Assembly (NCBI RefSeq): GCF_030863805.1
Contig: NZ_CP132957.1
Coordinates: 3,844,001-3,908,000, forward strand
Length of the DNA: 64,000 bases
Source: Kineothrix sp. MB12-C1
GTDB lineage: Bacteria > Bacillota > Clostridia > Lachnospirales > Lachnospiraceae
Direction of reading: 5' to 3'
A program made the translations under genes and the position numbers. This document shows positions 1 to 64,000 of this stretch, piece after piece (within the stretch, counting starts at the first letter, position 1; each line of letters opens with the position of its first letter). Under the pieces are notes generated by a model, which ran no database searches, was not told the DNA's origin, and worked only from the letters and a program-made list of their open reading frames with translations.

Positions 1-2277
1 TATGATGAAGTGAAGCAGACGTCCACTTCTTATTTGTGTGCATTGGAGATAGGAGCAAAAGAGCCTGTGAAGACGGCGCTTGATTTCGGGGATAATGCCA
101 CTGTTATGAGAATGACGGCGAATGCAGACGGTACCCTGCAAGCACTTATCAATACTTATGTGTATGAAGAAGGAGCCTCCATTGGCGGAGAAGAGATAGA
201 AGCATTGGATGGAGAAGAGGGTTTGGCTGAGGCTGAAGATGCGAGCGAAGCCGTGGAAGATAGCGAAGAAACGGAAGCGGTGGTTGAAGAAGGAACTGAG
301 AGTGAGAATGATGAGGCTGCAGAAGTAGAAGCATCCAATTCAGTGACCATTATGGATGGCGGTACTACGATTGTTTCCGAAAGTAGTATGCCGGGAAACG
401 CTTATGTGGATGATTATATGATGCCTACCTCTCAAAAGACGGAGATTTGTAAGATTTCTACGGATGGTACTATAATGTCCACCATGGATATTACCTCAGT
501 CTTCGGAGATGAAGAGGTCTATTTCAATAATATGGAGACCGATAATGATGGAAATATCTATCTTGCGTATGATCAGGCAATATGGGTCATCGATCAGGAA
601 GGTAATGAACTTTTCCAAGTCGAAATTGACAGCTGGGTGAATAATATGTTCGTCACAAAAGACGGAGTGGTAATGATTACCTATTACGGTCAGGAAAGCA
701 TGGAAGTATGCCCTATCGATGTAGCGAAGAAAGGTCTTGGGGATGCTGTCAGCAGTATGATGGTTTCCCAGTATGGCAATTATATATTCGGCAGAAGTGT
801 AGAAACAGATGTTTTATACAGCGTAGATAATATTTTGTACTCTTATAACATGGGAGATGCAGCACCTGTAGAAATATTGAATTGGATTGATTGTGATATT
901 AACAGTAATGAACTTGTTGTATTCCATGCCCTTGATGATGGAAGAATTCTTACAATTAGTTCTTTTTGGGAGGAGGATACTTCTAATATCGAACTCACTT
1001 ATCTGACAAAGAAGAAGGGGTCAGAGGTGCCTGAGAAGAAAATTATGTCTTTGGCTACCATGTATCTCGATTACGAGATGAGAAAGCAAGTAATTGATTT
1101 TAATAAGAAAAGTCAGGAATATAGAATTGAAGTAAAGGAATATATGAGCGCTTCTAACGATTATGAAGCCGGATTGACGCAATTAAATACAGATATTATA
1201 AGCGGTAATGCTCCGGATATGGTGGATCTTTCCAACGGTTCCATGAAGCAATATATTGCAAAGGGTATTTTGGAGGATTTATCTCCTTTCCTTGAAAAAG
1301 ATGCTGAATTAAAACGTGAAGACTATTTGGAAAACGTGCTAAAAGCCTATGAAGTGGATGGGAAACTTTACGCAATACCTCCTTATTTTTACTTGCAGAC
1401 GGTAGTTGCGAAAACTGCCGATGTAGGCGAAAGAACGAGTATCTCTATGGCAGAGTTGATTGATATGGTAAAAAATCTGCCGGAAGGTACTGAGTTATAT
1501 GAATATGGAACGAAGAGCACGATTTTAATGTATAACACCATGATGAACATGGATGAATATGTAGATTGGTCTACCGGAGAGTGTAAGTTCAATGGAGAAG
1601 AATTTATTAATGCACTGGAATTTGCTAATTATTTCGACGAAAACTACAATTGGGATGAGGAGAGACCGAGCACACCTGAGCGTCTGCAGAATGGAACACT
1701 TCTCATGTTGAATACGGGTATTAGTGCAGTAACTGATTATCAGATGACAAAATTATTGTTTAAAGAGCCGATTACTTTTATCGGATTCCCTACGAGTAAG
1801 GAAAACGGTTCCTTCTTATCAGGAACAGGCGGTGTGCTTGGAATGAGTGCTAAGTCGAAGAATAAGGAAGGTGTATGGGAGTTTCTTCGCATCGCGATTA
1901 CGAAGGAATCGCAGGAGAAAAGCGATAATAGAGGAAGATGGGGATTCCCGATTATGAAATCGGCATTAGAGCTACAGTTTACTGAGGCGATGAAGGAAGA
2001 TTATTATGAAGATGCTGATGGCAATCAAATAAAGCAGCCGAAGACATCGTGGAGTTATGATGGCTATGATATGGAGATTTATGCAGCTACAGAGGAAGAG
2101 ATAAAAGAAGTAAGAAGTCTGATTGAAAGTATAGATACGCAATATCAGTATGATGAGCAGATGAATGCCATTATTTCGGAGGAAGCGGCAGCCTTTTTCG
2201 AAGGTCAGAAGAATGCGAAGGAAGTTGCGGATATCATTCAGAGCAGAGTGCAGATTTATGTAAATGAGAATAGGTAA
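1..2277 (+). CDS. Extracellular solute-binding protein, 5'-truncated by window edge
   Basis: This is a family-1-type solute-binding protein of a carbohydrate ABC importer, expected outside the membrane. The frame is open to base 1 and there is no signal peptide or lipobox, so the true start lies upstream; the GTG at 10 is probably internal. The N-terminal half (to about nt 1030) looks like a PQQ/propeller-like sensor region with short strands and DGxI/DxxGNIY turns, interrupted by a strongly acidic Glu/Ala-rich linker at about nt 172-345. The C-terminal half (from about nt 1040) has the solute-binding fold, with the paralogue motif NKxxxxYRI and a helical tail ending VQIYVNENR. The same architecture occurs at 2306-4606 and 9667-11907. 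The ligand cannot be read from sequence. Confidence 0.85.
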   Translation, partial: YDEVKQTSTSYLCALEIGAKEPVKTALDFGDNATVMRMTANADGTLQALINTYVYEEGASIGGEEIEALDGEEGLAEAEDASEAVEDSEETEAVVEEGTESENDEAAEVEASNSVTIMDGGTTIVSESSMPGNAYVDDYMMPTSQKTEICKISTDGTIMSTMDITSVFGDEEVYFNNMETDNDGNIYLAYDQAIWVIDQEGNELFQVEIDSWVNNMFVTKDGVVMITYYGQESMEVCPIDVAKKGLGDAVSSMMVSQYGNYIFGRSVETDVLYSVDNILYSYNMGDAAPVEILNWIDCDINSNELVVFHALDDGRILTISSFWEEDTSNIELTYLTKKKGSEVPEKKIMSLATMYLDYEMRKQVIDFNKKSQEYRIEVKEYMSASNDYEAGLTQLNTDIISGNAPDMVDLSNGSMKQYIAKGILEDLSPFLEKDAELKREDYLENVLKAYEVDGKLYAIPPYFYLQTVVAKTADVGERTSISMAELIDMVKNLPEGTELYEYGTKSTILMYNTMMNMDEYVDWSTGECKFNGEEFINALEFANYFDENYNWDEERPSTPERLQNGTLLMLNTGISAVTDYQMTKLLFKEPITFIGFPTSKENGSFLSGTGGVLGMSAKSKNKEGVWEFLRIAITKESQEKSDNRGRWGFPIMKSALELQFTEAMKEDYYEDADGNQIKQPKTSWSYDGYDMEIYAATEEEIKEVRSLIESIDTQYQYDEQMNAIISEEAAAFFEGQKNAKEVADIIQSRVQIYVNENR

Positions 2278-2305
2278 TATAAAAAGTATAAGGGGGAAAG
2301 AGAGT

Positions 2306-4606
2306 ATGAATAAGAAAAAAAGGGTAAAAGTTGCAGCATCAGTAGCGATGAGCTTGCTGCTTGCCGGATGTGGGAAGGGCACAGATGGCATGCAGGATGC
2401 TGCAGCGATACAAGAGCAAAGTGAAGAGTATGTATATGAGGCAGAATATCAGTCGCTTACGATGCCTGATTACTACACGAGCAGTATGATCTTTGGAGAG
2501 GATGAAAAGATTTATTTTGTCGGAAATAGCGAAGCCGGGGAAAGCAGATTGTTTTCTATGGAAATCGGGGATATGGAGCCGCAAGCTATTCCGGTAGAAA
2601 TAAAGGAGCAGGCATACATCTCTTGTATCGGTACGGATGTAGAAGGGAATCTCGTGTTAGCAATCCCTGCCTATAAAGAGCAAACAGCTCAGGAAGACGG
2701 TGAATCTACAGATGCTGATAGTGCGCCCGAGGAAGTAGGCAGTATACTTGAGAGCGTTGAGCTTCGGAAGTTATCGACCGAAGGTCAAGTTCTGGAATCT
2801 GTGGATGTCTCTAATTTTTTCAATAAAATTAAGGATTTTTATATACAGGGTACATTATCCGATAAGGATGGGAATTATTATGTGAATGCCAATCAGACAG
2901 TATATGTAATAAGACCGACCGGCGAGATGTTATGTGAGATTCCCGCAAAAACTTATATTCAGAATATGTTTCGGATACGGGATGGGCGGATTATCGTAGG
3001 TTTTTATGACAGTACGGGCTGGCGCTTACAGGAAGTGGATTTAGCCGGTAAATCTCTGGTGGATGTGAATAGTTCGATTCCTTTTGATTATGGAACCTAT
3101 CAAGGCGGTAAAGATGTTGATCTCGTTTATACTCAGGAGACCAAGTTATACACTTGTAATCTGACGGATCAGGAACCGATAGAAGTTCTGAATTGGCTGG
3201 ATAGTGATATTAACAGCACTAGTTTACAAAGTGTGCAAATGCTTGGAGACGGCAGAATAGCAGCCATTACGATAGACTATATGTCAGAGTCACCGGAGGC
3301 GGAACTCGTAGTGCTGACAAAGAAGAATCGTTCACAAGTACAGGAGAAGACGGTACTGACTTACGGTACGATTTATGTGCCTTATTTTTTGAACAAGGAC
3401 ATTGTCGCTTTTAACAAACAAAGTGATAAATACCGGATTGAAGTGAAGCTGTACGGGGATGACAGTATGGACTTTGAGGAAAGAACTGCTCTTTTATCGG
3501 CAGATCTTGCGGCAGGTAAAGGACCGGATATGATCGATATGGTCTATGGATTCCTCACCTTGGAGCAATTGGTCTCTATGGGAATCGCGGAAGACCTAAC
3601 GCCGTATTTGGAAGGGGATACAGGGATAAAAAGGGAAGAATATCTTGAAAATGTGATGGATGTTTACTCCGTAGATGGTAAGATTTATGCCATTATGCCT
3701 TGTTTTAGCGTAGGGACGCTTATCGGTAAAGTGTCTGATGTAGGAAACGGAAGTTCATGGTCTATTGATGATATGATAAAGTTCATTGATAGTAAGCCCG
3801 CCGATGTGGAAATTCTGCCTTTTAATACGAAGGATTCCATCCTACAGCTTATGTGTTCGATGAATTTAGGTGTGTTTGTAGATGCGGAGACAGGCGTATG
3901 TGATTTTACAGGGGAAGAATTCTTGAGGATTCTGGAGTTTGCTAACCGCTTTCCCAAGGAAATGGCAGAATCTTCCGGTGCGTCGAGTCAAATTGACCGG
4001 TTAAGAAGCGGTCAACTTTTGATGGAAGGAACAAGAATCACCGATGTGACCCAATATCAGATGTATGAGTACATGTTTGGAGAAGAAGTGAATTTCATCG
4101 GTTATCCCACGACAGAAGGAAGTGGTTCTGTAATAAATCCGAATGGAACAACGGCAGCAATGAATGCTAAAGCTGAAAATAAAGAGGGAATATGGGAGTT
4201 TCTGCGGTTCAACTTGTTGCAGGAAAGGCAGGAAAACCTGGAATCAGCAAACGGTGGATTTCCAATTAGTAAGTCAGCTTTGGAAAAACAATTTGCAAAA
4301 GATGCAGAAGCGGAATATTATGAAGATACGGATGGAACGAAAAAAGAAGTATCAAAAGTTACTTGGTCCTGGGGAGACGGGGATTCTCTTGTTACCGTAG
4401 ACGTATATGCTGCAACGCAAGAACAGATTGGACGTATGAAGGCAATTATCGAGGCGGCCAGGGGAATAGAAAACATAAAGGATGAAAAAATGTTTTCTAT
4501 TATTAGTGAGGAAGCACAATCTTATTTTGAAGGTCAAAAAAGTGCGCAAGAAACTGCTTCTTTGATTCAAAACAGGGTGCAGACTTATATTAATGAAACG
4601 AGATAG
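2306..4606 (+). CDS. Solute-binding lipoprotein with N-terminal propeller-like domain
   Basis: Paralogue of the gene before it, 766 aa. I chose ATG 2306 because AGGGGGAAAG lies just upstream and the protein then begins MNKKKRVKVAAS followed by the lipobox LLLAGC, a type II signal peptide with lipidated Cys at about residue 20. After a short acidic linker the N-terminal half carries propeller-like turns and the family signature LNWLDSDINS. The C-terminal half is a family-1 solute-binding domain (NKQSDKYRIEVKLY, then PDMIDM). It is followed after 14 nt by the permease genes and so is the most likely cognate receptor. At about 770 aa it is nearly twice the usual 400-450 aa of this family. Confidence 0.88.
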   Translation: MNKKKRVKVAASVAMSLLLAGCGKGTDGMQDAAAIQEQSEEYVYEAEYQSLTMPDYYTSSMIFGEDEKIYFVGNSEAGESRLFSMEIGDMEPQAIPVEIKEQAYISCIGTDVEGNLVLAIPAYKEQTAQEDGESTDADSAPEEVGSILESVELRKLSTEGQVLESVDVSNFFNKIKDFYIQGTLSDKDGNYYVNANQTVYVIRPTGEMLCEIPAKTYIQNMFRIRDGRIIVGFYDSTGWRLQEVDLAGKSLVDVNSSIPFDYGTYQGGKDVDLVYTQETKLYTCNLTDQEPIEVLNWLDSDINSTSLQSVQMLGDGRIAAITIDYMSESPEAELVVLTKKNRSQVQEKTVLTYGTIYVPYFLNKDIVAFNKQSDKYRIEVKLYGDDSMDFEERTALLSADLAAGKGPDMIDMVYGFLTLEQLVSMGIAEDLTPYLEGDTGIKREEYLENVMDVYSVDGKIYAIMPCFSVGTLIGKVSDVGNGSSWSIDDMIKFIDSKPADVEILPFNTKDSILQLMCSMNLGVFVDAETGVCDFTGEEFLRILEFANRFPKEMAESSGASSQIDRLRSGQLLMEGTRITDVTQYQMYEYMFGEEVNFIGYPTTEGSGSVINPNGTTAAMNAKAENKEGIWEFLRFNLLQERQENLESANGGFPISKSALEKQFAKDAEAEYYEDTDGTKKEVSKVTWSWGDGDSLVTVDVYAATQEQIGRMKAIIEAARGIENIKDEKMFSIISEEAQSYFEGQKSAQETASLIQNRVQTYINETR

Positions 4607-4620
4607 AAGGTAAAAGTATC

Positions 4621-5568
4621 GTGAAGAAGGAATTAATGGTTCCGAGAAAGAAGAAAATAAAGGATAAAGAGCAGAAGGTAAGTAAAAAGAAAGGTGGCAT
4701 ACAGAAAAAGGACGGACGTGGAAGGAAAATCTCTTTGATTTTCCTCTCGTTTAGCCTTCTTGGTGTGCTGGTGTTCTTTGTGATTCCTTTTTTAGTAGTA
4801 GTATATTATTCGTTAGTGGACAACCCTATTAACCATAGCTTTGTATTTCTTGATAACTTTGTTAATGTGTTCGGCAATGGGGCGTTTAAACAGGCGGCAT
4901 CCAATACGCTGAAGTTCTCAGCAATTGCGGTGCCTCTTGCTGTGCTGCTCGCGTTGTTACTCGCGATGCTTCTCGACAGTAAGATACCGTTTCGGAGTCA
5001 GTTTCGAACGTTTTTCCTTACACCAATGATGGTGCCGATTGCGTCTATCGTATTGATATGGCAGGTGCTGTTTCACTATAACGGTATGGTGAATGATATT
5101 ATTGGGCTATTTGGAGCAGGTAAAGTTGACTGGCTGAAATCGGATTATGCACAGATTGTAATTATTATCTTATTCTTATGGAAGAACTTAGGCTATAATA
5201 TGATTTTATTTATGGCGGCCCTTTCCAGCATCCCGAAGGATATTCTGGAGGTGGCAGTATTGGAAAGCGCTAAGCCGTGGCAGATCTTTTTCCATATTAA
5301 GTTGAGATATTTGTCCTCCACCTTATTGTTCGTTACGATTATGTCGCTCATTAATTCTTTTAAGGTGTTTAGGGAAATATACTTATTGACCGGAGATTAT
5401 CCTTATAATACGCTATATATGATGCAACACTTTATGAACAATACATTCCGGTCATTAGATTATCAGAAATTGTCGGCTGCCGCCATCATGATGTCGGTCG
5501 TTATGGTAATTTTAATTGGAATTCTCTTCCTTACGGAAAATTATTTCGGAAAGGATGTGGAAGGATGA
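4621..5568 (+). CDS. Carbohydrate ABC transporter permease, MalF/UgpA type
   Basis: Integral membrane subunit of a sugar-type ABC importer, 315 aa. A very basic N-terminus (about 40 residues rich in Lys/Arg) precedes six predicted membrane segments, the first at about residues 38-62. The cytoplasmic EAA loop that docks the ATPase is present at about residues 205-230 but deviates from consensus (EVAVLESAKPWQIF; the usual DGA is ESA). The start is GTG 4621 with AGAAGG upstream; ATG 4636 is a possible alternative. It overlaps the next permease by 4 nt (ATGA), so the two are translationally coupled. No ATPase gene is nearby; importers of this class often share an MsmX-type ATPase encoded elsewhere. 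Confidence 0.92.
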   Translation: MKKELMVPRKKKIKDKEQKVSKKKGGIQKKDGRGRKISLIFLSFSLLGVLVFFVIPFLVVVYYSLVDNPINHSFVFLDNFVNVFGNGAFKQAASNTLKFSAIAVPLAVLLALLLAMLLDSKIPFRSQFRTFFLTPMMVPIASIVLIWQVLFHYNGMVNDIIGLFGAGKVDWLKSDYAQIVIIILFLWKNLGYNMILFMAALSSIPKDILEVAVLESAKPWQIFFHIKLRYLSSTLLFVTIMSLINSFKVFREIYLLTGDYPYNTLYMMQHFMNNTFRSLDYQKLSAAAIMMSVVMVILIGILFLTENYFGKDVEG

Positions 5569-6527
5569 TGTTGCGGAAAAATGGTTTAAAAGGTGCGAAA
5601 GCCTTAGCGGGGAGCCGACTATATAGTAAGAGGAAAAAGAGAAGGGAAAGAAGGAATCTCATTAAGAGGGCCATTGCTACGATAGTAGCGGCTACTTTTG
5701 CCATTCTTTTCTTAATGCCGATTATTCTTACGATTAGTAATTCGTTTATGTCTGCTTCGGAAATTTCCTCTAATTACGGACAGGTCTTCTCGACTACAGA
5801 TACCGGAGGAAAGACTTATATTTCTGAAAAGGTGAATTTGAAATTTATTCCGGATATTGTATCGTTCAGCCAGTATATTACGGTACTTTTCAAAAGCCCG
5901 GATTATTTATTTAAATTTTGGAATGCGGTGATTCTAGTCGTTCCTATTGTTGCCTTCCAATTGTTGGTGGCGGCGCTGGCCTCGTATGGCTTTACCAGAT
6001 ATCGGGGCAGAATAAAAGAAATTATATTTTTTGTCTATATTATTTTAATGCTTATGCCCTATCAGGTAACTTTGGTACCTAACTATTTAGTATCGGGATG
6101 GTTACATTTATTGGATACCAGATGGGCGATATGGCTTCCGGGTATTTTCTCACCGTTTGCAGTATATCTGTTAACGAAATTCATGAGAAGAATCCCAACG
6201 TCAGTGATTGAGGCAGCCCAGATAGATGGGGCGGGGGAATGGCAGATATTTAAGAGCATCTGCATGCCTCTTTGCAAAGGTTGTATGTGCTCCATTGCGA
6301 TATTGATTTTTATCGATTATTGGAATATGGTGGAGCAGCCGCTTATTTTGCTCTCTGACGAAGCGATGCATCCGTTGTCTGTATTCCTTTCCAAGATAAA
6401 TGCGGGAGAGATCGGACTTGCGTTTGCAGTTGCAACGATATACATGGTACCTACGCTATTAGTATTCCTGTACGGAGAAGATTATCTGGTGGAAGGAATC
6501 ACTTATCAGGGCGGAATTAAGGGATAG
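5565..6527 (+). CDS. Carbohydrate ABC transporter permease, MalG type
   Basis: Second permease subunit of the importer, 320 aa. It has a basic N-terminus, a first membrane segment at about residues 36-58, a periplasmic-side loop of about 50 residues, then five more hydrophobic segments. The EAA loop is close to consensus (VIEAAQIDGAGEWQIF, about residues 211-226). It overlaps the stop of the MalF-like gene in an ATGA junction and is followed after 15 nt by the adaptor gene, so import and export-type components appear to share a transcript. Confidence 0.93.
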   Translation: MMLRKNGLKGAKALAGSRLYSKRKKRRERRNLIKRAIATIVAATFAILFLMPIILTISNSFMSASEISSNYGQVFSTTDTGGKTYISEKVNLKFIPDIVSFSQYITVLFKSPDYLFKFWNAVILVVPIVAFQLLVAALASYGFTRYRGRIKEIIFFVYIILMLMPYQVTLVPNYLVSGWLHLLDTRWAIWLPGIFSPFAVYLLTKFMRRIPTSVIEAAQIDGAGEWQIFKSICMPLCKGCMCSIAILIFIDYWNMVEQPLILLSDEAMHPLSVFLSKINAGEIGLAFAVATIYMVPTLLVFLYGEDYLVEGITYQGGIKG

Positions 6528-6542
6528 GAGGAAAGATTTTAA

Positions 6543-8531
6543 ATGAATGAGAATTCAAAAGCAGCCAAAAGAAGGGAATGGGTAAAGAATGCAGCCATTA
6601 TATTTTTGACAATTATGCTGGTTCTAACCTTTTTTTCCAATACAATAATGAACTATTCTCTGCCCGAGGTAGCGACGGAGTACGTACAGAGCGGAACGAT
6701 AACAGCTAAGGTAAGGGGAACCGGGAATTTAGAGGCTACTGATCCTTATAATGTAGTGATAAACGAAAGCAGAAAAATAGAAAGCGTAAATGTAAAAAAT
6801 GGTGATACAGTAGAAAAAGATTCTGTGCTTTTCTATCTGGAGGATGTGGAGAGTGAAGAATTGAAAGCCGCTGAAAAAGAATTGGATGAATTGCGGTTAG
6901 CTTATTTGACGGGTCTGTTTACCGGAGATATTACGAGTGATATTATAAATAAGGTGGAAAATGGAAAGACGGGAAATCTGGCATCTTATCAGGCACAGCT
7001 TGCATCGATCGACAGTAGATTAGAATCAGCGAAGAATCGCTTGACTGCGGCAACGGCAAACCAACAGAACGTACAGGATACCTTGAACAATTTAACCGGC
7101 CAAAAGAATTTGAACGAAGCGGTGACTGTAGATACGACTGGAGAAGAGAAGGCTGTAAATTCAGCACAAAATAATGTTGATAGCGCAAAGGCAGAAGTGA
7201 CCAGACTTGAAGGTGAGGTAAATAAGATACAAGAGCAGCTTAAGAAAGCGGCAGGACTTCTTGGGACGATTGTAACTGATGAAGATGGAAAAGTAAGTTC
7301 ATCTGGTGGAATTGCTGAATATCAGAAGAAGAAAGATGATGCGGAAACTAATCTTACAAATGCATCCGATCAACTAAAAGAGGCAGAAACCAAATTAAGA
7401 ACAGCAGAAAATGACTTGGCAACAGCAGAGGCTTCCGGGGATGAAGGGGCTATTGAGGCTGCTAGGAAGAATCTGGAGACCGCTCAGAATAATTATAATG
7501 AGATTAAGAAATTTATATATGATGCAGCTGAGTACCAATTGAATGTAGCCACTGCGGAATTGAATGAAGCGATTAAAACTTTGAAAAGCTATAATAGTAA
7601 TTCCACACTATTAGCATCTTTGCAGGGTTCTTTGCAAGGCGCGGAAAGCAATCTGAAAAATGCCAATAATTCTCTGTCATCGGCACAAAGTGCATTAAAT
7701 AATAAAAAGATCGATGCAGAAAAGACGGGTGAAAAAAATGATTTAAATAAACAACTCGCAGAGGCCAATAATAATAAAACGACATCTGAAACTGAAGTGT
7801 CTAATATTACGGCCGAGATAACTAAAATTGGAGAGGAACGAAGCGAATTAATAAAGACATTGACAGCGGAGTTAACTCTTGGCGCTAAGAATACGCAAAT
7901 AGCTCAGAAGGAAGCTGAAATAGAAAAATTGAAGGAAAAATCAGTAGGAGCCAATGTGGTGGCGCCTGTGACAGGAACTATTACATCCATCAATCATGTA
8001 GCCGGAGAATCGACCAAACCGGAAGAGGTATTGGCAGTGATTCAGCCGGAAGGTAAAGGTTTTACCCTTTCTTTCTCCGCAACGACGGAACAGGCGAAGA
8101 AGCTTTCTGTCGGTGATATAGCGGAATTGCAAAATGCGTGGTATTATGACGAGGTAAAAGCAACGCTTGTATCCATTAAGCCCGATAAGGAAGATCCGGC
8201 ACAGAAGAAGCTTCTTACATTTAATGTGGAAGGAGATGTGCAGGCGGGGCAGTCACTGAGCCTTGCAGTGGGGCAAAAGAGTGCTAATTATGAGCTGGTT
8301 GTGCCTAATAGTGCGATTAGAGAGGACAATAACGGTAAGTTTATCCTTATTGTGGAATCGAAGAGCAGTCCTCTGGGCAATCGTTATATAGCGACAAGAA
8401 TCGATGTGGAGGTTCTCGCTTCCGATGATACCCATACGGCGATTTCGGCAGGACTTTATGGTTATGAATATGTAATTACTACGGCGACGAAGCCGGTAGA
8501 AGCGGGCAAGCAAGTTCGTTTAACAGATTAA
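6543..8531 (+). CDS. HlyD/RND-type membrane-fusion adaptor with very long coiled coil
   Basis: Predicted extracytoplasmic adaptor of 662 aa anchored by one N-terminal membrane helix (about residues 17-36). The two halves of a biotinyl-lipoyl-like domain are at about residues 60-105 (TITAKVRGTGNLEA, later VKNGDTVEKDSVL) and 465-500 (VVAPVTGTITSI). Between them lies about 370 residues of Ala/Glu/Asn/Lys heptad-rich coiled coil; this hairpin is far longer than in most MacA-like proteins. A beta-barrel-like C-terminal region follows. Adaptors of this family normally serve MacB-type ABC transporters, and the next gene carries a MacB-like domain. GAGGAAAG lies upstream of ATG 6543. Confidence 0.86.
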   Translation: MNENSKAAKRREWVKNAAIIFLTIMLVLTFFSNTIMNYSLPEVATEYVQSGTITAKVRGTGNLEATDPYNVVINESRKIESVNVKNGDTVEKDSVLFYLEDVESEELKAAEKELDELRLAYLTGLFTGDITSDIINKVENGKTGNLASYQAQLASIDSRLESAKNRLTAATANQQNVQDTLNNLTGQKNLNEAVTVDTTGEEKAVNSAQNNVDSAKAEVTRLEGEVNKIQEQLKKAAGLLGTIVTDEDGKVSSSGGIAEYQKKKDDAETNLTNASDQLKEAETKLRTAENDLATAEASGDEGAIEAARKNLETAQNNYNEIKKFIYDAAEYQLNVATAELNEAIKTLKSYNSNSTLLASLQGSLQGAESNLKNANNSLSSAQSALNNKKIDAEKTGEKNDLNKQLAEANNNKTTSETEVSNITAEITKIGEERSELIKTLTAELTLGAKNTQIAQKEAEIEKLKEKSVGANVVAPVTGTITSINHVAGESTKPEEVLAVIQPEGKGFTLSFSATTEQAKKLSVGDIAELQNAWYYDEVKATLVSIKPDKEDPAQKKLLTFNVEGDVQAGQSLSLAVGQKSANYELVVPNSAIREDNNGKFILIVESKSSPLGNRYIATRIDVEVLASDDTHTAISAGLYGYEYVITTATKPVEAGKQVRLTD

Positions 8532-8550
8532 GGCAGCAGGTTAATATATT

Positions 8551-9630
8551 ATGAAAAATTTTTGGAGGAATCTTACGGTAAAACAAATCGTGTTGTCTGC
8601 GGTCGTAGTCTTTTGCCTGCTTTTATGGGCAGGGCTTACCATCTTCGCCACGGTGAAGAAACAAGCTTTGCTGGATCAAAATGTGGCAGGCAGGTGGTCG
8701 GCTGAGAATGATGTGGCGCAGATAAGCTGTTATTTTGCTGAAGGTACAGGAGTAGATAAAAATAAGATTTTGGGTTTTGGATATCAAATGGATGCAGTTC
8801 TTTTGGAATCCTCAATAACACCGCCGAATGAAAATGCGCGATTATGGGCAGATGCTTATAGTGCGCAAGGTAAAGTGACGATTAAGAGCGGCAAGGTATC
8901 TTTGGAAGTAGATGCAGCGGGAATCGGTGGCGATTTTTTCTTATTTCATCCGATGCAACTTGTTAGCGGATCCTATTTCTCGGGCAACGACTTGATGCAG
9001 GATAAAATTATTATTGATGAGGATGCTGCATGGCAGTTATTTGGTTCCAGCGATGTAGCCGGAATGGAAGTCTCCATCGGAGGGACTCCTCACTACATCT
9101 CAGGTGTAATAAAAAGAGCGGATGGAAGAATGCAAGAGGCCGCAGGGCTTAATAAAACCTATGCCTTTGTTTCCTATGAGACACTGGCATCTATGGGAAG
9201 TATAAGCGGTGTTGGCGCTTATGAAATCGTTATGCCTAATCCGGTCAGTGGATTTGCTTATGCGAAGGTGAAAGAGAAGTTCGGTATCGATGAGGTAGGA
9301 ATGCAAGTGGTCGAGAATTCTGCAAGATACGGCTTCAAATCCTTATTTACCGTTATTTCCGAATTGGGAACGCGGTCCATGAATTCTTATGCTATCGGTT
9401 ATCCTTATTGGGAGAATGTGGCGAGAGGATGGGAGGATATTTTTGCTATCGTGCTAGCGTTACAGATTATAACACTTATGATTCCGGCAGGAATTATGAT
9501 TATTACACTAATTTTACTTTGGAAGCGAAAGAAATGGACATGGAGAGATGTAATTCATTTCCTTGGGGTATGGAAAGAGAACATTGGGAATCGTTTTCAG
9601 AAAGAAAAAAGTAAGTGGAAATATTTCTAA
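8551..9630 (+). CDS. Membrane protein with MacB-like extracytoplasmic domain
   Basis: 359 aa protein with a membrane helix at about residues 10-32, a large extracytoplasmic region resembling the MacB_PCD domain (VSGSYFSGNDL, IIDEDAAWQLFGSSD, VAGMEVSIGG, ISGVIKR), and one or two membrane segments near residues 293-325. The tail is cytoplasmic and basic. A complete MacB permease would have four membrane segments (FtsX domain) and a fused or separate ATPase; neither is here. It follows the HlyD-like adaptor by 19 nt, so it is probably its partner. Function is inferred from domain resemblance only; it could be a non-transporting adaptor or regulator. Confidence 0.7.
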   Translation: MKNFWRNLTVKQIVLSAVVVFCLLLWAGLTIFATVKKQALLDQNVAGRWSAENDVAQISCYFAEGTGVDKNKILGFGYQMDAVLLESSITPPNENARLWADAYSAQGKVTIKSGKVSLEVDAAGIGGDFFLFHPMQLVSGSYFSGNDLMQDKIIIDEDAAWQLFGSSDVAGMEVSIGGTPHYISGVIKRADGRMQEAAGLNKTYAFVSYETLASMGSISGVGAYEIVMPNPVSGFAYAKVKEKFGIDEVGMQVVENSARYGFKSLFTVISELGTRSMNSYAIGYPYWENVARGWEDIFAIVLALQIITLMIPAGIMIITLILLWKRKKWTWRDVIHFLGVWKENIGNRFQKEKSKWKYF

Positions 9631-9666
9631 GATAGAGTAATACCATTAGAAGAGGAGGAGAACTAT

Positions 9667-11907
9667 ATGAAAAAAATAGTGGGTCTATTAGCAGCTATTA
9701 TGGTATTATCACTTACTGCTTGTGGCGGAGGTTCAGAAGAGTCGAAAGCAACAAAGGAGCATGTTTATAGAATGGAAGAAGTTTCCATTGAGGAAGTGGA
9801 GGATAAGAATACCATTTCTGACTATTTCCTGCGTGAGGATGCCCTCTATATTATAGGATATAATTGGATGGAAGAGTCGAGAGAGACCTATATTGTGAAA
9901 AAGAAATTGGACGGCTCGGAATCTTCCATGGTTACTCTTACTTTAACGAACAATCAATACATGGGATCGTTAACGGTAGATGATGAAGGAAATTATTATT
10001 GCGTTTTGAATGAGTATTTCGAGGATAACAGCGATCCGGAGAACTATGTATGGGAGGAGAATTACTACCTCCTCAAAATGGATGGGGAAGGGAACGAGCT
10101 TTGGAAACAGTCTTTGAAGGGCGAAGGAGAAGATTCTTATTATGGTGTGAACTGGATGAAGATTTTAGGCGATGGACGTATTGCTATTGCGGACGCCTAT
10201 GGATTGACGCTGTATGATACACAAGGGAATGTGCTCAAAAAGGTAAAGCAGGAAGAAGATTCCTATATGGGGGATCTTATACAGCTTACGGATGGTACTA
10301 TTTTGAACATGTCTTATAGCAGTGAGAATAACAAATATATGCTGCAGAAGATGGATATCGAGACGGGTGAGAAGTCCGAAGAGTATTATGTCCCTGGCAT
10401 TTCCTCTATGTATAGTTATTTTCCGGGTATCAGTCATGATTTACTTCTTGTAAGCAATGTGGGAGTATATGGTTATAATCTGGGGGATGAGGAAGTGACG
10501 GAGCTTATGAACTTTATTGACTCCGATTTAAATGCTTCCTACGTCTATAGTATTGTTCCGGTGAGTGAGACGGAATTCTATGGTATGATAAACGATAATC
10601 TTACAGGAAATACGGTATTGATGAAGTTTACGAAGGTAGACCCGAAAGATGTAGTGGATAAGAAGATATTAACTCTTGGCTGCAACGGAATTGGTTGGGA
10701 TATCCGCAATCAGGTGGTGCAGTTCAATAAGACAAATGAGAAATACCGTATTCAGATTCGTGACTACTCACAATATAATACTGATGAAGATTATACAGTA
10801 GGCCTTACAAGGCTAAATACGGATATAGCTTCAGGCTATGTGCCTGATATTCTTGTGATGGATACGAGCCTTCCGGTAGAAAGTTATATTTCTAAAGGTC
10901 TGTTTGAAGACTTGTATGGATATATCGATAAGGATGAAGAGTTAAATAAAGAGGATTACTTCCAAAATATACTGAGGGCATATGAGTCCAATGGAAAACT
11001 GTATCAGTTGGTTCCCAGCTTTTCCATTTTTACAGTGGCAGGTAAGACTTCCGATGTAGGAGCGGAGCCAGGGTGGACACTGGAAGAGCTGAATGAGGTC
11101 ATGGCGGGCAAGCCGGAAGGTACTTTGATATTCGCCAGAGAAACAAGGGCCAGTATGTTGCAATATAGCATTCAGATGTCCAGCGGACAGTTTATTAATT
11201 GGGAAACAGGTGAATGTAAATATAATTCAGATGCCTTTATCCAGCTTCTGGAATTCTTGAAACAATTCCCGGAGCAATATGATGATGGCGACTACAATGA
11301 TGAGTTCTGGCGTAGTTATGACAGTCTGTGGCGGGATGACAAGGTGCTTTTATCCATTAGTTATCTGGACGGCTTTCCTTCATATAATTATATGAAGAAA
11401 GGAACTTTTGGAGTGGATATTACTCTCAAAGGCTTCCCGGCAGAAGATAGAAACGGCTCTACCATCATTCCGAATTTGGATTTGGTAATGGCGGCGAAAT
11501 CGAAGCATAAAGAGGGTGCATGGGAATTTATGCGATACTTCTTAATGGATGAATATCAAAACTCAATCAGTTATGGATGGCCCTTAAGTCTGGCACGTGT
11601 TGAAACTATGGCCGAAGAGGCGATGAGAACAGAACCTTACGAAGATTCCTTTGGAAATATGGTGGGTTACGCTCAATCGTATTTTGTAGGGGATGTAGAG
11701 ATTAAGATCGATCCGATTACAAAGGAAGAGGTGGATGATGTAATGAACTTCATTATGTCGGTAGATCGTCCTCATACCTATGATGAAAATCTGATAAATA
11801 TTATTTCAGAAGAAGCTGCGCCTTATTTTTCAGGACAGAAGAATGCGAAGGAAGTGGCGGATATTATCCAAAGCAGAGTGCAGATTTATGTAAACGAAAA
11901 TAGATAA
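9667..11907 (+). CDS. Solute-binding lipoprotein, third paralogue
   Basis: 746 aa. GAGGAGGAG precedes ATG 9667 and the protein opens with a signal peptide and lipobox (LSLTACGGG; lipidated Cys near residue 19). It has the same two-part structure as the proteins at 1-2277 and 2306-4606: propeller-like N-terminal half with DDEGNYY and MDGEGNEL turns and the motif MNFIDSDLNA, then a solute-binding domain (NKTNEKYRIQIRDY, NTDIASGYVPDI). The last 20 or so residues (QKNAKEVADIIQSRV onward) are identical to those of the first paralogue, suggesting recent duplication or gene conversion. It lacks the acidic linker. Followed after 19 nt by a methyltransferase gene. Confidence 0.88.
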   Translation: MKKIVGLLAAIMVLSLTACGGGSEESKATKEHVYRMEEVSIEEVEDKNTISDYFLREDALYIIGYNWMEESRETYIVKKKLDGSESSMVTLTLTNNQYMGSLTVDDEGNYYCVLNEYFEDNSDPENYVWEENYYLLKMDGEGNELWKQSLKGEGEDSYYGVNWMKILGDGRIAIADAYGLTLYDTQGNVLKKVKQEEDSYMGDLIQLTDGTILNMSYSSENNKYMLQKMDIETGEKSEEYYVPGISSMYSYFPGISHDLLLVSNVGVYGYNLGDEEVTELMNFIDSDLNASYVYSIVPVSETEFYGMINDNLTGNTVLMKFTKVDPKDVVDKKILTLGCNGIGWDIRNQVVQFNKTNEKYRIQIRDYSQYNTDEDYTVGLTRLNTDIASGYVPDILVMDTSLPVESYISKGLFEDLYGYIDKDEELNKEDYFQNILRAYESNGKLYQLVPSFSIFTVAGKTSDVGAEPGWTLEELNEVMAGKPEGTLIFARETRASMLQYSIQMSSGQFINWETGECKYNSDAFIQLLEFLKQFPEQYDDGDYNDEFWRSYDSLWRDDKVLLSISYLDGFPSYNYMKKGTFGVDITLKGFPAEDRNGSTIIPNLDLVMAAKSKHKEGAWEFMRYFLMDEYQNSISYGWPLSLARVETMAEEAMRTEPYEDSFGNMVGYAQSYFVGDVEIKIDPITKEEVDDVMNFIMSVDRPHTYDENLINIISEEAAPYFSGQKNAKEVADIIQSRVQIYVNENR

Positions 11908-11926
11908 GATATTTCGGAGAAAATAG

Positions 11927-13705
11927 ATGAAGATTCATGAATATTTGCAAGATAAGAAAATAATATGCGACGGGGCATTCGGCACCTACTTTTCAGCGTT
12001 GTTCGATGATGAAATACTTCCCGAACAGGCGAATATACAGCATCCGGAGCTGGTGAAAAAGATACACAGCAGTTATCTGGACGCTGGAGCCGTGCTGGTG
12101 CGGACGAACACTTTTGCCTCGAACAAAGAGAGTCTTCAGTGTGATGAAAAAGGATTGGCGGAAAATATAAGGGCAGCGTGGAAGCATGCGACCGAAGCTG
12201 CCAGAGAAAGCAAAAGGATATCGGGAGAGGATTGTTTTCTGGCAGGTGATATCGGTCCGATTCCGGGAAGCCATGGAATTTCTGAAGAAGAAACCTATCT
12301 GGAATACAAATTAATATGTGATACCTTCCTGGAGGAAGGTGCACAGATTCTTATTTTCGAAACCTTTACGGATATGGATAGGATTCTGCCGGTAATAAAG
12401 GAGATAAAGAAAGAACGGGAAGTTTTTATTATCGTGCAGTTCTGTGTGAATCAGAACGGTTATAGTAATGCGGGAATCAGCGCGGGAAGGCTGATACAGG
12501 ATGCCGGAAAGGTTAGTGAAATTGATGCACTGGGCTTTAATTGCGGCGTAGGTCCCGGGCACATGTTCTCAATTATCGATGCCGTTGACTGGCCGGAAGG
12601 CAAGTATGTAACCGCCCTTCCCAATGCAGGATATCCTAAGTTAATTAAGAACCGCATGATTTTCAGGGATAATGCAGAATACTTTACCTTAAAGATGAAC
12701 GAGATTTCTTTGAAGGGAGTAGATTTCCTCGGTGGATGCTGTGGTACGAATCCTGACTATATCCGTCGTATGAAGGAAATGATCGACATACACCAAAGAG
12801 AAAAGAAGCTGTCCATCCAGGGTATAGAGGAAAGAACGCAGCAGAGTGTAAAGGATAATAGTTTCTGGAAAGATAAGAAGCCGGGAGAGAAGTTGATTGC
12901 GGTGGAGATTTCGCCTCCTCCCGGAGCGAACGATGAAAAAGTGATGGAAGCTGTTTTTCAATTAAAAGAAGGAATTGCGGATGTTGTTACTTTCCCTGAT
13001 TCCCCTTCTGGAAGAACCAGGGCAGATTCCGTGCTTATGAGTATGAAGGCTGCAAAGGAGACAGGACTTTGTGTAATGCCGCATATATGCTGTAGGGATA
13101 AGAATGCGATAGGAATGCGCTCCCAGCTTTTAGGGGCATACATTAATGGAATAAGGAATATGCTCGTTATTACGGGAGATCCGGTGCCTACTTTAATAAG
13201 ACAGGAAGTGAAAAGTGTATTTAACTTCGATTCGGTAGGGTTGATGAAGATGCTGGATGAACTGAATCAGGAAGAATTTGCGAAGGATCCCGTTGTATTT
13301 GGCGGTGCGCTGAACCACAACAGACCGAATCTGAATGTAGAAGTGGGACGGGTGAAGAAAAAAATGCAGCAGGGAGCGGAGTTTTTCCTGACGCAGCCAA
13401 TCTTTACGCAGGAGGAAGCTGAGAAGCTGCGCATTGTGAAGGAAGAGACAGGGGCAAGAATTCTATGTGGGATTATGCCTTTAGTAAGTTACCGGAATGC
13501 TCTTTTTATTAAGAACGAAATGACAGGAATTAATGTGACAGAAGAAGTGCTCGCTCACTTTTCCCCCGATATGACACGGGAAGAAGGGGAGAATGCGGGT
13601 ATAGAAATCGCTAAGAAGGTGATGGGTTATACAGATGATTTTGTAGACGGATATTACTTTTCTATCCCGTTTAACAGGGTTTCTCTCTTAAATCGAATTT
13701 TTTGA
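11927..13705 (+). CDS. Bifunctional homocysteine S-methyltransferase / methylenetetrahydrofolate reductase
   Basis: 592 aa, the size of YitJ-type fusions. The N-terminal homocysteine methyltransferase domain (about 1-290) starts with the catalytic-barrel motif CDGAFGTYFSAL and carries the zinc ligands Cys (FNCGVGP, about residue 205) and GGCCGTNPDYI (about 269-280). The C-terminal half (about 315-592) is a MetF-like FAD-dependent reductase with VEISPP at its start and TGDPVP and FFLTQPIF motifs. Together they would make methyl-THF and transfer a methyl group to homocysteine for methionine synthesis. It lies 19 nt after the third binding protein but is functionally unrelated to transport as far as can be seen. 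Confidence 0.93.
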   Translation: MKIHEYLQDKKIICDGAFGTYFSALFDDEILPEQANIQHPELVKKIHSSYLDAGAVLVRTNTFASNKESLQCDEKGLAENIRAAWKHATEAARESKRISGEDCFLAGDIGPIPGSHGISEEETYLEYKLICDTFLEEGAQILIFETFTDMDRILPVIKEIKKEREVFIIVQFCVNQNGYSNAGISAGRLIQDAGKVSEIDALGFNCGVGPGHMFSIIDAVDWPEGKYVTALPNAGYPKLIKNRMIFRDNAEYFTLKMNEISLKGVDFLGGCCGTNPDYIRRMKEMIDIHQREKKLSIQGIEERTQQSVKDNSFWKDKKPGEKLIAVEISPPPGANDEKVMEAVFQLKEGIADVVTFPDSPSGRTRADSVLMSMKAAKETGLCVMPHICCRDKNAIGMRSQLLGAYINGIRNMLVITGDPVPTLIRQEVKSVFNFDSVGLMKMLDELNQEEFAKDPVVFGGALNHNRPNLNVEVGRVKKKMQQGAEFFLTQPIFTQEEAEKLRIVKEETGARILCGIMPLVSYRNALFIKNEMTGINVTEEVLAHFSPDMTREEGENAGIEIAKKVMGYTDDFVDGYYFSIPFNRVSLLNRIF

Positions 13706-13762
13706 ACACACAGGCACAATCAGAGAAGCTGTTTTATTATATCTTGATGAGGTATGATTTGT

Positions 13763-13833
13763 GCAGATATGGTTCATCGGCAGAACGCCGGCTTCCCAAG
13801 CCGGAGAGACGGGTTCGACTCCCGCTATCTGCT
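13763..13833 (+). tRNA. tRNA-Gly (anticodon CCC)
   Basis: 71-nt cloverleaf read by eye. The acceptor stem GCAGATA pairs with TATCTGC, the discriminator base is T, the D arm is GTTC/GAAC, the anticodon stem is CCGGC/GCCGG with loop TTCCCAA (anticodon CCC), and the T loop is TTCGACT closed by CGGG/CCCG. The outermost T-stem pair would be an A-C mismatch. CCA is not encoded. It reads GGG glycine codons. It is immediately followed by an intrinsic terminator, so it is probably a single-tRNA transcript. Confidence 0.95.
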
Positions 13834-13835
13834 TG

Positions 13836-13868
13836 AAAGGGTCTTTTTCAAGGCCCTTTTTCATTTTA
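13836..13868 (+). terminator. Intrinsic terminator after tRNA-Gly
   Basis: Stem AAAGGGTC/GGCCCTTT with an 8-nt loop (one T-G wobble), beginning 3 nt after the tRNA and followed by TTTCATTTTATT. Confidence 0.8.
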
Positions 13869-13871
13869 TTC

Positions 13872-13915
13872 GCACTATTCATACGCGAAGAATCTCCAAG
13901 CAGATTCTTTATTTT
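13872..13915 (+). repeat. 3' half of a structured intergenic repeat element
   Basis: Aligns without gaps to 56936-56979. The last 32 nt differ at only four central positions: CGCGAAGAATCT and ATTCTTTATTTT are identical at both sites and flank a variable 8-nt centre. The upstream 12 nt share GCACT. Only the 3' portion of the longer element seen at 56894-56979 is present here. Confidence 0.7.
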
Positions 13916-13918
13916 TTT
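13888..13918 (+). terminator. Second intrinsic terminator, carried by the repeat element
   Basis: Perfect 8-bp stem AAGAATCT/AGATTCTT with loop CCAAGC followed by TATTTTTTT. This is the strongest terminator between the tRNA and the ABC exporter genes and coincides with the repeat half-element. Confidence 0.8.
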
Positions 13919-14056
13919 GCAGAAATGTCTTTTCTATGAAATTATCTAATAATTTAATAATTTTTTAATTGAATCAAAGCTAAGAGAAGAGTATGATAGA
14001 TGATTATTGCAAGTTTTTAAAGGGAAAGATTATGAAAAGGAGTTAAAAGCAAATTT

Positions 14057-15853
14057 ATGTTTAAAATTTTGAAATATTTAGGTGAATCAAAAGCCTCTGT
14101 AGCTATTATCATCGCTCTTTTAGTTCTCCAGGCTTACTGTGATCTAACATTGCCTCAGTATACTGCAGACATTGTGGATATCGGCATAAGCCGTGGCGGT
14201 ATTGATCCGGCGATGACAGAAGTAATAAGTGGCGATCCTGCCTATATACAGACTCATTATTTGTTATCTAAGGGTGCTGTTATGTTAGGGTTATCGGTAG
14301 TAATGATGTTGACGACAATTCTATCGAGTCTGATTGCAGCCAGAGTATCCGCTAAGATTGGTATGTCCTTAAGGAGTAGGGTCTTCCATCGTGTTATTTC
14401 CTTTTCCAATGCGGAGATGGAGACGTTCTCAACCGCTTCGTTAATTACAAGAAGTACGAATGATATCCAGCAAGTACAGATGGTATCGGTCATGCTGCTT
14501 CGCATGGTATTGTATGCTCCCATCATAGGAATTGGCGGTGTTATCAGGGTATCCGGCACAAGAACCGGTATGGGATGGATCATCGGGGTGGCAGTTGCTG
14601 CGATTACTGTTTTGGTAGGAAGCCTTATGATAATAGCTATGCCCAAATTTAAGAAGATGCAGCCCTTAATCGATAGGCTGAATCTCGTTTCCAGGGAGAT
14701 ATTAACCGGTATTCCGGTCATCCGGGCTTTTGATAGAGAGGAATTTGAAGAGAAACGTTTTGATGAGGCGAGTAGACAGTTGATGAAGAATCAGTTGTTC
14801 ACGAATCGTGTTATGACCTTTATGATGCCTGTGATGATGCTGATTATGAATGGAATTACTGTTATGATCGTGTGGTTCGGTGCACAAGGTGTTGATATGG
14901 GTAATCTGGAAGTAGGAGATTTGCTGGCGTTCATTACTTATACAATGCAGATTGTAATGGCATTTTTGATGATTACTATGATTTCTGTAATGCTTCCTCG
15001 TGCAGGGGTGGCAGCAGAGCGTATTGAAGAGGTAGTCAATACGGAGTCTTCCATTCACGATAAGGAAATTGTGAAGGATAGAGAAGTTGATGGTTTAAGA
15101 GGAGTGCTTTCTTTTGATAATGTATCCTTCCGTTATCCGGGGGCTGACGAGGATGCCCTTGTAGATATCACTTTCACCGCCGAACCGGGTAAAACGACTG
15201 CGATCATTGGCAGTACCGGATGTGGCAAATCTACATTGATTCAATTAATTCCCAGATTCTATGATGTGACAGAAGGGAAGATTACGATAGATGGAATTGA
15301 TATTAGAGATTTATCTCAACATAGACTTCGCAGTATCCTCGGCTATGTACCGCAAAAGGGAGTGTTATTTTCCGGAGATATTGAGTCGAATATTAAATTT
15401 GCCGGAGATTTTATCGACGATGAAGCGATGAAGGAAGCGGCGTCTATCGCTCAGGCTCAGGAATTCATCGATAGCAAGCCGGATACTTATAAGAGTGAGA
15501 TTTCTCAGGGAGGAACCAATGTATCGGGTGGACAGAAGCAGCGGCTTTCGATTGCAAGGGCTATTGCATCTAAACCAAAGGTGTGCTTGTTCGACGATAG
15601 TTTCTCAGCCCTTGATTACAAGACAGATGTGGTGCTTCGAAAGGCATTACATGAAAAGCTATCCGAGTCCACGGTAATGATTGTAGCCCAGAGAATCAGC
15701 ACTATATTACATGCGGATCAGATTATCGTCCTGGAGGAAGGAAAAATGGTCGGCATCGGTACTCACGAACATCTTCTTCGTACGTGTGAAACGTATCAGG
15801 AGATCGCCAGAGCACAGCTATCGGAGGAAGAACTGAAAGGAGGTATGGCATAA
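14057..15853 (+). CDS. ABC exporter half-transporter, subunit with degenerate Walker B
   Basis: 598 aa with six membrane segments (about residues 15-300) and a C-terminal nucleotide-binding domain. Walker A is GSTGCGKST (about residue 387), the signature is VSGGQKQRLS, and Walker B reads VCLFDDSFSALD: the catalytic Glu after Walker B is Asp. The canonical signature here and the canonical Walker B in the next protein would form the active ATP site. This is the known layout of heterodimeric exporters such as TM287/288 or BmrCD. It overlaps the next gene by one base (TAATG). The substrate (drug, lipid or peptide) is unknown. Confidence 0.92.
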   Translation: MFKILKYLGESKASVAIIIALLVLQAYCDLTLPQYTADIVDIGISRGGIDPAMTEVISGDPAYIQTHYLLSKGAVMLGLSVVMMLTTILSSLIAARVSAKIGMSLRSRVFHRVISFSNAEMETFSTASLITRSTNDIQQVQMVSVMLLRMVLYAPIIGIGGVIRVSGTRTGMGWIIGVAVAAITVLVGSLMIIAMPKFKKMQPLIDRLNLVSREILTGIPVIRAFDREEFEEKRFDEASRQLMKNQLFTNRVMTFMMPVMMLIMNGITVMIVWFGAQGVDMGNLEVGDLLAFITYTMQIVMAFLMITMISVMLPRAGVAAERIEEVVNTESSIHDKEIVKDREVDGLRGVLSFDNVSFRYPGADEDALVDITFTAEPGKTTAIIGSTGCGKSTLIQLIPRFYDVTEGKITIDGIDIRDLSQHRLRSILGYVPQKGVLFSGDIESNIKFAGDFIDDEAMKEAASIAQAQEFIDSKPDTYKSEISQGGTNVSGGQKQRLSIARAIASKPKVCLFDDSFSALDYKTDVVLRKALHEKLSESTVMIVAQRISTILHADQIIVLEEGKMVGIGTHEHLLRTCETYQEIARAQLSEEELKGGMA

Positions 15854-17691
15854 TGAGTGAGCAAAGTAAACCTCAAAAAAGGTCATATGGGCCTGGAAGC
15901 GGAATGATGCCGGGGGAGAAGGCTAAGGACTTCAAGGGTACAACCGGTAAGTTGTTACGATACATGGGTGCTTATAAGTATGGATTGATCGCAGTGGTGA
16001 TTTTTGCCATAGGCGGTACTGCCTTTGGTATTGTAGGACCGAAGATAATGAGTAGGGCAATCACCGAAATATTTAACGGACTTATGGGTAAGTACGCAGG
16101 AACCGGAGGAATCAACTTTGATAAGATATGGCAGATTCTTCTTGTATTGCTCGGATTATATGTATTTAGTGCGGTGCTATCCTTTATTCAGGGATTTATT
16201 ATGACAGGAATCTCACAGAAACTTAGCTATAGATTTCGACAGGAGATCTCACAGAAAATTAATCGTATGCCCTTTGAATACTTTGAGTCGAAGCCGGTAG
16301 GAGAAGTTCTGTCTCGTATTACTAACGATGTGGATACCTTAGGACAGAGTCTGAATCAAGGTATCACCCAGCTTATTACTTCAGTCATCACTATTATCGG
16401 TGTGCTTATTATGATGTTAAGCATTAGTCCGCTCATGACATTGATTGCCTTTGTAATTCTGCCTGTATCAGGTATTCTTATTGGGGTGACTGTGAAGTTC
16501 TCCCAAAAATACTTCGTATCTCAGCAAAAATATTTAGGTAAGATTAACGGGCAGGTAGAAGAAATTTATGGAGGCCATAACATTGTAAAAGCTTTCAACA
16601 GAGAAGAACAGGTACTGAAAGAATTCAATGAGACTAACGAGATTCTCTATCAGTCTGCCTGGAAGTCTCAATTTTTCTCCGGAATGATGCATCCGATTAT
16701 GAACTTTGTAGGTAACTTAGGTTATGTAGCAGTTGCGGTAAGCGGCGGCTTTTTAGTAATTAAAGGGAGTATCCAAATTGGAGATATCCAAGCATTTATC
16801 CAATATGTAAGAAACTTTACCCAACCGATCGCTCAAGTGGCACAAGTATCGAATATGCTTCAGTCTATGGCAGCAGCGGCGGAAAGAGTCTTTGAATTCT
16901 TGGGTGAAGAGGAGGAAAACAGAGGAGAGAAGGCACTTTTCCTTGATAATCTGGAGGGGAATGTAAGTTTTGAACATGTACGCTTTGGTTATCACCCTGA
17001 TAAGATTATTATTCACGATTTCAGCAGTCAGGTAAGGGCTGGTGAGAAGGTAGCGATCGTAGGACCTACGGGAGCGGGTAAGACAACGATGGTGAAGCTT
17101 TTGATGCACTTTTATGATGTGAATGGCGGAAAGATTCTCGTAGACGGACACGACATTAAGGAGCTTGAAAGAAGTGAGCTTCGAAAAGCTTTCGGTATGG
17201 TATTACAAGATACCTGGCTGTTTAAAGGCACGATTATGGAAAATATCCGTTACGGTAGGCTGGATGCTACCGATGAAGAGGTGATTGAGGCAGCAAAGGC
17301 AGCTCATGCCCATCATTTTATTCAGACACTTCCGGGTGGCTACCAAATGGAATTGAATGAAGAAGCGAGCAATGTATCCCAAGGGCAGAAACAGCTTCTC
17401 ACGATTGCCAGAGCAATCCTTGCAGACAGTAAGATTATGATCCTTGACGAAGCGACGAGTTCTGTGGATATGAGAACAGAAGCTCGTATTCAGAAGGCTA
17501 TGAATAACTTGATGAAAGGAAGAACCAGTTTCGTCATCGCCCATCGCCTCTCAACAATCCGCGATGCGGATTTAATCCTTGTAATGAAGGATGGGGATAT
17601 TATCGAACAGGGGAATCATGAGCAGTTGTTAGCACAAAAAGGCTTCTATTCAGAATTGTATCAATCTCAGTTTGAAGAAATTACCGCATAA
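15853..17691 (+). CDS. ABC exporter half-transporter, partner subunit
   Basis: 612 aa with a Lys/Gly-rich N-terminus, six membrane segments (about 40-340) and a nucleotide-binding domain with Walker A GPTGAGKTT (about residue 401), Walker B IMILDEATSSVD with the catalytic Glu present, and H-loop AHRLST. The signature is altered to VSQGQKQLL, with Gln in place of Gly, complementing the altered Walker B of the first subunit. The pair should therefore be an obligate heterodimer with one catalytic and one degenerate site. No regulator gene lies next to the pair. Confidence 0.93.
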   Translation: MSEQSKPQKRSYGPGSGMMPGEKAKDFKGTTGKLLRYMGAYKYGLIAVVIFAIGGTAFGIVGPKIMSRAITEIFNGLMGKYAGTGGINFDKIWQILLVLLGLYVFSAVLSFIQGFIMTGISQKLSYRFRQEISQKINRMPFEYFESKPVGEVLSRITNDVDTLGQSLNQGITQLITSVITIIGVLIMMLSISPLMTLIAFVILPVSGILIGVTVKFSQKYFVSQQKYLGKINGQVEEIYGGHNIVKAFNREEQVLKEFNETNEILYQSAWKSQFFSGMMHPIMNFVGNLGYVAVAVSGGFLVIKGSIQIGDIQAFIQYVRNFTQPIAQVAQVSNMLQSMAAAAERVFEFLGEEEENRGEKALFLDNLEGNVSFEHVRFGYHPDKIIIHDFSSQVRAGEKVAIVGPTGAGKTTMVKLLMHFYDVNGGKILVDGHDIKELERSELRKAFGMVLQDTWLFKGTIMENIRYGRLDATDEEVIEAAKAAHAHHFIQTLPGGYQMELNEEASNVSQGQKQLLTIARAILADSKIMILDEATSSVDMRTEARIQKAMNNLMKGRTSFVIAHRLSTIRDADLILVMKDGDIIEQGNHEQLLAQKGFYSELYQSQFEEITA

Positions 17692-17744
17692 AAGTAAACC
17701 GCAGTAATGAAATGAAATTAATAGAATAAAAGTAACTATTAGGT

Positions 17745-17783
17745 AAACGGCTGGCCATCCGCCTATAGGATAACCAGCCGTTT
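17745..17783. terminator. Inverted repeat between convergent genes, probable bidirectional terminator
   Basis: Stem AAACGGCTGG/CCAGCCGTTT around a 19-nt loop. It lies between the converging exporter and tmcAL genes, and its right arm is inside the last codons of tmcAL, so the stop codon sits in the loop. There is no long T-tract on either side beyond the arm itself, so termination strength is uncertain. Confidence 0.5.
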
Positions 17784-19016
17784 GCTATATTCGCTCGTGC
17801 TATCGCAGTCGAACTTATGAGCAACAACACTGTCATAAATATGAGAAGCTTGAATTTCTTTTTTCAACATCCTGTTTCCGGCTTCGTTAAGAAAGGGAGC
17901 GGCATCTGCCAATTTGGAAATAAGAGGAATGGAGGAATGGATTCGGATTTCGTGTAATAATTCTTCCGCTTCTTTTCGGAATCCGAGCATTCTGGCATAA
18001 TAGATACAATCACCGTTTAAGAAAGTGGTAAGTTCCTCCTTTTTTATATCCAAAAGGATATGTAAGAGGCAGCGGCTGATACGGGAATAAGTCATATCTT
18101 TGGATTTGAGCAATTCACAGAACTGTTCAAAGCTCCTGTAAAAACGTAAGTTTTTCTTTATTTTATCCGATAAATCTGAAGATACGTCCACATATTTCGT
18201 ATATCCCTCTTCTTCCTCTGATAGAAGCTTATATTTTAATAAGAGAGAAAAGTCATCACTTCTTATAGGAAAGCTCTTTTGATAAGAATCGCTTAACCGT
18301 TCATAGACGGAGGGCGGAACATGATCTTCTATGGAAAAGAGTCCATCGATACCATTCATGGACTGTCGAATGGCGGAGGCAGAGCTTTTAGGAGACGCAT
18401 CTTCTTTAAAATCTGCTATGAGGGAGGTGTCATGATAGCCGCCGCCCTTTCTTTGAATGGTATAAGGATGTATCCTGCTTTCCATTCGTTTCAACGCTTT
18501 TATATATTCAATACCGAGAATGTTGTTCGGAGATGAGATCGCTTCTACGTATGCAGGGGAAGAGAGACAGGTTGAAATAGCTTCACTTCTCGCTTTCGGA
18601 TAGGATAAGCCTTTTCTAAGCCGTGCTTGCAAAACTTCCCTGTAAAGAGTCGGCTCGTCAATAAGGACGGAAGCGATTTCTGATAAAATATGCACATCGC
18701 CACATTCACTGCCAAAACATAAGGAATCTGTGACCTCCAGTTTATTCAAAAGGGAGACAGCGCCAAGAGCGAAATACTCTGCACTCGCAGATGCATAGAA
18801 GAGGGGAAGTTCCAGCACCAAGTCGACACCATTTCGAAGTGCCATCTCAGTGCGGGCATATTTATCGATAACAGCAGGAACACCTCGCTGCATATAATTA
18901 CCGCTCATCACCGCAATTACAAAATCACAACCTGTTAATTCCTTTGTTCGTTCGATATGATATTTATGTCCATTATGAAAGGGATTGTATTCTACGATAA
19001 TACCTGCTGTTTTCAT
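17763..19016 (-). CDS. tmcAL: tRNA(Met) cytidine acetate ligase
   Basis: 417 aa, normal length for the YlbM/TmcAL family. This family makes acetyl-AMP from acetate and ATP and acetylates C34 of elongator tRNA-Met. The N-terminus has the nucleotidyltransferase motif GIIVEYNPFHNGHKYH (about residues 5-20), then VAVMSGNYMQRG and the ISPNNILG-type region (about 165-175). Its own promoter is visible at 19049-19077. Placement next to pta-ackA is notable because both use acetate or acetyl groups, but the genes are divergent and this link is inference. The last codons overlap an inverted repeat. Confidence 0.93.
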   Translation of the reverse strand: MKTAGIIVEYNPFHNGHKYHIERTKELTGCDFVIAVMSGNYMQRGVPAVIDKYARTEMALRNGVDLVLELPLFYASASAEYFALGAVSLLNKLEVTDSLCFGSECGDVHILSEIASVLIDEPTLYREVLQARLRKGLSYPKARSEAISTCLSSPAYVEAISSPNNILGIEYIKALKRMESRIHPYTIQRKGGGYHDTSLIADFKEDASPKSSASAIRQSMNGIDGLFSIEDHVPPSVYERLSDSYQKSFPIRSDDFSLLLKYKLLSEEEEGYTKYVDVSSDLSDKIKKNLRFYRSFEQFCELLKSKDMTYSRISRCLLHILLDIKKEELTTFLNGDCIYYARMLGFRKEAEELLHEIRIHSSIPLISKLADAAPFLNEAGNRMLKKEIQASHIYDSVVAHKFDCDSTSEYSKRLVIL

Positions 19017-19048
19017 TTATACTGCCTTTCCAGTCGTTCTTTTCGGTT

Positions 19049-19077
19049 ATAATAGCATGAATTTACATAGAATACAA
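19049..19077 (-). promoter_or_regulatory. Promoter of tmcAL
   Basis: On the minus strand, TTGTAT, 17-nt spacer, TATTAT. The expected start point leaves a leader of about 25 nt before the tmcAL start codon. Confidence 0.6.
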
Positions 19078-19167
19078 TTCATACAGTAATTGGTAAGGAT
19101 TAGTTTGTAACATTAGTTTTGTATTTGATTTAGCACAATATTTATAGGTTTTCTTATAAATTTCATC

Positions 19168-19196
19168 TTGTATGCGGTATTCAAATCTTGTATAAT
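19168..19196 (+). promoter_or_regulatory. Promoter of pta
   Basis: TTGTAT, 17-nt spacer, perfect TATAAT. The start point would fall about 7 nt downstream, inside the palindrome at 19197-19210. Confidence 0.75.
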
Positions 19197-19210
19197 TTTT
19201 GTATACAAAA
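19197..19210. promoter_or_regulatory. Perfect 14-bp palindrome at the pta transcription start, candidate operator
   Basis: TTTTGTATACAAAA begins directly after the -10 hexamer of the pta promoter and spans the expected start point. This position suits a repressor site. No regulator is assigned. Confidence 0.45.
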
Positions 19211-19284
19211 TGAAGGTATATGAAAATGGGGAAAATTGTTCTTTTGGAACAAATACGATAAGAAAAGAGGAAGGAGAATAGGAT

Positions 19285-20286
19285 ATGTCCTATATCGATA
19301 TTATTAAAGAAAAGGCAAGGAGCAACAAAAAGACAATCGTTCTGCCGGAGACTACGGATAAGAGAACGTTAATTGCTGCATCCCATATTATTGCAGAGGG
19401 AATCGCGAATATTATTATGGTAGGCAATGAGGAGAAAATTATGGATGGTGCCAGCTGGCTGGAGGTAGAGCTCGGCGGTGCTAAGATTATAAATCCGGCT
19501 CAGACGGACAAGTTGGAAGAATATACGAATCTATTATATGAAATAAGAAAAGCTAAGGGAATGACGATGGAAAAAGCGAAAGAACTTCTCTTAACCGATT
19601 ATTTAACCTTCGCTGTTATGATGGTAAAGGCGGGAGAAGCGGATGGAATGGTGGCAGGTGCATGTCATGCGACAGCGGATACACTACGCCCGGCGTTGCA
19701 GATTCTTAAGACAGCCCCCGGAGTAAAGCTCGTATCAGGCTTCTTTATTCTGGATGTACCGAATTGTGAATATGGAGATAATGGAACTTTTCTTTTTGCA
19801 GATTGTGGTCTGAACCAAGATCCTACGGCGGAAGAGCTTGCAGCTATTGCAGATTCCAGTGCTACGAGTTTCCGCCAGTTAGTGGGAACAGAACCGATAA
19901 TCGCCATGCTATCCCATTCGACGAAAGGAAGTGCGAAACATCCTCTCGTGGATAAGGTTGTGGAAGCGACGAAGATTGCGAAGGAAGAATATCCTCATTT
20001 GATGTTGGATGGAGAATTGCAGGCAGATGCTGCCTTGGTGCCCCAGGTAGCTAAGTCTAAGGCACCCGGAAGTCCGGTAGGAGGAAATGCCAATGTTTTA
20101 ATTTTCCCTAACTTGGATAGCGGTAATATTGGGTATAAGCTTGTACAGAGACTTGCGAAAGCGGAAGCTTACGGACCGATGCTTCAAGGAATTGCAAGAC
20201 CGGTTAATGACCTGTCCCGCGGATGTTCCTGGCAGGATATTGTCGGCGTTGTGGCTTTGACAGCCGTGCAGGCACAGCTTGCTTAA
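19285..20286 (+). CDS. pta: Phosphate acetyltransferase
   Basis: 333 aa, the short form without the N-terminal regulatory domains of enterobacterial Pta. It converts acetyl-CoA and phosphate to acetyl phosphate. Family motifs seen are VLPETTDKRTL near the start, GACHATADTLRPALQI (about residue 127) and the C-terminal SPVGGNANVLIFPNLDSGNIGYKL segment (here given in part: GGNANVLIFPNLDSGN). AGGAAGGAG lies upstream of ATG 19285. It is followed after 120 nt by ackA, completing the acetate/ATP pathway. Confidence 0.97.
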   Translation: MSYIDIIKEKARSNKKTIVLPETTDKRTLIAASHIIAEGIANIIMVGNEEKIMDGASWLEVELGGAKIINPAQTDKLEEYTNLLYEIRKAKGMTMEKAKELLLTDYLTFAVMMVKAGEADGMVAGACHATADTLRPALQILKTAPGVKLVSGFFILDVPNCEYGDNGTFLFADCGLNQDPTAEELAAIADSSATSFRQLVGTEPIIAMLSHSTKGSAKHPLVDKVVEATKIAKEEYPHLMLDGELQADAALVPQVAKSKAPGSPVGGNANVLIFPNLDSGNIGYKLVQRLAKAEAYGPMLQGIARPVNDLSRGCSWQDIVGVVALTAVQAQLA

Positions 20287-20322
20287 TCGGATACAGATAA
20301 TATAAATATATGTATAAACTGC

Positions 20323-20345
20323 CTAAAGAGTAAAACACTCTTTAG
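20323..20345 (+). promoter_or_regulatory. Perfect hairpin between pta and ackA
   Basis: CTAAAGAGT/ACTCTTTAG, 9-bp perfect stem with loop AAAAC, without a T-tract. It is more likely an RNA stability or processing element, or a weak attenuator, than a terminator. A TATAAT-like hexamer lies shortly downstream. Confidence 0.45.
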
Positions 20346-20406
20346 AGAATAAATTATAATGCGATAAGAAGAAAGAATTTCGTAAGAAAATCCAGGAGAA
20401 ATAAAG

Positions 20407-21603
20407 ATGAATATATTAGTAATAAACTGTGGCAGCTCATCCCTTAAGTTCCAGTTAATCGATGCTACAGATGAGAAGTTAATTGCAAAAGGGCTTTGTG
20501 AAAGAATCGGTATAGAAGGAAGCCAACTCGTATATGCGCCTACAGGCGGAGAAAAGGTAACAGCAGTAACGCCTATGGGAGATCATACAGAGGCTATCCG
20601 CCTTGTGCTCGAAGCGTTGACGAATGAGAAAAACGGAGTAGTGAAAAGTCTTAAAGAAATCGGCGCGGTAGGACATCGAATTGTCCATGGCGGAGAGAAG
20701 TTTGCTTCTTCCACTATGATTACGGATGAGGTTATTAAGGCAATTGAAGAGTGCAACACGCTCGCTCCTCTTCACAACCCGGCTAATCTTATCGGTATCG
20801 ATGCATGTAAGAAGTTGATGCCCGGCACCCCTATGGTAGCTGTATTCGATACTGCCTTTCATCAGACAATGCCCGAAGAAGCTTATATGTACGCTATTCC
20901 ATACAAGTATTACAGAGAATATAAGGTAAGAAGATATGGTTTCCATGGAACGAGCCATTCTTATGTATCCCATCGTGCGGCTCAGCTATTAGGCCGCAAC
21001 TACGAGGATTTGAAGATTATCGTTTGTCATCTCGGAAACGGAGCCAGCATCTCTGCAATAAAAAATGGCAAATGCGTGGATACTTCCATGGGACTGACTC
21101 CTTTGGAAGGCTTAATTATGGGAACCCGCTCCGGCGATATTGATCCGGCGATTATTAAATTCATCGCTGATACAGAAGGCAAAAATATCGATGAAATTAT
21201 GGATGTGCTCAATAAGGAGTCCGGAGTGCTAGGACTTTCCGATGGATTTTCCTCAGATTTCAGAGATTTGGTAGATGCATATGAAAAGGGAGAGGAAGCA
21301 TCGGTTCGTACGATGAAAGTTTTCGCTTATCATGTGGCGAAGTATGTAGGTGCATATACCGCAGCGATGAACGGTGTGGATGCTATTTGTTTTACCGCAG
21401 GATTTGGAGAGAACAGTGCATTTATCCGTACCCTGGTATGCGCGTATCTGGGATACCTTGGAATTGAGATCGATGAAGAAGCGAATGCGAAGCGAGGCGT
21501 GGAAGGTATCATTACCACAGCGGATTCGAGGACGAATGTTCTTGCGATTCCTACCAACGAAGAATTGGCAATTGCGAGGGAAACTTTTGCTCTTGTCAAA
21601 TGA
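20407..21603 (+). CDS. ackA: Acetate kinase
   Basis: 398 aa, the usual length. It makes acetate and ATP from acetyl phosphate and ADP. It begins MNILVINCGSSSLKFQL (the N-terminal phosphate motif), has GHRIVHGG (about residue 91), DTAFHQTMP (about 148), RRYGFHGTSH (about 176-186) and HLGNGASI (about 207). CAGGAGAAATAAAG precedes the start. Together with pta it gives the acetate fermentation branch expected of gut Clostridia. Confidence 0.98.
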   Translation: MNILVINCGSSSLKFQLIDATDEKLIAKGLCERIGIEGSQLVYAPTGGEKVTAVTPMGDHTEAIRLVLEALTNEKNGVVKSLKEIGAVGHRIVHGGEKFASSTMITDEVIKAIEECNTLAPLHNPANLIGIDACKKLMPGTPMVAVFDTAFHQTMPEEAYMYAIPYKYYREYKVRRYGFHGTSHSYVSHRAAQLLGRNYEDLKIIVCHLGNGASISAIKNGKCVDTSMGLTPLEGLIMGTRSGDIDPAIIKFIADTEGKNIDEIMDVLNKESGVLGLSDGFSSDFRDLVDAYEKGEEASVRTMKVFAYHVAKYVGAYTAAMNGVDAICFTAGFGENSAFIRTLVCAYLGYLGIEIDEEANAKRGVEGIITTADSRTNVLAIPTNEELAIARETFALVK

Positions 21604-21610
21604 TAAAATA

Positions 21611-21630
21611 GTTACTGTTCACTCCGTAAC
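21611..21630. repeat. Diverged copy of the AACTGT/ACAGTT palindromic repeat
   Basis: Just after the ackA stop codon, GTTACTGTTCA and CCGTAAC resemble the arms of the palindromic repeat at 44300-44325 in reverse orientation. Similarity is partial. Confidence 0.3.
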
Positions 21631-21649
21631 CAATAACATAAAATATCTA

Positions 21650-21678
21650 TTGACAAAAAAGTAATCGATAGATATAAT
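21650..21678 (+). promoter_or_regulatory. Consensus promoter of the yceD-like/rpmF operon
   Basis: TTGACA, 17-nt spacer, TATAAT: a perfect housekeeping promoter. The expected start point near 21685 excludes the ATG at 21678 as the translation start. Confidence 0.9.
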
Positions 21679-21719
21679 TGATAAAGTGTGAAAATGATTA
21701 TTTTCATAAGGAGTCAGCT

Positions 21720-22244
21720 ATGTTAATGAACCTAACTGATGTTTTAACATCTGAAGGCAAAGTAGTAGAAAAACAGGTAGAAATCGATATTGTGCAGATT
21801 GACAGCCGTTTGGGGGATTTCCCGATTATCGAGAAGACACCGGTGACACTTACTTTGACTAATATTGGAACTAACCAAGCGTCTATAGAAGGTAAGATGG
21901 AGCTTACATTTGCCATGAATTGTGACAGATGCCTCAAGCCCGTTTTGCAAAAAGTGATTCTCGATTTTACAAGAGTCGTAGAAGGACCTGATGCATATAC
22001 GAAAGACGCGGAAGACGATGACCAGAATTTCATGGAAGGTTACCAGCTTAACATAGATGATTTGATTAAGAATGAGTGTTTTATGAACTTGCCGACGAAG
22101 GTTTTATGTCAGCCGGACTGTGTAGGAATCTGTATGCAGTGTGGGAAAGACTTGAATGAAGGACAATGTGCTTGTGATACATTTGTACCCGATCCGAGGA
22201 TGGCAAGGATAAAAGATATCTTTGACGCAAATAAGGAGGTGTAA
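21720..22244 (+). CDS. YceD/DUF177 family protein
   Basis: 174 aa. ATG 21720 is chosen because AAGGAG sits 6 nt upstream and the promoter excludes earlier starts. The family is conserved directly upstream of rpmF and is linked to 23S rRNA processing or accumulation in other bacteria. Cys pairs are visible: NCDRCL (mid-protein) and CQPDCVGICMQCG followed by CACD near the C-terminus, which look like a metal-binding cluster. It is followed after 2 nt by rpmF. Confidence 0.88.
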   Translation: MLMNLTDVLTSEGKVVEKQVEIDIVQIDSRLGDFPIIEKTPVTLTLTNIGTNQASIEGKMELTFAMNCDRCLKPVLQKVILDFTRVVEGPDAYTKDAEDDDQNFMEGYQLNIDDLIKNECFMNLPTKVLCQPDCVGICMQCGKDLNEGQCACDTFVPDPRMARIKDIFDANKEV

Positions 22245-22246
22245 CA

Positions 22247-22426
22247 ATGTCTATTTGTCCCAAGAATAAATCTTCCAAGGGTAGAAGAGATAAGAGAAGA
22301 GCAAACTGGAAAATGAGTGCTCCTACATTGGTTAAATGCAGCAAGTGCGGCGCGTTAATGATGCCCCACAGAGTATGCAAGAAATGTGGCTCTTATAACA
22401 AAAAAGAAATCATTTCTGTAGATTAA
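22247..22426 (+). CDS. rpmF: 50S ribosomal protein L32
   Basis: A 59-aa gene. AAGGAGGTG ends shortly before ATG 22247. The protein begins MSICPKNKSSKGRRDKRRAN, typical of L32, and carries a zinc ribbon CSKCG...CKKCG. It is co-transcribed with the DUF177 gene, as in many bacteria, and is closed by the terminator at 22440. Confidence 0.97.
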   Translation: MSICPKNKSSKGRRDKRRANWKMSAPTLVKCSKCGALMMPHRVCKKCGSYNKKEIISVD

Positions 22427-22439
22427 TGATTAGAACATT

Positions 22440-22476
22440 AAGGTTTTCCTATTTGATTAGGAGAACCTTTTTTCGT
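22440..22476 (+). terminator. Intrinsic terminator after rpmF
   Basis: 12-bp stem AAGGTTTTCCTA/TAGGAGAACCTT (one wobble), loop TTTGAT, followed by TTTTCGTT. Confidence 0.9.
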
Positions 22477-22527
22477 TATAATTAAGAAAATAGTACAAAA
22501 TAATACATTGTTATGTATAAAAATATC

Positions 22528-22556
22528 TTGATTTTTATATATGGGTTTAGTATATT
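22528..22556 (+). promoter_or_regulatory. Promoter of plsX operon
   Basis: TTGATT, 17-nt spacer, TATATT. Leader of about 20 nt to ATG 22582. I see no clear FapR-type operator. Confidence 0.6.
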
Positions 22557-22581
22557 AAAGAAGGATATGAGGAGGCTGCAT

Positions 22582-23595
22582 ATGTCAGAATTAGTAAAAG
22601 TTGCTATCGATGCGATGGGCGGAGATAATGCACCGGGTGAAATCGTAAAAGGCGCGATAGAAGCGGTGAAAGAAAGCAACAATGTTAAGGTCTATCTGGT
22701 GGGGATAGAAGATGCTATTAAGGAAGAACTGAAGAAATATACTTATCCGTCTTCCCAAGTGGAAATTATCAATGCGACAGAGGTGATAGAGACGGCAGAG
22801 CCGCCTGTTATGGCTATTCGCAGGAAGAAGGATTCCTCTATCGTGAAGGGACTTCAGCTTGTGAAGAGCGGAGAATGTGATGCTTATGTATCGGCAGGCA
22901 GCACCGGAGCTACTTTAGTTGGAGGGCAGGTGATTGTAGGGCGCCTAAAGGGAGTGGAGAGACCGCCCCTTGCACCATTGATACCGACGGAGAAGGGAGC
23001 TTCACTTTTAATCGACTGCGGCGCCAACGTGGACGCAAGACCGTCTCATCTCGTACAGTTTGCCAGGATGGGAAGTGTATACATGGAAAGCACTATGGGT
23101 ATCAAGAATCCCAGGGTGGCGATTGTTAATATCGGTGCGGAGGAAGATAAAGGGAATGCCCTTGTGAAAGAAACCTTTCCGCTGCTTCAAAGTTGCCGGG
23201 ATATTAACTTTATCGGAAGCATAGAAGCGAGAGATATTCCATCGGGATATGCGGATGTTATTGTATGCGAAGCCTTCGTCGGCAATGTTATCTTGAAGTT
23301 GTATGAGGGAGTCGGCGGAACACTCATTAAGATGGTGAAGAAAGGGATGCTTAGTACCCTTCGCAGCAAGATAGGTGCTCTGTTGGTAAAGCCGGCATTA
23401 AAAGAAACCCTTAAGGCATTTGACCTGGAACAATATGGCGGAGCTCCGCTTCTTGGCTTAAAAGGCCTGGTAGTGAAGACTCATGGCAGTTCGAAATCAG
23501 TAGAAATCAAAAATTCTGTTCTCCAATGTGTCACATTTAGCGAGCAGAAGATTAATGATAAAATAAAAGAAAAGATTAGTTTTGAGAACGAATAG
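22582..23595 (+). CDS. plsX: Phosphate acyltransferase PlsX
   Basis: 337 aa. ATG 22582 is chosen for the GAGGAGG 7 nt upstream and because the protein then starts MSELVKVAIDAMGGDNAP, the family's N-terminal motif. It converts acyl-ACP to acyl phosphate for phosphatidic acid synthesis; the partner PlsY is encoded at 52718. Further motifs are SAGSTGATLVGGQ (about residue 100) and a conserved C-terminal GGAPLLGLKG. It starts the operon plsX-acpP, with rnc and smc following. Confidence 0.96.
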   Translation: MSELVKVAIDAMGGDNAPGEIVKGAIEAVKESNNVKVYLVGIEDAIKEELKKYTYPSSQVEIINATEVIETAEPPVMAIRRKKDSSIVKGLQLVKSGECDAYVSAGSTGATLVGGQVIVGRLKGVERPPLAPLIPTEKGASLLIDCGANVDARPSHLVQFARMGSVYMESTMGIKNPRVAIVNIGAEEDKGNALVKETFPLLQSCRDINFIGSIEARDIPSGYADVIVCEAFVGNVILKLYEGVGGTLIKMVKKGMLSTLRSKIGALLVKPALKETLKAFDLEQYGGAPLLGLKGLVVKTHGSSKSVEIKNSVLQCVTFSEQKINDKIKEKISFENE

Positions 23596-23610
23596 GAAAG
23601 GGCTGTAGAA

Positions 23611-23841
23611 ATGGAATTTGAAAAATTAAAAAAAGTAATTGCCGAGGTATTAAATGTAGACCCGGAGGAAATTACGTTGGATACTACGTTTGCGGATGAT
23701 TTAGGTGCTGACTCTCTGGATGTGTTCCAGATTATTATGGGAATTGAAGAAGAATTCGATATTGAAATTCCTGCAGAAGAGGCTGAGAAGATCAGTACAG
23801 TAGAAGAAGCGGTTGAGTTAATCAAAAATGCTATGAATTAG
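23611..23841 (+). CDS. acpP: Acyl carrier protein
   Basis: 76 aa, very acidic, with the phosphopantetheine attachment motif GADSLD (Ser about residue 37). It carries acyl chains for fatty acid and phospholipid synthesis. AAAGGGCTG lies upstream and plsX is 15 nt before it, a common pairing. Confidence 0.98.
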
Positions 23842-23870
23842 TAACTATGCGATGATGATTGCAGTGGAGT

Positions 23871-23902
23871 ATCGAAAGCCCTTTTCATAGGGCTTTTTCG
23901 AT
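23871..23902 (+). terminator. Hairpin between acpP and rnc
   Basis: ATCGAAAGCCC/GGGCTTTTTCGAT (2-nt bulge) with loop TTTTCATA. The T-run lies within the right arm, so termination may be partial and allow read-through into rnc. Confidence 0.6.
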
Positions 23903-23919
23903 GTTTATGAGGGTATGTT

Positions 23920-24615
23920 ATGTTGACGGAAGAAACTTTTAAACAGTTGGAAGATAAAATAGAGTACCAATTTAAGGATAAGAATCTGCTTTGGCAGGCG
24001 CTTACCCATAGTTCATTTGCCAACGAACAGAAGATTAATAAAAGGCAGGACTACGAGCGCCTGGAGTTTCTGGGAGATGCGGTTTTAGAATTGGTGACGA
24101 GTTCCTTTTTATATGAAGCCCATCCGGAAATGCCGGAAGGAATGTTGACGAAGAAGCGTTCTACACTCGTTTGCGGTTCTTCCCTCGCTTATTGTGCGGA
24201 AGATTTGGAATTGACTCAGTATATTCGTCTTGGAAGAGGAGAGGAGACAACTGGAGGAAGGGGACGGGAATCTATCACTGCCGACGTGATGGAGGCAATT
24301 ATCGGTGCTATTTATTTGGACGGTGGTTATGAGAAAGCAGGGACCTTCATCCATCGTTTTGTATTATCCGATTTGGAGAATAAGGAACTTTTCTATGATA
24401 GCAAGACATTGCTTCAAGAAGAGGTGCAAAAGGATAGCAAAGGGACTCTTCGTTATGAATTAGTCGGGGAGAGCGGTCCGGATCATAGTAAGAATTTCGT
24501 CGTTGCTGCCAGAGTCAATGGTACCTTGATGGGAAGAGGCTCAGGCAAGACCAAGAAGGCGGCCGAACAGCAGGCCGCATATGAAACACTTCTATGTATG
24601 AAGAAAAATAGGTAA
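23920..24615 (+). CDS. rnc: Ribonuclease III
   Basis: 231 aa, normal length. It cleaves double-stranded RNA in rRNA maturation and mRNA decay. The catalytic signature ERLEFLGDAVLEL is at about residues 46-58, with the second acidic cluster near DVMEAIIGAIYLDGG (about 122-137). The C-terminal dsRNA-binding domain (about 157-228) ends with KKAAEQQAAYETLL. It overlaps the upstream out-of-frame start of smc. The order acpP-rnc-smc-ftsY is conserved in Firmicutes. Confidence 0.97.
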   Translation: MLTEETFKQLEDKIEYQFKDKNLLWQALTHSSFANEQKINKRQDYERLEFLGDAVLELVTSSFLYEAHPEMPEGMLTKKRSTLVCGSSLAYCAEDLELTQYIRLGRGEETTGGRGRESITADVMEAIIGAIYLDGGYEKAGTFIHRFVLSDLENKELFYDSKTLLQEEVQKDSKGTLRYELVGESGPDHSKNFVVAARVNGTLMGRGSGKTKKAAEQQAAYETLLCMKKNR

Positions 24616-24626
24616 TGGGAGTAACT

Positions 24627-27600
24627 ATGTATTTAAAAAGTATTGAGGTACAGGGGTTTAAATCATTTGCAAATAAAATTACATTTAAGTTCCATAACGG
24701 TATTACAGGAATCGTAGGGCCTAATGGAAGTGGGAAGAGCAACGTAGCAGATGCGGTCAGGTGGGTGCTCGGTGAACAGCGTATCAAGCAGCTTCGCGGT
24801 GCGTCTATGCAGGATGTCATTTTCTCGGGAACGGAATTGCGTAAGCCTCTCGGTTATGCTTATGTGGCAATTACACTGGATAACTCGGATCACCAGCTTG
24901 CGGTAGATTATGATGAAGTGACTGTAGCGAGAAGGATCTACCGTTCGGGAGAAAGTGAATATTTGTTAAATGGTACGCCTTGCCGTTTAAAAGACGTGAA
25001 TGAGCTCTTCTACGATACGGGTATCGGTAAAGAAGGCTATTCGATTATCGGTCAGGGACAGATCGATAAGATCTTAAGCGGTAAGCCCGAGGAACGAAGA
25101 GAATTGTTCGATGAAGCAGCAGGAATTGTGAAGTTCAAGCGACGTAAGAATGCGGCACAGAAGAAGCTGGAGGATGAGAAACAGAATCTCCTTCGTGTCA
25201 ATGATATTTTATCAGAGCTGGAAAAGCAGACAGGGCCTTTAGAGAAGCAAGCGGAAACCGCTAAAATCTATTTGAAGAAAAAGGAAGAATTAAAAGCGCT
25301 GGATGTGAATGTTTTCCTTATGGAGAATAATCGTATCAGAGAGCAGCTTCTTAGTGTAGAGCAAAAATACAATATTGCCGGCGGGGATCTTGAGGAAACT
25401 TCGAAAAAGTATGAAGGAATAAAGACGGAATATGAGCAGATACAAGGACAGATCGAGCAGTTGGATGAAGCCATTGAGAAAGCCCGTGAAGAGCTGACGG
25501 ATACCGGACTTTTGCGTGGAAAATTAGAAGGGGAAATCAATGTCTTAAAAGAACAGATTAACTCTGCCAGAGGAAATGAGAATCATCTTCGTTCCCGATT
25601 AGCAGCGGTACAAGGTGAAATCGATGCAAAGAATGTGGACAAGGAAGAGATTCTAAAGGATAAAGGGAAAATCGATGCTCAGCTTGCTGCTCTGGAGCAA
25701 GTACGGGATGAAGCGAGAAGGCTCTTGCAGGAAACACAAAGCAAGATGGAAGAGCTAAATAATCATATTGAAACAGGTAAGAATACCATTATCGATGCGT
25801 TAAACGGACGAGCGACCATCAAATCGAAAATCGGCCGATATGATACGATGATGGAGCAGATTAGTATACGTAGAGCAGAGCTGAACTCCAGACTTCTTAG
25901 GGCAAAATCGGATGAGGCGAAGCAGGAAGAAACTATCCGCCTTTTGCAGGAGGAGTTTGAGAGCATCAATGAAGAAATCCGTAAGGGCAACGACTCTCAG
26001 GTGCTTATTGAAGAGCAGCTTGTCAGTATGCGTGATGAATTATCCGAGAAGGATAAGAAGCTGCGGGATACTCAGGTTGTCTATCATCAGGAAAAGTCCA
26101 AAATGGATGCCTTGGCTAACTTAACGGAACGCTATGATGGCTATGGCGGAAGCGTTAAGAAAGTTATGGAATGTAAGGAGGAAGAAAAAGGGATTATCGG
26201 CGTAGTTGCTGATATTATTAAAGTAGATAAAAAATATGAAACAGCAATTGAAACGGCACTTGGAGGCAATATTCAAAATATTGTCACGGAAGATGAAGAT
26301 ACGGCAAAACGGATGATCGCCTTGTTAAAGAAGCAAAAAGCGGGAAGGGCTACTTTCTTGCCTCTTACGAGCCTTAAGGATCCTCAGGAATTTAAGAATC
26401 AAGATGCCTTAAAGGAAAAAGGTGTCATCGGTATGGCTGATGCACTGGTGCATACGGATAAGCGTTACCGGGATGTGGCAAAGGCTATGCTCGGGCGCAT
26501 CGTGGTAGTCGATAACGTGGATAATGCGGTAAAGATAGCGAAGAAATTTAATTATGGCATCCGTATGGTCACTATAGAAGGAGAATTGCTTGTACCGGGA
26601 GGTGCCATCAGCGGCGGAGCATTCAAAAATAATAGTAATCTTCTTGGCAGAAGAAGAGAGATGGAAGAACTCGGTGAGAAGATTAAGAAGTATCTGGAAG
26701 AGATTGATAATCTTTTGGAAGATATCGAGCAAACAAAAAGGCGCAGAAATAAACTGCGGCTTGACTTAGAAGAGACCAAGTCCCATTTGCAGGAAGCATT
26801 TATCAGACAAAATACTGCCCGCTTAAATGTAATTAAGGCACAGGAACGTAAGGACGAGGCGGAAGCAGGCTTCGGAGAATTGAAGACGGAAGAAAGTGAG
26901 ATCGAAAGTCAGATACTTGAAATTAAATCCAGCAAAGAAAGCATATTACGAGAATTAGAGGAATCGGAAAAGCTGGAGAAGAGTGTGGAAATCCAGATTA
27001 GCGCCTTCCAAAAGGAGTTGGAAGAGCAAAGAATCAAGGAATCGGAGGAGTCCAGGAAGGCATCCGAGCATGATGTGGAAGTGGAAAAGATGCTGCAACA
27101 GCAAGGATTCCATAAGCAGAATGTGGATCGTATCGATAATGAAATCGTACGCTTTATTTCAGAGCTTGAAGAAATTAAGTCCGGTCTTGAAAAGACAGCG
27201 GAGGAAATGGAGCGAAAGGAACAAAATATTGTCGAGATCGAGCAGACGATTGTGGCTTCCAACACTTCAAGAAGCGATGCAGAAATCAAGCTAAAGGAAG
27301 ACATCACAAAGAAAGAGGAACTTGCCTCTAAACAAAAGAATTTCTTCGCAGTAAGGGAAGAGCTTTCGGAGAGGATATCTGCTCTTGATAAAGAGGTTTA
27401 TCGCTTGAATTCGCAGAAAGAAAAGCTGGAGGAATCCATCGAGAACCAGATTAACTATATGTGGGATGAATATGAAATTACCCTTTCGGATGCAGCTTCC
27501 CTCCGCAATGAGGAGATGACGGAACTCACCGCGATGAAGAAGGAGATTTCTGCATTAAAGGAAGGAATTAAGAAGCTTGGTGATGTCAATGTCAATGCCA

Positions 27601-28187
27601 TTGAAGACTACAAGAACTTAATGGAACGATACTTATTCCTAAAGACTCAGCATGACGACTTGGTGGAAGCAGAAAAGACATTGCTTCATATTATCGAAGA
27701 GCTGGATACGGCGATGCGAAAGCAATTCCAGGAGAAATTCTCAGAGATTGCCCAGGAATTCGATAAGGTATTCAAGGAGCTCTTCGGAGGAGGCAAGGGA
27801 ACTCTTGAATTGATGGAGGATGAAGATATACTGGAAGCAGGCGTTCGTATTATTGCACAGCCTCCGGGAAAGAAACTGCAGAATATGATGCAGTTATCCG
27901 GTGGAGAAAAGGCCCTGACGGCCATTGCTCTTTTGTTCGCTATTCAGAATCTGAAACCATCTCCCTTTTGTCTTTTGGATGAAATTGAGGCGGCGCTGGA
28001 TGAGAATAATGTAACGAGATTTGCAAAATATCTACATAAATTAACAAAGCATACACAATTTATTGTAATTACTCACAGGCGTGGTACAATGGAAAAGGCA
28101 GATCGTTTATATGGTATTACGATGCAGGAAAAAGGAATATCAACATTGGTAAGCGTCAATTTAATCGATAAAGAACTGGATGATTAG
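24627..28187 (+). CDS. smc: Chromosome segregation ATPase SMC
   Basis: 1186 aa. ATG 24627 is preferred because the family begins MYLKSIEVQGFKSFA and GGGAG precedes it; an in-frame ATG at 24615 overlaps the rnc stop. Walker A is GPNGSGKSN (about residues 32-40). Two long coiled coils (about 170-500 and 680-1020) flank the hinge, with GGAISGG in it at about 660. The C-terminal head has the signature LSGGEKALTAIALL and Walker B FCLLDEIEAALDE. It condenses and segregates the chromosome with ScpA/B, which are not in the window. Confidence 0.98.
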   Translation: MYLKSIEVQGFKSFANKITFKFHNGITGIVGPNGSGKSNVADAVRWVLGEQRIKQLRGASMQDVIFSGTELRKPLGYAYVAITLDNSDHQLAVDYDEVTVARRIYRSGESEYLLNGTPCRLKDVNELFYDTGIGKEGYSIIGQGQIDKILSGKPEERRELFDEAAGIVKFKRRKNAAQKKLEDEKQNLLRVNDILSELEKQTGPLEKQAETAKIYLKKKEELKALDVNVFLMENNRIREQLLSVEQKYNIAGGDLEETSKKYEGIKTEYEQIQGQIEQLDEAIEKAREELTDTGLLRGKLEGEINVLKEQINSARGNENHLRSRLAAVQGEIDAKNVDKEEILKDKGKIDAQLAALEQVRDEARRLLQETQSKMEELNNHIETGKNTIIDALNGRATIKSKIGRYDTMMEQISIRRAELNSRLLRAKSDEAKQEETIRLLQEEFESINEEIRKGNDSQVLIEEQLVSMRDELSEKDKKLRDTQVVYHQEKSKMDALANLTERYDGYGGSVKKVMECKEEEKGIIGVVADIIKVDKKYETAIETALGGNIQNIVTEDEDTAKRMIALLKKQKAGRATFLPLTSLKDPQEFKNQDALKEKGVIGMADALVHTDKRYRDVAKAMLGRIVVVDNVDNAVKIAKKFNYGIRMVTIEGELLVPGGAISGGAFKNNSNLLGRRREMEELGEKIKKYLEEIDNLLEDIEQTKRRRNKLRLDLEETKSHLQEAFIRQNTARLNVIKAQERKDEAEAGFGELKTEESEIESQILEIKSSKESILRELEESEKLEKSVEIQISAFQKELEEQRIKESEESRKASEHDVEVEKMLQQQGFHKQNVDRIDNEIVRFISELEEIKSGLEKTAEEMERKEQNIVEIEQTIVASNTSRSDAEIKLKEDITKKEELASKQKNFFAVREELSERISALDKEVYRLNSQKEKLEESIENQINYMWDEYEITLSDAASLRNEEMTELTAMKKEISALKEGIKKLGDVNVNAIEDYKNLMERYLFLKTQHDDLVEAEKTLLHIIEELDTAMRKQFQEKFSEIAQEFDKVFKELFGGGKGTLELMEDEDILEAGVRIIAQPPGKKLQNMMQLSGGEKALTAIALLFAIQNLKPSPFCLLDEIEAALDENNVTRFAKYLHKLTKHTQFIVITHRRGTMEKADRLYGITMQEKGISTLVSVNLIDKELDD

Positions 28188-28213
28188 TTGCTTTGAATGA
28201 AGAAGGAGGGTAT

Positions 28214-29161
28214 ATGAGCGAGGAGAAGAAAGGTTTTTTTGGCAGGCTCAAGGATGGGCTTGCTAAGACCAGGAATAATATTGTTAATGGAATCGACTCT
28301 GTATTCAACGGTTTTTCCGCAATTGATGAAGACTTTTATGAGGAATTGGAAGAGATTCTGATTATGGGAGATATTGGTGTGAATGCTACCAATGCCATTA
28401 TTGAGAAGCTTCGGGAACAAGTAAAAGAAAATCATATTAAGCAACCGTCAGAATGCAAGGAATTTCTTATTGAAAGTATTAAGGAACAGATGCATGTGGA
28501 GGAAACAGCTTATGATTTCGAACACTGTCAGTCGGTCATATTGGTTATCGGTGTAAATGGCGTAGGTAAGACCACTTCAGTCGGTAAATTAGCCGGTATT
28601 TTGAAAGAGCAGGGACGAAAGGTACTTCTTGCAGCAGCGGATACTTTCCGTGCGGCAGCCGGAGAACAGTTAACGGAATGGGCCCACCGTGCCGGTGTGG
28701 ATATTATCGGTGGAGCAGAAGGTTCTGACCCTGCCAGCGTAATTTTCGATGCTGTGAATGCGGCGAGAGCGAGAAATGTGGATGTGCTTTTATGCGATAC
28801 GGCGGGGCGTCTGCATAATAAGAAGAACCTGATGGAAGAGCTTAAGAAAATAAATAGAATTATCGATAAGGAATTCCCCGGAGCGCACAGGGAGAATCTG
28901 GTGGTACTGGATGGAACCACAGGACAAAATGCGCTGCAGCAGGCCAGAGATTTCGGCGAAGTTGCAGATCTGACAGGTATTATTCTCACTAAGATGGATG
29001 GAACGGCTAAGGGCGGTATTGCAGTGGCTATTCAATCGGAATTAAATATTCCGGTAAAGTATATCGGAGTGGGAGAGACGATAGAGGATTTGCAAAAGTT
29101 TGACTCCGACCAGTTTGTAAATGCACTTTTTGATATAAAGACAACAGGTGAAGAGATATAA
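28214..29161 (+). CDS. ftsY: Signal recognition particle receptor FtsY
   Basis: 315 aa. ATG 28214 is chosen for AAGGAGGG immediately upstream and the start MSEEKKGFFGRLKDGL. SRP-type GTPase with N domain (about 1-95) and G domain: GVNGVGKTTSVGKLA (G1), DTAGRLHNK (G3) and TKMDGTAKGG (G4). It is the membrane receptor for Ffh, encoded at 34132. The acidic A domain of enterobacterial FtsY is absent, as usual in Firmicutes. Confidence 0.97.
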   Translation: MSEEKKGFFGRLKDGLAKTRNNIVNGIDSVFNGFSAIDEDFYEELEEILIMGDIGVNATNAIIEKLREQVKENHIKQPSECKEFLIESIKEQMHVEETAYDFEHCQSVILVIGVNGVGKTTSVGKLAGILKEQGRKVLLAAADTFRAAAGEQLTEWAHRAGVDIIGGAEGSDPASVIFDAVNAARARNVDVLLCDTAGRLHNKKNLMEELKKINRIIDKEFPGAHRENLVVLDGTTGQNALQQARDFGEVADLTGIILTKMDGTAKGGIAVAIQSELNIPVKYIGVGETIEDLQKFDSDQFVNALFDIKTTGEEI

Positions 29162-29191
29162 CATCATGATGAAGATCGTGAAGAGTCGAAA

Positions 29192-30436
29192 ATGGATGGA
29201 GGACAAGGTAAATTGGACGAGAAAATGCTGACACTGGATAAATTTGAAGAAGCTTCGGAGATAGTAAAATATGCAACGCAGGAAACTAAGCTCATTTACA
29301 GTGCTTATTTAAGTTTGCAAACGGGAAATAAGGTATATTTGAAACCTGAGAATATGCAGTTTACCGGAGCGTATAAGGTGAGAGGTGCTTATTATAAGCT
29401 AAGCACATTGACGGAGGAAGAACGGCAAAGAGGATTGATCACAGCATCTGCAGGCAATCATGCGCAGGGAGTTGCCTATGCAGCCAAATGCAACCACGTA
29501 AAGGCGACGATCGTTATGCCCAATACTACTCCGCTCATTAAGGTGAATCGGACAAAAAGCTATGGTGCCGAGGTCGTTCTCTTCGGTGATGTATATGACG
29601 AAGCCTGTGCGCATGCCTATGAGCTCGCCGAAGAAAAGGGGTATACCTTTATCCATCCATTCGATGATTTGGCAGTTGCGACCGGACAAGGAACGGTGGC
29701 TATGGAGATATTCAAGGATCTTCCTCTTGTCGATTATATATTGGTGCCAATTGGCGGCGGTGGTCTGGCGACGGGTGTTTCCACGCTTGCGAAGCTTCTT
29801 AACCCTAAGATTAAGGTAATCGGCGTAGAGCCGGCCGGTGCTAACTGCCTGCAGGCTTCCTTAAAGGAGGGACATATCGTCACCCTGGATAGTATCAATA
29901 CCATTGCCGACGGAACAGCGGTAAAGACACCAGGAAGTAAGATATTCCCGTATTTATCTAAGAATTTGGATGATATTATTACAGTAGAAGATGAAGAGCT
30001 CGTAGTCGCTTTTCTTGATATGGTGGAAAATCATAAAATGATAGTGGAGAATTCAGGACTTCTTACCGTGGCGGCGCTCAAGCATCTGGATGCGAAGAAT
30101 GCGAGAATTGTTTCCATTCTGAGCGGTGGCAACATGGATGTGATCACGATGTCATCGGTGGTACAACAAGGGCTGATATTGCGAGATCGTATCTTCACGG
30201 TGTCGGTTCTGCTTCCTGATAAACCGGGTGAATTGAGCAGGGTATCGGAGGTTATTGCAAAGCAAAGCGGAAATGTAATTAAACTGGAACATAATCAGTT
30301 CGTCTCCATTAACCGAAATGCGGCAGTGGAGCTTCGGATTACTTTAGAGGCGTTCGGGCCGGAACATAAGAAACAGATTATAGTGGCACTTCATCAAAAT
30401 GGGTATAAACCGAAAGCAGTTCGTACCATTATGTAA
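29192..30436 (+). CDS. ilvA: Threonine ammonia-lyase
   Basis: About 400-414 aa. PLP-dependent deamination of threonine to 2-oxobutanoate. The PLP lysine is in QFTGAYKVRGA (about residue 60), followed by SAGNHAQGVAY and the glycine loop GGGGLATG (about 189-196). A C-terminal ACT-like region begins near RIFTVSVLLPDKPGELS (about 331), as in the allosteric or catabolic short-form enzymes. The start is uncertain: ATG 29192 lacks a good SD and the family start MLTLDKFEEA corresponds to ATG 29228. It interrupts the usual ftsY-ylxM-ffh order. Confidence 0.92.
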   Translation: MDGGQGKLDEKMLTLDKFEEASEIVKYATQETKLIYSAYLSLQTGNKVYLKPENMQFTGAYKVRGAYYKLSTLTEEERQRGLITASAGNHAQGVAYAAKCNHVKATIVMPNTTPLIKVNRTKSYGAEVVLFGDVYDEACAHAYELAEEKGYTFIHPFDDLAVATGQGTVAMEIFKDLPLVDYILVPIGGGGLATGVSTLAKLLNPKIKVIGVEPAGANCLQASLKEGHIVTLDSINTIADGTAVKTPGSKIFPYLSKNLDDIITVEDEELVVAFLDMVENHKMIVENSGLLTVAALKHLDAKNARIVSILSGGNMDVITMSSVVQQGLILRDRIFTVSVLLPDKPGELSRVSEVIAKQSGNVIKLEHNQFVSINRNAAVELRITLEAFGPEHKKQIIVALHQNGYKPKAVRTIM

Positions 30437-30442
30437 TGAAAT

Positions 30443-30479
30443 AAAAAATCTGCATGGAAGTAAATGCAGGTTTTTTTCT
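30443..30479 (+). terminator. Intrinsic terminator after ilvA
   Basis: Stem AATCTGCAT/ATGCAGGTT with a 9-nt loop, followed by TTTTTTCTTT. Confidence 0.85.
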
Positions 30480-30509
30480 TTCTAAGTAATAGAAGTGAGG
30501 GAAATGGGG

Positions 30510-31544
30510 ATGTTAGAAAAGAAGGAAAGGTATGATAGGATGAAGAGTGCATCAGAAATAGAAAATGTGAATCATATGAATCACAATGTGATCCCTGCGA
30601 ATCACAATGTGACCCTTACGAATCACATGGAAGAAAAACATATTATAGAGATAGAACAGGAATATGAAAAGCGCCGTGAGGAGGAGAAAACGGTGAAACA
30701 GCGCGTAATCGATTATATTGTGATTACGCTCGCTTCCGTTGTGTACGCGGTGGGAGTCAGTCAGTTTGTTGATCCGAATAACTTAGCGCCGGGTGGTGTG
30801 ACCGGTGTTGCAATTATTTTAAATCGTGTAGTACCAATTGAAACAGGTACTCTCATTTTACTTATCAATATTCCGCTTGTTATTTTGGGAATGTGGAAAT
30901 TTGGGGTAAAGTTCATTATATCGACCTTTTATGCCATTGCAGCCACATCAATTTTCACGAACCTTCTGGCTCCCTTTGGAGCAGCCACAAAAGATGTATT
31001 TTTGGCGTCGCTTACAGGCAGTGTACTTATTGCGGTTTCCATGGGAATTATCTTTAAGTGTGGAGCAACGACAGGTGGAACGGATATTATTATTAAGTTT
31101 TTAAGGTTAAGATATCCGCACTTAAAGATGGGGGTGCTATTCTTCCTTACAGATGTAGGAATAGTAGTAGCTTCCGCTTTTGTGTTTCAGGATATTGATT
31201 CTGCGTTGTATGCGGGAATTGCCGTAGTGATTACTTCTCTAATGCTCGATGTAGTCCTTTATGGACGGGATGGGGCCAAGCTGATTTACATTATCAGCGA
31301 TTCTTCTGATAAGATTACGACTAAGCTGTTAGAGGATCTGGGAATTGGTGTGACCCATATTAACGGTCAGGGGGCTTATAGCGGTAAAGAGAAGCAGATT
31401 ATCATGTGTGTATCTAGAAAGACTCTTGCTCCACGCATCGAGGAGATCGTTCGGGAAGAGGATGCGGATGCCTTTATGATAGTAACGAGTGCAACGGAAA
31501 TATTTGGAGAAGGATATAAGAGTTATTTCAGTGAAAAGATTTGA
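30510..31544 (+). CDS. YitT family membrane protein with C-terminal DUF2179 domain
   Basis: About 344 aa; ATG 30510 has GAGGG 8 nt upstream, and ATG 30504 or GTG 30495 are alternatives. A hydrophilic N-terminus of about 65 residues holds a tandem 7-residue repeat (NHNVIPA, NHNVTLT). Five or six membrane segments follow (about residues 70-250; NLAPGGVTGVA and FKCGATTGGTDIIIKF are family features), then the cytoplasmic DUF2179 domain of about 80 residues (GAYSGKEKQIIMCVSR). The family's transport function is not firmly established. Confidence 0.9.
   Translation: MLEKKERYDRMKSASEIENVNHMNHNVIPANHNVTLTNHMEEKHIIEIEQEYEKRREEEKTVKQRVIDYIVITLASVVYAVGVSQFVDPNNLAPGGVTGVAIILNRVVPIETGTLILLINIPLVILGMWKFGVKFIISTFYAIAATSIFTNLLAPFGAATKDVFLASLTGSVLIAVSMGIIFKCGATTGGTDIIIKFLRLRYPHLKMGVLFFLTDVGIVVASAFVFQDIDSALYAGIAVVITSLMLDVVLYGRDGAKLIYIISDSSDKITTKLLEDLGIGVTHINGQGAYSGKEKQIIMCVSRKTLAPRIEEIVREEDADAFMIVTSATEIFGEGYKSYFSEKI
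30578..30629 (+). repeat. 21-bp in-frame tandem repeat
   Basis: Two 21-bp units (30578-30598 and 30599-30619) differing at three positions, plus a partial third unit. They encode the repeated NHNV heptads at the N-terminus of the YitT-type protein. Such a tract could vary in length by slippage. Confidence 0.75.
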
Positions 31545-31622
31545 ACCCCATCCATCATGTATGGTAAGATAGAGAAATAAGATAGCAAATATAAGAACAA
31601 AATGGGGATGGATGATTAAAAG

Positions 31623-32768
31623 ATGGAGACATTTAATAATTTTACGGAAGAAAAAAGAGTAACTAAGCGAAGGCAAAGAAACACAATGAGAAGGCGGCGG
31701 AAAAATAAAGGAAAAAGAAGCGGCGGCAGTCTCTGGTTTCTTGCGATTTTATGTGTCATTGCACTTAGTGCTCTAACCGGATGTCTTTTGCTTACAGCAA
31801 AAAATTACAGCCTTAAGAATGAAGTGAATGAGGCTATGGCATATATCGATGAAGTAAATTCCATTACCACTTATACGGAAGAAGAGATGCAGGCTATCAT
31901 TGCGAAAGAAGTGGGAGAAGCATCGGAAGAACAGAAAGCAGAAATTCTTGATGAGATGAAGGCGATGATGGAAAACGGAGATGGAACCTCTGCAATGCTG
32001 CGCTATTTTTATCCGGATGAAATCGTTGTTGCCTCTGACGGTCGTTACTATTTCTTCCCGATTCTCGACACCTTGAGGCATCATTCTTACGAAAATGAAC
32101 AATTTATAATGAATGATGATATGATACTGGAATATAAAGAAAACGATAATATCGTTTCGCGTAAGGGAATCGATGTATCGAAATACCAGAGCTCGATTAA
32201 TTGGGAGAAAGTAGCCGGGGATGATGTGGAATATGCCTTTATCCGATTGGGAATCAGGGGATCATCGGAAGGAAAACTTGTCCTTGATGATACTTACGAG
32301 GATAATATAGAAGGTGCAATCTCCAATGGTATCGATGTAGGCGTTTATTTCTTCACACAAGCTTTAAATAAAGAAGAGGCGGTGGAAGAGGCGGAGTTCG
32401 TATTGGAGAACTTGGAAGGCTATGATATTACATATCCCATCGTTCTCGATGTGGAAGCGATTGAAGTGAAGAATCCCAGAACAAAAGGTATGACAAAGCA
32501 AGACTGGACAGATGTTTGCATTGCCTTTTGTGAGACGATTCGTGAGGCGGGGTACACGCCGATGATATATGGGAACTTGAAGACCTTCTTTTTGATGGTG
32601 GATATGGAACAGCTGGAAGCCTATGAGAAATGGTTCGCTTATTATAATACACCTCTTTATTTTCCTTATGAATTCTCCATATGGCAGTATACCTCTACAG
32701 GGAAGGTGAACGGCATTAAAGGAGATGTAGATCTGAATGTGAGCATGAAGGATTGGAAGAATGAATGA
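31623..32768 (+). CDS. Membrane-anchored GH25 muramidase
   Basis: 381 aa. A basic N-terminus (RRRRKNKGKR) and one membrane helix (about residues 38-58) anchor an extracellular protein; about 110 residues of helical/Glu-rich stalk precede the lysozyme domain. The GH25 domain spans about 180-378: GIDVSKYQSSINW, AFIRLGIRG, GVYFFTQA, the catalytic DVEA motif (about 277-280) and SIWQYTSTGKV. It should cut MurNAc-GlcNAc bonds of peptidoglycan. No strong SD precedes ATG 31623; ATG 31686 (MRRRRK) is an alternative. It overlaps the AraC gene by 8 nt. Confidence 0.9.
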   Translation: METFNNFTEEKRVTKRRQRNTMRRRRKNKGKRSGGSLWFLAILCVIALSALTGCLLLTAKNYSLKNEVNEAMAYIDEVNSITTYTEEEMQAIIAKEVGEASEEQKAEILDEMKAMMENGDGTSAMLRYFYPDEIVVASDGRYYFFPILDTLRHHSYENEQFIMNDDMILEYKENDNIVSRKGIDVSKYQSSINWEKVAGDDVEYAFIRLGIRGSSEGKLVLDDTYEDNIEGAISNGIDVGVYFFTQALNKEEAVEEAEFVLENLEGYDITYPIVLDVEAIEVKNPRTKGMTKQDWTDVCIAFCETIREAGYTPMIYGNLKTFFLMVDMEQLEAYEKWFAYYNTPLYFPYEFSIWQYTSTGKVNGIKGDVDLNVSMKDWKNE

Positions 32769-33609
32769 TAAGATGGAAGGGTATGAGAAGGCCGGATATC
32801 TCAATAAGCATTATAAGTTATTTCATTTAAAGGATTGCGACAGCAGGGAATTCGACTACCATTATCATGACTTTGATAAGATAGTTTATTTCCTCGATGG
32901 AAAAGTGAACTATATGATAGAAGGGAAGAAGTTTCTGTTAGAGCCATATGATTTTCTCCTTGTGAATCGGAATGAAATACATAAACCGATGGTGGATTTC
33001 TCAGTGCCGTATGAGCGAGTGATTCTATATATCGATCATGATTTTCTGTCAGGATATGCCAATGGGGATTATAACTTAGCCGAATGCTTTCAAAGAACTG
33101 CGGAGGAAAAGACAAATGTAGTTCGTTTTCCGGCAGTAGCGACAAGGCAACTTGCGGATACTCTTCACCGCATGGAAGCAAGCGATAAGGAGAATGCTTA
33201 TGCGGGAGAATTATATGGAGAGCTTTTGTTTCTAGAATTTATGATTCAAATAAACAGAGCTTGCAAAGAAAATGAATTCGCCTATCATCATACGGCAAAA
33301 TATAATAAAAAAATTATTGATATTCTACAGTATATTAATGAGAATCTACCGGAGGAACTAACTATCGATAGCTTAGCGGAGCGATTCTATATGAGTAAAT
33401 ACCATATGATGCGTAGGTTCAAGGAGGAAACCGGTTATTCCATCCATCAGTATATTTCTGAAAAAAGAATTCTTGCGGCGAAAACTATGCTTTTAAGCGG
33501 AACTCCGGCTACGACAGCAGCAATGGAATGCGGGTTCAAAGACTATTCTACTTTTGCCCGTGCTTTCAGGAAAAGACTGGGAAATATGCCGTCTAAAATA
33601 AAAAACTAG
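32761..33609 (+). CDS. AraC family transcriptional regulator
   Basis: 282 aa. An N-terminal cupin-like ligand domain (about 1-150; HYHDFDKIVYFLDGKVNYMI, then LVNRNEIHKP) is followed by two C-terminal helix-turn-helix motifs (about 185-282): LTIDSLAERFYMSKYHMMRRFK and AAMECGFKDYSTFARAFRK (each given in part here as LAERFYMSKYHMMRRF and ECGFKDYSTFARAFRK). It overlaps the muramidase gene, so they are probably co-transcribed. The effector is unknown. Confidence 0.92.
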   Translation: MNDKMEGYEKAGYLNKHYKLFHLKDCDSREFDYHYHDFDKIVYFLDGKVNYMIEGKKFLLEPYDFLLVNRNEIHKPMVDFSVPYERVILYIDHDFLSGYANGDYNLAECFQRTAEEKTNVVRFPAVATRQLADTLHRMEASDKENAYAGELYGELLFLEFMIQINRACKENEFAYHHTAKYNKKIIDILQYINENLPEELTIDSLAERFYMSKYHMMRRFKEETGYSIHQYISEKRILAAKTMLLSGTPATTAAMECGFKDYSTFARAFRKRLGNMPSKIKN

Positions 33610-33637
33610 GGTGTCAAGAAAAAATACTTGACACCCT
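33608..33637. terminator. Inverted repeat after araC-type gene, overlapping next promoter
   Basis: Perfect 11-bp arms AGGGTGTCAAG/CTTGACACCCT with loop AAAAAATA, starting within the araC stop codon. There is no T-tract, and the right arm contains the -35 hexamer of the ylxM promoter. It can therefore be a terminator or an operator. Confidence 0.55.
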
Positions 33638-33656
33638 GATTTCGTTATAGTATGAT
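33628..33656 (+). promoter_or_regulatory. Promoter of ylxM-ffh
   Basis: TTGACA, 17-nt spacer, TATGAT. The -35 is inside the right arm of the inverted repeat. The -10 covers the upstream in-frame ATG at 33652, which cannot then be the ylxM start. Confidence 0.8.
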
Positions 33657-33729
33657 AATTTCTGTGCTCGAGGAAATATTTTTTGAGCGTAGGCTTGGAA
33701 TATATGGAAGAAGCAACGGAGAAGGTTCA

Positions 33730-34071
33730 ATGGAGAAGATCGTAGCACAAGGTTTATTATATGATTTCTACGGAGAGCTGCTGACAAAACATCAACGTAA
33801 GATTTATGAGGATGCAGTATATAATGATTTATCTCTGAGTGAAATTGCGCAGGAACAAGGAATCAGCAGGCAGGGAGTTCATGACCTGATCAAACGGTGT
33901 GATAATCTTTTGGAAGGATATGAGAGTAAGCTTCATCTGGTGGAACGGTTCAACCGCATTCAGGATAAGGTGGGACGTATCAATAGCTTGGCGGCAGATG
34001 AGTGTGTGGATGCTTCTTTGCTCAGGATAGAGATTAAGAAATTAACCGATGAGATTCTGGCAGCACTTTAG
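33730..34071 (+). CDS. ylxM: YlxM/UPF0122 helix-turn-helix protein
   Basis: 113 aa from ATG 33730, which has AGAAGG upstream. Resembles region 4 of a sigma factor: LSLSEIAQEQGISRQGVHDLIKRC forms the helix-turn-helix (about residues 35-58; core EIAQEQGISRQGVHDLI). It is conserved just upstream of ffh in Firmicutes and is thought to act with the signal recognition particle. C-terminal half is helical. Confidence 0.92.
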   Translation: MEKIVAQGLLYDFYGELLTKHQRKIYEDAVYNDLSLSEIAQEQGISRQGVHDLIKRCDNLLEGYESKLHLVERFNRIQDKVGRINSLAADECVDASLLRIEIKKLTDEILAAL

Positions 34072-34085
34072 TCTTCAGAAGAGAG

Positions 34086-34109
34086 AACAGTGAAGGACTG
34101 AACTGTTAC
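34086..34109. repeat. Palindromic repeat copy upstream of ffh, arms swapped
   Basis: AACAGT (34086-34091) and ACTGTT (34102-34107) form the arms around a GAAGGACTGA centre, followed by AC. Compared with 53387-53413, both arms differ at the one position that keeps them complementary. It ends 23 nt before the ffh start. Confidence 0.6.
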
Positions 34110-34131
34110 AGAGGAATAGAAGAGGTAATGT

Positions 34132-35490
34132 ATGGCATTTGAAAGTTTGACGGACAAATTGCAGAATGTATTCAAAAATTTAAGAAGCAAGGGCCGTTTA
34201 ACTGAGGAGGACGTAAAAGCAGCCTTAAAGGAAGTAAAAATGGCGCTTTTAGAAGCGGATGTAAACTTTAAGGTAGTTAAGCAATTTATAAAGTCCGTAG
34301 AAGAACGAGCAGTTGGTGCTGATGTGATGAATGGCCTTAATCCCGGGCAGATGGTCATTAAGATCGTAAACGAAGAAATGGTAACTCTGATGGGTTCCGA
34401 GACGACGGAGATTAAGATGCAGCCGGGGAAAGCGATAACCGTTCTCATGATGTGCGGTTTGCAGGGTGCCGGTAAGACGACTACGACAGCGAAAATTGCA
34501 GGTAAATTAAAGCTGAAAAGTAAAAAGCCTCTGTTAGTGGCTTGCGATATTTATCGTCCTGCGGCTATTAAGCAGTTACAGATTAACGGAGAGAAACAAG
34601 GCGTAGATGTTTTTTCCATGGGGGACAATCATAGTCCTGTGGATATTGCGAAAGCTTCTATCGAACACGCGAATAAGAACGGACATAATGTAGTGATTCT
34701 CGATACTGCCGGTCGTCTTCATATCGATGAGGATATGATGGCAGAGCTTCAAGCGATAAAAGAAAACATAGAAGTACATCAAACACTTCTTGTTGTAGAC
34801 GCTATGACCGGACAGGATGCGGTTAATGTAGCGAAAGAATTCGATGAAAAGATTCATATAGATGGTGTTGTATTATCGAAGATGGATGGCGATACCAGAG
34901 GTGGTGCTGCTCTTTCTGTAAAAACAGTGACCGGTAAGCCGATTCTCTTTGTAGGTATGGGAGAGAAGCTTTCCGATCTGGAGCAATTTTATCCCGACCG
35001 TATGGCGAGTCGGATTCTGGGAATGGGCGATGTACTTACATTAATCGATAAGGTACAGGCCAATCTGGATATCGATGAAGGCAAAGAAAAAGAAATGGCT
35101 GCCCGTATGAAAAAGGGTAAGTTCGACTTCAATGATTATCTGGAAAGTATGAAACAAATGAAAAATATGGGTGGCCTTTCCAGTATTCTTGGAATGATGC
35201 CTGGCATGGGAAAACAACTTGGCGATATCGAATCCATGGTGGATGAGAAGCAGCTTGCCAGAATGGAAGCAATTGTGCTGAGTATGACGCACGCAGAGAG
35301 AGAGAACCCGAAGCTCCTTAACTTAAGCAGAAAAAGTCGTATTGCAAGAGGTGCAGGAGTGGATATTGCGGTGGTGAACCGATTTATAAAACAGTTCGAA
35401 CAATCGCAGAAGATGATGAAGCAAATGCCCGGAATGCTGGGCGGAAAAAAAGGAAAAGGTATGTTCGGCGGTATGAAATTCCCGTTTTGA
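34132..35490 (+). CDS. ffh: Signal recognition particle protein Ffh
   Basis: 452 aa. N domain, GTPase domain (GLQGAGKTTTTAKIA about residue 105, DTAGRLHIDEDM, SKMDGDTRGGAAL) and Met-rich M domain (about 320-452; MKQMKNMGGLSSILGMMPGM) that binds SRP RNA and signal sequences. It ends in a GKKGKGMFGGMKFPF tail. AAGAGG precedes the start, between it and a palindromic repeat. Partner FtsY is at 28214. Confidence 0.98.
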   Translation: MAFESLTDKLQNVFKNLRSKGRLTEEDVKAALKEVKMALLEADVNFKVVKQFIKSVEERAVGADVMNGLNPGQMVIKIVNEEMVTLMGSETTEIKMQPGKAITVLMMCGLQGAGKTTTTAKIAGKLKLKSKKPLLVACDIYRPAAIKQLQINGEKQGVDVFSMGDNHSPVDIAKASIEHANKNGHNVVILDTAGRLHIDEDMMAELQAIKENIEVHQTLLVVDAMTGQDAVNVAKEFDEKIHIDGVVLSKMDGDTRGGAALSVKTVTGKPILFVGMGEKLSDLEQFYPDRMASRILGMGDVLTLIDKVQANLDIDEGKEKEMAARMKKGKFDFNDYLESMKQMKNMGGLSSILGMMPGMGKQLGDIESMVDEKQLARMEAIVLSMTHAERENPKLLNLSRKSRIARGAGVDIAVVNRFIKQFEQSQKMMKQMPGMLGGKKGKGMFGGMKFPF

Positions 35491-35522
35491 CATAGAAATT
35501 AATTTCATGGAGGTGAAATAAA

Positions 35523-35768
35523 ATGGCAGTTAAAATCAGATTAAGAAGAATGGGTCAGAAGAAAGCTCCTTTCTATAGAATCATTGTAGCGGATTCCCGC
35601 TCTCCCAGAGATGGAAGATTCATCGAAGAAATCGGAACTTATGATCCTACTACAGATCCGAGCAGCTACAAAGTTAACGAAGAGTTAGCGAAAAAATGGT
35701 TGTCCAATGGAGCACAACCGACAGAAGTTGTTAGCAAGATTTTCAAATTGGCAGGTATTACAAAATAA
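35523..35768 (+). CDS. rpsP: 30S ribosomal protein S16
   Basis: 81 aa, standard length. Begins [20 protein letters not shown], with the family's [29 protein letters not shown] is just upstream. Placed between ffh and khpA, as usual. Confidence 0.98.
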
Positions 35769-35793
35769 GACCGGTCGCTTTTGGAGGTGGACT

Positions 35794-36021
35794 ATGAAGG
35801 AATTAGTTGAAGTAATTGCAAAAGCACTTGTTGACAATCCGGATGAGGTTGTGGTAACTGAGAAGGAAGAGGGCAGAAATGTCGTTGTTGAACTTCACGT
35901 TGCACAGACCGATATGGGAAAAATAATCGGCAAACAGGGAAGAATTGCAAAAGCGATTCGTTCCGTTGTCAAGGCAGCATCATCCAAAGACAATAAGAAA
36001 GTGGATGTAGAAATCGTTTAA
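35794..36021 (+). CDS. khpA: KH-domain RNA-binding protein KhpA
   Basis: 75 aa from ATG 35794, with TTGGAGGTG upstream. A single KH domain with the GxxG loop in KIIGKQGRIAKAIRSVV (about residues 44-60). Family members bind RNA with KhpB/EloR and affect cell elongation and rRNA maturation. A strong terminator follows it. Confidence 0.95.
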   Translation: MKELVEVIAKALVDNPDEVVVTEKEEGRNVVVELHVAQTDMGKIIGKQGRIAKAIRSVVKAASSKDNKKVDVEIV

Positions 36022-36030
36022 ACCGATTGG

Positions 36031-36063
36031 AAAAATGAGGATGGATACCCATCCTCATTTTTG
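36031..36063 (+). terminator. Intrinsic terminator after khpA
   Basis: Stem AATGAGGATGG/CCATCCTCATT with a tight loop (GATAC region), followed by TTTTG. Confidence 0.9.
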
Positions 36064-36089
36064 TCAAAGTGTTCTTTAAAACTTAGTAT
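36061..36089 (+). promoter_or_regulatory. Promoter of rimM-trmD
   Basis: TTGTCA, 17-nt spacer, TAGTAT, directly after the khpA terminator. The leader of about 90 nt contains several small hairpins; one, TCCGC/GCGGA with loop CAAA at 36158-36171, lies just before the rimM SD and could affect translation. Confidence 0.55.
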
Positions 36090-36185
36090 CTGAAGGAAAA
36101 TGTTGAAAGAAAAGCACTTTCAGAAGTTGGAAAAAGCTTTCAACTGTTAATTTTGAGTCCGCCAAAGCGGATATGAGGTATAGAT

Positions 36186-36695
36186 ATGGACGATAAGCTG
36201 AGAGTTGGGGTTATTTCTTCAACACATGGAATCAAGGGGGAAGTTAAGGTATTTCCTACGACAGATGAACCAACACGGTTCAAGAAAATGAAACAGGTTA
36301 TTTTGGATACCGGAAAAGAAGAGAGTATTCTTACGATAGAAGGCGTTAAGTTTTTTAAACAATTCGTAATTTTAAAATTTGAGGGAATTGATAATATCAA
36401 CGATGTCGAGAAGTATAAAGGAAAAGAGCTGTATGTGACAAGGGAGAACGCACAGCGGCTTGGCAAAAATGAATATTTCATCGGGGATTTAATCGGAATG
36501 ACTGTGATAGAGGATACGGGAAGGAATCTGGGTATTTTGGAAGAGGTTCTGTTAACCGGAGCAAATGATGTCTACCAGGTAAGAATGGAAAGCGATGAAG
36601 AATTACTTATTCCGGCGATTAAGCAGTGTATCCTTTCTGTAGATATGGAGAAAAAAGAGATGACAGTACATTTGCTGGAGGGACTGCTTCCATGA
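36186..36695 (+). CDS. rimM: Ribosome maturation factor RimM
   Basis: 169 aa, normal length. The N-terminal RimM domain starts [20 protein letters not shown] with PTRF; the C-terminal PRC-barrel is at about 95-169 ([12 protein letters not shown]). It assists 30S head assembly near S19. GAGGT precedes ATG 36186. It overlaps trmD by 4 nt (ATGA). Confidence 0.96.
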
Positions 36696-38122
36696 ACTTC
36701 CATATCTTAACTTTATTTCCGGAGATGATATTGCAGGGAAGCGAGGCAAGTATTTTAGGCCGTGCGGTAAAGAATGGACATATCGCTTTGCATGCTGTAG
36801 ATATTAGAGATTATACGACCAATAAACATAAAAAGGTGGATGATTATCCTTACGGAGGCGGTGCGGGCATGCTTATGCAGGCACAGCCTGTTTTTGATGC
36901 TTATCAGTCAGTGGCAAAGAAGCTTGGAAGGAAGGATACCAGAGTAATTTATATGACACCGCAGGGAAAGCGCTTTAACCAGAAGATGGCAAGAGAACTT
37001 GCGGGGGAAGATGAACTGATCTTTCTTTGCGGTCATTATGAAGGAATCGATGAAAGGGTTCTGGAGGAAATTGTTACCGATTATGTGTCTATCGGCGATT
37101 ATGTGCTGACCGGAGGAGAGCTTCCTGCAATGGTTATGATTGATTCTATTGCACGACTCGTTCCCGGTGTACTTAATAATGAAGCTTCTGCGGATTTTGA
37201 GACCTTTCATAACGATTTGTTAGAATATCCTCAATATTCCAGACCGGAAGAGTGGAAGGGGAAAAAGGTTCCTCAAGTTCTTTTGTCGGGAGATCATAGG
37301 AAGATATCCGCCTGGAGACTGGAACAATCGGAGATTAGAACGAGAGAGCGCCGCCCTGATTTATATGATAAATATACAGAGAAGCAACAGGCAGTTAAGG
37401 TGCTTTTGAAGAAGGATAAGTTTCTATATATAGATATGATAGAAAGTATGAGGCGGGGAAGGGGAGAACTGCTCCATGCCAACAGGAATGGGATGGTAGT
37501 TTGGGATGATATGGCAGATATTGCCATGCTCGCCGTTTTTGACGGGGAAGGCGCAGAGGAAGTGGTGCATGCCCTGCCTTCGAAAAAAGGAAACGAGCAG
37601 TTGATCATTGTTCATCAGGAAACACTTCTTAAGAAATTGGAGGGACGATTCCATATAAAGAAGGTTACCCCTGTGAAGCATGCGGTGTATACACAGAAAG
37701 TATCACTCGGGCTATCGAAAGAGATTACATTTCGGACGTTAGGCCTGGAGCATCTGGGAGAAATCATGGCTCATTACCATATGATTCCCGATGAAGGCTA
37801 TATGAAGGAGAGACTTCTTGCAGGAGATATCATCGGGGCCTTTGTTCAAGATAGGCTGGCCGGCTTCGCCGGTACTCATCAGGAAGGCAGCATTGGTATG
37901 CTGGAAGTCTATGAAGAGTATCGCAGAATGGGGATTGCGGCTTCGTTGGAAGCCTATCTGATCAATATTCACCTTGCATATGGTCACACACCTTATGGAG
38001 ATGTTCTTATCGATAATGAGGCATCTCTCCGGTTGCAGGAGAAGCTGGGGCTTTGTATCTCCAAAGAACCCTTATATTGGTTAACTGCGGTAGAAAAGGA
38101 AAGAAAAAACTTGCTTTTTTGA
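36692..38122 (+). CDS. trmD: tRNA (guanine-N1)-methyltransferase TrmD fused to a C-terminal GNAT domain
   Basis: 476 aa, about twice the usual TrmD length. ATG 36692 overlaps the rimM stop. Residues 1 to about 250 are TrmD (m1G37 of tRNA): [36 protein letters not shown] and [15 protein letters not shown] of the knotted SAM site, then DHRKISAWR. From about 255 a second module follows ([10 protein letters not shown], then HQETLLKKL); residues about 345-470 look like a GNAT acetyltransferase ([59 protein letters not shown] given in part, [12 protein letters not shown]). The reading frame is continuous through the junction. The acetyl acceptor is unknown. Confidence 0.93.
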
Positions 38123-38232
38123 CAGAGCTATGATAAAGTATTCATGTTGCGAAAAAGGGATGGTCCTCTGTTATAGGAACAAAGTAAGACTTTGGGCATA
38201 TTAAGAACATCTAAATAATAAGGAGGCACACG
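38123..38232 (+). promoter_or_regulatory. Possible L19 leader region
   Basis: 110-nt gap before rplS with a TTGACA near 38119-38124 but no good -10 at 17 nt. Short complementary stretches (GGTCCTC..., CAAAGTAAGACTTTG) could fold as an RNA leader such as those known before rplS in Firmicutes. I cannot confirm a match. Confidence 0.3.
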
Positions 38233-38580
38233 ATGAACAATATTATTAGAGAAATCGAAGCAGAACAGTTAAAAGAATCCGTATCTGAATTCCATGTTGG
38301 CGATACTGTCAGAGTATACGGTAAAATTAAAGAGGGTAACAGAGAGAGAATTCAGATTTTCGAAGGTACCGTTATGAAGATGCAGGGCGGAAGCAACAGA
38401 GCTACTTTCACTGTAAGAAAGAATTCCAACGGCATTGGCGTGGAAAAGACATGGCCTTTACATTCTCCTAACGTAGAAAAGGTAGAAGTAGTAAGAAGAG
38501 GTAAAGTAAGAAGAGCTAAGTTGAACTACTTAAGAGGCCGTATCGGTAAGAAGGCGAAAGTAAAAGAGTTAGTAAAATAA
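38233..38580 (+). CDS. rplS: 50S ribosomal protein L19
   Basis: 115 aa, normal length. [26 protein letters not shown] and the basic C-terminus [22 protein letters not shown] are typical (fragments [14 protein letters not shown] and [14 protein letters not shown]). AAGGAGG lies upstream. Closed by the terminator at 38592. Confidence 0.98.
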
Positions 38581-38591
38581 GACGAAGTAAT

Positions 38592-38634
38592 AAAGGGCAA
38601 TTATCCGCGTGTAATTGCTCTTTGTTGTTTTTTA
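38592..38634 (+). terminator. Intrinsic terminator after rplS
   Basis: 12-bp stem AAAGGGCAATTA/TAATTGCTCTTT (one wobble) with loop TCCGCGTG, followed by GTTGTTTTTTATT. Confidence 0.85.
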
Positions 38635-38643
38635 TTGTATAAT
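38615..38643 (+). promoter_or_regulatory. Promoter of lepB-ylqF
   Basis: TTGCTC, 17-nt spacer, perfect TATAAT. The -35 lies in the right arm of the rplS terminator. Confidence 0.6.
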
Positions 38644-38715
38644 ATATATTCAGTGATGAAAAATCTTAGGAAGAAAAAGTTTTTGAAGGTTTCTATGAAA
38701 TAGGAATGCTTGATA

Positions 38716-39318
38716 ATGACGATAGGAACAAGAAGTATGAGAAGAAGCAAAGGCCTTAGCTTTTATGAGAAAAAGAAAAGAATCAGCGTACATATGGTAA
38801 GGGAAGTGTTCGGTATGGTGTTTGGAACCTTCGCTGCTGTACTTTTAGCCTTTGTCCTCGTGTTTAGCGCAGGAATGAGAACCAATGTCATCGGTGTATC
38901 TATGGAGCCGACATTATATAATGGACAGCAGATATTGATTAATCGATTCGGCTATAAGCTGACATCTCCGAAGAAAGGCGATGTCATTGTATTTTTGCCA
39001 AACGGCAATCAAAATGCTCATTATTACATTAAAAGGGTAGTAGCTTTGCCGGGAGAAAAGGTACAGATTATCGATGGTAAGCTGTACGTGGACGGAATTG
39101 CTGAGGATGATGAAAGCTACGATAAGATGGAAGAAGCCGGAATTGCAGAAAATGAAATTGTTCTTAAAAACGATGAATATTTTGTTCTTGGCGATAATCG
39201 AAATATTAGTGAGGACAGCCGTTCAGGAAATATCGGCCCTGTGAATAAAGATACCATTTATGGGAAAGCATGGTTTCATATGAGTATCGGGGATGAAGGA
39301 ATGGGACTAATACAATAA
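38716..39318 (+). CDS. lepB: Signal peptidase I (first copy)
   Basis: About 200 aa. The N-terminal cytoplasmic tail is basic; one membrane helix (about residues 32-58) is followed by the catalytic domain. Catalytic Ser is in GVSMEPTL (about 65-72), the Lys is in YYIKRVVALPGEK (about 107-119), and GDNRNISEDSR is the conserved box near the end. It cleaves Sec/Tat signal peptides. The start is uncertain: ATG 38716, with TTG 38710 and ATG 38737 as alternatives. A second paralogue lies at 40287. Confidence 0.92.
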   Translation: MTIGTRSMRRSKGLSFYEKKKRISVHMVREVFGMVFGTFAAVLLAFVLVFSAGMRTNVIGVSMEPTLYNGQQILINRFGYKLTSPKKGDVIVFLPNGNQNAHYYIKRVVALPGEKVQIIDGKLYVDGIAEDDESYDKMEEAGIAENEIVLKNDEYFVLGDNRNISEDSRSGNIGPVNKDTIYGKAWFHMSIGDEGMGLIQ

Positions 39319-39347
39319 TTGTTTGATAAAATCAGGAGTTATAGAAT

Positions 39348-40190
39348 ATGAATTACCAATGGTATCCTGGTCATATGACCAAGGCAAAACGAATGATGCA
39401 AGAAGATATTAAGTTGATCGATCTGGTGATTGAGCTGGTAGATGCGAGAATACCGCTTAGCAGCCGCAATCCCGACATCGATGAACTGGGGAAGAATAAG
39501 GCCCGATTAATTCTTTTGAATAAATCGGACTTGGCAGATTCCAAATATAATAAGCTCTGGGCTGAATATTTTAAGAAAAAGGGCTTCCATGTATTGGAGA
39601 TTAATTCAAAGAGCGGTGCAGGTATTAAGGCAATACATGGAGTGGTTCAAGAAGCATGTAAGGAAAAGATTGAGCGGGATAGGAAAAGAGGGATTATTAA
39701 CCGTCCGGTCCGGGCAATGGTAGTTGGAATTCCGAATGTGGGTAAGTCTACCTTTATTAATACATTTGCCGGAAAAGCTTGTACTAAGACAGGAAACAAA
39801 CCGGGAGTTACGAAAGGGAAGCAATGGATTCGCCTGAATAAAGGAATAGAGCTTCTCGATACACCGGGAATCCTCTGGCCGAAGTTCGAAGATCAAAGCG
39901 TAGGTATGAAATTAGCTTTTATCGGTTCCATTAATGATGAGATTCTTCATATCGATGAGTTGGTTTTTGATTTGATGCGTTTCTTGCAGGATAATTACGA
40001 GAATGTATTGGAAAAGCGCTATGAAGTGGAAGCGGATGAAGATGTTGTGCGAATGCTTGAGAAAATATGTGTCAGCAGACATTGTTACTTAAAGGGTGAA
40101 GAACTGGATTTGCAGAGGGCAGCGGCAATTGTTGTCGATGATTTCAGAAGCGGAAGACTTGGAAAAATTACATTAGAATTTCCGGAATAA
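39348..40190 (+). CDS. ylqF: Ribosome biogenesis GTPase YlqF/RbgA
   Basis: 280 aa. Circularly permuted GTPase: G4 NKSDL (about residue 60) precedes G1 GIPNVGKSTFIN (about 126-137) and G3 DTPGILWP (about 172). Needed for late 50S assembly in Bacillus. The N-terminus is MNYQWYPGHMTKAKRMM. CAGGAG lies upstream. Confidence 0.97.
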   Translation: MNYQWYPGHMTKAKRMMQEDIKLIDLVIELVDARIPLSSRNPDIDELGKNKARLILLNKSDLADSKYNKLWAEYFKKKGFHVLEINSKSGAGIKAIHGVVQEACKEKIERDRKRGIINRPVRAMVVGIPNVGKSTFINTFAGKACTKTGNKPGVTKGKQWIRLNKGIELLDTPGILWPKFEDQSVGMKLAFIGSINDEILHIDELVFDLMRFLQDNYENVLEKRYEVEADEDVVRMLEKICVSRHCYLKGEELDLQRAAAIVVDDFRSGRLGKITLEFPE

Positions 40191-40257
40191 TATGCCGGCG
40201 TGGAAGGGCATAGTTATAAGAGTGAAGAATAAATTTTCACTCTCCCTGATTTCTATT

Positions 40258-40271
40258 CGTGCTAAAGCACG
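40258..40271. repeat. Short perfect hairpin upstream of second lepB
   Basis: CGTGC/GCACG with loop TAAA. A weaker hairpin GAGTGAA/TTCACTC lies just upstream at 40220-40242. Neither has a T-tract. The sequence resembles the inner hairpin of the repeat elements at 45296 and 56894, but too short to be sure. Confidence 0.4.
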
Positions 40272-40286
40272 CAGATGGGAGCAAGA

Positions 40287-40826
40287 ATGAAAAAAGTATT
40301 AAGAGAGATATTGAGCACCAGTCTATATTTACTCGTTGTTCTTTGTTTGACATATGTGGTCATTCATTTTGTGGGACAGAGAACGCAGGTAGTAGGAAGT
40401 TCTATGGAGTATACGTTAAGCGATATGGACAATTTGATTGTAGATAAGATCACTTACCGGTTTAACGACCCGAAGAGATTTGATATCGTCGTATTTCCTT
40501 TCCAATATGCGAAGGATACTTTCTATATTAAAAGAATTATAGGAATGCCGGGAGAGACAATATATATCGATGATAACGGTGTGATCTATATTAATGGGGA
40601 AGTATTTGATGAAACCTATGGAAACGAAGTGATTCAAGATGCAGGACGAGCCTATGAACCGATTACTCTCGGCGACAATGAATATTTCGTTATGGGAGAT
40701 AACCGCAATAACAGCTCCGATAGCAGAGATCCTGCGGTAGGTAATGTTTCCAGAGATAAGATTATCGGAAGGGCGTGGATACGTATCTGGCCTTTGAATC
40801 AAATTGGCATTTTAAAGCACCAATAA
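40287..40826 (+). CDS. lepB: Signal peptidase I (second copy)
   Basis: 179 aa from ATG 40287, with GGGAG 6 nt upstream. Membrane helix at about residues 10-30; catalytic Ser in GSSMEYTL (about 42), Lys in FYIKRIIGMPGE (about 83-94), and GDNRNNSSDSRD box (about 140). It differs from the first lepB in the residues around Ser (EYTLSD rather than EPTLYN), so substrate range may differ. ylqF lies between the two. Confidence 0.94.
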   Translation: MKKVLREILSTSLYLLVVLCLTYVVIHFVGQRTQVVGSSMEYTLSDMDNLIVDKITYRFNDPKRFDIVVFPFQYAKDTFYIKRIIGMPGETIYIDDNGVIYINGEVFDETYGNEVIQDAGRAYEPITLGDNEYFVMGDNRNNSSDSRDPAVGNVSRDKIIGRAWIRIWPLNQIGILKHQ

Positions 40827-40848
40827 CAAGTACAATACATGGTACTAG

Positions 40849-41631
40849 ATGAAGGAAATAAGAAAAGTGGAACAAAAAAATAGTGAAATAAAAATAATTT
40901 TTCAGGCAGCCGATATTTATGAGCTGCCTGAATTAATAGAAAGATACGCTAAGGATGAGAGAAAATCCGTACAGGCCCTTATAATTTCAGCGAAAAAGAA
41001 GCTGGAGGCTTTGGAGAAGGAGCGGATACGGACGGAGCAAATGAAACAATATGAAAAGCAATATAGCGAGTTTACATATATTTGCGGCATCGATGAGGCA
41101 GGAAGAGGGCCGTTGGCAGGTCCGGTAGTAGCCGGAGCAGTAATCTTACCAAAAGATTGTGCTATTTTATACCTTAATGATTCGAAGCAATTGTCCGAAA
41201 AAAAGAGAGAAGAGTTATATGATATTATTATGAAGGAAGCAGTGGCTACAGGAATCGGATACGCTTCTCCCGAGAGAATTGATGAAATCAATATTCTGCA
41301 GGCCACTTATGAAGCGATGCGTCAGGCTGTATCCCAACTTGGTGTCGCTCCAGATCTCTTATTGAACGATGCGGTAACTATTCCTCTTTTGGATATGAAG
41401 CAAGTACCTATTGTGAAGGGAGATGCGAAGAGCATTTCCATTGCAGCAGCAAGCATCATTGCCAAGGTGACGAGAGATAGGCTGATGGTGCAATACGATA
41501 GTGTATTTCCGGAATATGGATTTGCTTCTAATAAAGGCTATGGAGCCAAGATACATATGGAAGCTTTGGAAACTTATGGACCTTGTCCGATTCATAGACG
41601 TTCTTTCATAAAAAATATCGTAACTGTTTAG
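40849..41631 (+). CDS. rnhB: Ribonuclease HII
   Basis: 260 aa. Removes RNA from RNA-DNA hybrids, including single ribonucleotides. About 75 N-terminal residues of helical, Lys/Glu-rich extension precede the catalytic domain, which begins YICGIDEAGRGPLAGPVVAG (about 76-95; Asp/Glu of the DEDD site). Other acidic positions are in LNDSKQLS and LLLNDAVTI. Ends with HRRSFIKNI. Gene order ylqF-rnhB-ylqG-ylqH matches Bacillus. Confidence 0.96.
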   Translation: MKEIRKVEQKNSEIKIIFQAADIYELPELIERYAKDERKSVQALIISAKKKLEALEKERIRTEQMKQYEKQYSEFTYICGIDEAGRGPLAGPVVAGAVILPKDCAILYLNDSKQLSEKKREELYDIIMKEAVATGIGYASPERIDEINILQATYEAMRQAVSQLGVAPDLLLNDAVTIPLLDMKQVPIVKGDAKSISIAAASIIAKVTRDRLMVQYDSVFPEYGFASNKGYGAKIHMEALETYGPCPIHRRSFIKNIVTV

Positions 41632-41653
41632 AACATTGACAGGAGGTATGGCG

Positions 41654-43480
41654 TTGAATCTATCCGGTTTTTTTCGATATGGAAATAAGAATACAGACAA
41701 TCGCCGTACGGAGACAGTAAGATCCGTACCTGTGTCTTCTTCCGATAAAATGCATGTCAAACAGGCGACGAAAAGTGTAACGCCCGGGCAGGTATTACAA
41801 GGGGAAATCGTGGAAAAAAGTGGCAATGAAGTGAAGCTTCGCTTGGATAAGGACGTGGTGATTACGGCAAGGCTGGACCGGGATATTAATCTTACCGTAG
41901 GGCAGAGTGTGACTTTTGAAGTGCAAAGCGGACAGTCCGGCTCACAAATTGCGCTTCGTCCCCTATATGAGAATCTGGCTCATAATGCCAATGTGCTGAA
42001 GGCATTGGAGGCAGCAAGGCTTCCTGTGACGGATGAATGGATGCGTATGGTTTCCACCATGATGGAACAAGGAATGTCTATCGATAAAAATACATTGCTC
42101 GATATGGGGAAGTTAGTGATGGCCAATGGGAATGTGAATCCGGAAACGATTGTAGCCCTTCGCAGCTTAAATATCCCTATTACACCAGAGAGTATCGAAC
42201 AATTCGAAAATTATAGCAATTACAGACATCAGCTTTTGACCAATGTGACGGATTTTCTGTCACAGCTTCCTTCGGCATTCGAATCTTTGGTAAAAGATGG
42301 ACAGATGGATGCCGCCATACGTCTTTATCAGCAAGTGCTGGAGATGTTTACACAGACTTCTTTGCCGGAAGGAACCGGAAATGGAGGGAATACTTCTTCC
42401 CTTGCAACGCCCGAATTGCTTTCGCAAGGAGTGTCGGAGGCTGGGAGTCCGGCATCTTTGAATTCACAAGGCAGCGGAAACGAGGCTGGTATGAATACTT
42501 TGCAGCAGGTGCAGAGTAATATGGCGGATTCTGTTATAAATCTTGTCGGTGCCGGAGACGACGCTATCCTTACGACGCAGGGCGGTGACGGCAGCAAAGG
42601 GAATACACCTAATGTGCCGGTAAATACCCTTTCTGTCATAGCAGAAGAAAACGATGGGCAGCTTTTGCGTTTACTCGGAGTAAACGATAGAAATGCTTTG
42701 CTTTCGTTATTGGAAGGAATCGGTTTTTCCAAAGAACAGCTTATGGGAGTATTGGATGGGAGCATATCGGCAAAACAGCTCTTACAGGATATTTCACAAT
42801 TGTTGGCTTCGAATGGCGATATGATAAGTAAGGAGAATCTGGCGGCTCTTTTTGGAAGCAAGGGGTATCAACTGCTTTTGAAACATGAAGTGATGGATGA
42901 GTGGCTGATGAAGCCTTCCGATGTAGGCAATAAGGGGCGGGTTGAAGATTTCTATGGACGTTTAAGGGAGCAGTCGGCCAGATTGACGGAGGTACTTGGA
43001 CAGATGGCCAAGGATATTCCTCTTTCCAAAAGCCTTACTGTGATTCAGAATAATATTGATTTTATGCACCAGCTCAATCAAGCCTTTAATTATATTCAGC
43101 TTCCCTTAAAGTTAAGCGGAGGGGAAGCACATGGGGATTTGTACGTCTACACGAACCGCAGGAGCACTGCAAACGAGGATGGGAGTGTCAGTGCATTGCT
43201 TCATCTTGATATGCAGAGTTTGGGCCCTATTGATGTCTACGTATCCATGCGGGAAAATAACGTTAGTACGAAATTTTATCTTAAAGATGAACACACAATA
43301 GACTTTGTTGCAGACCATATCCATATCCTGAATGAAAGGCTTACGAAAAAGGGCTATTCCATGAAAGCGGAAATGGTAATGAGCGAAAAGGAAGGCGGAG
43401 AAAACGTTATTGAGACGATAACCGCATCCGAAGGGAAAGAAAATATTCTGGCACAGTATTCCTTTGATGTAAGGGCATAA
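41654..43480 (+). CDS. FliK C-terminal-domain (YlqG-like) protein
   Basis: 608 aa. I prefer TTG 41654: AGGAGG lies exactly 7 nt upstream, while ATG 41648 is only 1 nt from it. The N-terminal half is a beta-rich segment (KVTPGQVLQGEIVEKSGNEV region) followed by a helical, then Gly/Ser/Asn-rich low-complexity linker (about 220-330). The C-terminal domain (about 475-590) resembles the Flg_hook domain of FliK: FNYIQLPLKLSGGEAHGDLYV and DVYVSMRENNVSTKFYL. It precedes an FlhB-tail protein, as FliK and FlhB are partners. No other flagellar gene is nearby. Confidence 0.82.
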   Translation: MNLSGFFRYGNKNTDNRRTETVRSVPVSSSDKMHVKQATKSVTPGQVLQGEIVEKSGNEVKLRLDKDVVITARLDRDINLTVGQSVTFEVQSGQSGSQIALRPLYENLAHNANVLKALEAARLPVTDEWMRMVSTMMEQGMSIDKNTLLDMGKLVMANGNVNPETIVALRSLNIPITPESIEQFENYSNYRHQLLTNVTDFLSQLPSAFESLVKDGQMDAAIRLYQQVLEMFTQTSLPEGTGNGGNTSSLATPELLSQGVSEAGSPASLNSQGSGNEAGMNTLQQVQSNMADSVINLVGAGDDAILTTQGGDGSKGNTPNVPVNTLSVIAEENDGQLLRLLGVNDRNALLSLLEGIGFSKEQLMGVLDGSISAKQLLQDISQLLASNGDMISKENLAALFGSKGYQLLLKHEVMDEWLMKPSDVGNKGRVEDFYGRLREQSARLTEVLGQMAKDIPLSKSLTVIQNNIDFMHQLNQAFNYIQLPLKLSGGEAHGDLYVYTNRRSTANEDGSVSALLHLDMQSLGPIDVYVSMRENNVSTKFYLKDEHTIDFVADHIHILNERLTKKGYSMKAEMVMSEKEGGENVIETITASEGKENILAQYSFDVRA

Positions 43481-43492
43481 GGAGGAAGCGCG

Positions 43493-43816
43493 ATGAGTCC
43501 ATATGAAAAAAGTAAAAAAAAGACTATAGTTAGTGAGGAAAAACCCAAACATGCCATTGCTCTTGCCTATGATCCGGAGGAGGAAGCGCCCAGAATTATA
43601 GCCAGCGGTAAAGGAGAGTTAGGGGAACGGATTATTGAACGTGCCAAAGAAGCGGATATTCCGATACACAAGGATAATAAATTAGCGGATACTTTGTCGC
43701 GTCTGGAAATAGGAGACATGATACCGCCCCAATTGTATGAGGTGGTGGCAGAGATTCTCGTATTTGTGGATGCCATGGATAAGATTAAGGCGAAGATGGA
43801 TAAAGAGAAGCATTAA
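43493..43816 (+). CDS. FlhB cytoplasmic-domain-like (YlqH/EscU family) protein
   Basis: 107 aa. Matches the cytoplasmic export-switch domain of FlhB without its membrane part: HAIALAYDPEEEAPRIIASGKGELGERII and the C-terminal IPPQLYEVVAEILVFV. The position of the self-cleaving NPTH motif reads KPKH, so autocleavage is unlikely. GGAGGAAG precedes ATG 43493. Adjacent to the FliK-like gene, as in the Bacillus ylqG-ylqH pair. Its role outside flagella is unknown. Confidence 0.88.
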   Translation: MSPYEKSKKKTIVSEEKPKHAIALAYDPEEEAPRIIASGKGELGERIIERAKEADIPIHKDNKLADTLSRLEIGDMIPPQLYEVVAEILVFVDAMDKIKAKMDKEKH

Positions 43817-43902
43817 CGAGGGCAGGTACGGGGCGGGTAAAGGTTACTGGGAAGCCGTAGGCTGAATAGTAATGCATAAAGGGAAAGAATAACGGGGGAG
43901 AA

Positions 43903-44280
43903 GTGAATAAAAGGATTGTAGGAAGTCACTACGAAGAGTTGGCTTGTCGTTACTTAGAAGAGCGGGGATTTCGTATAGCTGCAAGAAATTTCAGGAGTAG
44001 GAGTGGAGAAATCGATATTATAGGATATCATGATAATTTTCTTGTATTTGTTGAGGTGAAGTATCGGACAACAAAGAGGTCAGGGAATCCGGAGGAAGCG
44101 GTCGGACCTGCCAAGCAGAAGCGAATTTGCCGTACTGCGGATTATTATCGATTTCTTCATAGATATCCGGAGAATAAGCCGGTACGATATGATGTAATTG
44201 GAATGGAAGGTGTGGAAGAGGATATTCAGGTTAGGTGGTACAAAAATGCTTTTGCACATGTGAGCGGAAAATATTTTTAA
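43903..44280 (+). CDS. YraN/UPF0102 family nuclease-like protein
   Basis: 125 aa; GTG start at 43903 with GGGGGAG upstream. The endonuclease-like motif E-x-D...E-x-K is visible in GEIDIIGYHDNFLVFVEVK (about residues 33-52). It begins with the family pattern GSHYEELACRYLEERGFRI. Function is not established; often close to rnhB. Confidence 0.92.
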   Translation: MNKRIVGSHYEELACRYLEERGFRIAARNFRSRSGEIDIIGYHDNFLVFVEVKYRTTKRSGNPEEAVGPAKQKRICRTADYYRFLHRYPENKPVRYDVIGMEGVEEDIQVRWYKNAFAHVSGKYF

Positions 44281-44299
44281 TTTATAAATAAGAAGGGAT

Positions 44300-44325
44300 G
44301 TAACTGTGAAGTAATGAACAGTTAC
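44300..44325. repeat. Palindromic repeat copy upstream of pgeF
   Basis: GTAACTGT and ACAGTTAC arms around GAAGTAATGA. It ends 17 nt before the pgeF start, and the GAAGG that may serve as the SD directly follows it. Confidence 0.65.
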
Positions 44326-44341
44326 GAAGGCATAGTATTAG

Positions 44342-45193
44342 ATGATGAGAATAAAAAGAGCAAGACCGGGAGAAGTGTTACGAAGGAATTGCTCTCAGAA
44401 TATAGAATACCTGACGTTTCCCATACTGGAGGAAACTGAGATTGTGGATCATCTTTTTTCCACCCGTATCGGTGGAGCGAGCGAAGGAATCTTTCAGTCT
44501 ATGAATCTAAGTTATACCCGGGGGGATAAGAAAGAAGCGGTGGATGAGAACTTCAGAAGGATTGCGGGGGTGCTCGGAAGGGAAGTGGAGGATTTTGTCT
44601 GTTCCGACCAAACCCACACGACCAATATCAGAAAGGTAACAGAGAAGGATAGAGGGAAGGGCGTTCTTAGTGAGAAAGATTATGCAGAGATAGATGGGTT
44701 GATCACAGATGAACCAGGTCTGGTACTATCCACCTTTTATGCGGACTGCGTCCCTTTGTATTTTGTAGATCCTGTTCACCGGGCAATCGGGCTTTCGCAC
44801 TCCGGCTGGCGAGGAACTGTAAGCCGTATGGGTGTCTGTACGTTGAGTGCTATGAAAGAAGAGTACGGAACGAAAGCGGAGGATGTGATAGTTGCTATCG
44901 GCCCTTCTATTTGCGGTGAATGTTATGAAGTGAGCGAAGATGTGGTATTAGAATTCCAGCGCGAATTCAAAGATGTTAACTTGGAATTCCTGTATGAAAA
45001 GGGAGAAGGAAAGTATTTGTTAGATTTGTGGAAGGCTAATTATCGAATATTGATAGAAGGCGGCGTTCTTCCTGAACATATAAGCGTTACCGATATATGT
45101 ACTTGCTGCAATCCGGATTACTTATTTTCCCACCGCGCAAGCCTTGGAAAACGCGGCAATCTGGGAGCCTTTATGAGCTTGCGTAATGCTTAA
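44342..45193 (+). CDS. pgeF: Peptidoglycan editing factor PgeF (YlmD, laccase-domain)
   Basis: 283 aa. DUF152/multicopper-oxidoreductase-like family; E. coli YfiH/PgeF removes L-Ser-containing muropeptide precursors. Metal ligands are in CSDQTHTTNI (His about 87), ADCVPLYF (Cys about 139) and HSGWRGTVSRMG (His about 157). Also GPSICGECYEV. ATG 44342 and 44345 are both possible starts. Confidence 0.93.
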   Translation: MMRIKRARPGEVLRRNCSQNIEYLTFPILEETEIVDHLFSTRIGGASEGIFQSMNLSYTRGDKKEAVDENFRRIAGVLGREVEDFVCSDQTHTTNIRKVTEKDRGKGVLSEKDYAEIDGLITDEPGLVLSTFYADCVPLYFVDPVHRAIGLSHSGWRGTVSRMGVCTLSAMKEEYGTKAEDVIVAIGPSICGECYEVSEDVVLEFQREFKDVNLEFLYEKGEGKYLLDLWKANYRILIEGGVLPEHISVTDICTCCNPDYLFSHRASLGKRGNLGAFMSLRNA

Positions 45194-45249
45194 GAAAATC
45201 TTAATTAATTTCCTCTATATCCCTTAAATATTATATGATTAGATAAAGA

Positions 45250-45290
45250 CAACTATATATTAGTGATTAAAAATCACTAATATATAGTTG
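45250..45290. repeat. Perfect 18-bp inverted repeat
   Basis: Arms 45250-45267 and 45273-45290 are exact reverse complements around the 5-nt loop TAAAA (left arm starts CAACTATATATT). No T-tract follows, so it is not a typical terminator. It directly precedes the structured element at 45296. Confidence 0.9.
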
Positions 45291-45295
45291 CCTCC

Positions 45296-45385
45296 AGTGG
45301 ATGCACACTCGCACGAAGTAGTATTTTGTCGCAAAGCGACCGTGCTCGGTGCAGACGGCGAATTAATCGCCGTCTATATATTACT
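45296..45385 (+). repeat. Structured intergenic repeat element, copy 1
   Basis: Begins TGGATGCACA like the copy at 56894 (TGGATGCGCA). Outer complementary segments TGCA/TGCA and GCACG/CGTGC enclose a perfect hairpin GTCGC/GCGAC (loop AAA), and a second perfect hairpin GACGGCGA/TCGCCGTC (loop ATTAA) closes the element before TATATATT. AACAGTTAC, the arm of the palindromic repeat, follows at 45387-45395. Confidence 0.65.
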
Positions 45386-45430
45386 CAACAGTTACAATAA
45401 CGGTAAGGAAGGATACGGTAAGGTAAGCAT

Positions 45431-46135
45431 ATGGCGAATATACTCGTATGTGACGATGACAAAGAAATTGTGGATGCAATTGAAATATACCTGCTTCAGG
45501 AAGGTTATCAGGTATTGAAGGCCTATGATGGAGAGCAGGCAATCCATATGTTGAGAGAGCATAACGTTCATTTGCTCATTATTGATATTATGATGCCGAA
45601 GCTGGATGGTATTCATGCGACTTTGAAGATAAGGGAATATAACAGCCTTCCCATCATTATTTTATCTGCAAAATCAGAGGATGCAGACAAGATCCTTGGG
45701 CTCAATATCGGTGCGGATGACTATGTTACAAAGCCTTTTAACCCGTTGGAACTTGTGGCAAGAGTGAAGTCTAACCTGCGCCGCTATACTACACTCGGTA
45801 ATTTAAATAAAGAAAATAATGAGCTGTTTCGTGCAGGTGGCCTATGTATTAACGACGATACGAAAGAAGTGACGGTGGATGGGGAAATCGTGAAACTGAC
45901 CCCCATAGAATACAATATTTTGCTGCTTCTTGTAAAAAATCAGGGCAGGGTATTTTCGATCGACCAGATTTATGAAAGTATATGGAATGAAGAGGCGATA
46001 GGTGCGGATAACACAGTGGCTGTCCATATCAGACATATCCGGGAAAAAATAGAAATCAATCCGAAGGAACCCCGCTATCTGAAAGTAGTATGGGGCGTCG
46101 GATATAAAGTCGAGAAGCAGTCAGATGGATTATGA
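45431..46135 (+). CDS. OmpR/PhoB-type response regulator
   Basis: 234 aa. Receiver domain with the acidic pair DDD (8-10), phospho-acceptor Asp52 in LLIIDIMMPKLDG and KPF switch Lys (TKPFNPLEL). C-terminal winged-helix DNA-binding domain (about 135-230) with TPIEYNILLLLVKNQGRVFS. It overlaps the kinase gene by 11 nt, so the two are a pair. Target genes are not evident. Confidence 0.95.
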   Translation: MANILVCDDDKEIVDAIEIYLLQEGYQVLKAYDGEQAIHMLREHNVHLLIIDIMMPKLDGIHATLKIREYNSLPIIILSAKSEDADKILGLNIGADDYVTKPFNPLELVARVKSNLRRYTTLGNLNKENNELFRAGGLCINDDTKEVTVDGEIVKLTPIEYNILLLLVKNQGRVFSIDQIYESIWNEEAIGADNTVAVHIRHIREKIEINPKEPRYLKVVWGVGYKVEKQSDGL

Positions 46136-48659
46136 GAAAGGTATGGTTGTTCGAATGAAAAAAAGGATACCGGGAAAAAAGTTAAAAGGTTTTCTCCATA
46201 TATTACAACATATTCTGATTGTCTTGGCAGCGGTTGTTATCTTAATTGTTATGACAGGATCGAGCGTTATGATAAAGGGTGTGGATGGCAATTACAGCTA
46301 CAGTATGGATGCGGATGAAAAGGGAAATGTATACGAAGAATCCTTTTTATTCAATCATATCTTCGGCAGGGGAATTGCGGATGTGGCACGTATGGTTGCC
46401 GTTCGAAGCCAGATGGAAACGGAAGGCAAGTTTGATGGGAAGAAGCCGATCGATGTGGCTACTTTTTTCTATCGATTCGAAGGTGTTCCGAGTCAATATA
46501 TTACAGCGAAATACCATCTGGAAGATTTGATTAAGTGGGGGCAGTATGGAGTAGAGAAGAGTGAGGAATGGCTTACCGGTCAGGAAGCAGATCAATTCTT
46601 GAACCGAATGACTACTTATACTCATATTAATGACAACAGAGGAGATCTCCAGGGGCATATTATTACGCCTTTTAATTCTAATATCGAAGAGAACACAGAG
46701 GTATACAGCGTGTCGGCCAATGGATTGGAGGATAGTGAATCCTTCTACAGAGATGATGTTATGGCAACAATTCTTATGAATCGCTATAAGACGACAGAAG
46801 GGAAGAATATCGAAGAGTATACCGGTACATGGAACGATTATTATGAACTGTGTGAATATGTGGAAGCGACAGCAATCGGTCTTAAGGATAATTATGAGGA
46901 ATATTTAAAATATAAAGAATTCTATGATTTGAAGAATTCTAATCTCAGATATTATATTATCAAGACCATTGGAGAGCGGCAGGAAATTTATACGAATCTG
47001 GAAGTCTCCGGGTTGTCGGAAAAGGCAGTGACGGAAGAGTTCAAACGATATGGAAAATATCTTTATTTCAACCCGGCTGATATGAAATATACGACGGACA
47101 CCCTTGTCAAAGAAGAGACCGTACGCCATATATTCAACTCTTACGAATACGCCTATCCTGAAACGATAAAAGTATGGGTCGGTGTGGATGTTTCCTATCC
47201 GGCTTCGGATGTCTATACGCAGGGGATGAGTGGATATGCAAGTTATATTCCATACTATTGGCAGTTGATTGGACTTGCCGCAGCAGCTCTTTTGCTTTAT
47301 CTTCTTTTATTCCTTTATCTAACAGTGGTGGAAGGCCGGGAGAGAGACGAAGAGGGGAATCTGACCATCCGTCTGCAGAAGATAGATTTATTGCCGACAG
47401 AGCTTTCAGTAATTGGAACGACCGTTTTAATCGGGGGTATTATTATAGCTCTTACCTATGTGTATGATTCTATGTCCTTCGAATATTATTATACGACGTG
47501 GTTTAAGGTGGCAGCAGGCGCCATAGTCCTTATTTGTGAGCTTCTGTTCGCAGAGTTTTATTATAGTATGGTACGTAGGCTGAAAGCGGATAATCTCTGG
47601 AAGGAAAGTCTTACCTGCAAAGGAATAAGGACAGGAAGAAAAGCCGTATGGAACGTATATGACAATGGAACCGTTATTATGAAAACATGGGTTCCTTATA
47701 TCGTTTTTCTTTTGCTGAACCTTGGGCTCGTTCTTCTGGGACTGAAAGGAATTATTATTGCATGTATGATAGACATTGCTTTTGGGACACTTATTTATCT
47801 CAATGCGAAGAATAGACAGCATATTGTGATGGCCATTGAGAAGATAAGGGAAGGTGATTTATCGTTTAAGGTGAAGGAAGAGGGGCTCCATGGAGACAAT
47901 CTTGTGTTAGCTCAGGCGGTGAATAACATCGGAGAGGGTATACGGACGGCCGTTGAGACGAGTATGAAGGATGAACGGCTGAAAGCAGATTTGATTACAA
48001 ATGTATCTCATGATATTAAGACTCCCCTTACTTCCATTATCAATTATGTGGATCTGATCAGACGGGAGAATATAGAAAATGAAAAGGTGAAGGGATATGT
48101 GGAAGTTCTGGATGCCAAATCCCAAAGGTTAAAGCAACTGACCGATGATTTGGTGGAAGCTTCGAAGATTTCTTCCGGGAATATTTCTTTGGAATGGGAG
48201 AAAATTAACCTGATAGAACTGGTGAACCAGACAATAGGTGAATTTTCTGATAAATTCAAGCAAAAAGGTCTGACCCCCATCTTAAATACACCTGGCAATA
48301 CGATGTACATCGAAGCGGATAGCCGCCGGATATGGCGTGTGGTGGAAAATTTATTGAATAATATTTTCAAGTATGCGTTAGAAGGTACTCGTATTTATAT
48401 GGACATAACGGAAAAAGTGGGAGAAGACGGCAAGAAATATGTAGAATTTGCTATTAAGAATATTTCTGCACAGCCCTTGAATGTAAATGCCGACGAGCTG
48501 ACCGAGCGGTTTATACGCGGAGACGTAGCAAGAAGCACGGAAGGAAGCGGTCTTGGCTTATCTATAGCGAAGAATCTGACGCAGGCTCAGAATGGAAGAT
48601 TTGAAATTCAATTGGATGGTGATCTATTCAAGGTCATTTTAACTTTTCCTTTGTTATAA
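46125..48659 (+). CDS. Large sensor histidine kinase
   Basis: 844 aa, long for this class; later starts at 46143 or 46155 are possible. A first membrane helix (about 24-45) is followed by about 330 extracytoplasmic residues and then a set of four or five membrane helices (about 380-560). HAMP-like segment, then the H-box NVSHDIKTPLTSIINYVD (His about 628). ATPase part has the N-box RIWRVVENLLNNIFKYA and G-box GSGLGLSIAKNL. The signal sensed by the extracytoplasmic part is unknown. Confidence 0.92.
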   Translation: MDYEKGMVVRMKKRIPGKKLKGFLHILQHILIVLAAVVILIVMTGSSVMIKGVDGNYSYSMDADEKGNVYEESFLFNHIFGRGIADVARMVAVRSQMETEGKFDGKKPIDVATFFYRFEGVPSQYITAKYHLEDLIKWGQYGVEKSEEWLTGQEADQFLNRMTTYTHINDNRGDLQGHIITPFNSNIEENTEVYSVSANGLEDSESFYRDDVMATILMNRYKTTEGKNIEEYTGTWNDYYELCEYVEATAIGLKDNYEEYLKYKEFYDLKNSNLRYYIIKTIGERQEIYTNLEVSGLSEKAVTEEFKRYGKYLYFNPADMKYTTDTLVKEETVRHIFNSYEYAYPETIKVWVGVDVSYPASDVYTQGMSGYASYIPYYWQLIGLAAAALLLYLLLFLYLTVVEGRERDEEGNLTIRLQKIDLLPTELSVIGTTVLIGGIIIALTYVYDSMSFEYYYTTWFKVAAGAIVLICELLFAEFYYSMVRRLKADNLWKESLTCKGIRTGRKAVWNVYDNGTVIMKTWVPYIVFLLLNLGLVLLGLKGIIIACMIDIAFGTLIYLNAKNRQHIVMAIEKIREGDLSFKVKEEGLHGDNLVLAQAVNNIGEGIRTAVETSMKDERLKADLITNVSHDIKTPLTSIINYVDLIRRENIENEKVKGYVEVLDAKSQRLKQLTDDLVEASKISSGNISLEWEKINLIELVNQTIGEFSDKFKQKGLTPILNTPGNTMYIEADSRRIWRVVENLLNNIFKYALEGTRIYMDITEKVGEDGKKYVEFAIKNISAQPLNVNADELTERFIRGDVARSTEGSGLGLSIAKNLTQAQNGRFEIQLDGDLFKVILTFPLL

Positions 48660-48662
48660 AAG

Positions 48663-48708
48663 AAAAACCGTAGCTTTAAGATAATAATTCTTAGAGCTAC
48701 GGTTTTTT
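48663..48708. terminator. Bidirectional terminator between kinase and prs
   Basis: AAAACCGTAGCT/AGCTACGGTTTT stem, extended by TTAAG/CTTA (one unpaired base), flanked by A-run on the left and T-run on the right, so it can serve both converging genes. Confidence 0.85.
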
Positions 48709-48714
48709 ATAAGA

Positions 48715-49905
48715 TTATTCTAAAAATATATCTTCACGGTTATTATATTTGGAGAGCACTTCGTGAATCTTTTCTGTCGGAGTGTGTACATTAGACATAG
48801 AAGAGTCGTGATTCATGAAATCGATGATAGATGCCAGGAACTTACTCATATCCGCTTCCACATAATAAGGACGTTCCTTAAGCTCCGGAATCTGGTAAGT
48901 AAGGTTAGTAGTAACCACTCGGTCGAAATAGCATTTCTCATAGGCTTCATCGAAAGCCTGTAGGCCATCGGTGAACAATCCGAAGGTACAACAGATGAAT
49001 ACTCGTTTGGCATTCATTTCCTTTAACTGTCGGGCAGTATCGATCATACTTCCGCCGGAGGAAATCATATCATCGATGATAATAACGTCTTTACCATCGA
49101 TATTCTCTCCCAGAAATTCATGAGCGACGATAGGATTCTTGCCATTGACAATGGTGGAGTAGTCACGACGCTTGTAGAACATACCGGTATCGATGCCGAG
49201 AACATTGGCGAAATATACAGCGCGGTCGAGAGCACCCTCATCAGGGCTTATAACGATCGTATGATATTTATCGATAATTAAATCTTCCTCGGTACGAAGC
49301 AGCGCCCGGATAAACTGATAAGGAGGAATAAAGTTATCGAAGCCGGACAAGGGAGCAGCATTTTGCACTCGGGGATCATGAGCGTCGAAGGTAAGAAAAT
49401 TAGATACTCCCATATCGGACAGTTCCTTGATCGCATAAGCGCAATCGAGAGATTCCCGGCCTGTCCTTTTGTGCTGTCTGCCTTCATAAAGAAAGGGCAT
49501 GATAACATTGATTCGGCGGGCTTTTCCATTCGCAGCGGAAATAAGTCTTTTTAAATCCTGATAATGATCATCGGGAGACTTATGATTGATATATCCATTC
49601 ATTCTATAGGTAATACTATGATTGCAGACGTCTGTCATAATAAACAAATCTTTGCCTCGGATGGAATCGCTCAAGACAGCCTTGCCTTCGCCTGTGCCAA
49701 AACGAGGGCAGATGGCGCTGGCCAAATAATTATCCTCTACATATCCTTGAAAAGCGGGATCAGTTTTTGCGATATTATTTACACTTTGACGAAATTCCAC
49801 GAGATAGCGGTTAACCTGGTTGGCGAGTGGGGCAGCAGAATCCGCCGCCAGAATTTTTAAAGGAGCGACCGGAATGGCCGCTTCTAGTTCACTTAAGTTA
49901 GGCAT
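48715..49905 (-). CDS. prs: Ribose-phosphate pyrophosphokinase
   Basis: 396 aa from the ATG at 49905, which has GGAGG 5 nt upstream. Makes PRPP for nucleotide, His and Trp synthesis. It is longer than the classical 310-320 aa form, with extra N-terminal and inserted segments. Visible features: ICPRFGTGEGKAVL, MPFLYEGRQHKR (ATP loop region), FDAHDPRVQNAAP (metal-binding His/Asp) and the PRPP loop VIIIDDMISSGGSM (about 275-290). Confidence 0.93.
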   Translation of the reverse strand: MPNLSELEAAIPVAPLKILAADSAAPLANQVNRYLVEFRQSVNNIAKTDPAFQGYVEDNYLASAICPRFGTGEGKAVLSDSIRGKDLFIMTDVCNHSITYRMNGYINHKSPDDHYQDLKRLISAANGKARRINVIMPFLYEGRQHKRTGRESLDCAYAIKELSDMGVSNFLTFDAHDPRVQNAAPLSGFDNFIPPYQFIRALLRTEEDLIIDKYHTIVISPDEGALDRAVYFANVLGIDTGMFYKRRDYSTIVNGKNPIVAHEFLGENIDGKDVIIIDDMISSGGSMIDTARQLKEMNAKRVFICCTFGLFTDGLQAFDEAYEKCYFDRVVTTNLTYQIPELKERPYYVEADMSKFLASIIDFMNHDSSMSNVHTPTEKIHEVLSKYNNREDIFLE

Positions 49906-49948
49906 GATGACCTCCAATTGTACTTTGATAAAAATAATCCTACCCTAT

Positions 49949-49977
49949 TTTATAGCATTACGGTAGTGACACGTCAA
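49949..49977 (-). promoter_or_regulatory. Promoter of prs
   Basis: On the minus strand TTGACG, 17-nt spacer, TATAAA; leader of about 35 nt. Confidence 0.75.
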
Positions 49978-50037
49978 GGAAATTCTAGTAGAATAAAAGA
50001 TAAAGGTTGCTATTCAGCCATCGAAGGAGTAGAGAGG

Positions 50038-51366
50038 ATGAAAGAAAATAAACATATAGTAAAGAGCGTTCTTGCAGGAAGTATTGCACAGGAATTGGAG
50101 ATAGAGCCGGGGGACGAGTTGCTTGAAATAAATGGAGAGAAGATTACGGATATCTTCGATTATCAATATCTCATCCAGGATGAGTATATCGAAGTGCTTG
50201 TGAAGAAGTTAAGCGGAGAGGAATGGCTGCTTGAAATCGATAAGGAATATGAAGAAGAACTTGGCGTTGAATTCGAGAATGGATTGATGGATGATTACCG
50301 GTCTTGTACCAATAAGTGTATCTTCTGTTTTATCGATCAGATGCCCGAAGGAATGAGAGAGACCTTATATTTCAAAGATGATGATTCCCGGCTTTCTTTT
50401 TTACAAGGTAATTATGTGACATTGACGAATATGTCGGAGCACGATATAGATAGAATTATCAAATATCACCTGTCACCGATCAATATCTCCTTCCAGACGA
50501 CGAATCCGGAGCTTCGATGCAAGATGCTCCATAATCGTTTTGCGGGAGAAGCGCTTAAGAAGGTGGATATTCTCTATGAAGCAGGGATTACGATGAATGG
50601 TCAAATCGTTCTGTGTAAAGGGGTGAATGACAGGCAGGAGCTGGAGAGAAGCATTTCTGACTTGACGAAGTATCTGCCTTATTTGGAAAGTGTATCCATT
50701 GTACCGGTTGGACTTTCCAAATTCAGAGATGGACTATTCCCCTTGGAACCGTTCACAAAAGAGGATGCGCGGGAAGTAATTGAACTGGTGCGTAAATGGC
50801 AGGATAAAATATATCCCGAGTATGGCTTTCACTTCATTCATGCCAGCGATGAATGGTACATTCTGGCAGAGGAGGATTTGCCGCAAGTACCATGTTATGA
50901 TGGTTATCTGCAACTGGAAAATGGTGTGGGAATGCTGCGGCTTCTTTTGACAGAATTCTATGAAGCGCTGGATGAAGAGAGACGCAAAGGAATAAACAGA
51001 GATAAGAAGCAAAAAATATCATTAGCTACAGGGCTTTTGGCATATCCTTACATTAAGGAAATGGCAGCAGCAGTAGTCGATCTTTATCCCAATCTGACGG
51101 CTAACGTATATCCGATTACAAATGAGTTCTTTGGAGAAAGAATAACCGTTTCCGGCCTTTTGACGGGGCAGGATATTAGCCGGCAATTAGCAGGGAAGGA
51201 ACTGGGGGAGAGACTGCTTTTGCCACAGAATGTTTTGCGGAGCGGTGAAACTGTATTTTTAGATGATATGACGGTGGCGGACTTGGAAAAGGCTTTACAA
51301 GTAAAGGTAGATATTGTAAAATCAAGCGGACGCGATTTAATAGATACTATAATTAAAGTGAGTTAG
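50038..51366 (+). CDS. DUF512 radical-SAM protein with N-terminal PDZ-like domain
   Basis: 442 aa from ATG 50038, which has AAGGAG upstream. The PDZ-like N-terminus reads IVKSVLAGSIAQELEIEPGDELLEING (part: AQELEIEPGDELLEING). A Cys cluster CTNKCIFCFIDQ (about residues 86-97; CxxxCxxC) marks a radical-SAM iron-sulfur site. The C-terminal DUF512 domain includes VPVGLSKFRDGL and ATGLLAYPYI. Often next to der in Clostridia; the reaction is unknown. Confidence 0.88.
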   Translation: MKENKHIVKSVLAGSIAQELEIEPGDELLEINGEKITDIFDYQYLIQDEYIEVLVKKLSGEEWLLEIDKEYEEELGVEFENGLMDDYRSCTNKCIFCFIDQMPEGMRETLYFKDDDSRLSFLQGNYVTLTNMSEHDIDRIIKYHLSPINISFQTTNPELRCKMLHNRFAGEALKKVDILYEAGITMNGQIVLCKGVNDRQELERSISDLTKYLPYLESVSIVPVGLSKFRDGLFPLEPFTKEDAREVIELVRKWQDKIYPEYGFHFIHASDEWYILAEEDLPQVPCYDGYLQLENGVGMLRLLLTEFYEALDEERRKGINRDKKQKISLATGLLAYPYIKEMAAAVVDLYPNLTANVYPITNEFFGERITVSGLLTGQDISRQLAGKELGERLLLPQNVLRSGETVFLDDMTVADLEKALQVKVDIVKSSGRDLIDTIIKVS

Positions 51367-51378
51367 AACGGAGTAAGA

Positions 51379-52716
51379 ATGGGAAAGAGAAAAACCAAAC
51401 CGATCGTAGCGGTGGTAGGACGGCCGAATGTAGGAAAGTCTACGCTGTTTAATGCATTGGCAGGAGAGATGATATCAATTGTAAAAGATACACCGGGCAT
51501 TACCCGGGACAGAATATATGCAGATGTGTCATGGCTGGACATGTCATTTACTTTGATCGATACAGGCGGTATTGAGCCGGACAGTAAGGACATTATTTTA
51601 TCCCAAATGAGAGAGCAGGCGCAGATCGCTATCGATACTGCCGATGTGATCCTTTTTATGGTGGATGTAAGACAAGGACTTGTAGATGCGGATTCTAAGG
51701 TGGCGGATATGTTGCGTCGTTCTCAGAAGCCGGTAATTCTTGTCGTGAATAAAGTAGATCATGTGAATAAGTATATGGCAGATGTATACGAGTTCTATAA
51801 TTTGGGAATCGGCGATCCCCATCCTATTTCTGCGGCAAATCGTACAGGAATCGGCGATATGCTCGATGTAGTAACTTCTTATTTCGACAAGACAGCGTCG
51901 GAGGAAGAAGAGGATGAACGTATTAAGATAGCAATTATCGGAAAGCCTAATGTGGGAAAATCTTCTATTATTAATAGACTAATAGGCGAGAACCGTCTAA
52001 TTGTGTCGGATATCGCAGGAACGACACGGGATGCCATCGATACAGATATTCGATATAACGGCAAAGATTATGTTTTTATCGATACTGCAGGACTTCGAAG
52101 AAAAAACAAAATAAAAGAAGAATTGGAACGTTACATGATCGTTCGTACGGTCAGCGCGGTAGAACGTGCGGATATTGCCGTACTTGTTATCGATGCAGAG
52201 GAAGGCGTTACAGAGCAGGATGCGAAGATTGTAGGTATTGCCCACGAGAGGGGAAAAGCAATTATCATCGCTGTAAACAAATGGGATGTGATTGAGAAGG
52301 ATAATAAGACAGTCAATAAATTCTCCAATAAGGTAAGAGAGGTCTTGTCCTTTATCCCGTATGCAGAAATTATCTTTATTTCAGCGGTAACAGGGCAGAG
52401 ACTTCCTAAACTATATGAGATGATAGATATTGTGAATGAAAATCATTCTCTTCGTGTATCTACTGGTGTATTGAACGAAATTATGTCGGAAGCCGTGGCA
52501 TTGCAACAGCCGCCATCGGATAAAGGAAAGCGCTTGCGCTTGTATTATATTACCCAGGTATCGGTAAAGCCTCCTACTTTCGTGATCTTTGTAAATGATA
52601 AGGAATTGATGCATTTTTCCTATACGCGTTATATTGAGAATAAAATAAGGGAAGCATTTGGCTTTAAAGGCACTCCCTTAAAGTTTATTATTCGGGAAAG
52701 AAAGGAAAAAGAATAA
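51379..52716 (+). CDS. der: Ribosome-associated GTPase Der
   Basis: 445 aa. Two tandem GTPase domains: GRPNVGKSTLFN (about 15) with DTGGIEP and NKVD, and GKPNVGKSSIINRLIG (about 190) with DTAGLRRK and NKWD. C-terminal KH-like domain (about 355-440). Required for 50S assembly. Confidence 0.98.
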   Translation: MGKRKTKPIVAVVGRPNVGKSTLFNALAGEMISIVKDTPGITRDRIYADVSWLDMSFTLIDTGGIEPDSKDIILSQMREQAQIAIDTADVILFMVDVRQGLVDADSKVADMLRRSQKPVILVVNKVDHVNKYMADVYEFYNLGIGDPHPISAANRTGIGDMLDVVTSYFDKTASEEEEDERIKIAIIGKPNVGKSSIINRLIGENRLIVSDIAGTTRDAIDTDIRYNGKDYVFIDTAGLRRKNKIKEELERYMIVRTVSAVERADIAVLVIDAEEGVTEQDAKIVGIAHERGKAIIIAVNKWDVIEKDNKTVNKFSNKVREVLSFIPYAEIIFISAVTGQRLPKLYEMIDIVNENHSLRVSTGVLNEIMSEAVALQQPPSDKGKRLRLYYITQVSVKPPTFVIFVNDKELMHFSYTRYIENKIREAFGFKGTPLKFIIRERKEKE

Positions 52717-52717
52717 A

Positions 52718-53368
52718 GTGGAACGTATTATATGTTTGGCAATCGGATATGCGCTGGGGCTATTTCAAACAGCTTATATTTACGGTAAGTTAAAGGGAAT
52801 CGATATCAGACAGCATGGCAGCGGGAATGCGGGAACGACCAATACACTAAGGGTACTTGGAACGAAGGCAGGTTTGATTGTTTTTGCCGGCGATGTATTG
52901 AAGTGTATTGTTGCTGTAATGATTTGCACCCTTTTATTTGAGAAGGCTTATCCGGATATGACTTATCTTCTTAAAATGTATGCGGCAGCAGGAGCTATAC
53001 TTGGACATAACTTTCCTTTTTACTTGAATTTTAAAGGGGGTAAGGGCATTGCGGCTACAGCAGGCTTAATTTTATCCTTTCATCCCAACTTTTTAGTGGT
53101 AGGTGTTGTTATGTTCTTCGGTGCCTTTTTGCTGACCCATTATGTATCCTTGGGATCTTTGCTTGTTTATGCGGCATTTATGACTCAGATTGTAGTATCG
53201 GGACAGCTCGGATTATTCGGTGAGATGAGCCAGTCGCTGCTTCTGGAAATGTATGCGATTGCTTTATTTTTGACAGCAATGGCATACTATAAGCACAGAG
53301 AGAATATCGTGCGTCTGCTCAAAGGGGAAGAAAGAAAAACCTATCTGTTTAAAAAGGTGAAGTCATAG
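52718..53368 (+). CDS. plsY: Glycerol-3-phosphate acyltransferase PlsY
   Basis: 216 aa, GTG start at 52718 one base after the der stop. Five membrane segments; catalytic-loop motifs GSGNAGTTNTLRVLGTKAG (about 34-52), GHNFPFYLNFKGGKGIA (about 97-113) and the third loop near YKHRENIVRLLKG. Uses the acyl phosphate made by PlsX. followed by gpsA, which supplies glycerol-3-phosphate. Confidence 0.97.
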   Translation: MERIICLAIGYALGLFQTAYIYGKLKGIDIRQHGSGNAGTTNTLRVLGTKAGLIVFAGDVLKCIVAVMICTLLFEKAYPDMTYLLKMYAAAGAILGHNFPFYLNFKGGKGIAATAGLILSFHPNFLVVGVVMFFGAFLLTHYVSLGSLLVYAAFMTQIVVSGQLGLFGEMSQSLLLEMYAIALFLTAMAYYKHRENIVRLLKGEERKTYLFKKVKS

Positions 53369-53386
53369 CAGAAATATTGAAAAAAT

Positions 53387-53413
53387 GTAACTGTGAGGAT
53401 ACTGAACAGTTAC
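53387..53413. repeat. Palindromic repeat copy upstream of gpsA
   Basis: GTAACTGT and ACAGTTAC arms around GAGGATACTGA; ends 28 nt before the gpsA start. Compare 34086, 44300 and 62569. Confidence 0.65.
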
Positions 53414-53440
53414 AAAAAAATAATGTTTGGAGGTAAAGAA

Positions 53441-54454
53441 ATGGCGAATGTAAGTATTATTGGTGCCGGAAGTTGGGGAACGGCTTTAGCAGCATTGCTT
53501 CATAAAAACGGACATAAGGTTACTGTATGGTCGATTGTGGAATCAGAAGTTGAGATGCTGAATAGGGAAAGAGAACATAAGGATAAGCTCCCGGGTGTGA
53601 AACTGCCGGAGGATATGATATTTACCACAGATCTTGCAGAGGCGGTAAAAGGGAAAGATGTACTCGTTCTTGCGGTACCTTCGCCTTATACGAGAAGCAC
53701 CTCACACATGTTAAAAGAATATGTGGAAGAAGGGCAGATTATCGTCAATGTAGCAAAAGGGATCGAAGAGGATACCCTTCTTACCTTATCCCAGATTATC
53801 GAAGAAGAGATTCCGCAGGCTTGTGTCTGCGTACTTTCCGGTCCCTCTCATGCAGAGGAGGTCGGCAAGGGAATCCCTACCACGATTGTTGTTGGCTCTC
53901 ATAAGAAGGAAACAGCGGAATATTTACAGAACCTATTTATGAATGAGGTGTTCCGTGTATATATTAGTCCGGATGTACTCGGCATTGAGCTTGGAGCTGC
54001 GTTAAAGAATGTAGTGGCTCTTGCAGCAGGTATTGCAGATGGACTTGGATATGGAGATAATACGAAGGCGGCTCTTATTACGAGAGGAATTACAGAAATC
54101 TCCAGACTTGGTATTGCTATGGGCGGCCGCTTTGAGACTTTCAGCGGTCTGACAGGAATCGGCGATTTGATTGTTACTTGTGCATCCATGCATTCGAGAA
54201 ATAGAAGAGCCGGTATTTTGATTGGAAAAGGATATACGATGGAAGAGGCTATGAAGGAAGTGAAGATGGTCGTTGAAGGCGTGTATTCTGCAAAAGCGGC
54301 TATAAGTCTTGCGAAGAAGTACGATGTACAGCTTCCGATTATCGAACAGGTCAATCAGGTATTATTTGAAGGAAAGCCGGCGGATGCTGCAGTAAAAGAG
54401 CTGATGATAAGAGATAAGAAGCTGGAAAACTCTTCGCTGGAAGGGTGGGCGTAG
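53441..54454 (+). CDS. gpsA: Glycerol-3-phosphate dehydrogenase (NAD(P)+)
   Basis: 337 aa from ATG 53441, with GGAGG 7 nt upstream. N-terminal Rossmann motif SIIGAGSWGTALA; VLAVPSPYTRS and NVAKGIE follow; catalytic Lys in GAALKNVVALAAG (about 190) and GLTGIGDLIVTCAS. Reduces dihydroxyacetone phosphate for phospholipid synthesis and functions with PlsY immediately upstream. Confidence 0.97.
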   Translation: MANVSIIGAGSWGTALAALLHKNGHKVTVWSIVESEVEMLNREREHKDKLPGVKLPEDMIFTTDLAEAVKGKDVLVLAVPSPYTRSTSHMLKEYVEEGQIIVNVAKGIEEDTLLTLSQIIEEEIPQACVCVLSGPSHAEEVGKGIPTTIVVGSHKKETAEYLQNLFMNEVFRVYISPDVLGIELGAALKNVVALAAGIADGLGYGDNTKAALITRGITEISRLGIAMGGRFETFSGLTGIGDLIVTCASMHSRNRRAGILIGKGYTMEEAMKEVKMVVEGVYSAKAAISLAKKYDVQLPIIEQVNQVLFEGKPADAAVKELMIRDKKLENSSLEGWA

Positions 54455-54457
54455 CAT

Positions 54458-55279
54458 ATGAGCGGACAGAACAAAGGATTTGCCGGCACTTCGGAATATG
54501 TAGCTTCCGAACAATTGATGGCGAGCGTAAATGTAGCGGTAGCGCTGCAAAAGCCACTGTTAATTAAAGGAGAGCCCGGAACCGGTAAGACGATGCTCGC
54601 AGAGGCGGTTGCGAAGTCGCTTGGGAAGAAATTAATTATATGGAATATTAAGTCTACGACAAAGGCACAGGATGGTTTATATGTATACGATACGATTCAG
54701 CGCCTTTATGATGGACAATTCGGGGAAGAAGGGGTAGATGATATTTCCCGTTATATCAAGCTCGGTAAGTTAGGAGAAGCCTTCGATAGCGAAGAACAAG
54801 TTGTTCTATTAATCGATGAAATCGATAAGGCGGATCTGGAGTTTCCTAATGATTTGTTATGGGAATTGGATCAAATGGAATTCTATATCCATGAGACGAA
54901 GAGAACGGTGAAAGCGAAACAACGGCCAATTGTTATTGTTACGTCCAACGCGGAGAAGGAATTGCCGGATGCCTTTTTAAGAAGATGTATCTTTCACTAT
55001 ATCGATTTCCCGGATGAAGAGTTAATGGAAGAAATCGTAAAAACACATTTCCCGGATATCGAAGATAACCTGTTAAAAAATGCGATGGAAGTATTCTATT
55101 GGGTTCGCTCCATTAGGGATGTCCGTAAAAAACCGAGTACCTCGGAGTTAATCGATTGGATCAATGCATTGCGTATCGGAGGTATTCCTTTGGATACCTT
55201 ACGAAATAAACTTCCGTTTCTCGGTGTGATCGTAAAGAAGGATGAGGATCTTGTTACTGTTAAGGAACGTGTGAATTAA
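54458..55279 (+). CDS. MoxR-type AAA+ ATPase
   Basis: 273 aa. Walker A GEPGTGKTML (about 36-45), Walker B VVLLIDEIDKAD (about 112-123), sensor 1 VIVTSNAEKELPDAF and arginine-finger region LRRCIFHYIDFP. MoxR ATPases act with VWA-domain proteins to activate enzymes or remodel complexes. Follows gpsA by 3 nt and precedes its VWA partner by 31 nt. The client is unknown. Confidence 0.9.
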   Translation: MSGQNKGFAGTSEYVASEQLMASVNVAVALQKPLLIKGEPGTGKTMLAEAVAKSLGKKLIIWNIKSTTKAQDGLYVYDTIQRLYDGQFGEEGVDDISRYIKLGKLGEAFDSEEQVVLLIDEIDKADLEFPNDLLWELDQMEFYIHETKRTVKAKQRPIVIVTSNAEKELPDAFLRRCIFHYIDFPDEELMEEIVKTHFPDIEDNLLKNAMEVFYWVRSIRDVRKKPSTSELIDWINALRIGGIPLDTLRNKLPFLGVIVKKDEDLVTVKERVN

Positions 55280-55310
55280 TGAGAGTATAAAGGATACATG
55301 AGGGACTGAT

Positions 55311-56513
55311 ATGTTTGTCGAATTCTTTGATATATTAAAGGCGAAAGGACTTAAAGTTACCTTAAGCGAATGGTTGACGTTGCAGGAAGCCTTGGATAAA
55401 GGGCTGTGTAACAGCAGCTTGACCGAATTCTATTACGTTGCCCGAATGATATTGGTGAAAAGTGAAACCGAATACGATAAGTTCGATTTGGCATTTGAGG
55501 AATGCTTTAAAGGGATTACGTCGGATAATGAAATAACTGCTAATATGCTTAGATGGCTGGATAAATCCGATATGAATGAACTGTTTCACGAAGAAGAACG
55601 TCATCAGATGAATCAGTCAGAAGACTTACAAATCGATAAAGACGACGTAGAAGAGAAGTTCAAGCAGCGCCTTAAGGATCAAGACAGCGAGCATAACGGC
55701 GGCAGTTATTGGATCGGCACTATGGGGAAAACTTCTTTTGGCAATACGGGAGGCAATATCGGAGGAATTCGCGTCGGAGGAACTACCGGCTATCAATCGG
55801 CTTTTCAGGTAATCGGAGCCAGGAAGTACAGAGATTTTCGCGATGATAAAATTATCGATAACAGGCAGTTTCAACTGGCCCTTCGAAGACTTCGCCAATT
55901 CTCCACCAAGCTGGATATCCCGAAAACGGAGCTCGATATTGACGGCACCATCGATAAGACTTGCAATAATGGCGGCTGCCTGCAGATAGTAATGGAGAAA
56001 CCGAGGAAGAATTCGGTGAAGCTTTTGCTATTGATGGATTCCGGAGGAACGATGATTCCTTATACTAAATTATTGAATGAATTATTTCAATCGGTTCATA
56101 AATCCAATCATTATAAGGATGTGAAAACTTATTATTTTCACAACTGTATTTACAGTAAGCTATATAGAACACCGGAATGTGAGAATGGGGACTGGATTGA
56201 TACGGAATGGATGTTCCGGAATCTGGACAGCGATTATAAAGTGATTATTGTAGGCGATGCAGCGATGGCACCTGAGGAATTATATTCCGATACGGGTAAT
56301 TACAGGGGGCCTAACGGAGGTCTTTCGGGAATGGATTGGCTGCTTCTTATGAAGAAGAATTATAAAAAGATTGTCTGGATGAATCCTAAGATGGCATACG
56401 GACACGCACCTTGGAGAGAAGCGGAGACGGCGATTAAAAATCTGCTCCCTATGTATAAGCTTACGGTAGACGGATTGAATCAGGCGATGACATGTCTGAT
56501 GGTCAATAAATGA
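55311..56513 (+). CDS. VWA (CoxE-like) domain protein
   Basis: 400 aa, partner of the MoxR ATPase. The N-terminal 130 residues are helical. A Gly-rich patch (GKTSFGNTGGNIGG..., about 140-160) leads into the VWA-like domain (about 230-400). The metal-site motif normally DxSxS reads LMDSGGTM (about 240), i.e. D-S-G-G-T, and a later conserved Asp is in IVGDAAMAP. It ends with MNPKMAYGHAPW and a helical tail. Similar pairs are called CoxD/CoxE-like. Confidence 0.85.
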   Translation: MFVEFFDILKAKGLKVTLSEWLTLQEALDKGLCNSSLTEFYYVARMILVKSETEYDKFDLAFEECFKGITSDNEITANMLRWLDKSDMNELFHEEERHQMNQSEDLQIDKDDVEEKFKQRLKDQDSEHNGGSYWIGTMGKTSFGNTGGNIGGIRVGGTTGYQSAFQVIGARKYRDFRDDKIIDNRQFQLALRRLRQFSTKLDIPKTELDIDGTIDKTCNNGGCLQIVMEKPRKNSVKLLLLMDSGGTMIPYTKLLNELFQSVHKSNHYKDVKTYYFHNCIYSKLYRTPECENGDWIDTEWMFRNLDSDYKVIIVGDAAMAPEELYSDTGNYRGPNGGLSGMDWLLLMKKNYKKIVWMNPKMAYGHAPWREAETAIKNLLPMYKLTVDGLNQAMTCLMVNK

Positions 56514-56522
56514 AAACTGCTA

Positions 56523-56551
56523 TTGACAAGAAAAAAGAAGTGAGGTACAAT
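56523..56551 (+). promoter_or_regulatory. Promoter of the tyrS leader
   Basis: TTGACA, 17-nt spacer, TACAAT; start point expected near 56558. Confidence 0.85.
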
Positions 56552-56557
56552 GCAGGT

Positions 56558-56862
56558 AATTTAAGAGATAAAAGCGATGAACAGAATAAGTAGTGAGCAA
56601 GGATAACTTACAGAAAGTAACCGGTCGATGAGAGGTGCAAGGGAATTTGCTTATGAATACATCTGGGAGCTTCATAGCAGAAGAAAGTTTTCTAGAGATT
56701 TTTGGTAGGCTATGACGTGTTTCCCCGCGTTATGGAGGAGGAGTATCGCCGCTTGACAGTGGCCGTACTTGCGAAGGCAGATGATGTGAGTCATTTGTGA
56801 AATTAGGTGGTACCGCGGATTATTTCCGTCCTATTATGAGTTTTCATAGTAGGGCGGTTTTT
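56558..56862 (+). promoter_or_regulatory. Tyrosine T-box riboswitch
   Basis: Contains the T-box core AGGTGGTACCGCGG (about 56804-56817), stem I features (GCGATGAACAGAATAAGTAG at its 5' part) and a candidate specifier TAC in GAATACATCTGGG (about 56655), matching tyrosine. A terminator stem CCGTCCTA...TAGGGCGG followed by TTTTTT (56826-56862) competes with the antiterminator that includes the T-box sequence. Uncharged tRNA-Tyr should permit read-through into tyrS. Confidence 0.93.
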
Positions 56863-56863
56863 T

Positions 56864-56891
56864 ATGTAATAGAAAAAGTTTCCTATTACAT
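56864..56891. repeat. Hairpin after the T-box terminator
   Basis: ATGTAATAG/CTATTACAT, extended by AAA/TTT around a short loop with one bulge. It lies between the T-box terminator and the repeat element. Confidence 0.6.
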
Positions 56892-56893
56892 AA

Positions 56894-56979
56894 TAATGGA
56901 TGCGCAGTTGGCAAAGGAGAAAATAGCCGTAAACGGCACTGCTGGCGCGCGAAGAATCTGCGGGCACATTCTTTATTTT
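56894..56979 (+). repeat. Structured intergenic repeat element, copy 2
   Basis: Begins TGGATGCGCA, has an inner hairpin GCCG/CGGC (loop TAAA), complementary CAGT/ACTG and GCGC segments around it, and ends with a terminator-like hairpin AAGAAT/ATTCTT plus TATTTT. The last 44 nt align with 13872-13915; the 5' part aligns with 45296-45350. The last hairpin ends about 10 nt before the tyrS SD. Confidence 0.65.
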
Positions 56980-56996
56980 AAAAAAGGAGAAGAAAA

Positions 56997-58217
56997 ATGA
57001 CTATTTTTGATGAATTAAAGGCGAGAGGGCTTCTGGCTCAGCTTACCGATGAAGAGGAGATTAAGGAATTAATTAATAATGGAAAGGCAACTTTTTATAT
57101 CGGATTCGATCCGACGGCTGACAGCCTTCATGTAGGACACTTCATGGCACTTTGTCTTATGAAGAGATTACAGATGGCAGGAAATAAGCCAATAGCTCTT
57201 CTTGGCGGAGGGACGGGTATGATCGGAGACCCTTCGGGGAGAAGCGATATGCGTACGATGATGACGCCTGAGATTATTCAGCATAACTGCGATTGTTTCA
57301 AGGAACAAATGAGTAAATTTATTGATTTCTCCGAAGGGAAAGCCCTTATGGTGAACAATGCGGACTGGTTAATGGATCTGAATTACATCGAGATGCTCCG
57401 CGAAGTGGGTTCTCATTTCAGTGTAAATCGTATGCTTACGGCGGAATGCTACAAGCAGCGCATGGAGAAGGGACTTAGCTTCCTGGAATTCAACTACATG
57501 ATTATGCAAAGCTATGACTTCTACGTGTTATACCAAAAGTACGGCTGCAATATGCAGTTCGGAGGGGATGACCAGTGGAGCAATATGCTGGGAGGAACGG
57601 AACTTATCCGCCGGAAGTTAGGTAAGAATGCATATGCTATGACAATTACTCTGCTTCTTAACTCGGAAGGAAATAAGATGGGCAAAACACAAAAGGGTGC
57701 GGTATGGCTCGATCCGAATAAGACTACTCCTTTTGAATTCTTCCAGTATTGGAGAAATATAGCGGATGCGGATGTATTGAAATGTATTCGTATGCTTACC
57801 TTCCTGCCTCTTGAGGAAATCGAACAGATGGATCAATGGGAAGGAAGCCAGTTAAATAAGGCGAAAGAGATTCTTGCTTTTGAATTGACAAAGATGATTC
57901 ATGGAGAAGAGGAAGCGAATAAATCACTGGAAAGTGCACGTGCTTTATTTACAGACGGCAACGCGGCACAGATGCCTACAGTTGTTCTGAAAGAGGAAGA
58001 TTTTGAAGAAAACAAGATAGATATTTTATCGATGTTAGTTGCTTCCGGACTTGTAGCTTCTCGTTCCGAGGGACGCCGTGCAGTAGAACAGGGCGGCGTG
58101 ACTGCGGATGGAGAGAAGGTTGCAGATATTAAAGCGGTATTTGAGAAAGAGCAGCTTGCCGGAGATGGTATCGTATTAAAGCGCGGTAAGAAAAACTTTA
58201 AGAGAATTACTTGCTAA
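56997..58217 (+). CDS. tyrS: Tyrosyl-tRNA synthetase
   Basis: 406 aa. Class I synthetase: [17 protein letters not shown] (HIGH-type motif HVGH, about residue 45), GGDDQWSN (about 190) and KMGKTQKG (KMSKS-type motif, about 228). C-terminal S4 RNA-binding domain (about 340-406; [16 protein letters not shown]). AAAAAAGGAGAAG precedes the start. Controlled by the T-box upstream. Confidence 0.98.
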
Positions 58218-58225
58218 AATTAATA

Positions 58226-58254
58226 GAATAATGTTTTTTCCCCTTGCATATATT
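58226..58254 (+). promoter_or_regulatory. Sigma-E-like promoter of spoIVA
   Basis: GAATAAT, 14-nt gap, CATATATT, close to the mother-cell sigma-E pattern (-10 CATACANT). The start point near 58260 fits ATG 58288 as the translation start. spoIVA is a sigma-E gene in Bacillus and Clostridium. Confidence 0.6.
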
Positions 58255-58287
58255 GTAACAGCAAATATGGAAGGGGAAACTTTTTTT

Positions 58288-59769
58288 ATGGACGCTTCAC
58301 ATACACATAACTTATACAAAGATATACAATTACGTACTGGAGGAGAAATCTACATAGGGGTGGTAGGTCCGGTAAGAACTGGAAAATCCACTTTCATCAA
58401 ACGTTTTATGGATGTAATGGTACTTCCCTATATGACGCAAGAGCATGAAAGAATGCGCGCTCAGGATGAGCTTCCGCAGAGCTCGGGCGGGAAAACGATT
58501 ACGACAACAGAGCCGAAGTTCATCCCGAAAGAAGCTGCTAAGATTACATTAGGAGAGGATATTAATGTTAATGTCCGCTTGATTGACTGTGTTGGTTATA
58601 TGGTGGAAGGTGCCAGCGGACACATGGAAGAAGATGTGGAAAGAATGGTGAAGACCCCTTGGTCATCACAGGAGATTCCCTTCACTCAGGCGGCAGAGAT
58701 AGGAACGAAAAAGGTAATCAATGATCACTCTACAATCGGTATCGTGATTACTTGTGACGGAAGCTTTGGAGAGATTCCGAGGGATAGCTATCTTGCGGCA
58801 GAAGAACGTACCATTGAAGAACTTAAGAAAATACATAAGCCTTTTATTGTGCTCGTGAATACAGAAAAGCCATATTCAGAGAGTGCTATAAGGCTTTCAG
58901 AAGAGATCGGCAGGAAATATCAAGTGAGCACCATGCCGGTTAACTGCGAACAGTTAAAAAAAGAAGATATCAATGCCATTATGGAAAAGATTTTATATGA
59001 ATTCCCTCTCACTATGGTTGAATTCTATATGCCTAAATGGGTGGAGATGCTTCCGAATACCCATCGGATGAAAGCTGATATTATAGGAAAGATTAAAGAA
59101 TTAATGGGGCAGATCGGCTGTGTTAAGGATGTGGCGGCAAATGGCATCCCAATGGAGAGCGATTATATCCGTAAATGTAAAGTGGATGGAATCAATATGG
59201 CTAATGGATGTGTAACGGTATCCATGGAAGTGGACGATTCCTACTACTATGAAATGTTAAGTGATTTAATCGGAGAAAATATCACTAGCGAATATCAATT
59301 GCTATCGGTACTTCAGCAGATGGCTAAGATGAGAACGGAATATGTAAAGGTTCTTCATGCGGTAGATTCTGTACGGGGCAAAGGATATGGTGTGGTAACG
59401 CCGGAGAGGGATGAAATTACCTTGGATAAACCGGAGATGATTCGCCATGGTAATAAGTTCGGGGTTAAGATTAGGGCAGAAAGCCCGAGTATTCATATGA
59501 TACGGGCGAATATAGAGACAGAGATTTCGCCGATCGTAGGAACGGAAGAACAGGCACAGGATTTAATTCGTTATATTTCCGAAGCGGGAACGGGCGAAGA
59601 AGGTATGTGGGAAACCAATATTTTCGGCAAAACGGTGGAACAACTTGTAAATGACGGAATTATGGGAAAAATTGCAATGATAGGAGACGAGAGCCAAGTG
59701 AAGCTGCAGGAGACAATGCAGAAAATTGTCAATGACAGCAACGGTGGAATGGTTTGCATCATTATATAA
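58288..59769 (+). CDS. spoIVA: Stage IV sporulation protein A
   Basis: 493 aa from ATG 58288, the same length as Bacillus SpoIVA; AAGGGGAA lies upstream and the candidate promoter rules out earlier starts. ATPase that polymerises on the forespore surface and is the base of the spore coat. Motifs: NLYKDIQLRTGGEIYIGVVG, Walker A GPVRTGKSTFIKR (about 31-43) and FMDVMVLPYM. The C-terminus KIVNDSNGGMVCIII matches the family's hydrophobic tail. It is the clearest sign that the organism makes endospores. Confidence 0.97.
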   Translation: MDASHTHNLYKDIQLRTGGEIYIGVVGPVRTGKSTFIKRFMDVMVLPYMTQEHERMRAQDELPQSSGGKTITTTEPKFIPKEAAKITLGEDINVNVRLIDCVGYMVEGASGHMEEDVERMVKTPWSSQEIPFTQAAEIGTKKVINDHSTIGIVITCDGSFGEIPRDSYLAAEERTIEELKKIHKPFIVLVNTEKPYSESAIRLSEEIGRKYQVSTMPVNCEQLKKEDINAIMEKILYEFPLTMVEFYMPKWVEMLPNTHRMKADIIGKIKELMGQIGCVKDVAANGIPMESDYIRKCKVDGINMANGCVTVSMEVDDSYYYEMLSDLIGENITSEYQLLSVLQQMAKMRTEYVKVLHAVDSVRGKGYGVVTPERDEITLDKPEMIRHGNKFGVKIRAESPSIHMIRANIETEISPIVGTEEQAQDLIRYISEAGTGEEGMWETNIFGKTVEQLVNDGIMGKIAMIGDESQVKLQETMQKIVNDSNGGMVCIII

Positions 59770-59775
59770 ATTAGG

Positions 59776-59820
59776 GAGGTGACTGTTTGGCTTTTCGAGC
59801 TGGGCAGTTACTTTTTTTGG
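59776..59820 (+). terminator. Terminator after spoIVA
   Basis: AGGTGACTG/CAGTTACTT arms (one wobble) with an inner GGCT/AGCT, followed by TTTTTTTGGG. The arms share CAGTTAC with the palindromic repeat family. Confidence 0.75.
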
Positions 59821-59829
59821 GATGAAATG

Positions 59830-59858
59830 TGTACAAAATTATGAACTCGTGTTATATT
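59830..59858 (+). promoter_or_regulatory. Possible promoter of nucleoside salvage genes
   Basis: TGTACA, 17-nt spacer, TATATT. Confidence 0.4.
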
Positions 59859-59874
59859 TACTTTATTGATAGTT

Positions 59875-59916
59875 TAGTAACTATTCAGCAGATCTGCGCA
59901 TTTACTGCGTGGATCG
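59875..59916. repeat. Inverted-repeat cluster related to the AACAGTTAC family
   Basis: TAGTAACTATTCA followed by the perfect palindrome GCAGATCTGC and CGCA/TGCG arms. Read on the minus strand it runs ATGCGCAG ... GAATAGTTAC, the same order of motifs as at 45296-45395 on the plus strand. Confidence 0.4.
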
Positions 59917-59944
59917 TATGGATCGTGAAAATTGGGAGGTATAT

Positions 59945-60769
59945 ATGATGAATGCGAATTATGAAAAATTACAAAAATGCTTGGAAAGTATTAAGGAGAA
60001 AATAGATTTTAAGCCGAAGGTGGCTATTGTGCTCGGCTCAGGTCTCGGAGATTTTGCTAACACGATCGAGGTAGAAGCGGAGCTTTCCTACAGTGAAATC
60101 GAAGGCTTTCCTGTATCTACGGTTCCGGGACATGCCGGCAAGTTCATTTTCGGCCATGTAGGGAATGTGCCTGTAGTATGTATGAAGGGAAGAGTACATT
60201 TTTATGAAGGATATCCGATTTCAGATGTAGTGCTTCCGATTCGTCTGATGAAGTTGATGGGTGCTGATACTTTGTTCTTAACGAATGCTTCCGGCGGTGT
60301 GAATAATGAGTTCAAGGCAGGAGATTTAATGATGATTACCGACCAGATTTCTTGCTTTGCTCCGAATCCGCTTATTGGGGCGAATATGGACGAGCTGGGA
60401 ACTCGTTTTCCGGATATGAGTACTGTATATGATAAGGAGTTACAGGATATTTTAAGGGAGACGGCGAAAGAAAACCACATTCCGATGAAAGAAGGGGTAT
60501 ACTTACAGTTAACAGGTCCCTCCTTCGAGTCGCCGGCGGAAATCCGCATGATTCGTACTTTGGGTGCGGATGCGGTAGGTATGAGTACCGTAGTGGAAGC
60601 AATTGTAGCAAATCATATGGGAATGAGAATTTGCGGCATTTCCTGTGTATGCAACCTGGCTGCAGGAATGACGGAGAATCCCTTGACTCACGAAGAAGTA
60701 CAGGAAGCAGCGGATCAGGCGGCACCATTTTTCACGAAGCTCGTATCCGAAGCAGTAAAGAAATTCTAA
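59945..60769 (+). CDS. punA: Purine nucleoside phosphorylase (class I, trimeric)
   Basis: 274 aa from ATG 59945 (ATG 59948 is an alternative), with GGGAGGT upstream. Cleaves (deoxy)inosine/guanosine with phosphate. Motifs: VLGSGLGDFAN (phosphate loop, about 25-35), TVPGHAGKF, MKGRVHFYEGY, TNASGGVNNEF and MSTVVEAIVANHMG. It starts a nucleoside salvage run with the cytidine deaminase 14 nt downstream. Confidence 0.96.
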   Translation: MMNANYEKLQKCLESIKEKIDFKPKVAIVLGSGLGDFANTIEVEAELSYSEIEGFPVSTVPGHAGKFIFGHVGNVPVVCMKGRVHFYEGYPISDVVLPIRLMKLMGADTLFLTNASGGVNNEFKAGDLMMITDQISCFAPNPLIGANMDELGTRFPDMSTVYDKELQDILRETAKENHIPMKEGVYLQLTGPSFESPAEIRMIRTLGADAVGMSTVVEAIVANHMGMRICGISCVCNLAAGMTENPLTHEEVQEAADQAAPFFTKLVSEAVKKF

Positions 60770-60783
60770 CGAGGTATAAAAAA

Positions 60784-61206
60784 GTGATAGAACAAAATAA
60801 GATAAAGCAATTAATCGCCAAAGCTCTTAAGGCCAGGGAGTTTTCCTATGTGCCATATTCTCATTTTGCGGTAGGGGCAGCTCTTCTTACGAAGGAAGGG
60901 GATGTTTATTCGGGTTGCAATATTGAAAATGCTGCCTACGGCCCTACCAACTGCGCGGAGCGGACAGCCTTTTTTAAGGCGGTGAGCGAAGGTGTGAAGG
61001 AGTTTGCTGCAATTGCAATTGTCGGATCGTTACAAGGAGAGGAAGTAAGCGGGTATGCTGCTCCTTGTGGTGTATGCCGTCAAGTGATGGCTGAGTTTTG
61101 CGGACCGGATTTCGATATTATCGTTGCGAGAACGACAGAGGACTATTATATGAAATCCCTAAAGGAAATGCTGCCGGAGAGTTTTGGACCGGCTAATCTG
61201 GCTTGA
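60784..61206 (+). CDS. cdd: Cytidine deaminase
   Basis: 140 aa from GTG 60784 with GAGGT 8 nt upstream. Zinc ligands and catalytic Glu are in NCAERTAFF (about 58-66) and PCGVCRQVM (about 93-101); YSHFAVGAAL and SGCNIENAAYGPT bind the nucleoside. Deaminates cytidine and deoxycytidine. Confidence 0.97.
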   Translation: MIEQNKIKQLIAKALKAREFSYVPYSHFAVGAALLTKEGDVYSGCNIENAAYGPTNCAERTAFFKAVSEGVKEFAAIAIVGSLQGEEVSGYAAPCGVCRQVMAEFCGPDFDIIVARTTEDYYMKSLKEMLPESFGPANLA

Positions 61207-61237
61207 TAAAGGGAAATGGGAAGGAGAACCTGCCGCT

Positions 61238-62509
61238 ATGAATATTCGTTTATGGAATGCGAGAATATTAACGATGGAGGAAACTGTACCGATCTTCGAA
61301 GGTGAGATATGGGTACAGCAGGATAGAATTACTTATGTAGGTGCCGGCAAGGAAGAAGAAGTACCTGTATGGGATATGGAGATCGATTGTGAGAGGAACC
61401 TTTTAATGCCGGGCTTTAAAAATGCGCATACGCATTCGGGGATGACACTTCTTCGTTCTTATGCGGATGACCTTCCATTGCATGAGTGGCTGCATGGTCA
61501 AGTGTTTCCGGTAGAAGCTAAAATGAATCAGGAAGATATTTACTATTTGACGAAGCTGGCGGTGCTGGAATATCTGACAAGCGGAGTTACCTCCATCTTC
61601 GATATGTATTTGACGCCGGAATCCATAGCGAGCGCTTGTTCGGACACCGGAATGCGCTGCGTGTTGACCGGAGCAGTTAATAATTTTAGTCAGTCGGTAG
61701 AACAGATGGAGTCATGGTATGAAAAATTTAATGAAAAAGAATCTCTCATTAGCTTTCTTCCCGGTTTTCATGCGGAGTATACTTCTTCGAAAGAGTTAAT
61801 GGCGCAAATTGCTTCTTTAGCGCATCGATTGAAAGCCCCCGTCTATGTACATCTTTCGGAGACGAAAGAGGAAGTGGAAGGATGCGTAGAACGTTATGGT
61901 ATGACGCCCGGAATCTTCCTCGATTCTCTCGGAATGTTTGAATATGGTGGCGGCATTTATCATGGTGTGTATTTGACAGAAGAAGAAATCGCCCTTTTCA
62001 AGAAGAAGAATATCCATGTAGTTACCAATCCCGGTTCGAATACGAAGCTTGCAAGCGGTATCGCACCGATTCAAGATTTCTTAAAAGCAGGGCTCAATGT
62101 GGCGATTGGGACAGATGGTCCGGCAAGCAACAATTCTCTGGATATGTTTCGCGAGATGTTCCTGGTTACCGGACTTGCTAAGTTAAGAGAAAAAGATGCT
62201 TCAGCGGTAGATGCGATGGAAGTTCTGAAAATGGCCACAGTAAACGGAGCAAGGGCGATGTGTCTTGAAGATGCGGATGTACTGGCACCGGGGAAACTGG
62301 CCGATCTTATTATGATCGATTTGCAGCAACCTAATATGCAGCCGATTAATAATATTGCCAAGAATATCGTGTATAGCGGAAGTAAGCAGAATGTGAAGAT
62401 GACGATGATTAACGGTCGTATTCTTTATCGCGATGGAAAGTTTTATGTGGGGGAAGAAGCACATGATATCTATGAAAAGGCTAATGAAATAATTAACCGC
62501 CTTAAATAG
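61238..62509 (+). CDS. Amidohydrolase, probable MTA/SAH or related nucleoside deaminase
   Basis: 423 aa from ATG 61238 (AAGGAG is about 11 nt upstream). TIM-barrel metal hydrolase: GFKNAHTHSGMTLLRSYADDLPL (HxH, here shown in part: NAHTHSGMTLLRSYADD), HLSETKEEVE, HGVYL and IGTDGPASNNSLDMF (metal Asp and NN motif). This pattern fits the MtaD/SsnA subgroup that deaminates 5-methylthioadenosine or S-adenosylhomocysteine, or guanine-like substrates. Position after PNP and Cdd supports a nucleoside role; substrate not proven. Confidence 0.85.
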   Translation: MNIRLWNARILTMEETVPIFEGEIWVQQDRITYVGAGKEEEVPVWDMEIDCERNLLMPGFKNAHTHSGMTLLRSYADDLPLHEWLHGQVFPVEAKMNQEDIYYLTKLAVLEYLTSGVTSIFDMYLTPESIASACSDTGMRCVLTGAVNNFSQSVEQMESWYEKFNEKESLISFLPGFHAEYTSSKELMAQIASLAHRLKAPVYVHLSETKEEVEGCVERYGMTPGIFLDSLGMFEYGGGIYHGVYLTEEEIALFKKKNIHVVTNPGSNTKLASGIAPIQDFLKAGLNVAIGTDGPASNNSLDMFREMFLVTGLAKLREKDASAVDAMEVLKMATVNGARAMCLEDADVLAPGKLADLIMIDLQQPNMQPINNIAKNIVYSGSKQNVKMTMINGRILYRDGKFYVGEEAHDIYEKANEIINRLK

Positions 62510-62541
62510 TAGATGTGAAATGAAGGGATTGTAGGAATTTC

Positions 62542-63345
62542 ATGCACGATTTTAATGGATCTTCACATGTAACTGAGAAGGAACGGAACAGTTACAAGGT
62601 AACTTATATTTATCACAGCGGATTTGCTGTGGAACTTGAGACTTGTGTTCTCCTATTCGATTATTATAAAGGTGAACTGCCTAGTTGGGAGAAAGAGAAG
62701 CCGATATATATATTCGTATCCCATAAGCATGGTGACCATTTCAGTCTTAAAATATTTGACCTGGTCAGTCAATATGACAACGTTCACTTTTTCCTATCGA
62801 GCGATGTGAAATTGAGCGAAAAATATCTGGAAAAAAATCATATCTCCCCTGCCGTGAAGGAGAAAATAACTACGATTGGGAAAAATCAGAAGCTATCTTT
62901 TCCGGTTGTAGGAGCTGAAACGAAGATGATTCCCTTAACAATCGAGACCTTACGCTCTACCGATGAAGGAGTGGCCTTTATTATAGAGATAGAAGGAAGA
63001 ACACTGTATCATGCAGGTGATTTAAATTGGTGGCACTGGGAAGGGGAACCATCTCCTTTTAATGAGAATATGGAGAGGGACTATAAAAAAGAGATCGATG
63101 ATATAAATGGAAGGAATTTTGATTTAGCCTTTGTGCCGCTCGATCCAAGGCTCGGAGACGCTTACGGGCTTGGCATGGATTATTTTCTCTCCCATACAGA
63201 AGCAAAACGGATTTTCCCTATGCATTTGTGGGAGGAATACGGCTATATAGGAAAGTATAAAAGCACAGAAATCGGTAGCAGATTTAATGAAAATATTATT
63301 GAGATTTCTGCACCGGGACAGGAATTTGAATTATGGAATATATAG
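62542..63345 (+). CDS. MBL-fold metallo-hydrolase
   Basis: 267 aa. Beta-lactamase-fold motif VSHKHGDHFS (HxHxDH), YHAGDLNWWHWEGE (metal His/Asp) and MHLWEEYGYIGKY near the end. The family core begins at KVTYIYHSGFAVEL; the 20 or so residues before it (MHDFNGSSHVTEKERNSY) are encoded mainly by the palindromic repeat at 62569, so the N-terminus may be an extension. I see no other start close to the core. Substrate unknown. It overlaps the next gene by 13 nt. Confidence 0.85.
   Translation: MHDFNGSSHVTEKERNSYKVTYIYHSGFAVELETCVLLFDYYKGELPSWEKEKPIYIFVSHKHGDHFSLKIFDLVSQYDNVHFFLSSDVKLSEKYLEKNHISPAVKEKITTIGKNQKLSFPVVGAETKMIPLTIETLRSTDEGVAFIIEIEGRTLYHAGDLNWWHWEGEPSPFNENMERDYKKEIDDINGRNFDLAFVPLDPRLGDAYGLGMDYFLSHTEAKRIFPMHLWEEYGYIGKYKSTEIGSRFNENIIEISAPGQEFELWNI
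62569..62595. repeat. Palindromic repeat copy inside the MBL-hydrolase 5' end
   Basis: GTAACTGAGAAGG...GGAACAGTTAC: same arms as at 44300 and 53387, with one arm substitution (A for the T after ACTG). It is in frame and codes for VTEKERNSY. Confidence 0.6.
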
Positions 63346-64000
63346 TATTTGCCTTGACGGTACTTGTTTTTCTTTTGTTGATTATGGCCAAGGGGATTTG
63401 GGATGAGAAAAGAAAAAAGGCTGAGTTTATTCGATGGCTTCATGAAAACTATGGAGCGCTTCCCAGGCAGACAGCACAGACCGTGGAAGATACCTCAAGG
63501 ATTGCCGGTTACTTTAAAAAGCACGGTAAGGAAGACTTTTGGATCGATGATATTACGTGGAATGATTTAAATATGGATGCCGTGTTCCGACAAATGAACT
63601 ACGCTTATTCTGCGGCAGGGGAGGAATATTTATATTATCTTCTGCGCAGTCCGAGGCAAAAAGTAGGAGAGCTTAAGCGGATGGAAGAGCACGTACGCAT
63701 TTTCATGGAGAATAAAGAGAGCCGAATACAATACCAGATATTTTTTGCAGAGGCGGGAAAGACTGGAAAGTATTCTATTTATGACTATTTGGACCATTTA
63801 GAGCTTCTCGGGGAGAGGAAAAATACTACTCATTATCTCGGGAACCTGCTCCTCTTAGCTTCTATAGTATTGATGTTTGCGTCAGTTCCTGTGGGTGTCA
63901 CTCTTTTACTGACTGTTATTTGTTGGAATATTATCACTTATTTTAGGGTAAAGGGTGAAATTGAACCTTATATTATAAGCTTCAGCTATATTCTGAGATT
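63333..64000 (+). CDS. Membrane-anchored MutS-like protein, 3'-truncated by window edge
   Basis: Open from ATG 63333 to the last base, at least 222 aa. An N-terminal membrane helix (about 2-19), a region beginning FWIDDITWNDLNMDAVFRQMN and AAGEEYLYYLLRSPRQ (about 70-115) and two more membrane segments (about 167-200) match the N-terminal part of membrane-associated MutS-family (MutS domain III/V) proteins common in Lachnospiraceae. The ATPase part lies beyond the window. It is unlikely to be a classical mismatch-repair MutS because that has no membrane helices. Confidence 0.8.
   Translation, partial: MEYIVFALTVLVFLLLIMAKGIWDEKRKKAEFIRWLHENYGALPRQTAQTVEDTSRIAGYFKKHGKEDFWIDDITWNDLNMDAVFRQMNYAYSAAGEEYLYYLLRSPRQKVGELKRMEEHVRIFMENKESRIQYQIFFAEAGKTGKYSIYDYLDHLELLGERKNTTHYLGNLLLLASIVLMFASVPVGVTLLLTVICWNIITYFRVKGEIEPYIISFSYILR

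Follow-up and report, generated by a model that had tools for sequence, protein, structure and literature searches.

The hairpins in the intergenic stretch at position 45296 of the window (the whole 64 kb of DNA analysed, part of a 3.94 Mb single-contig genome) raise the question of whether they form an RNA that acts on a neighbouring gene or belong to a piece of DNA that moves. The original prediction placed related hairpins at 45296 and 56894, and both sites are present with those hairpins. Its ranges located the sites correctly but set their starts too far downstream, as each element begins upstream with an AT-rich hairpin (45247-45293 and 56862-56893 respectively).

Anatomy of the element and its copies in the genome

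Site 45296 proved to be the core of an interspersed element of ~130 nt at about 45250-45382, in which a long AT-rich hairpin (HP1) is joined through a linker to a folded core, with a final hairpin after it. The general build among copies is an AT-rich HP1, usually a mini-hairpin, the conserved core and the final hairpin. A covariance model of the 56-nt core, R1, was built from 10 copies, three from this genome (the window copy included) and seven from three other genomes. The features around 45296 are as follows.

44342..45193, + strand: upstream gene, multicopper polyphenol oxidase family (PF02578; Pfam)
45247..45293, + strand: HP1 of the subtype A element, long and AT-rich with loop AAA; conserved and covarying among 6 full copies
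45299..45354, + strand: conserved core with outer stem, CUC/UCG internal loop, second stem, long 5' bulge and inner hairpin; R1 84 bits (training sequence), covariation
45354..45374, + strand: final hairpin, then TATATAT with no T-run after it; conserved in copies
45431..46135, + strand: downstream gene, response regulator with receiver and winged-helix output domains (Pfam); orthologues in relatives do not have the element before them

Copies of subtype A, 45296 among them, carry TATATA at the ends, have no T-run and lie in either orientation. Alignment of the six full copies from this genome revealed sharp ends and paired changes in HP1. Over the part that aligns they match the window copy at 88-100% identity, and the DNA search that recovered them also gave three copies without the 5' part, one match to HP1 only and one to the final hairpin only, the other rows being opposite-strand or weak matches. 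The further copies that the original prediction called for were therefore found, six full and three shortened in this genome, with others in 44 of 200 genomes of the family.

An unfiltered R1 scan of the 64 kb ranked the three predicted sites first, second and third, with 84 bits (E 3e-16) for 45296, 17 bits (E 0.15) for 56894 and 9.1 bits (E 7.9) for 13872. The top score of 45296 is there by construction because it is a training sequence, and the match at 56894 taken alone is only suggestive. What ties in the 56894 copy is a sister copy elsewhere in the genome, to which it is 78% identical over 83 nt (E 5e-13) and which itself matches R1 with 34.7 bits (E 1e-5). The 56894 copy represents, in decayed form, a second subfamily that has another HP1 and a diverged core. 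Better-preserved sister copies of this subfamily score 34.7 and 35.8 bits (E about 1e-5), and its places in the genome often retain just HP1 and the first part of the core. The features of this second copy, and of the third site, are as follows.

56568..56836, + strand: T-box leader before tyrS, with terminator; the second copy lies behind that terminator (Rfam)
56862..56893, + strand: HP1 of the second-subfamily element, directly after the T-run of the T-box terminator; common to further genome copies
56898..56950, + strand: diverged core of the second copy; R1 17 bits, E 0.15, sister copies E about 1e-5
56952..56973, + strand: final hairpin of the second copy, weak, then TTATTTT (from the sequence)
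56997..58217, + strand: downstream gene tyrS, tyrosine--tRNA ligase (Pfam)
13866..13915, + strand: possible remnant behind a tRNA gene, a short hairpin, then a final hairpin resembling the one in the second copy; R1 not significant, 88% over 32 nt (E 2e-4)

The third site of the prediction, 13872, ranks third with R1 and carries a final hairpin like that of 56894, the two having 32 nt around this hairpin in common (88%, E 2e-4), but its R1 score is not significant (E 7.9) and the sequence makes it at best a remnant. Allowing up to one mismatch, the start motif occurs seven times in the window, against 6.65 expected. As a diagnostic on its own it was rejected, since 14 of its 25 exact matches in the whole genome are without the element's hairpins, which by inspection are present in the other 11 contexts. 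A separate observation on the assembly is that the contig start (about 1400-5200) repeats 3898100-3901900 (window about 54100-57900) at 96% with small indels, tyrS and the T-box included; this may be a circular overlap left untrimmed and not a genuine duplication.

Conservation of the fold and distribution of the element

Pairing was assessed in three alignments. The MAFFT alignment of R1 had 90.7% of cells paired and two-sided change in 5 of 15 pairs, with slid controls reaching 41.3%. An alignment of 91 cores (81 distinct), fitted to the R1 model, gave 92.8% and 10 of 15 pairs, the best slid control being 61.9%. Among 18 copies of genome G018 (18 of its 20 loci, with L174 and L182 left out, the structure read from one row and the inner hairpin not included) 97.5% of cells were paired and 16 of 32 pairs showed two-sided change, with 10 of 14 in HP1. 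Shuffles never reached the observed percentage paired, number of two-sided changes or covariation score in any of the three. Further pair types did not exceed shuffles in the R1 alignment (497/500) or the G018 copies (417/500), and in the 91-core alignment were reached by one of 500 shuffles. The paired stem changes noticed in the original prediction are thus accompanied by covariation beyond both shuffles and slid controls.

The core is the most conserved part of the element and its unpaired bases are nearly fixed. In HP1 of the G018 copies one-sided changes are almost nil, a pattern that could arise from selection and equally from palindrome correction during replication. An attempt to identify the functional strand from wobble pairs was rejected, as the stems give opposite answers and the transcribed strand is not singled out: in the two outer core stems A-C exceeds G-T (33 versus 16 events, p 0.02), G-T exceeds A-C in the inner (16 versus 4) and final hairpins (20 versus 13), and HP1 is near even (86 to 101). 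In one locus (L284, around 4800-4930) part of the core is duplicated in a nested arrangement that looks like the product of template switching.

Matches to R1 at E 0.01 or better were found in 44 of 200 genomes of the family Lachnospiraceae, the genome of the window included. A search at class level found four positive genomes out of 291, again with this genome among them and all of the same family; the 267 class genomes without a match came from groups not given by name. Both searches used stricter filters, by which weak matches are lost. The 28 R1 matches of G018 equal the number of candidates scored there. When 80 of at least 120 stretches from named genomes were searched, R1 matched every one of the 68 whose titles are of Firmicutes type (Butyrivibrio, Eisenbergiella, Mediterraneibacter, Coprococcus, Clostridium fessum, other Lachnospiraceae and the like) and one of the 12 others, weakly. 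In these searches the element is confined to a single family, Lachnospiraceae judging by the titles of the public records that match. Carriage by phages was considered and rejected; seven pattern matches in viral contigs, the best with an R1 score of 20.4 bits (E 0.03), were judged to be chance. No Rfam match at gathering score fell on the element in the window, nor did E-value scans of 45200-45450 and five loci give one, and literature searches among open-licence PubMed Central papers gave no description of it that was recognised. The element may be present, unnamed, in a survey of candidate microbiome RNAs (PMC8040213). G018 also carries a second dispersed repeat of ~190 nt (L225:1480-1685), unrelated to the element and present at eight further places with 91-97% identity.

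Empty sites and landing sites

The window copy at 45296 is absent before the response-regulator gene in all 14 same-genus loci examined, a comparison covering 14 of 15 relatives, two of which (L209, L212) have a non-adjacent upstream gene. The copy at the tyrS site is likewise absent in 14 of 14 loci of relatives, the T-box being visible in the shown stretch in six of them and one showing only some 40 nt upstream; in L246 the T-run of the T-box is followed by the tyrS start within about 50 nt. Two same-genus relatives (L236 and L237) have a different hairpin-rich stretch before tyrS. Absence was also found in another genus. G239 lacks the element at the two places that correspond to copies of G142, and carries a 98% copy at another site. 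At the first of these places the terminator is conserved and the element starts right after its T-run, with the downstream sequence also differing; the terminator that G239 has at the second place is a different one. Four copies from three species of one genus had only 111-156 nt in common across their 3 kb loci, and blocks of about 145 nt that are 99% alike lie at unrelated sites. G018 has no relatives for an empty-site comparison, as its genus holds that genome only.

These observations make it very probable that the elements move. The suggestion of a mobile miniature element is well supported by the dispersed copies and empty sites; an RNA processing or stability element and a read-through control gained no support here, though they may be side effects. 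A cis-acting RNA of a riboswitch-like, attenuator or stability type, retained because it acts on adjacent genes, would account for the conserved unpaired core bases and two-sided changes, for the positions in the leaders of tyrS and the response regulator gene and for the T-rich tail that follows the final hairpin in 109 of 146 elements. The absence from the corresponding leaders of relatives means that the element is not an ancestral leader RNA, and with the neighbours being unrelated genes, most copies lying behind a T-run, usually that of a terminator, and no Rfam match, such a role is distinctly unlikely.

Outside subtype A a T-run stands at the 5' foot of HP1 in 100 of 121 elements, compared with 6/121, 6/121, 8/121, 12/119 and 17/117 in displaced control windows, and a terminator-like hairpin ends at this foot in 79 of 121. 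The exceptions are 21 elements without a T-run by the test used and 42 without a terminator-like hairpin. The 121 remained from 162 alignment rows after removal of duplicates, of 10 loci that were subtype A or chance and of rows with <170 nt upstream or long N runs; a further 16 were left out because they failed the hairpin test, although several of them have an imperfect HP1. A survey of 42 loci, with the core found in 39, showed the upstream gene to be co-directional in 30 of 31 non-subtype-A loci (one place counted twice; simple ORF calls). The A-run after HP1 is complementary to the T-run of the landing site. Tandem copies behind the final hairpin of another element occur at L163, L180, L186 and L288. 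Subtype A is without a T-run and lies either way, so the terminator rule misses the very copy at 45296 from which the finding started. No clear target duplication was seen, T-runs lying on both sides and filled and empty sites being too diverged to fix the joints, and inspection gave no inverted ends, those of subtype A sharing only a few TATATA bases.

The association with terminators would also be expected if the element were itself a terminator, bidirectional or reinforced, that recombination and not a transposing enzyme carries from one terminator to another, and by inspection the mini-hairpin followed by a reverse-strand T-run does resemble a terminator. The blocks of ~145 nt, 99% alike at unrelated sites, and the clean absence at corresponding sites are both hard to obtain without an insertion mechanism, and this explanation is rated the least probable of those considered.

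Proposed mechanism and comparison with known systems

The preferred reading, held with some confidence, is a non-autonomous mobile element of 130-190 nt whose folded strand is recognised and which is mobilised in trans, perhaps by an IS200-like enzyme. A partner recognising the folded strand is likely because the middle is the most conserved part and its unpaired bases are nearly fixed; the moving enzyme would thus recognise a folded single strand with HP1, core and final hairpin. The T-run of the landing site would pair with the A-run after HP1, which recalls the guide pairing of IS200/IS605 elements. As the element would end in a T-run of its own, further copies could land behind it in tandem, and insertion behind terminators would avoid breaking genes. 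The leading candidate for an enzyme acting in trans would be an IS200-like Y1 transposase working on single-stranded DNA, because three of the four IS200-like elements in this genome have their left ends, by inspection, directly behind a hairpin with a T-run.

The mobilising enzyme was not found. A Y1 gene is present in eight of 14 copy-rich genomes and none was found in the other six, which could be explained by incomplete assemblies. The R1 core is absent from the loci of 29 Y1 matches (some overlapping) in these 14 genomes, and a Y1 gene beside the element was accordingly rejected. No ORF splitting the element was seen among seven five-prime-only and 42 three-prime-only core matches, which by inspection were judged to be diverged elements or chance, many lying in unrelated high-GC genomes. 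Nor was a parent transposon with the same ends present among the 29 Y1 loci or the ±90 nt contexts of the split-core matches.

Retrotransposition would give the element the character of a bacterial counterpart of SINEs. A transcript ending at its own terminator would carry a U-tail, which would anneal to the A-run opposite a terminator's T-run and be copied there by a reverse transcriptase acting in trans. This accounts for T-run landing in one orientation and for the T-run at the element's end. Five copies (L155, L158, L199, L106 and L444) start at or near the core start right after a T-run with the 3' half kept, three subtype A copies of this genome are without the 5' part, and the genome encodes the reverse transcriptase of a group II intron (RVT_1 and GIIM). 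Set against this, RVT_1 was found in nine of 16 genomes, eight above the curated cut-off, and not in the copy-rich G126, G205 and G216; a reverse transcriptase as universal partner was rejected on this distribution. Losses at the 3' end also occur, the final hairpin being flagged in 18 of 146 elements and by inspection truly missing or lost in two to four. The transcript is hypothetical, and subtype A is without a T-run. Retrotransposition is therefore considered improbable, and slightly more so its full form, a structured RNA of 130-190 nt with its own terminator that is reverse-transcribed in trans into terminator T-runs across Lachnospiraceae. In G126, G205 and G216 neither Y1 nor RVT_1 was found.

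A mobile element that spans the family, mostly lands behind terminators and keeps its fold from genus to genus would offer a new model for the movement of short non-coding DNA in common gut bacteria. The element puts hairpins into gene leaders (here those of tyrS and the response regulator), and the conserved core is a concrete handle for finding the enzyme that recognises it.

In the tests made, the element lacked features by which MITEs, REPs and group II introns are defined. It is probably best classed as a structured, mostly terminator-targeting, non-autonomous mobile element that behaves like MITEs or REPs without, at the places examined, inverted ends, a parent transposon or an adjacent Y1 gene. 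With MITEs it shares being short, non-autonomous and mobile, with no ORF seen between its halves. REP and REPIN sequences with their RAYT (Y1) transposases are short multicopy intergenic hairpins for which recognition as a single strand has been proposed. The element differs from them in its three to four hairpins, in landing behind terminators and in the absence of the core at the 29 Y1 matches, no Y1 gene flanked by the element being found in the 14 genomes. Bacterial MITEs, as characterised in PMC10969869, resemble it in being short, non-coding, intergenic and presumably moved in trans; it differs in that no inverted ends, clear target duplication or parent were found, and in that the middle is its conserved part. 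The pneumococcal SPRITE and BOX repeats (PMC10969869) are similar in lying between genes, in being structured or resembling terminators, and in forming clusters with one copy inserted into another; they belong to another lineage and are likened to it by description, not by sequence.

Group IIC introns land behind terminators. Insertion of these introns at DNA stem-loops is described in PMC10190682, where the intron studied is from Eubacterium rectale; the element is far shorter and has no ribozyme match in Rfam scans, only the T-box and tRNA reaching gathering scores in the window and no intron ribozyme appearing in the E-value scans. The single RVT_1 match of this genome (L423:1048-2364) is the reverse transcriptase of a group II intron and also has a maturase domain. 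The IS200-like elements of the genome share with the element a landing place behind a hairpin and T-run (three of four) and differ in carrying a transposase gene and no R1 core. They comprise two pairs of identical IS200-like Y1 elements (L116, L123, L130 and L135 of this genome, G000).
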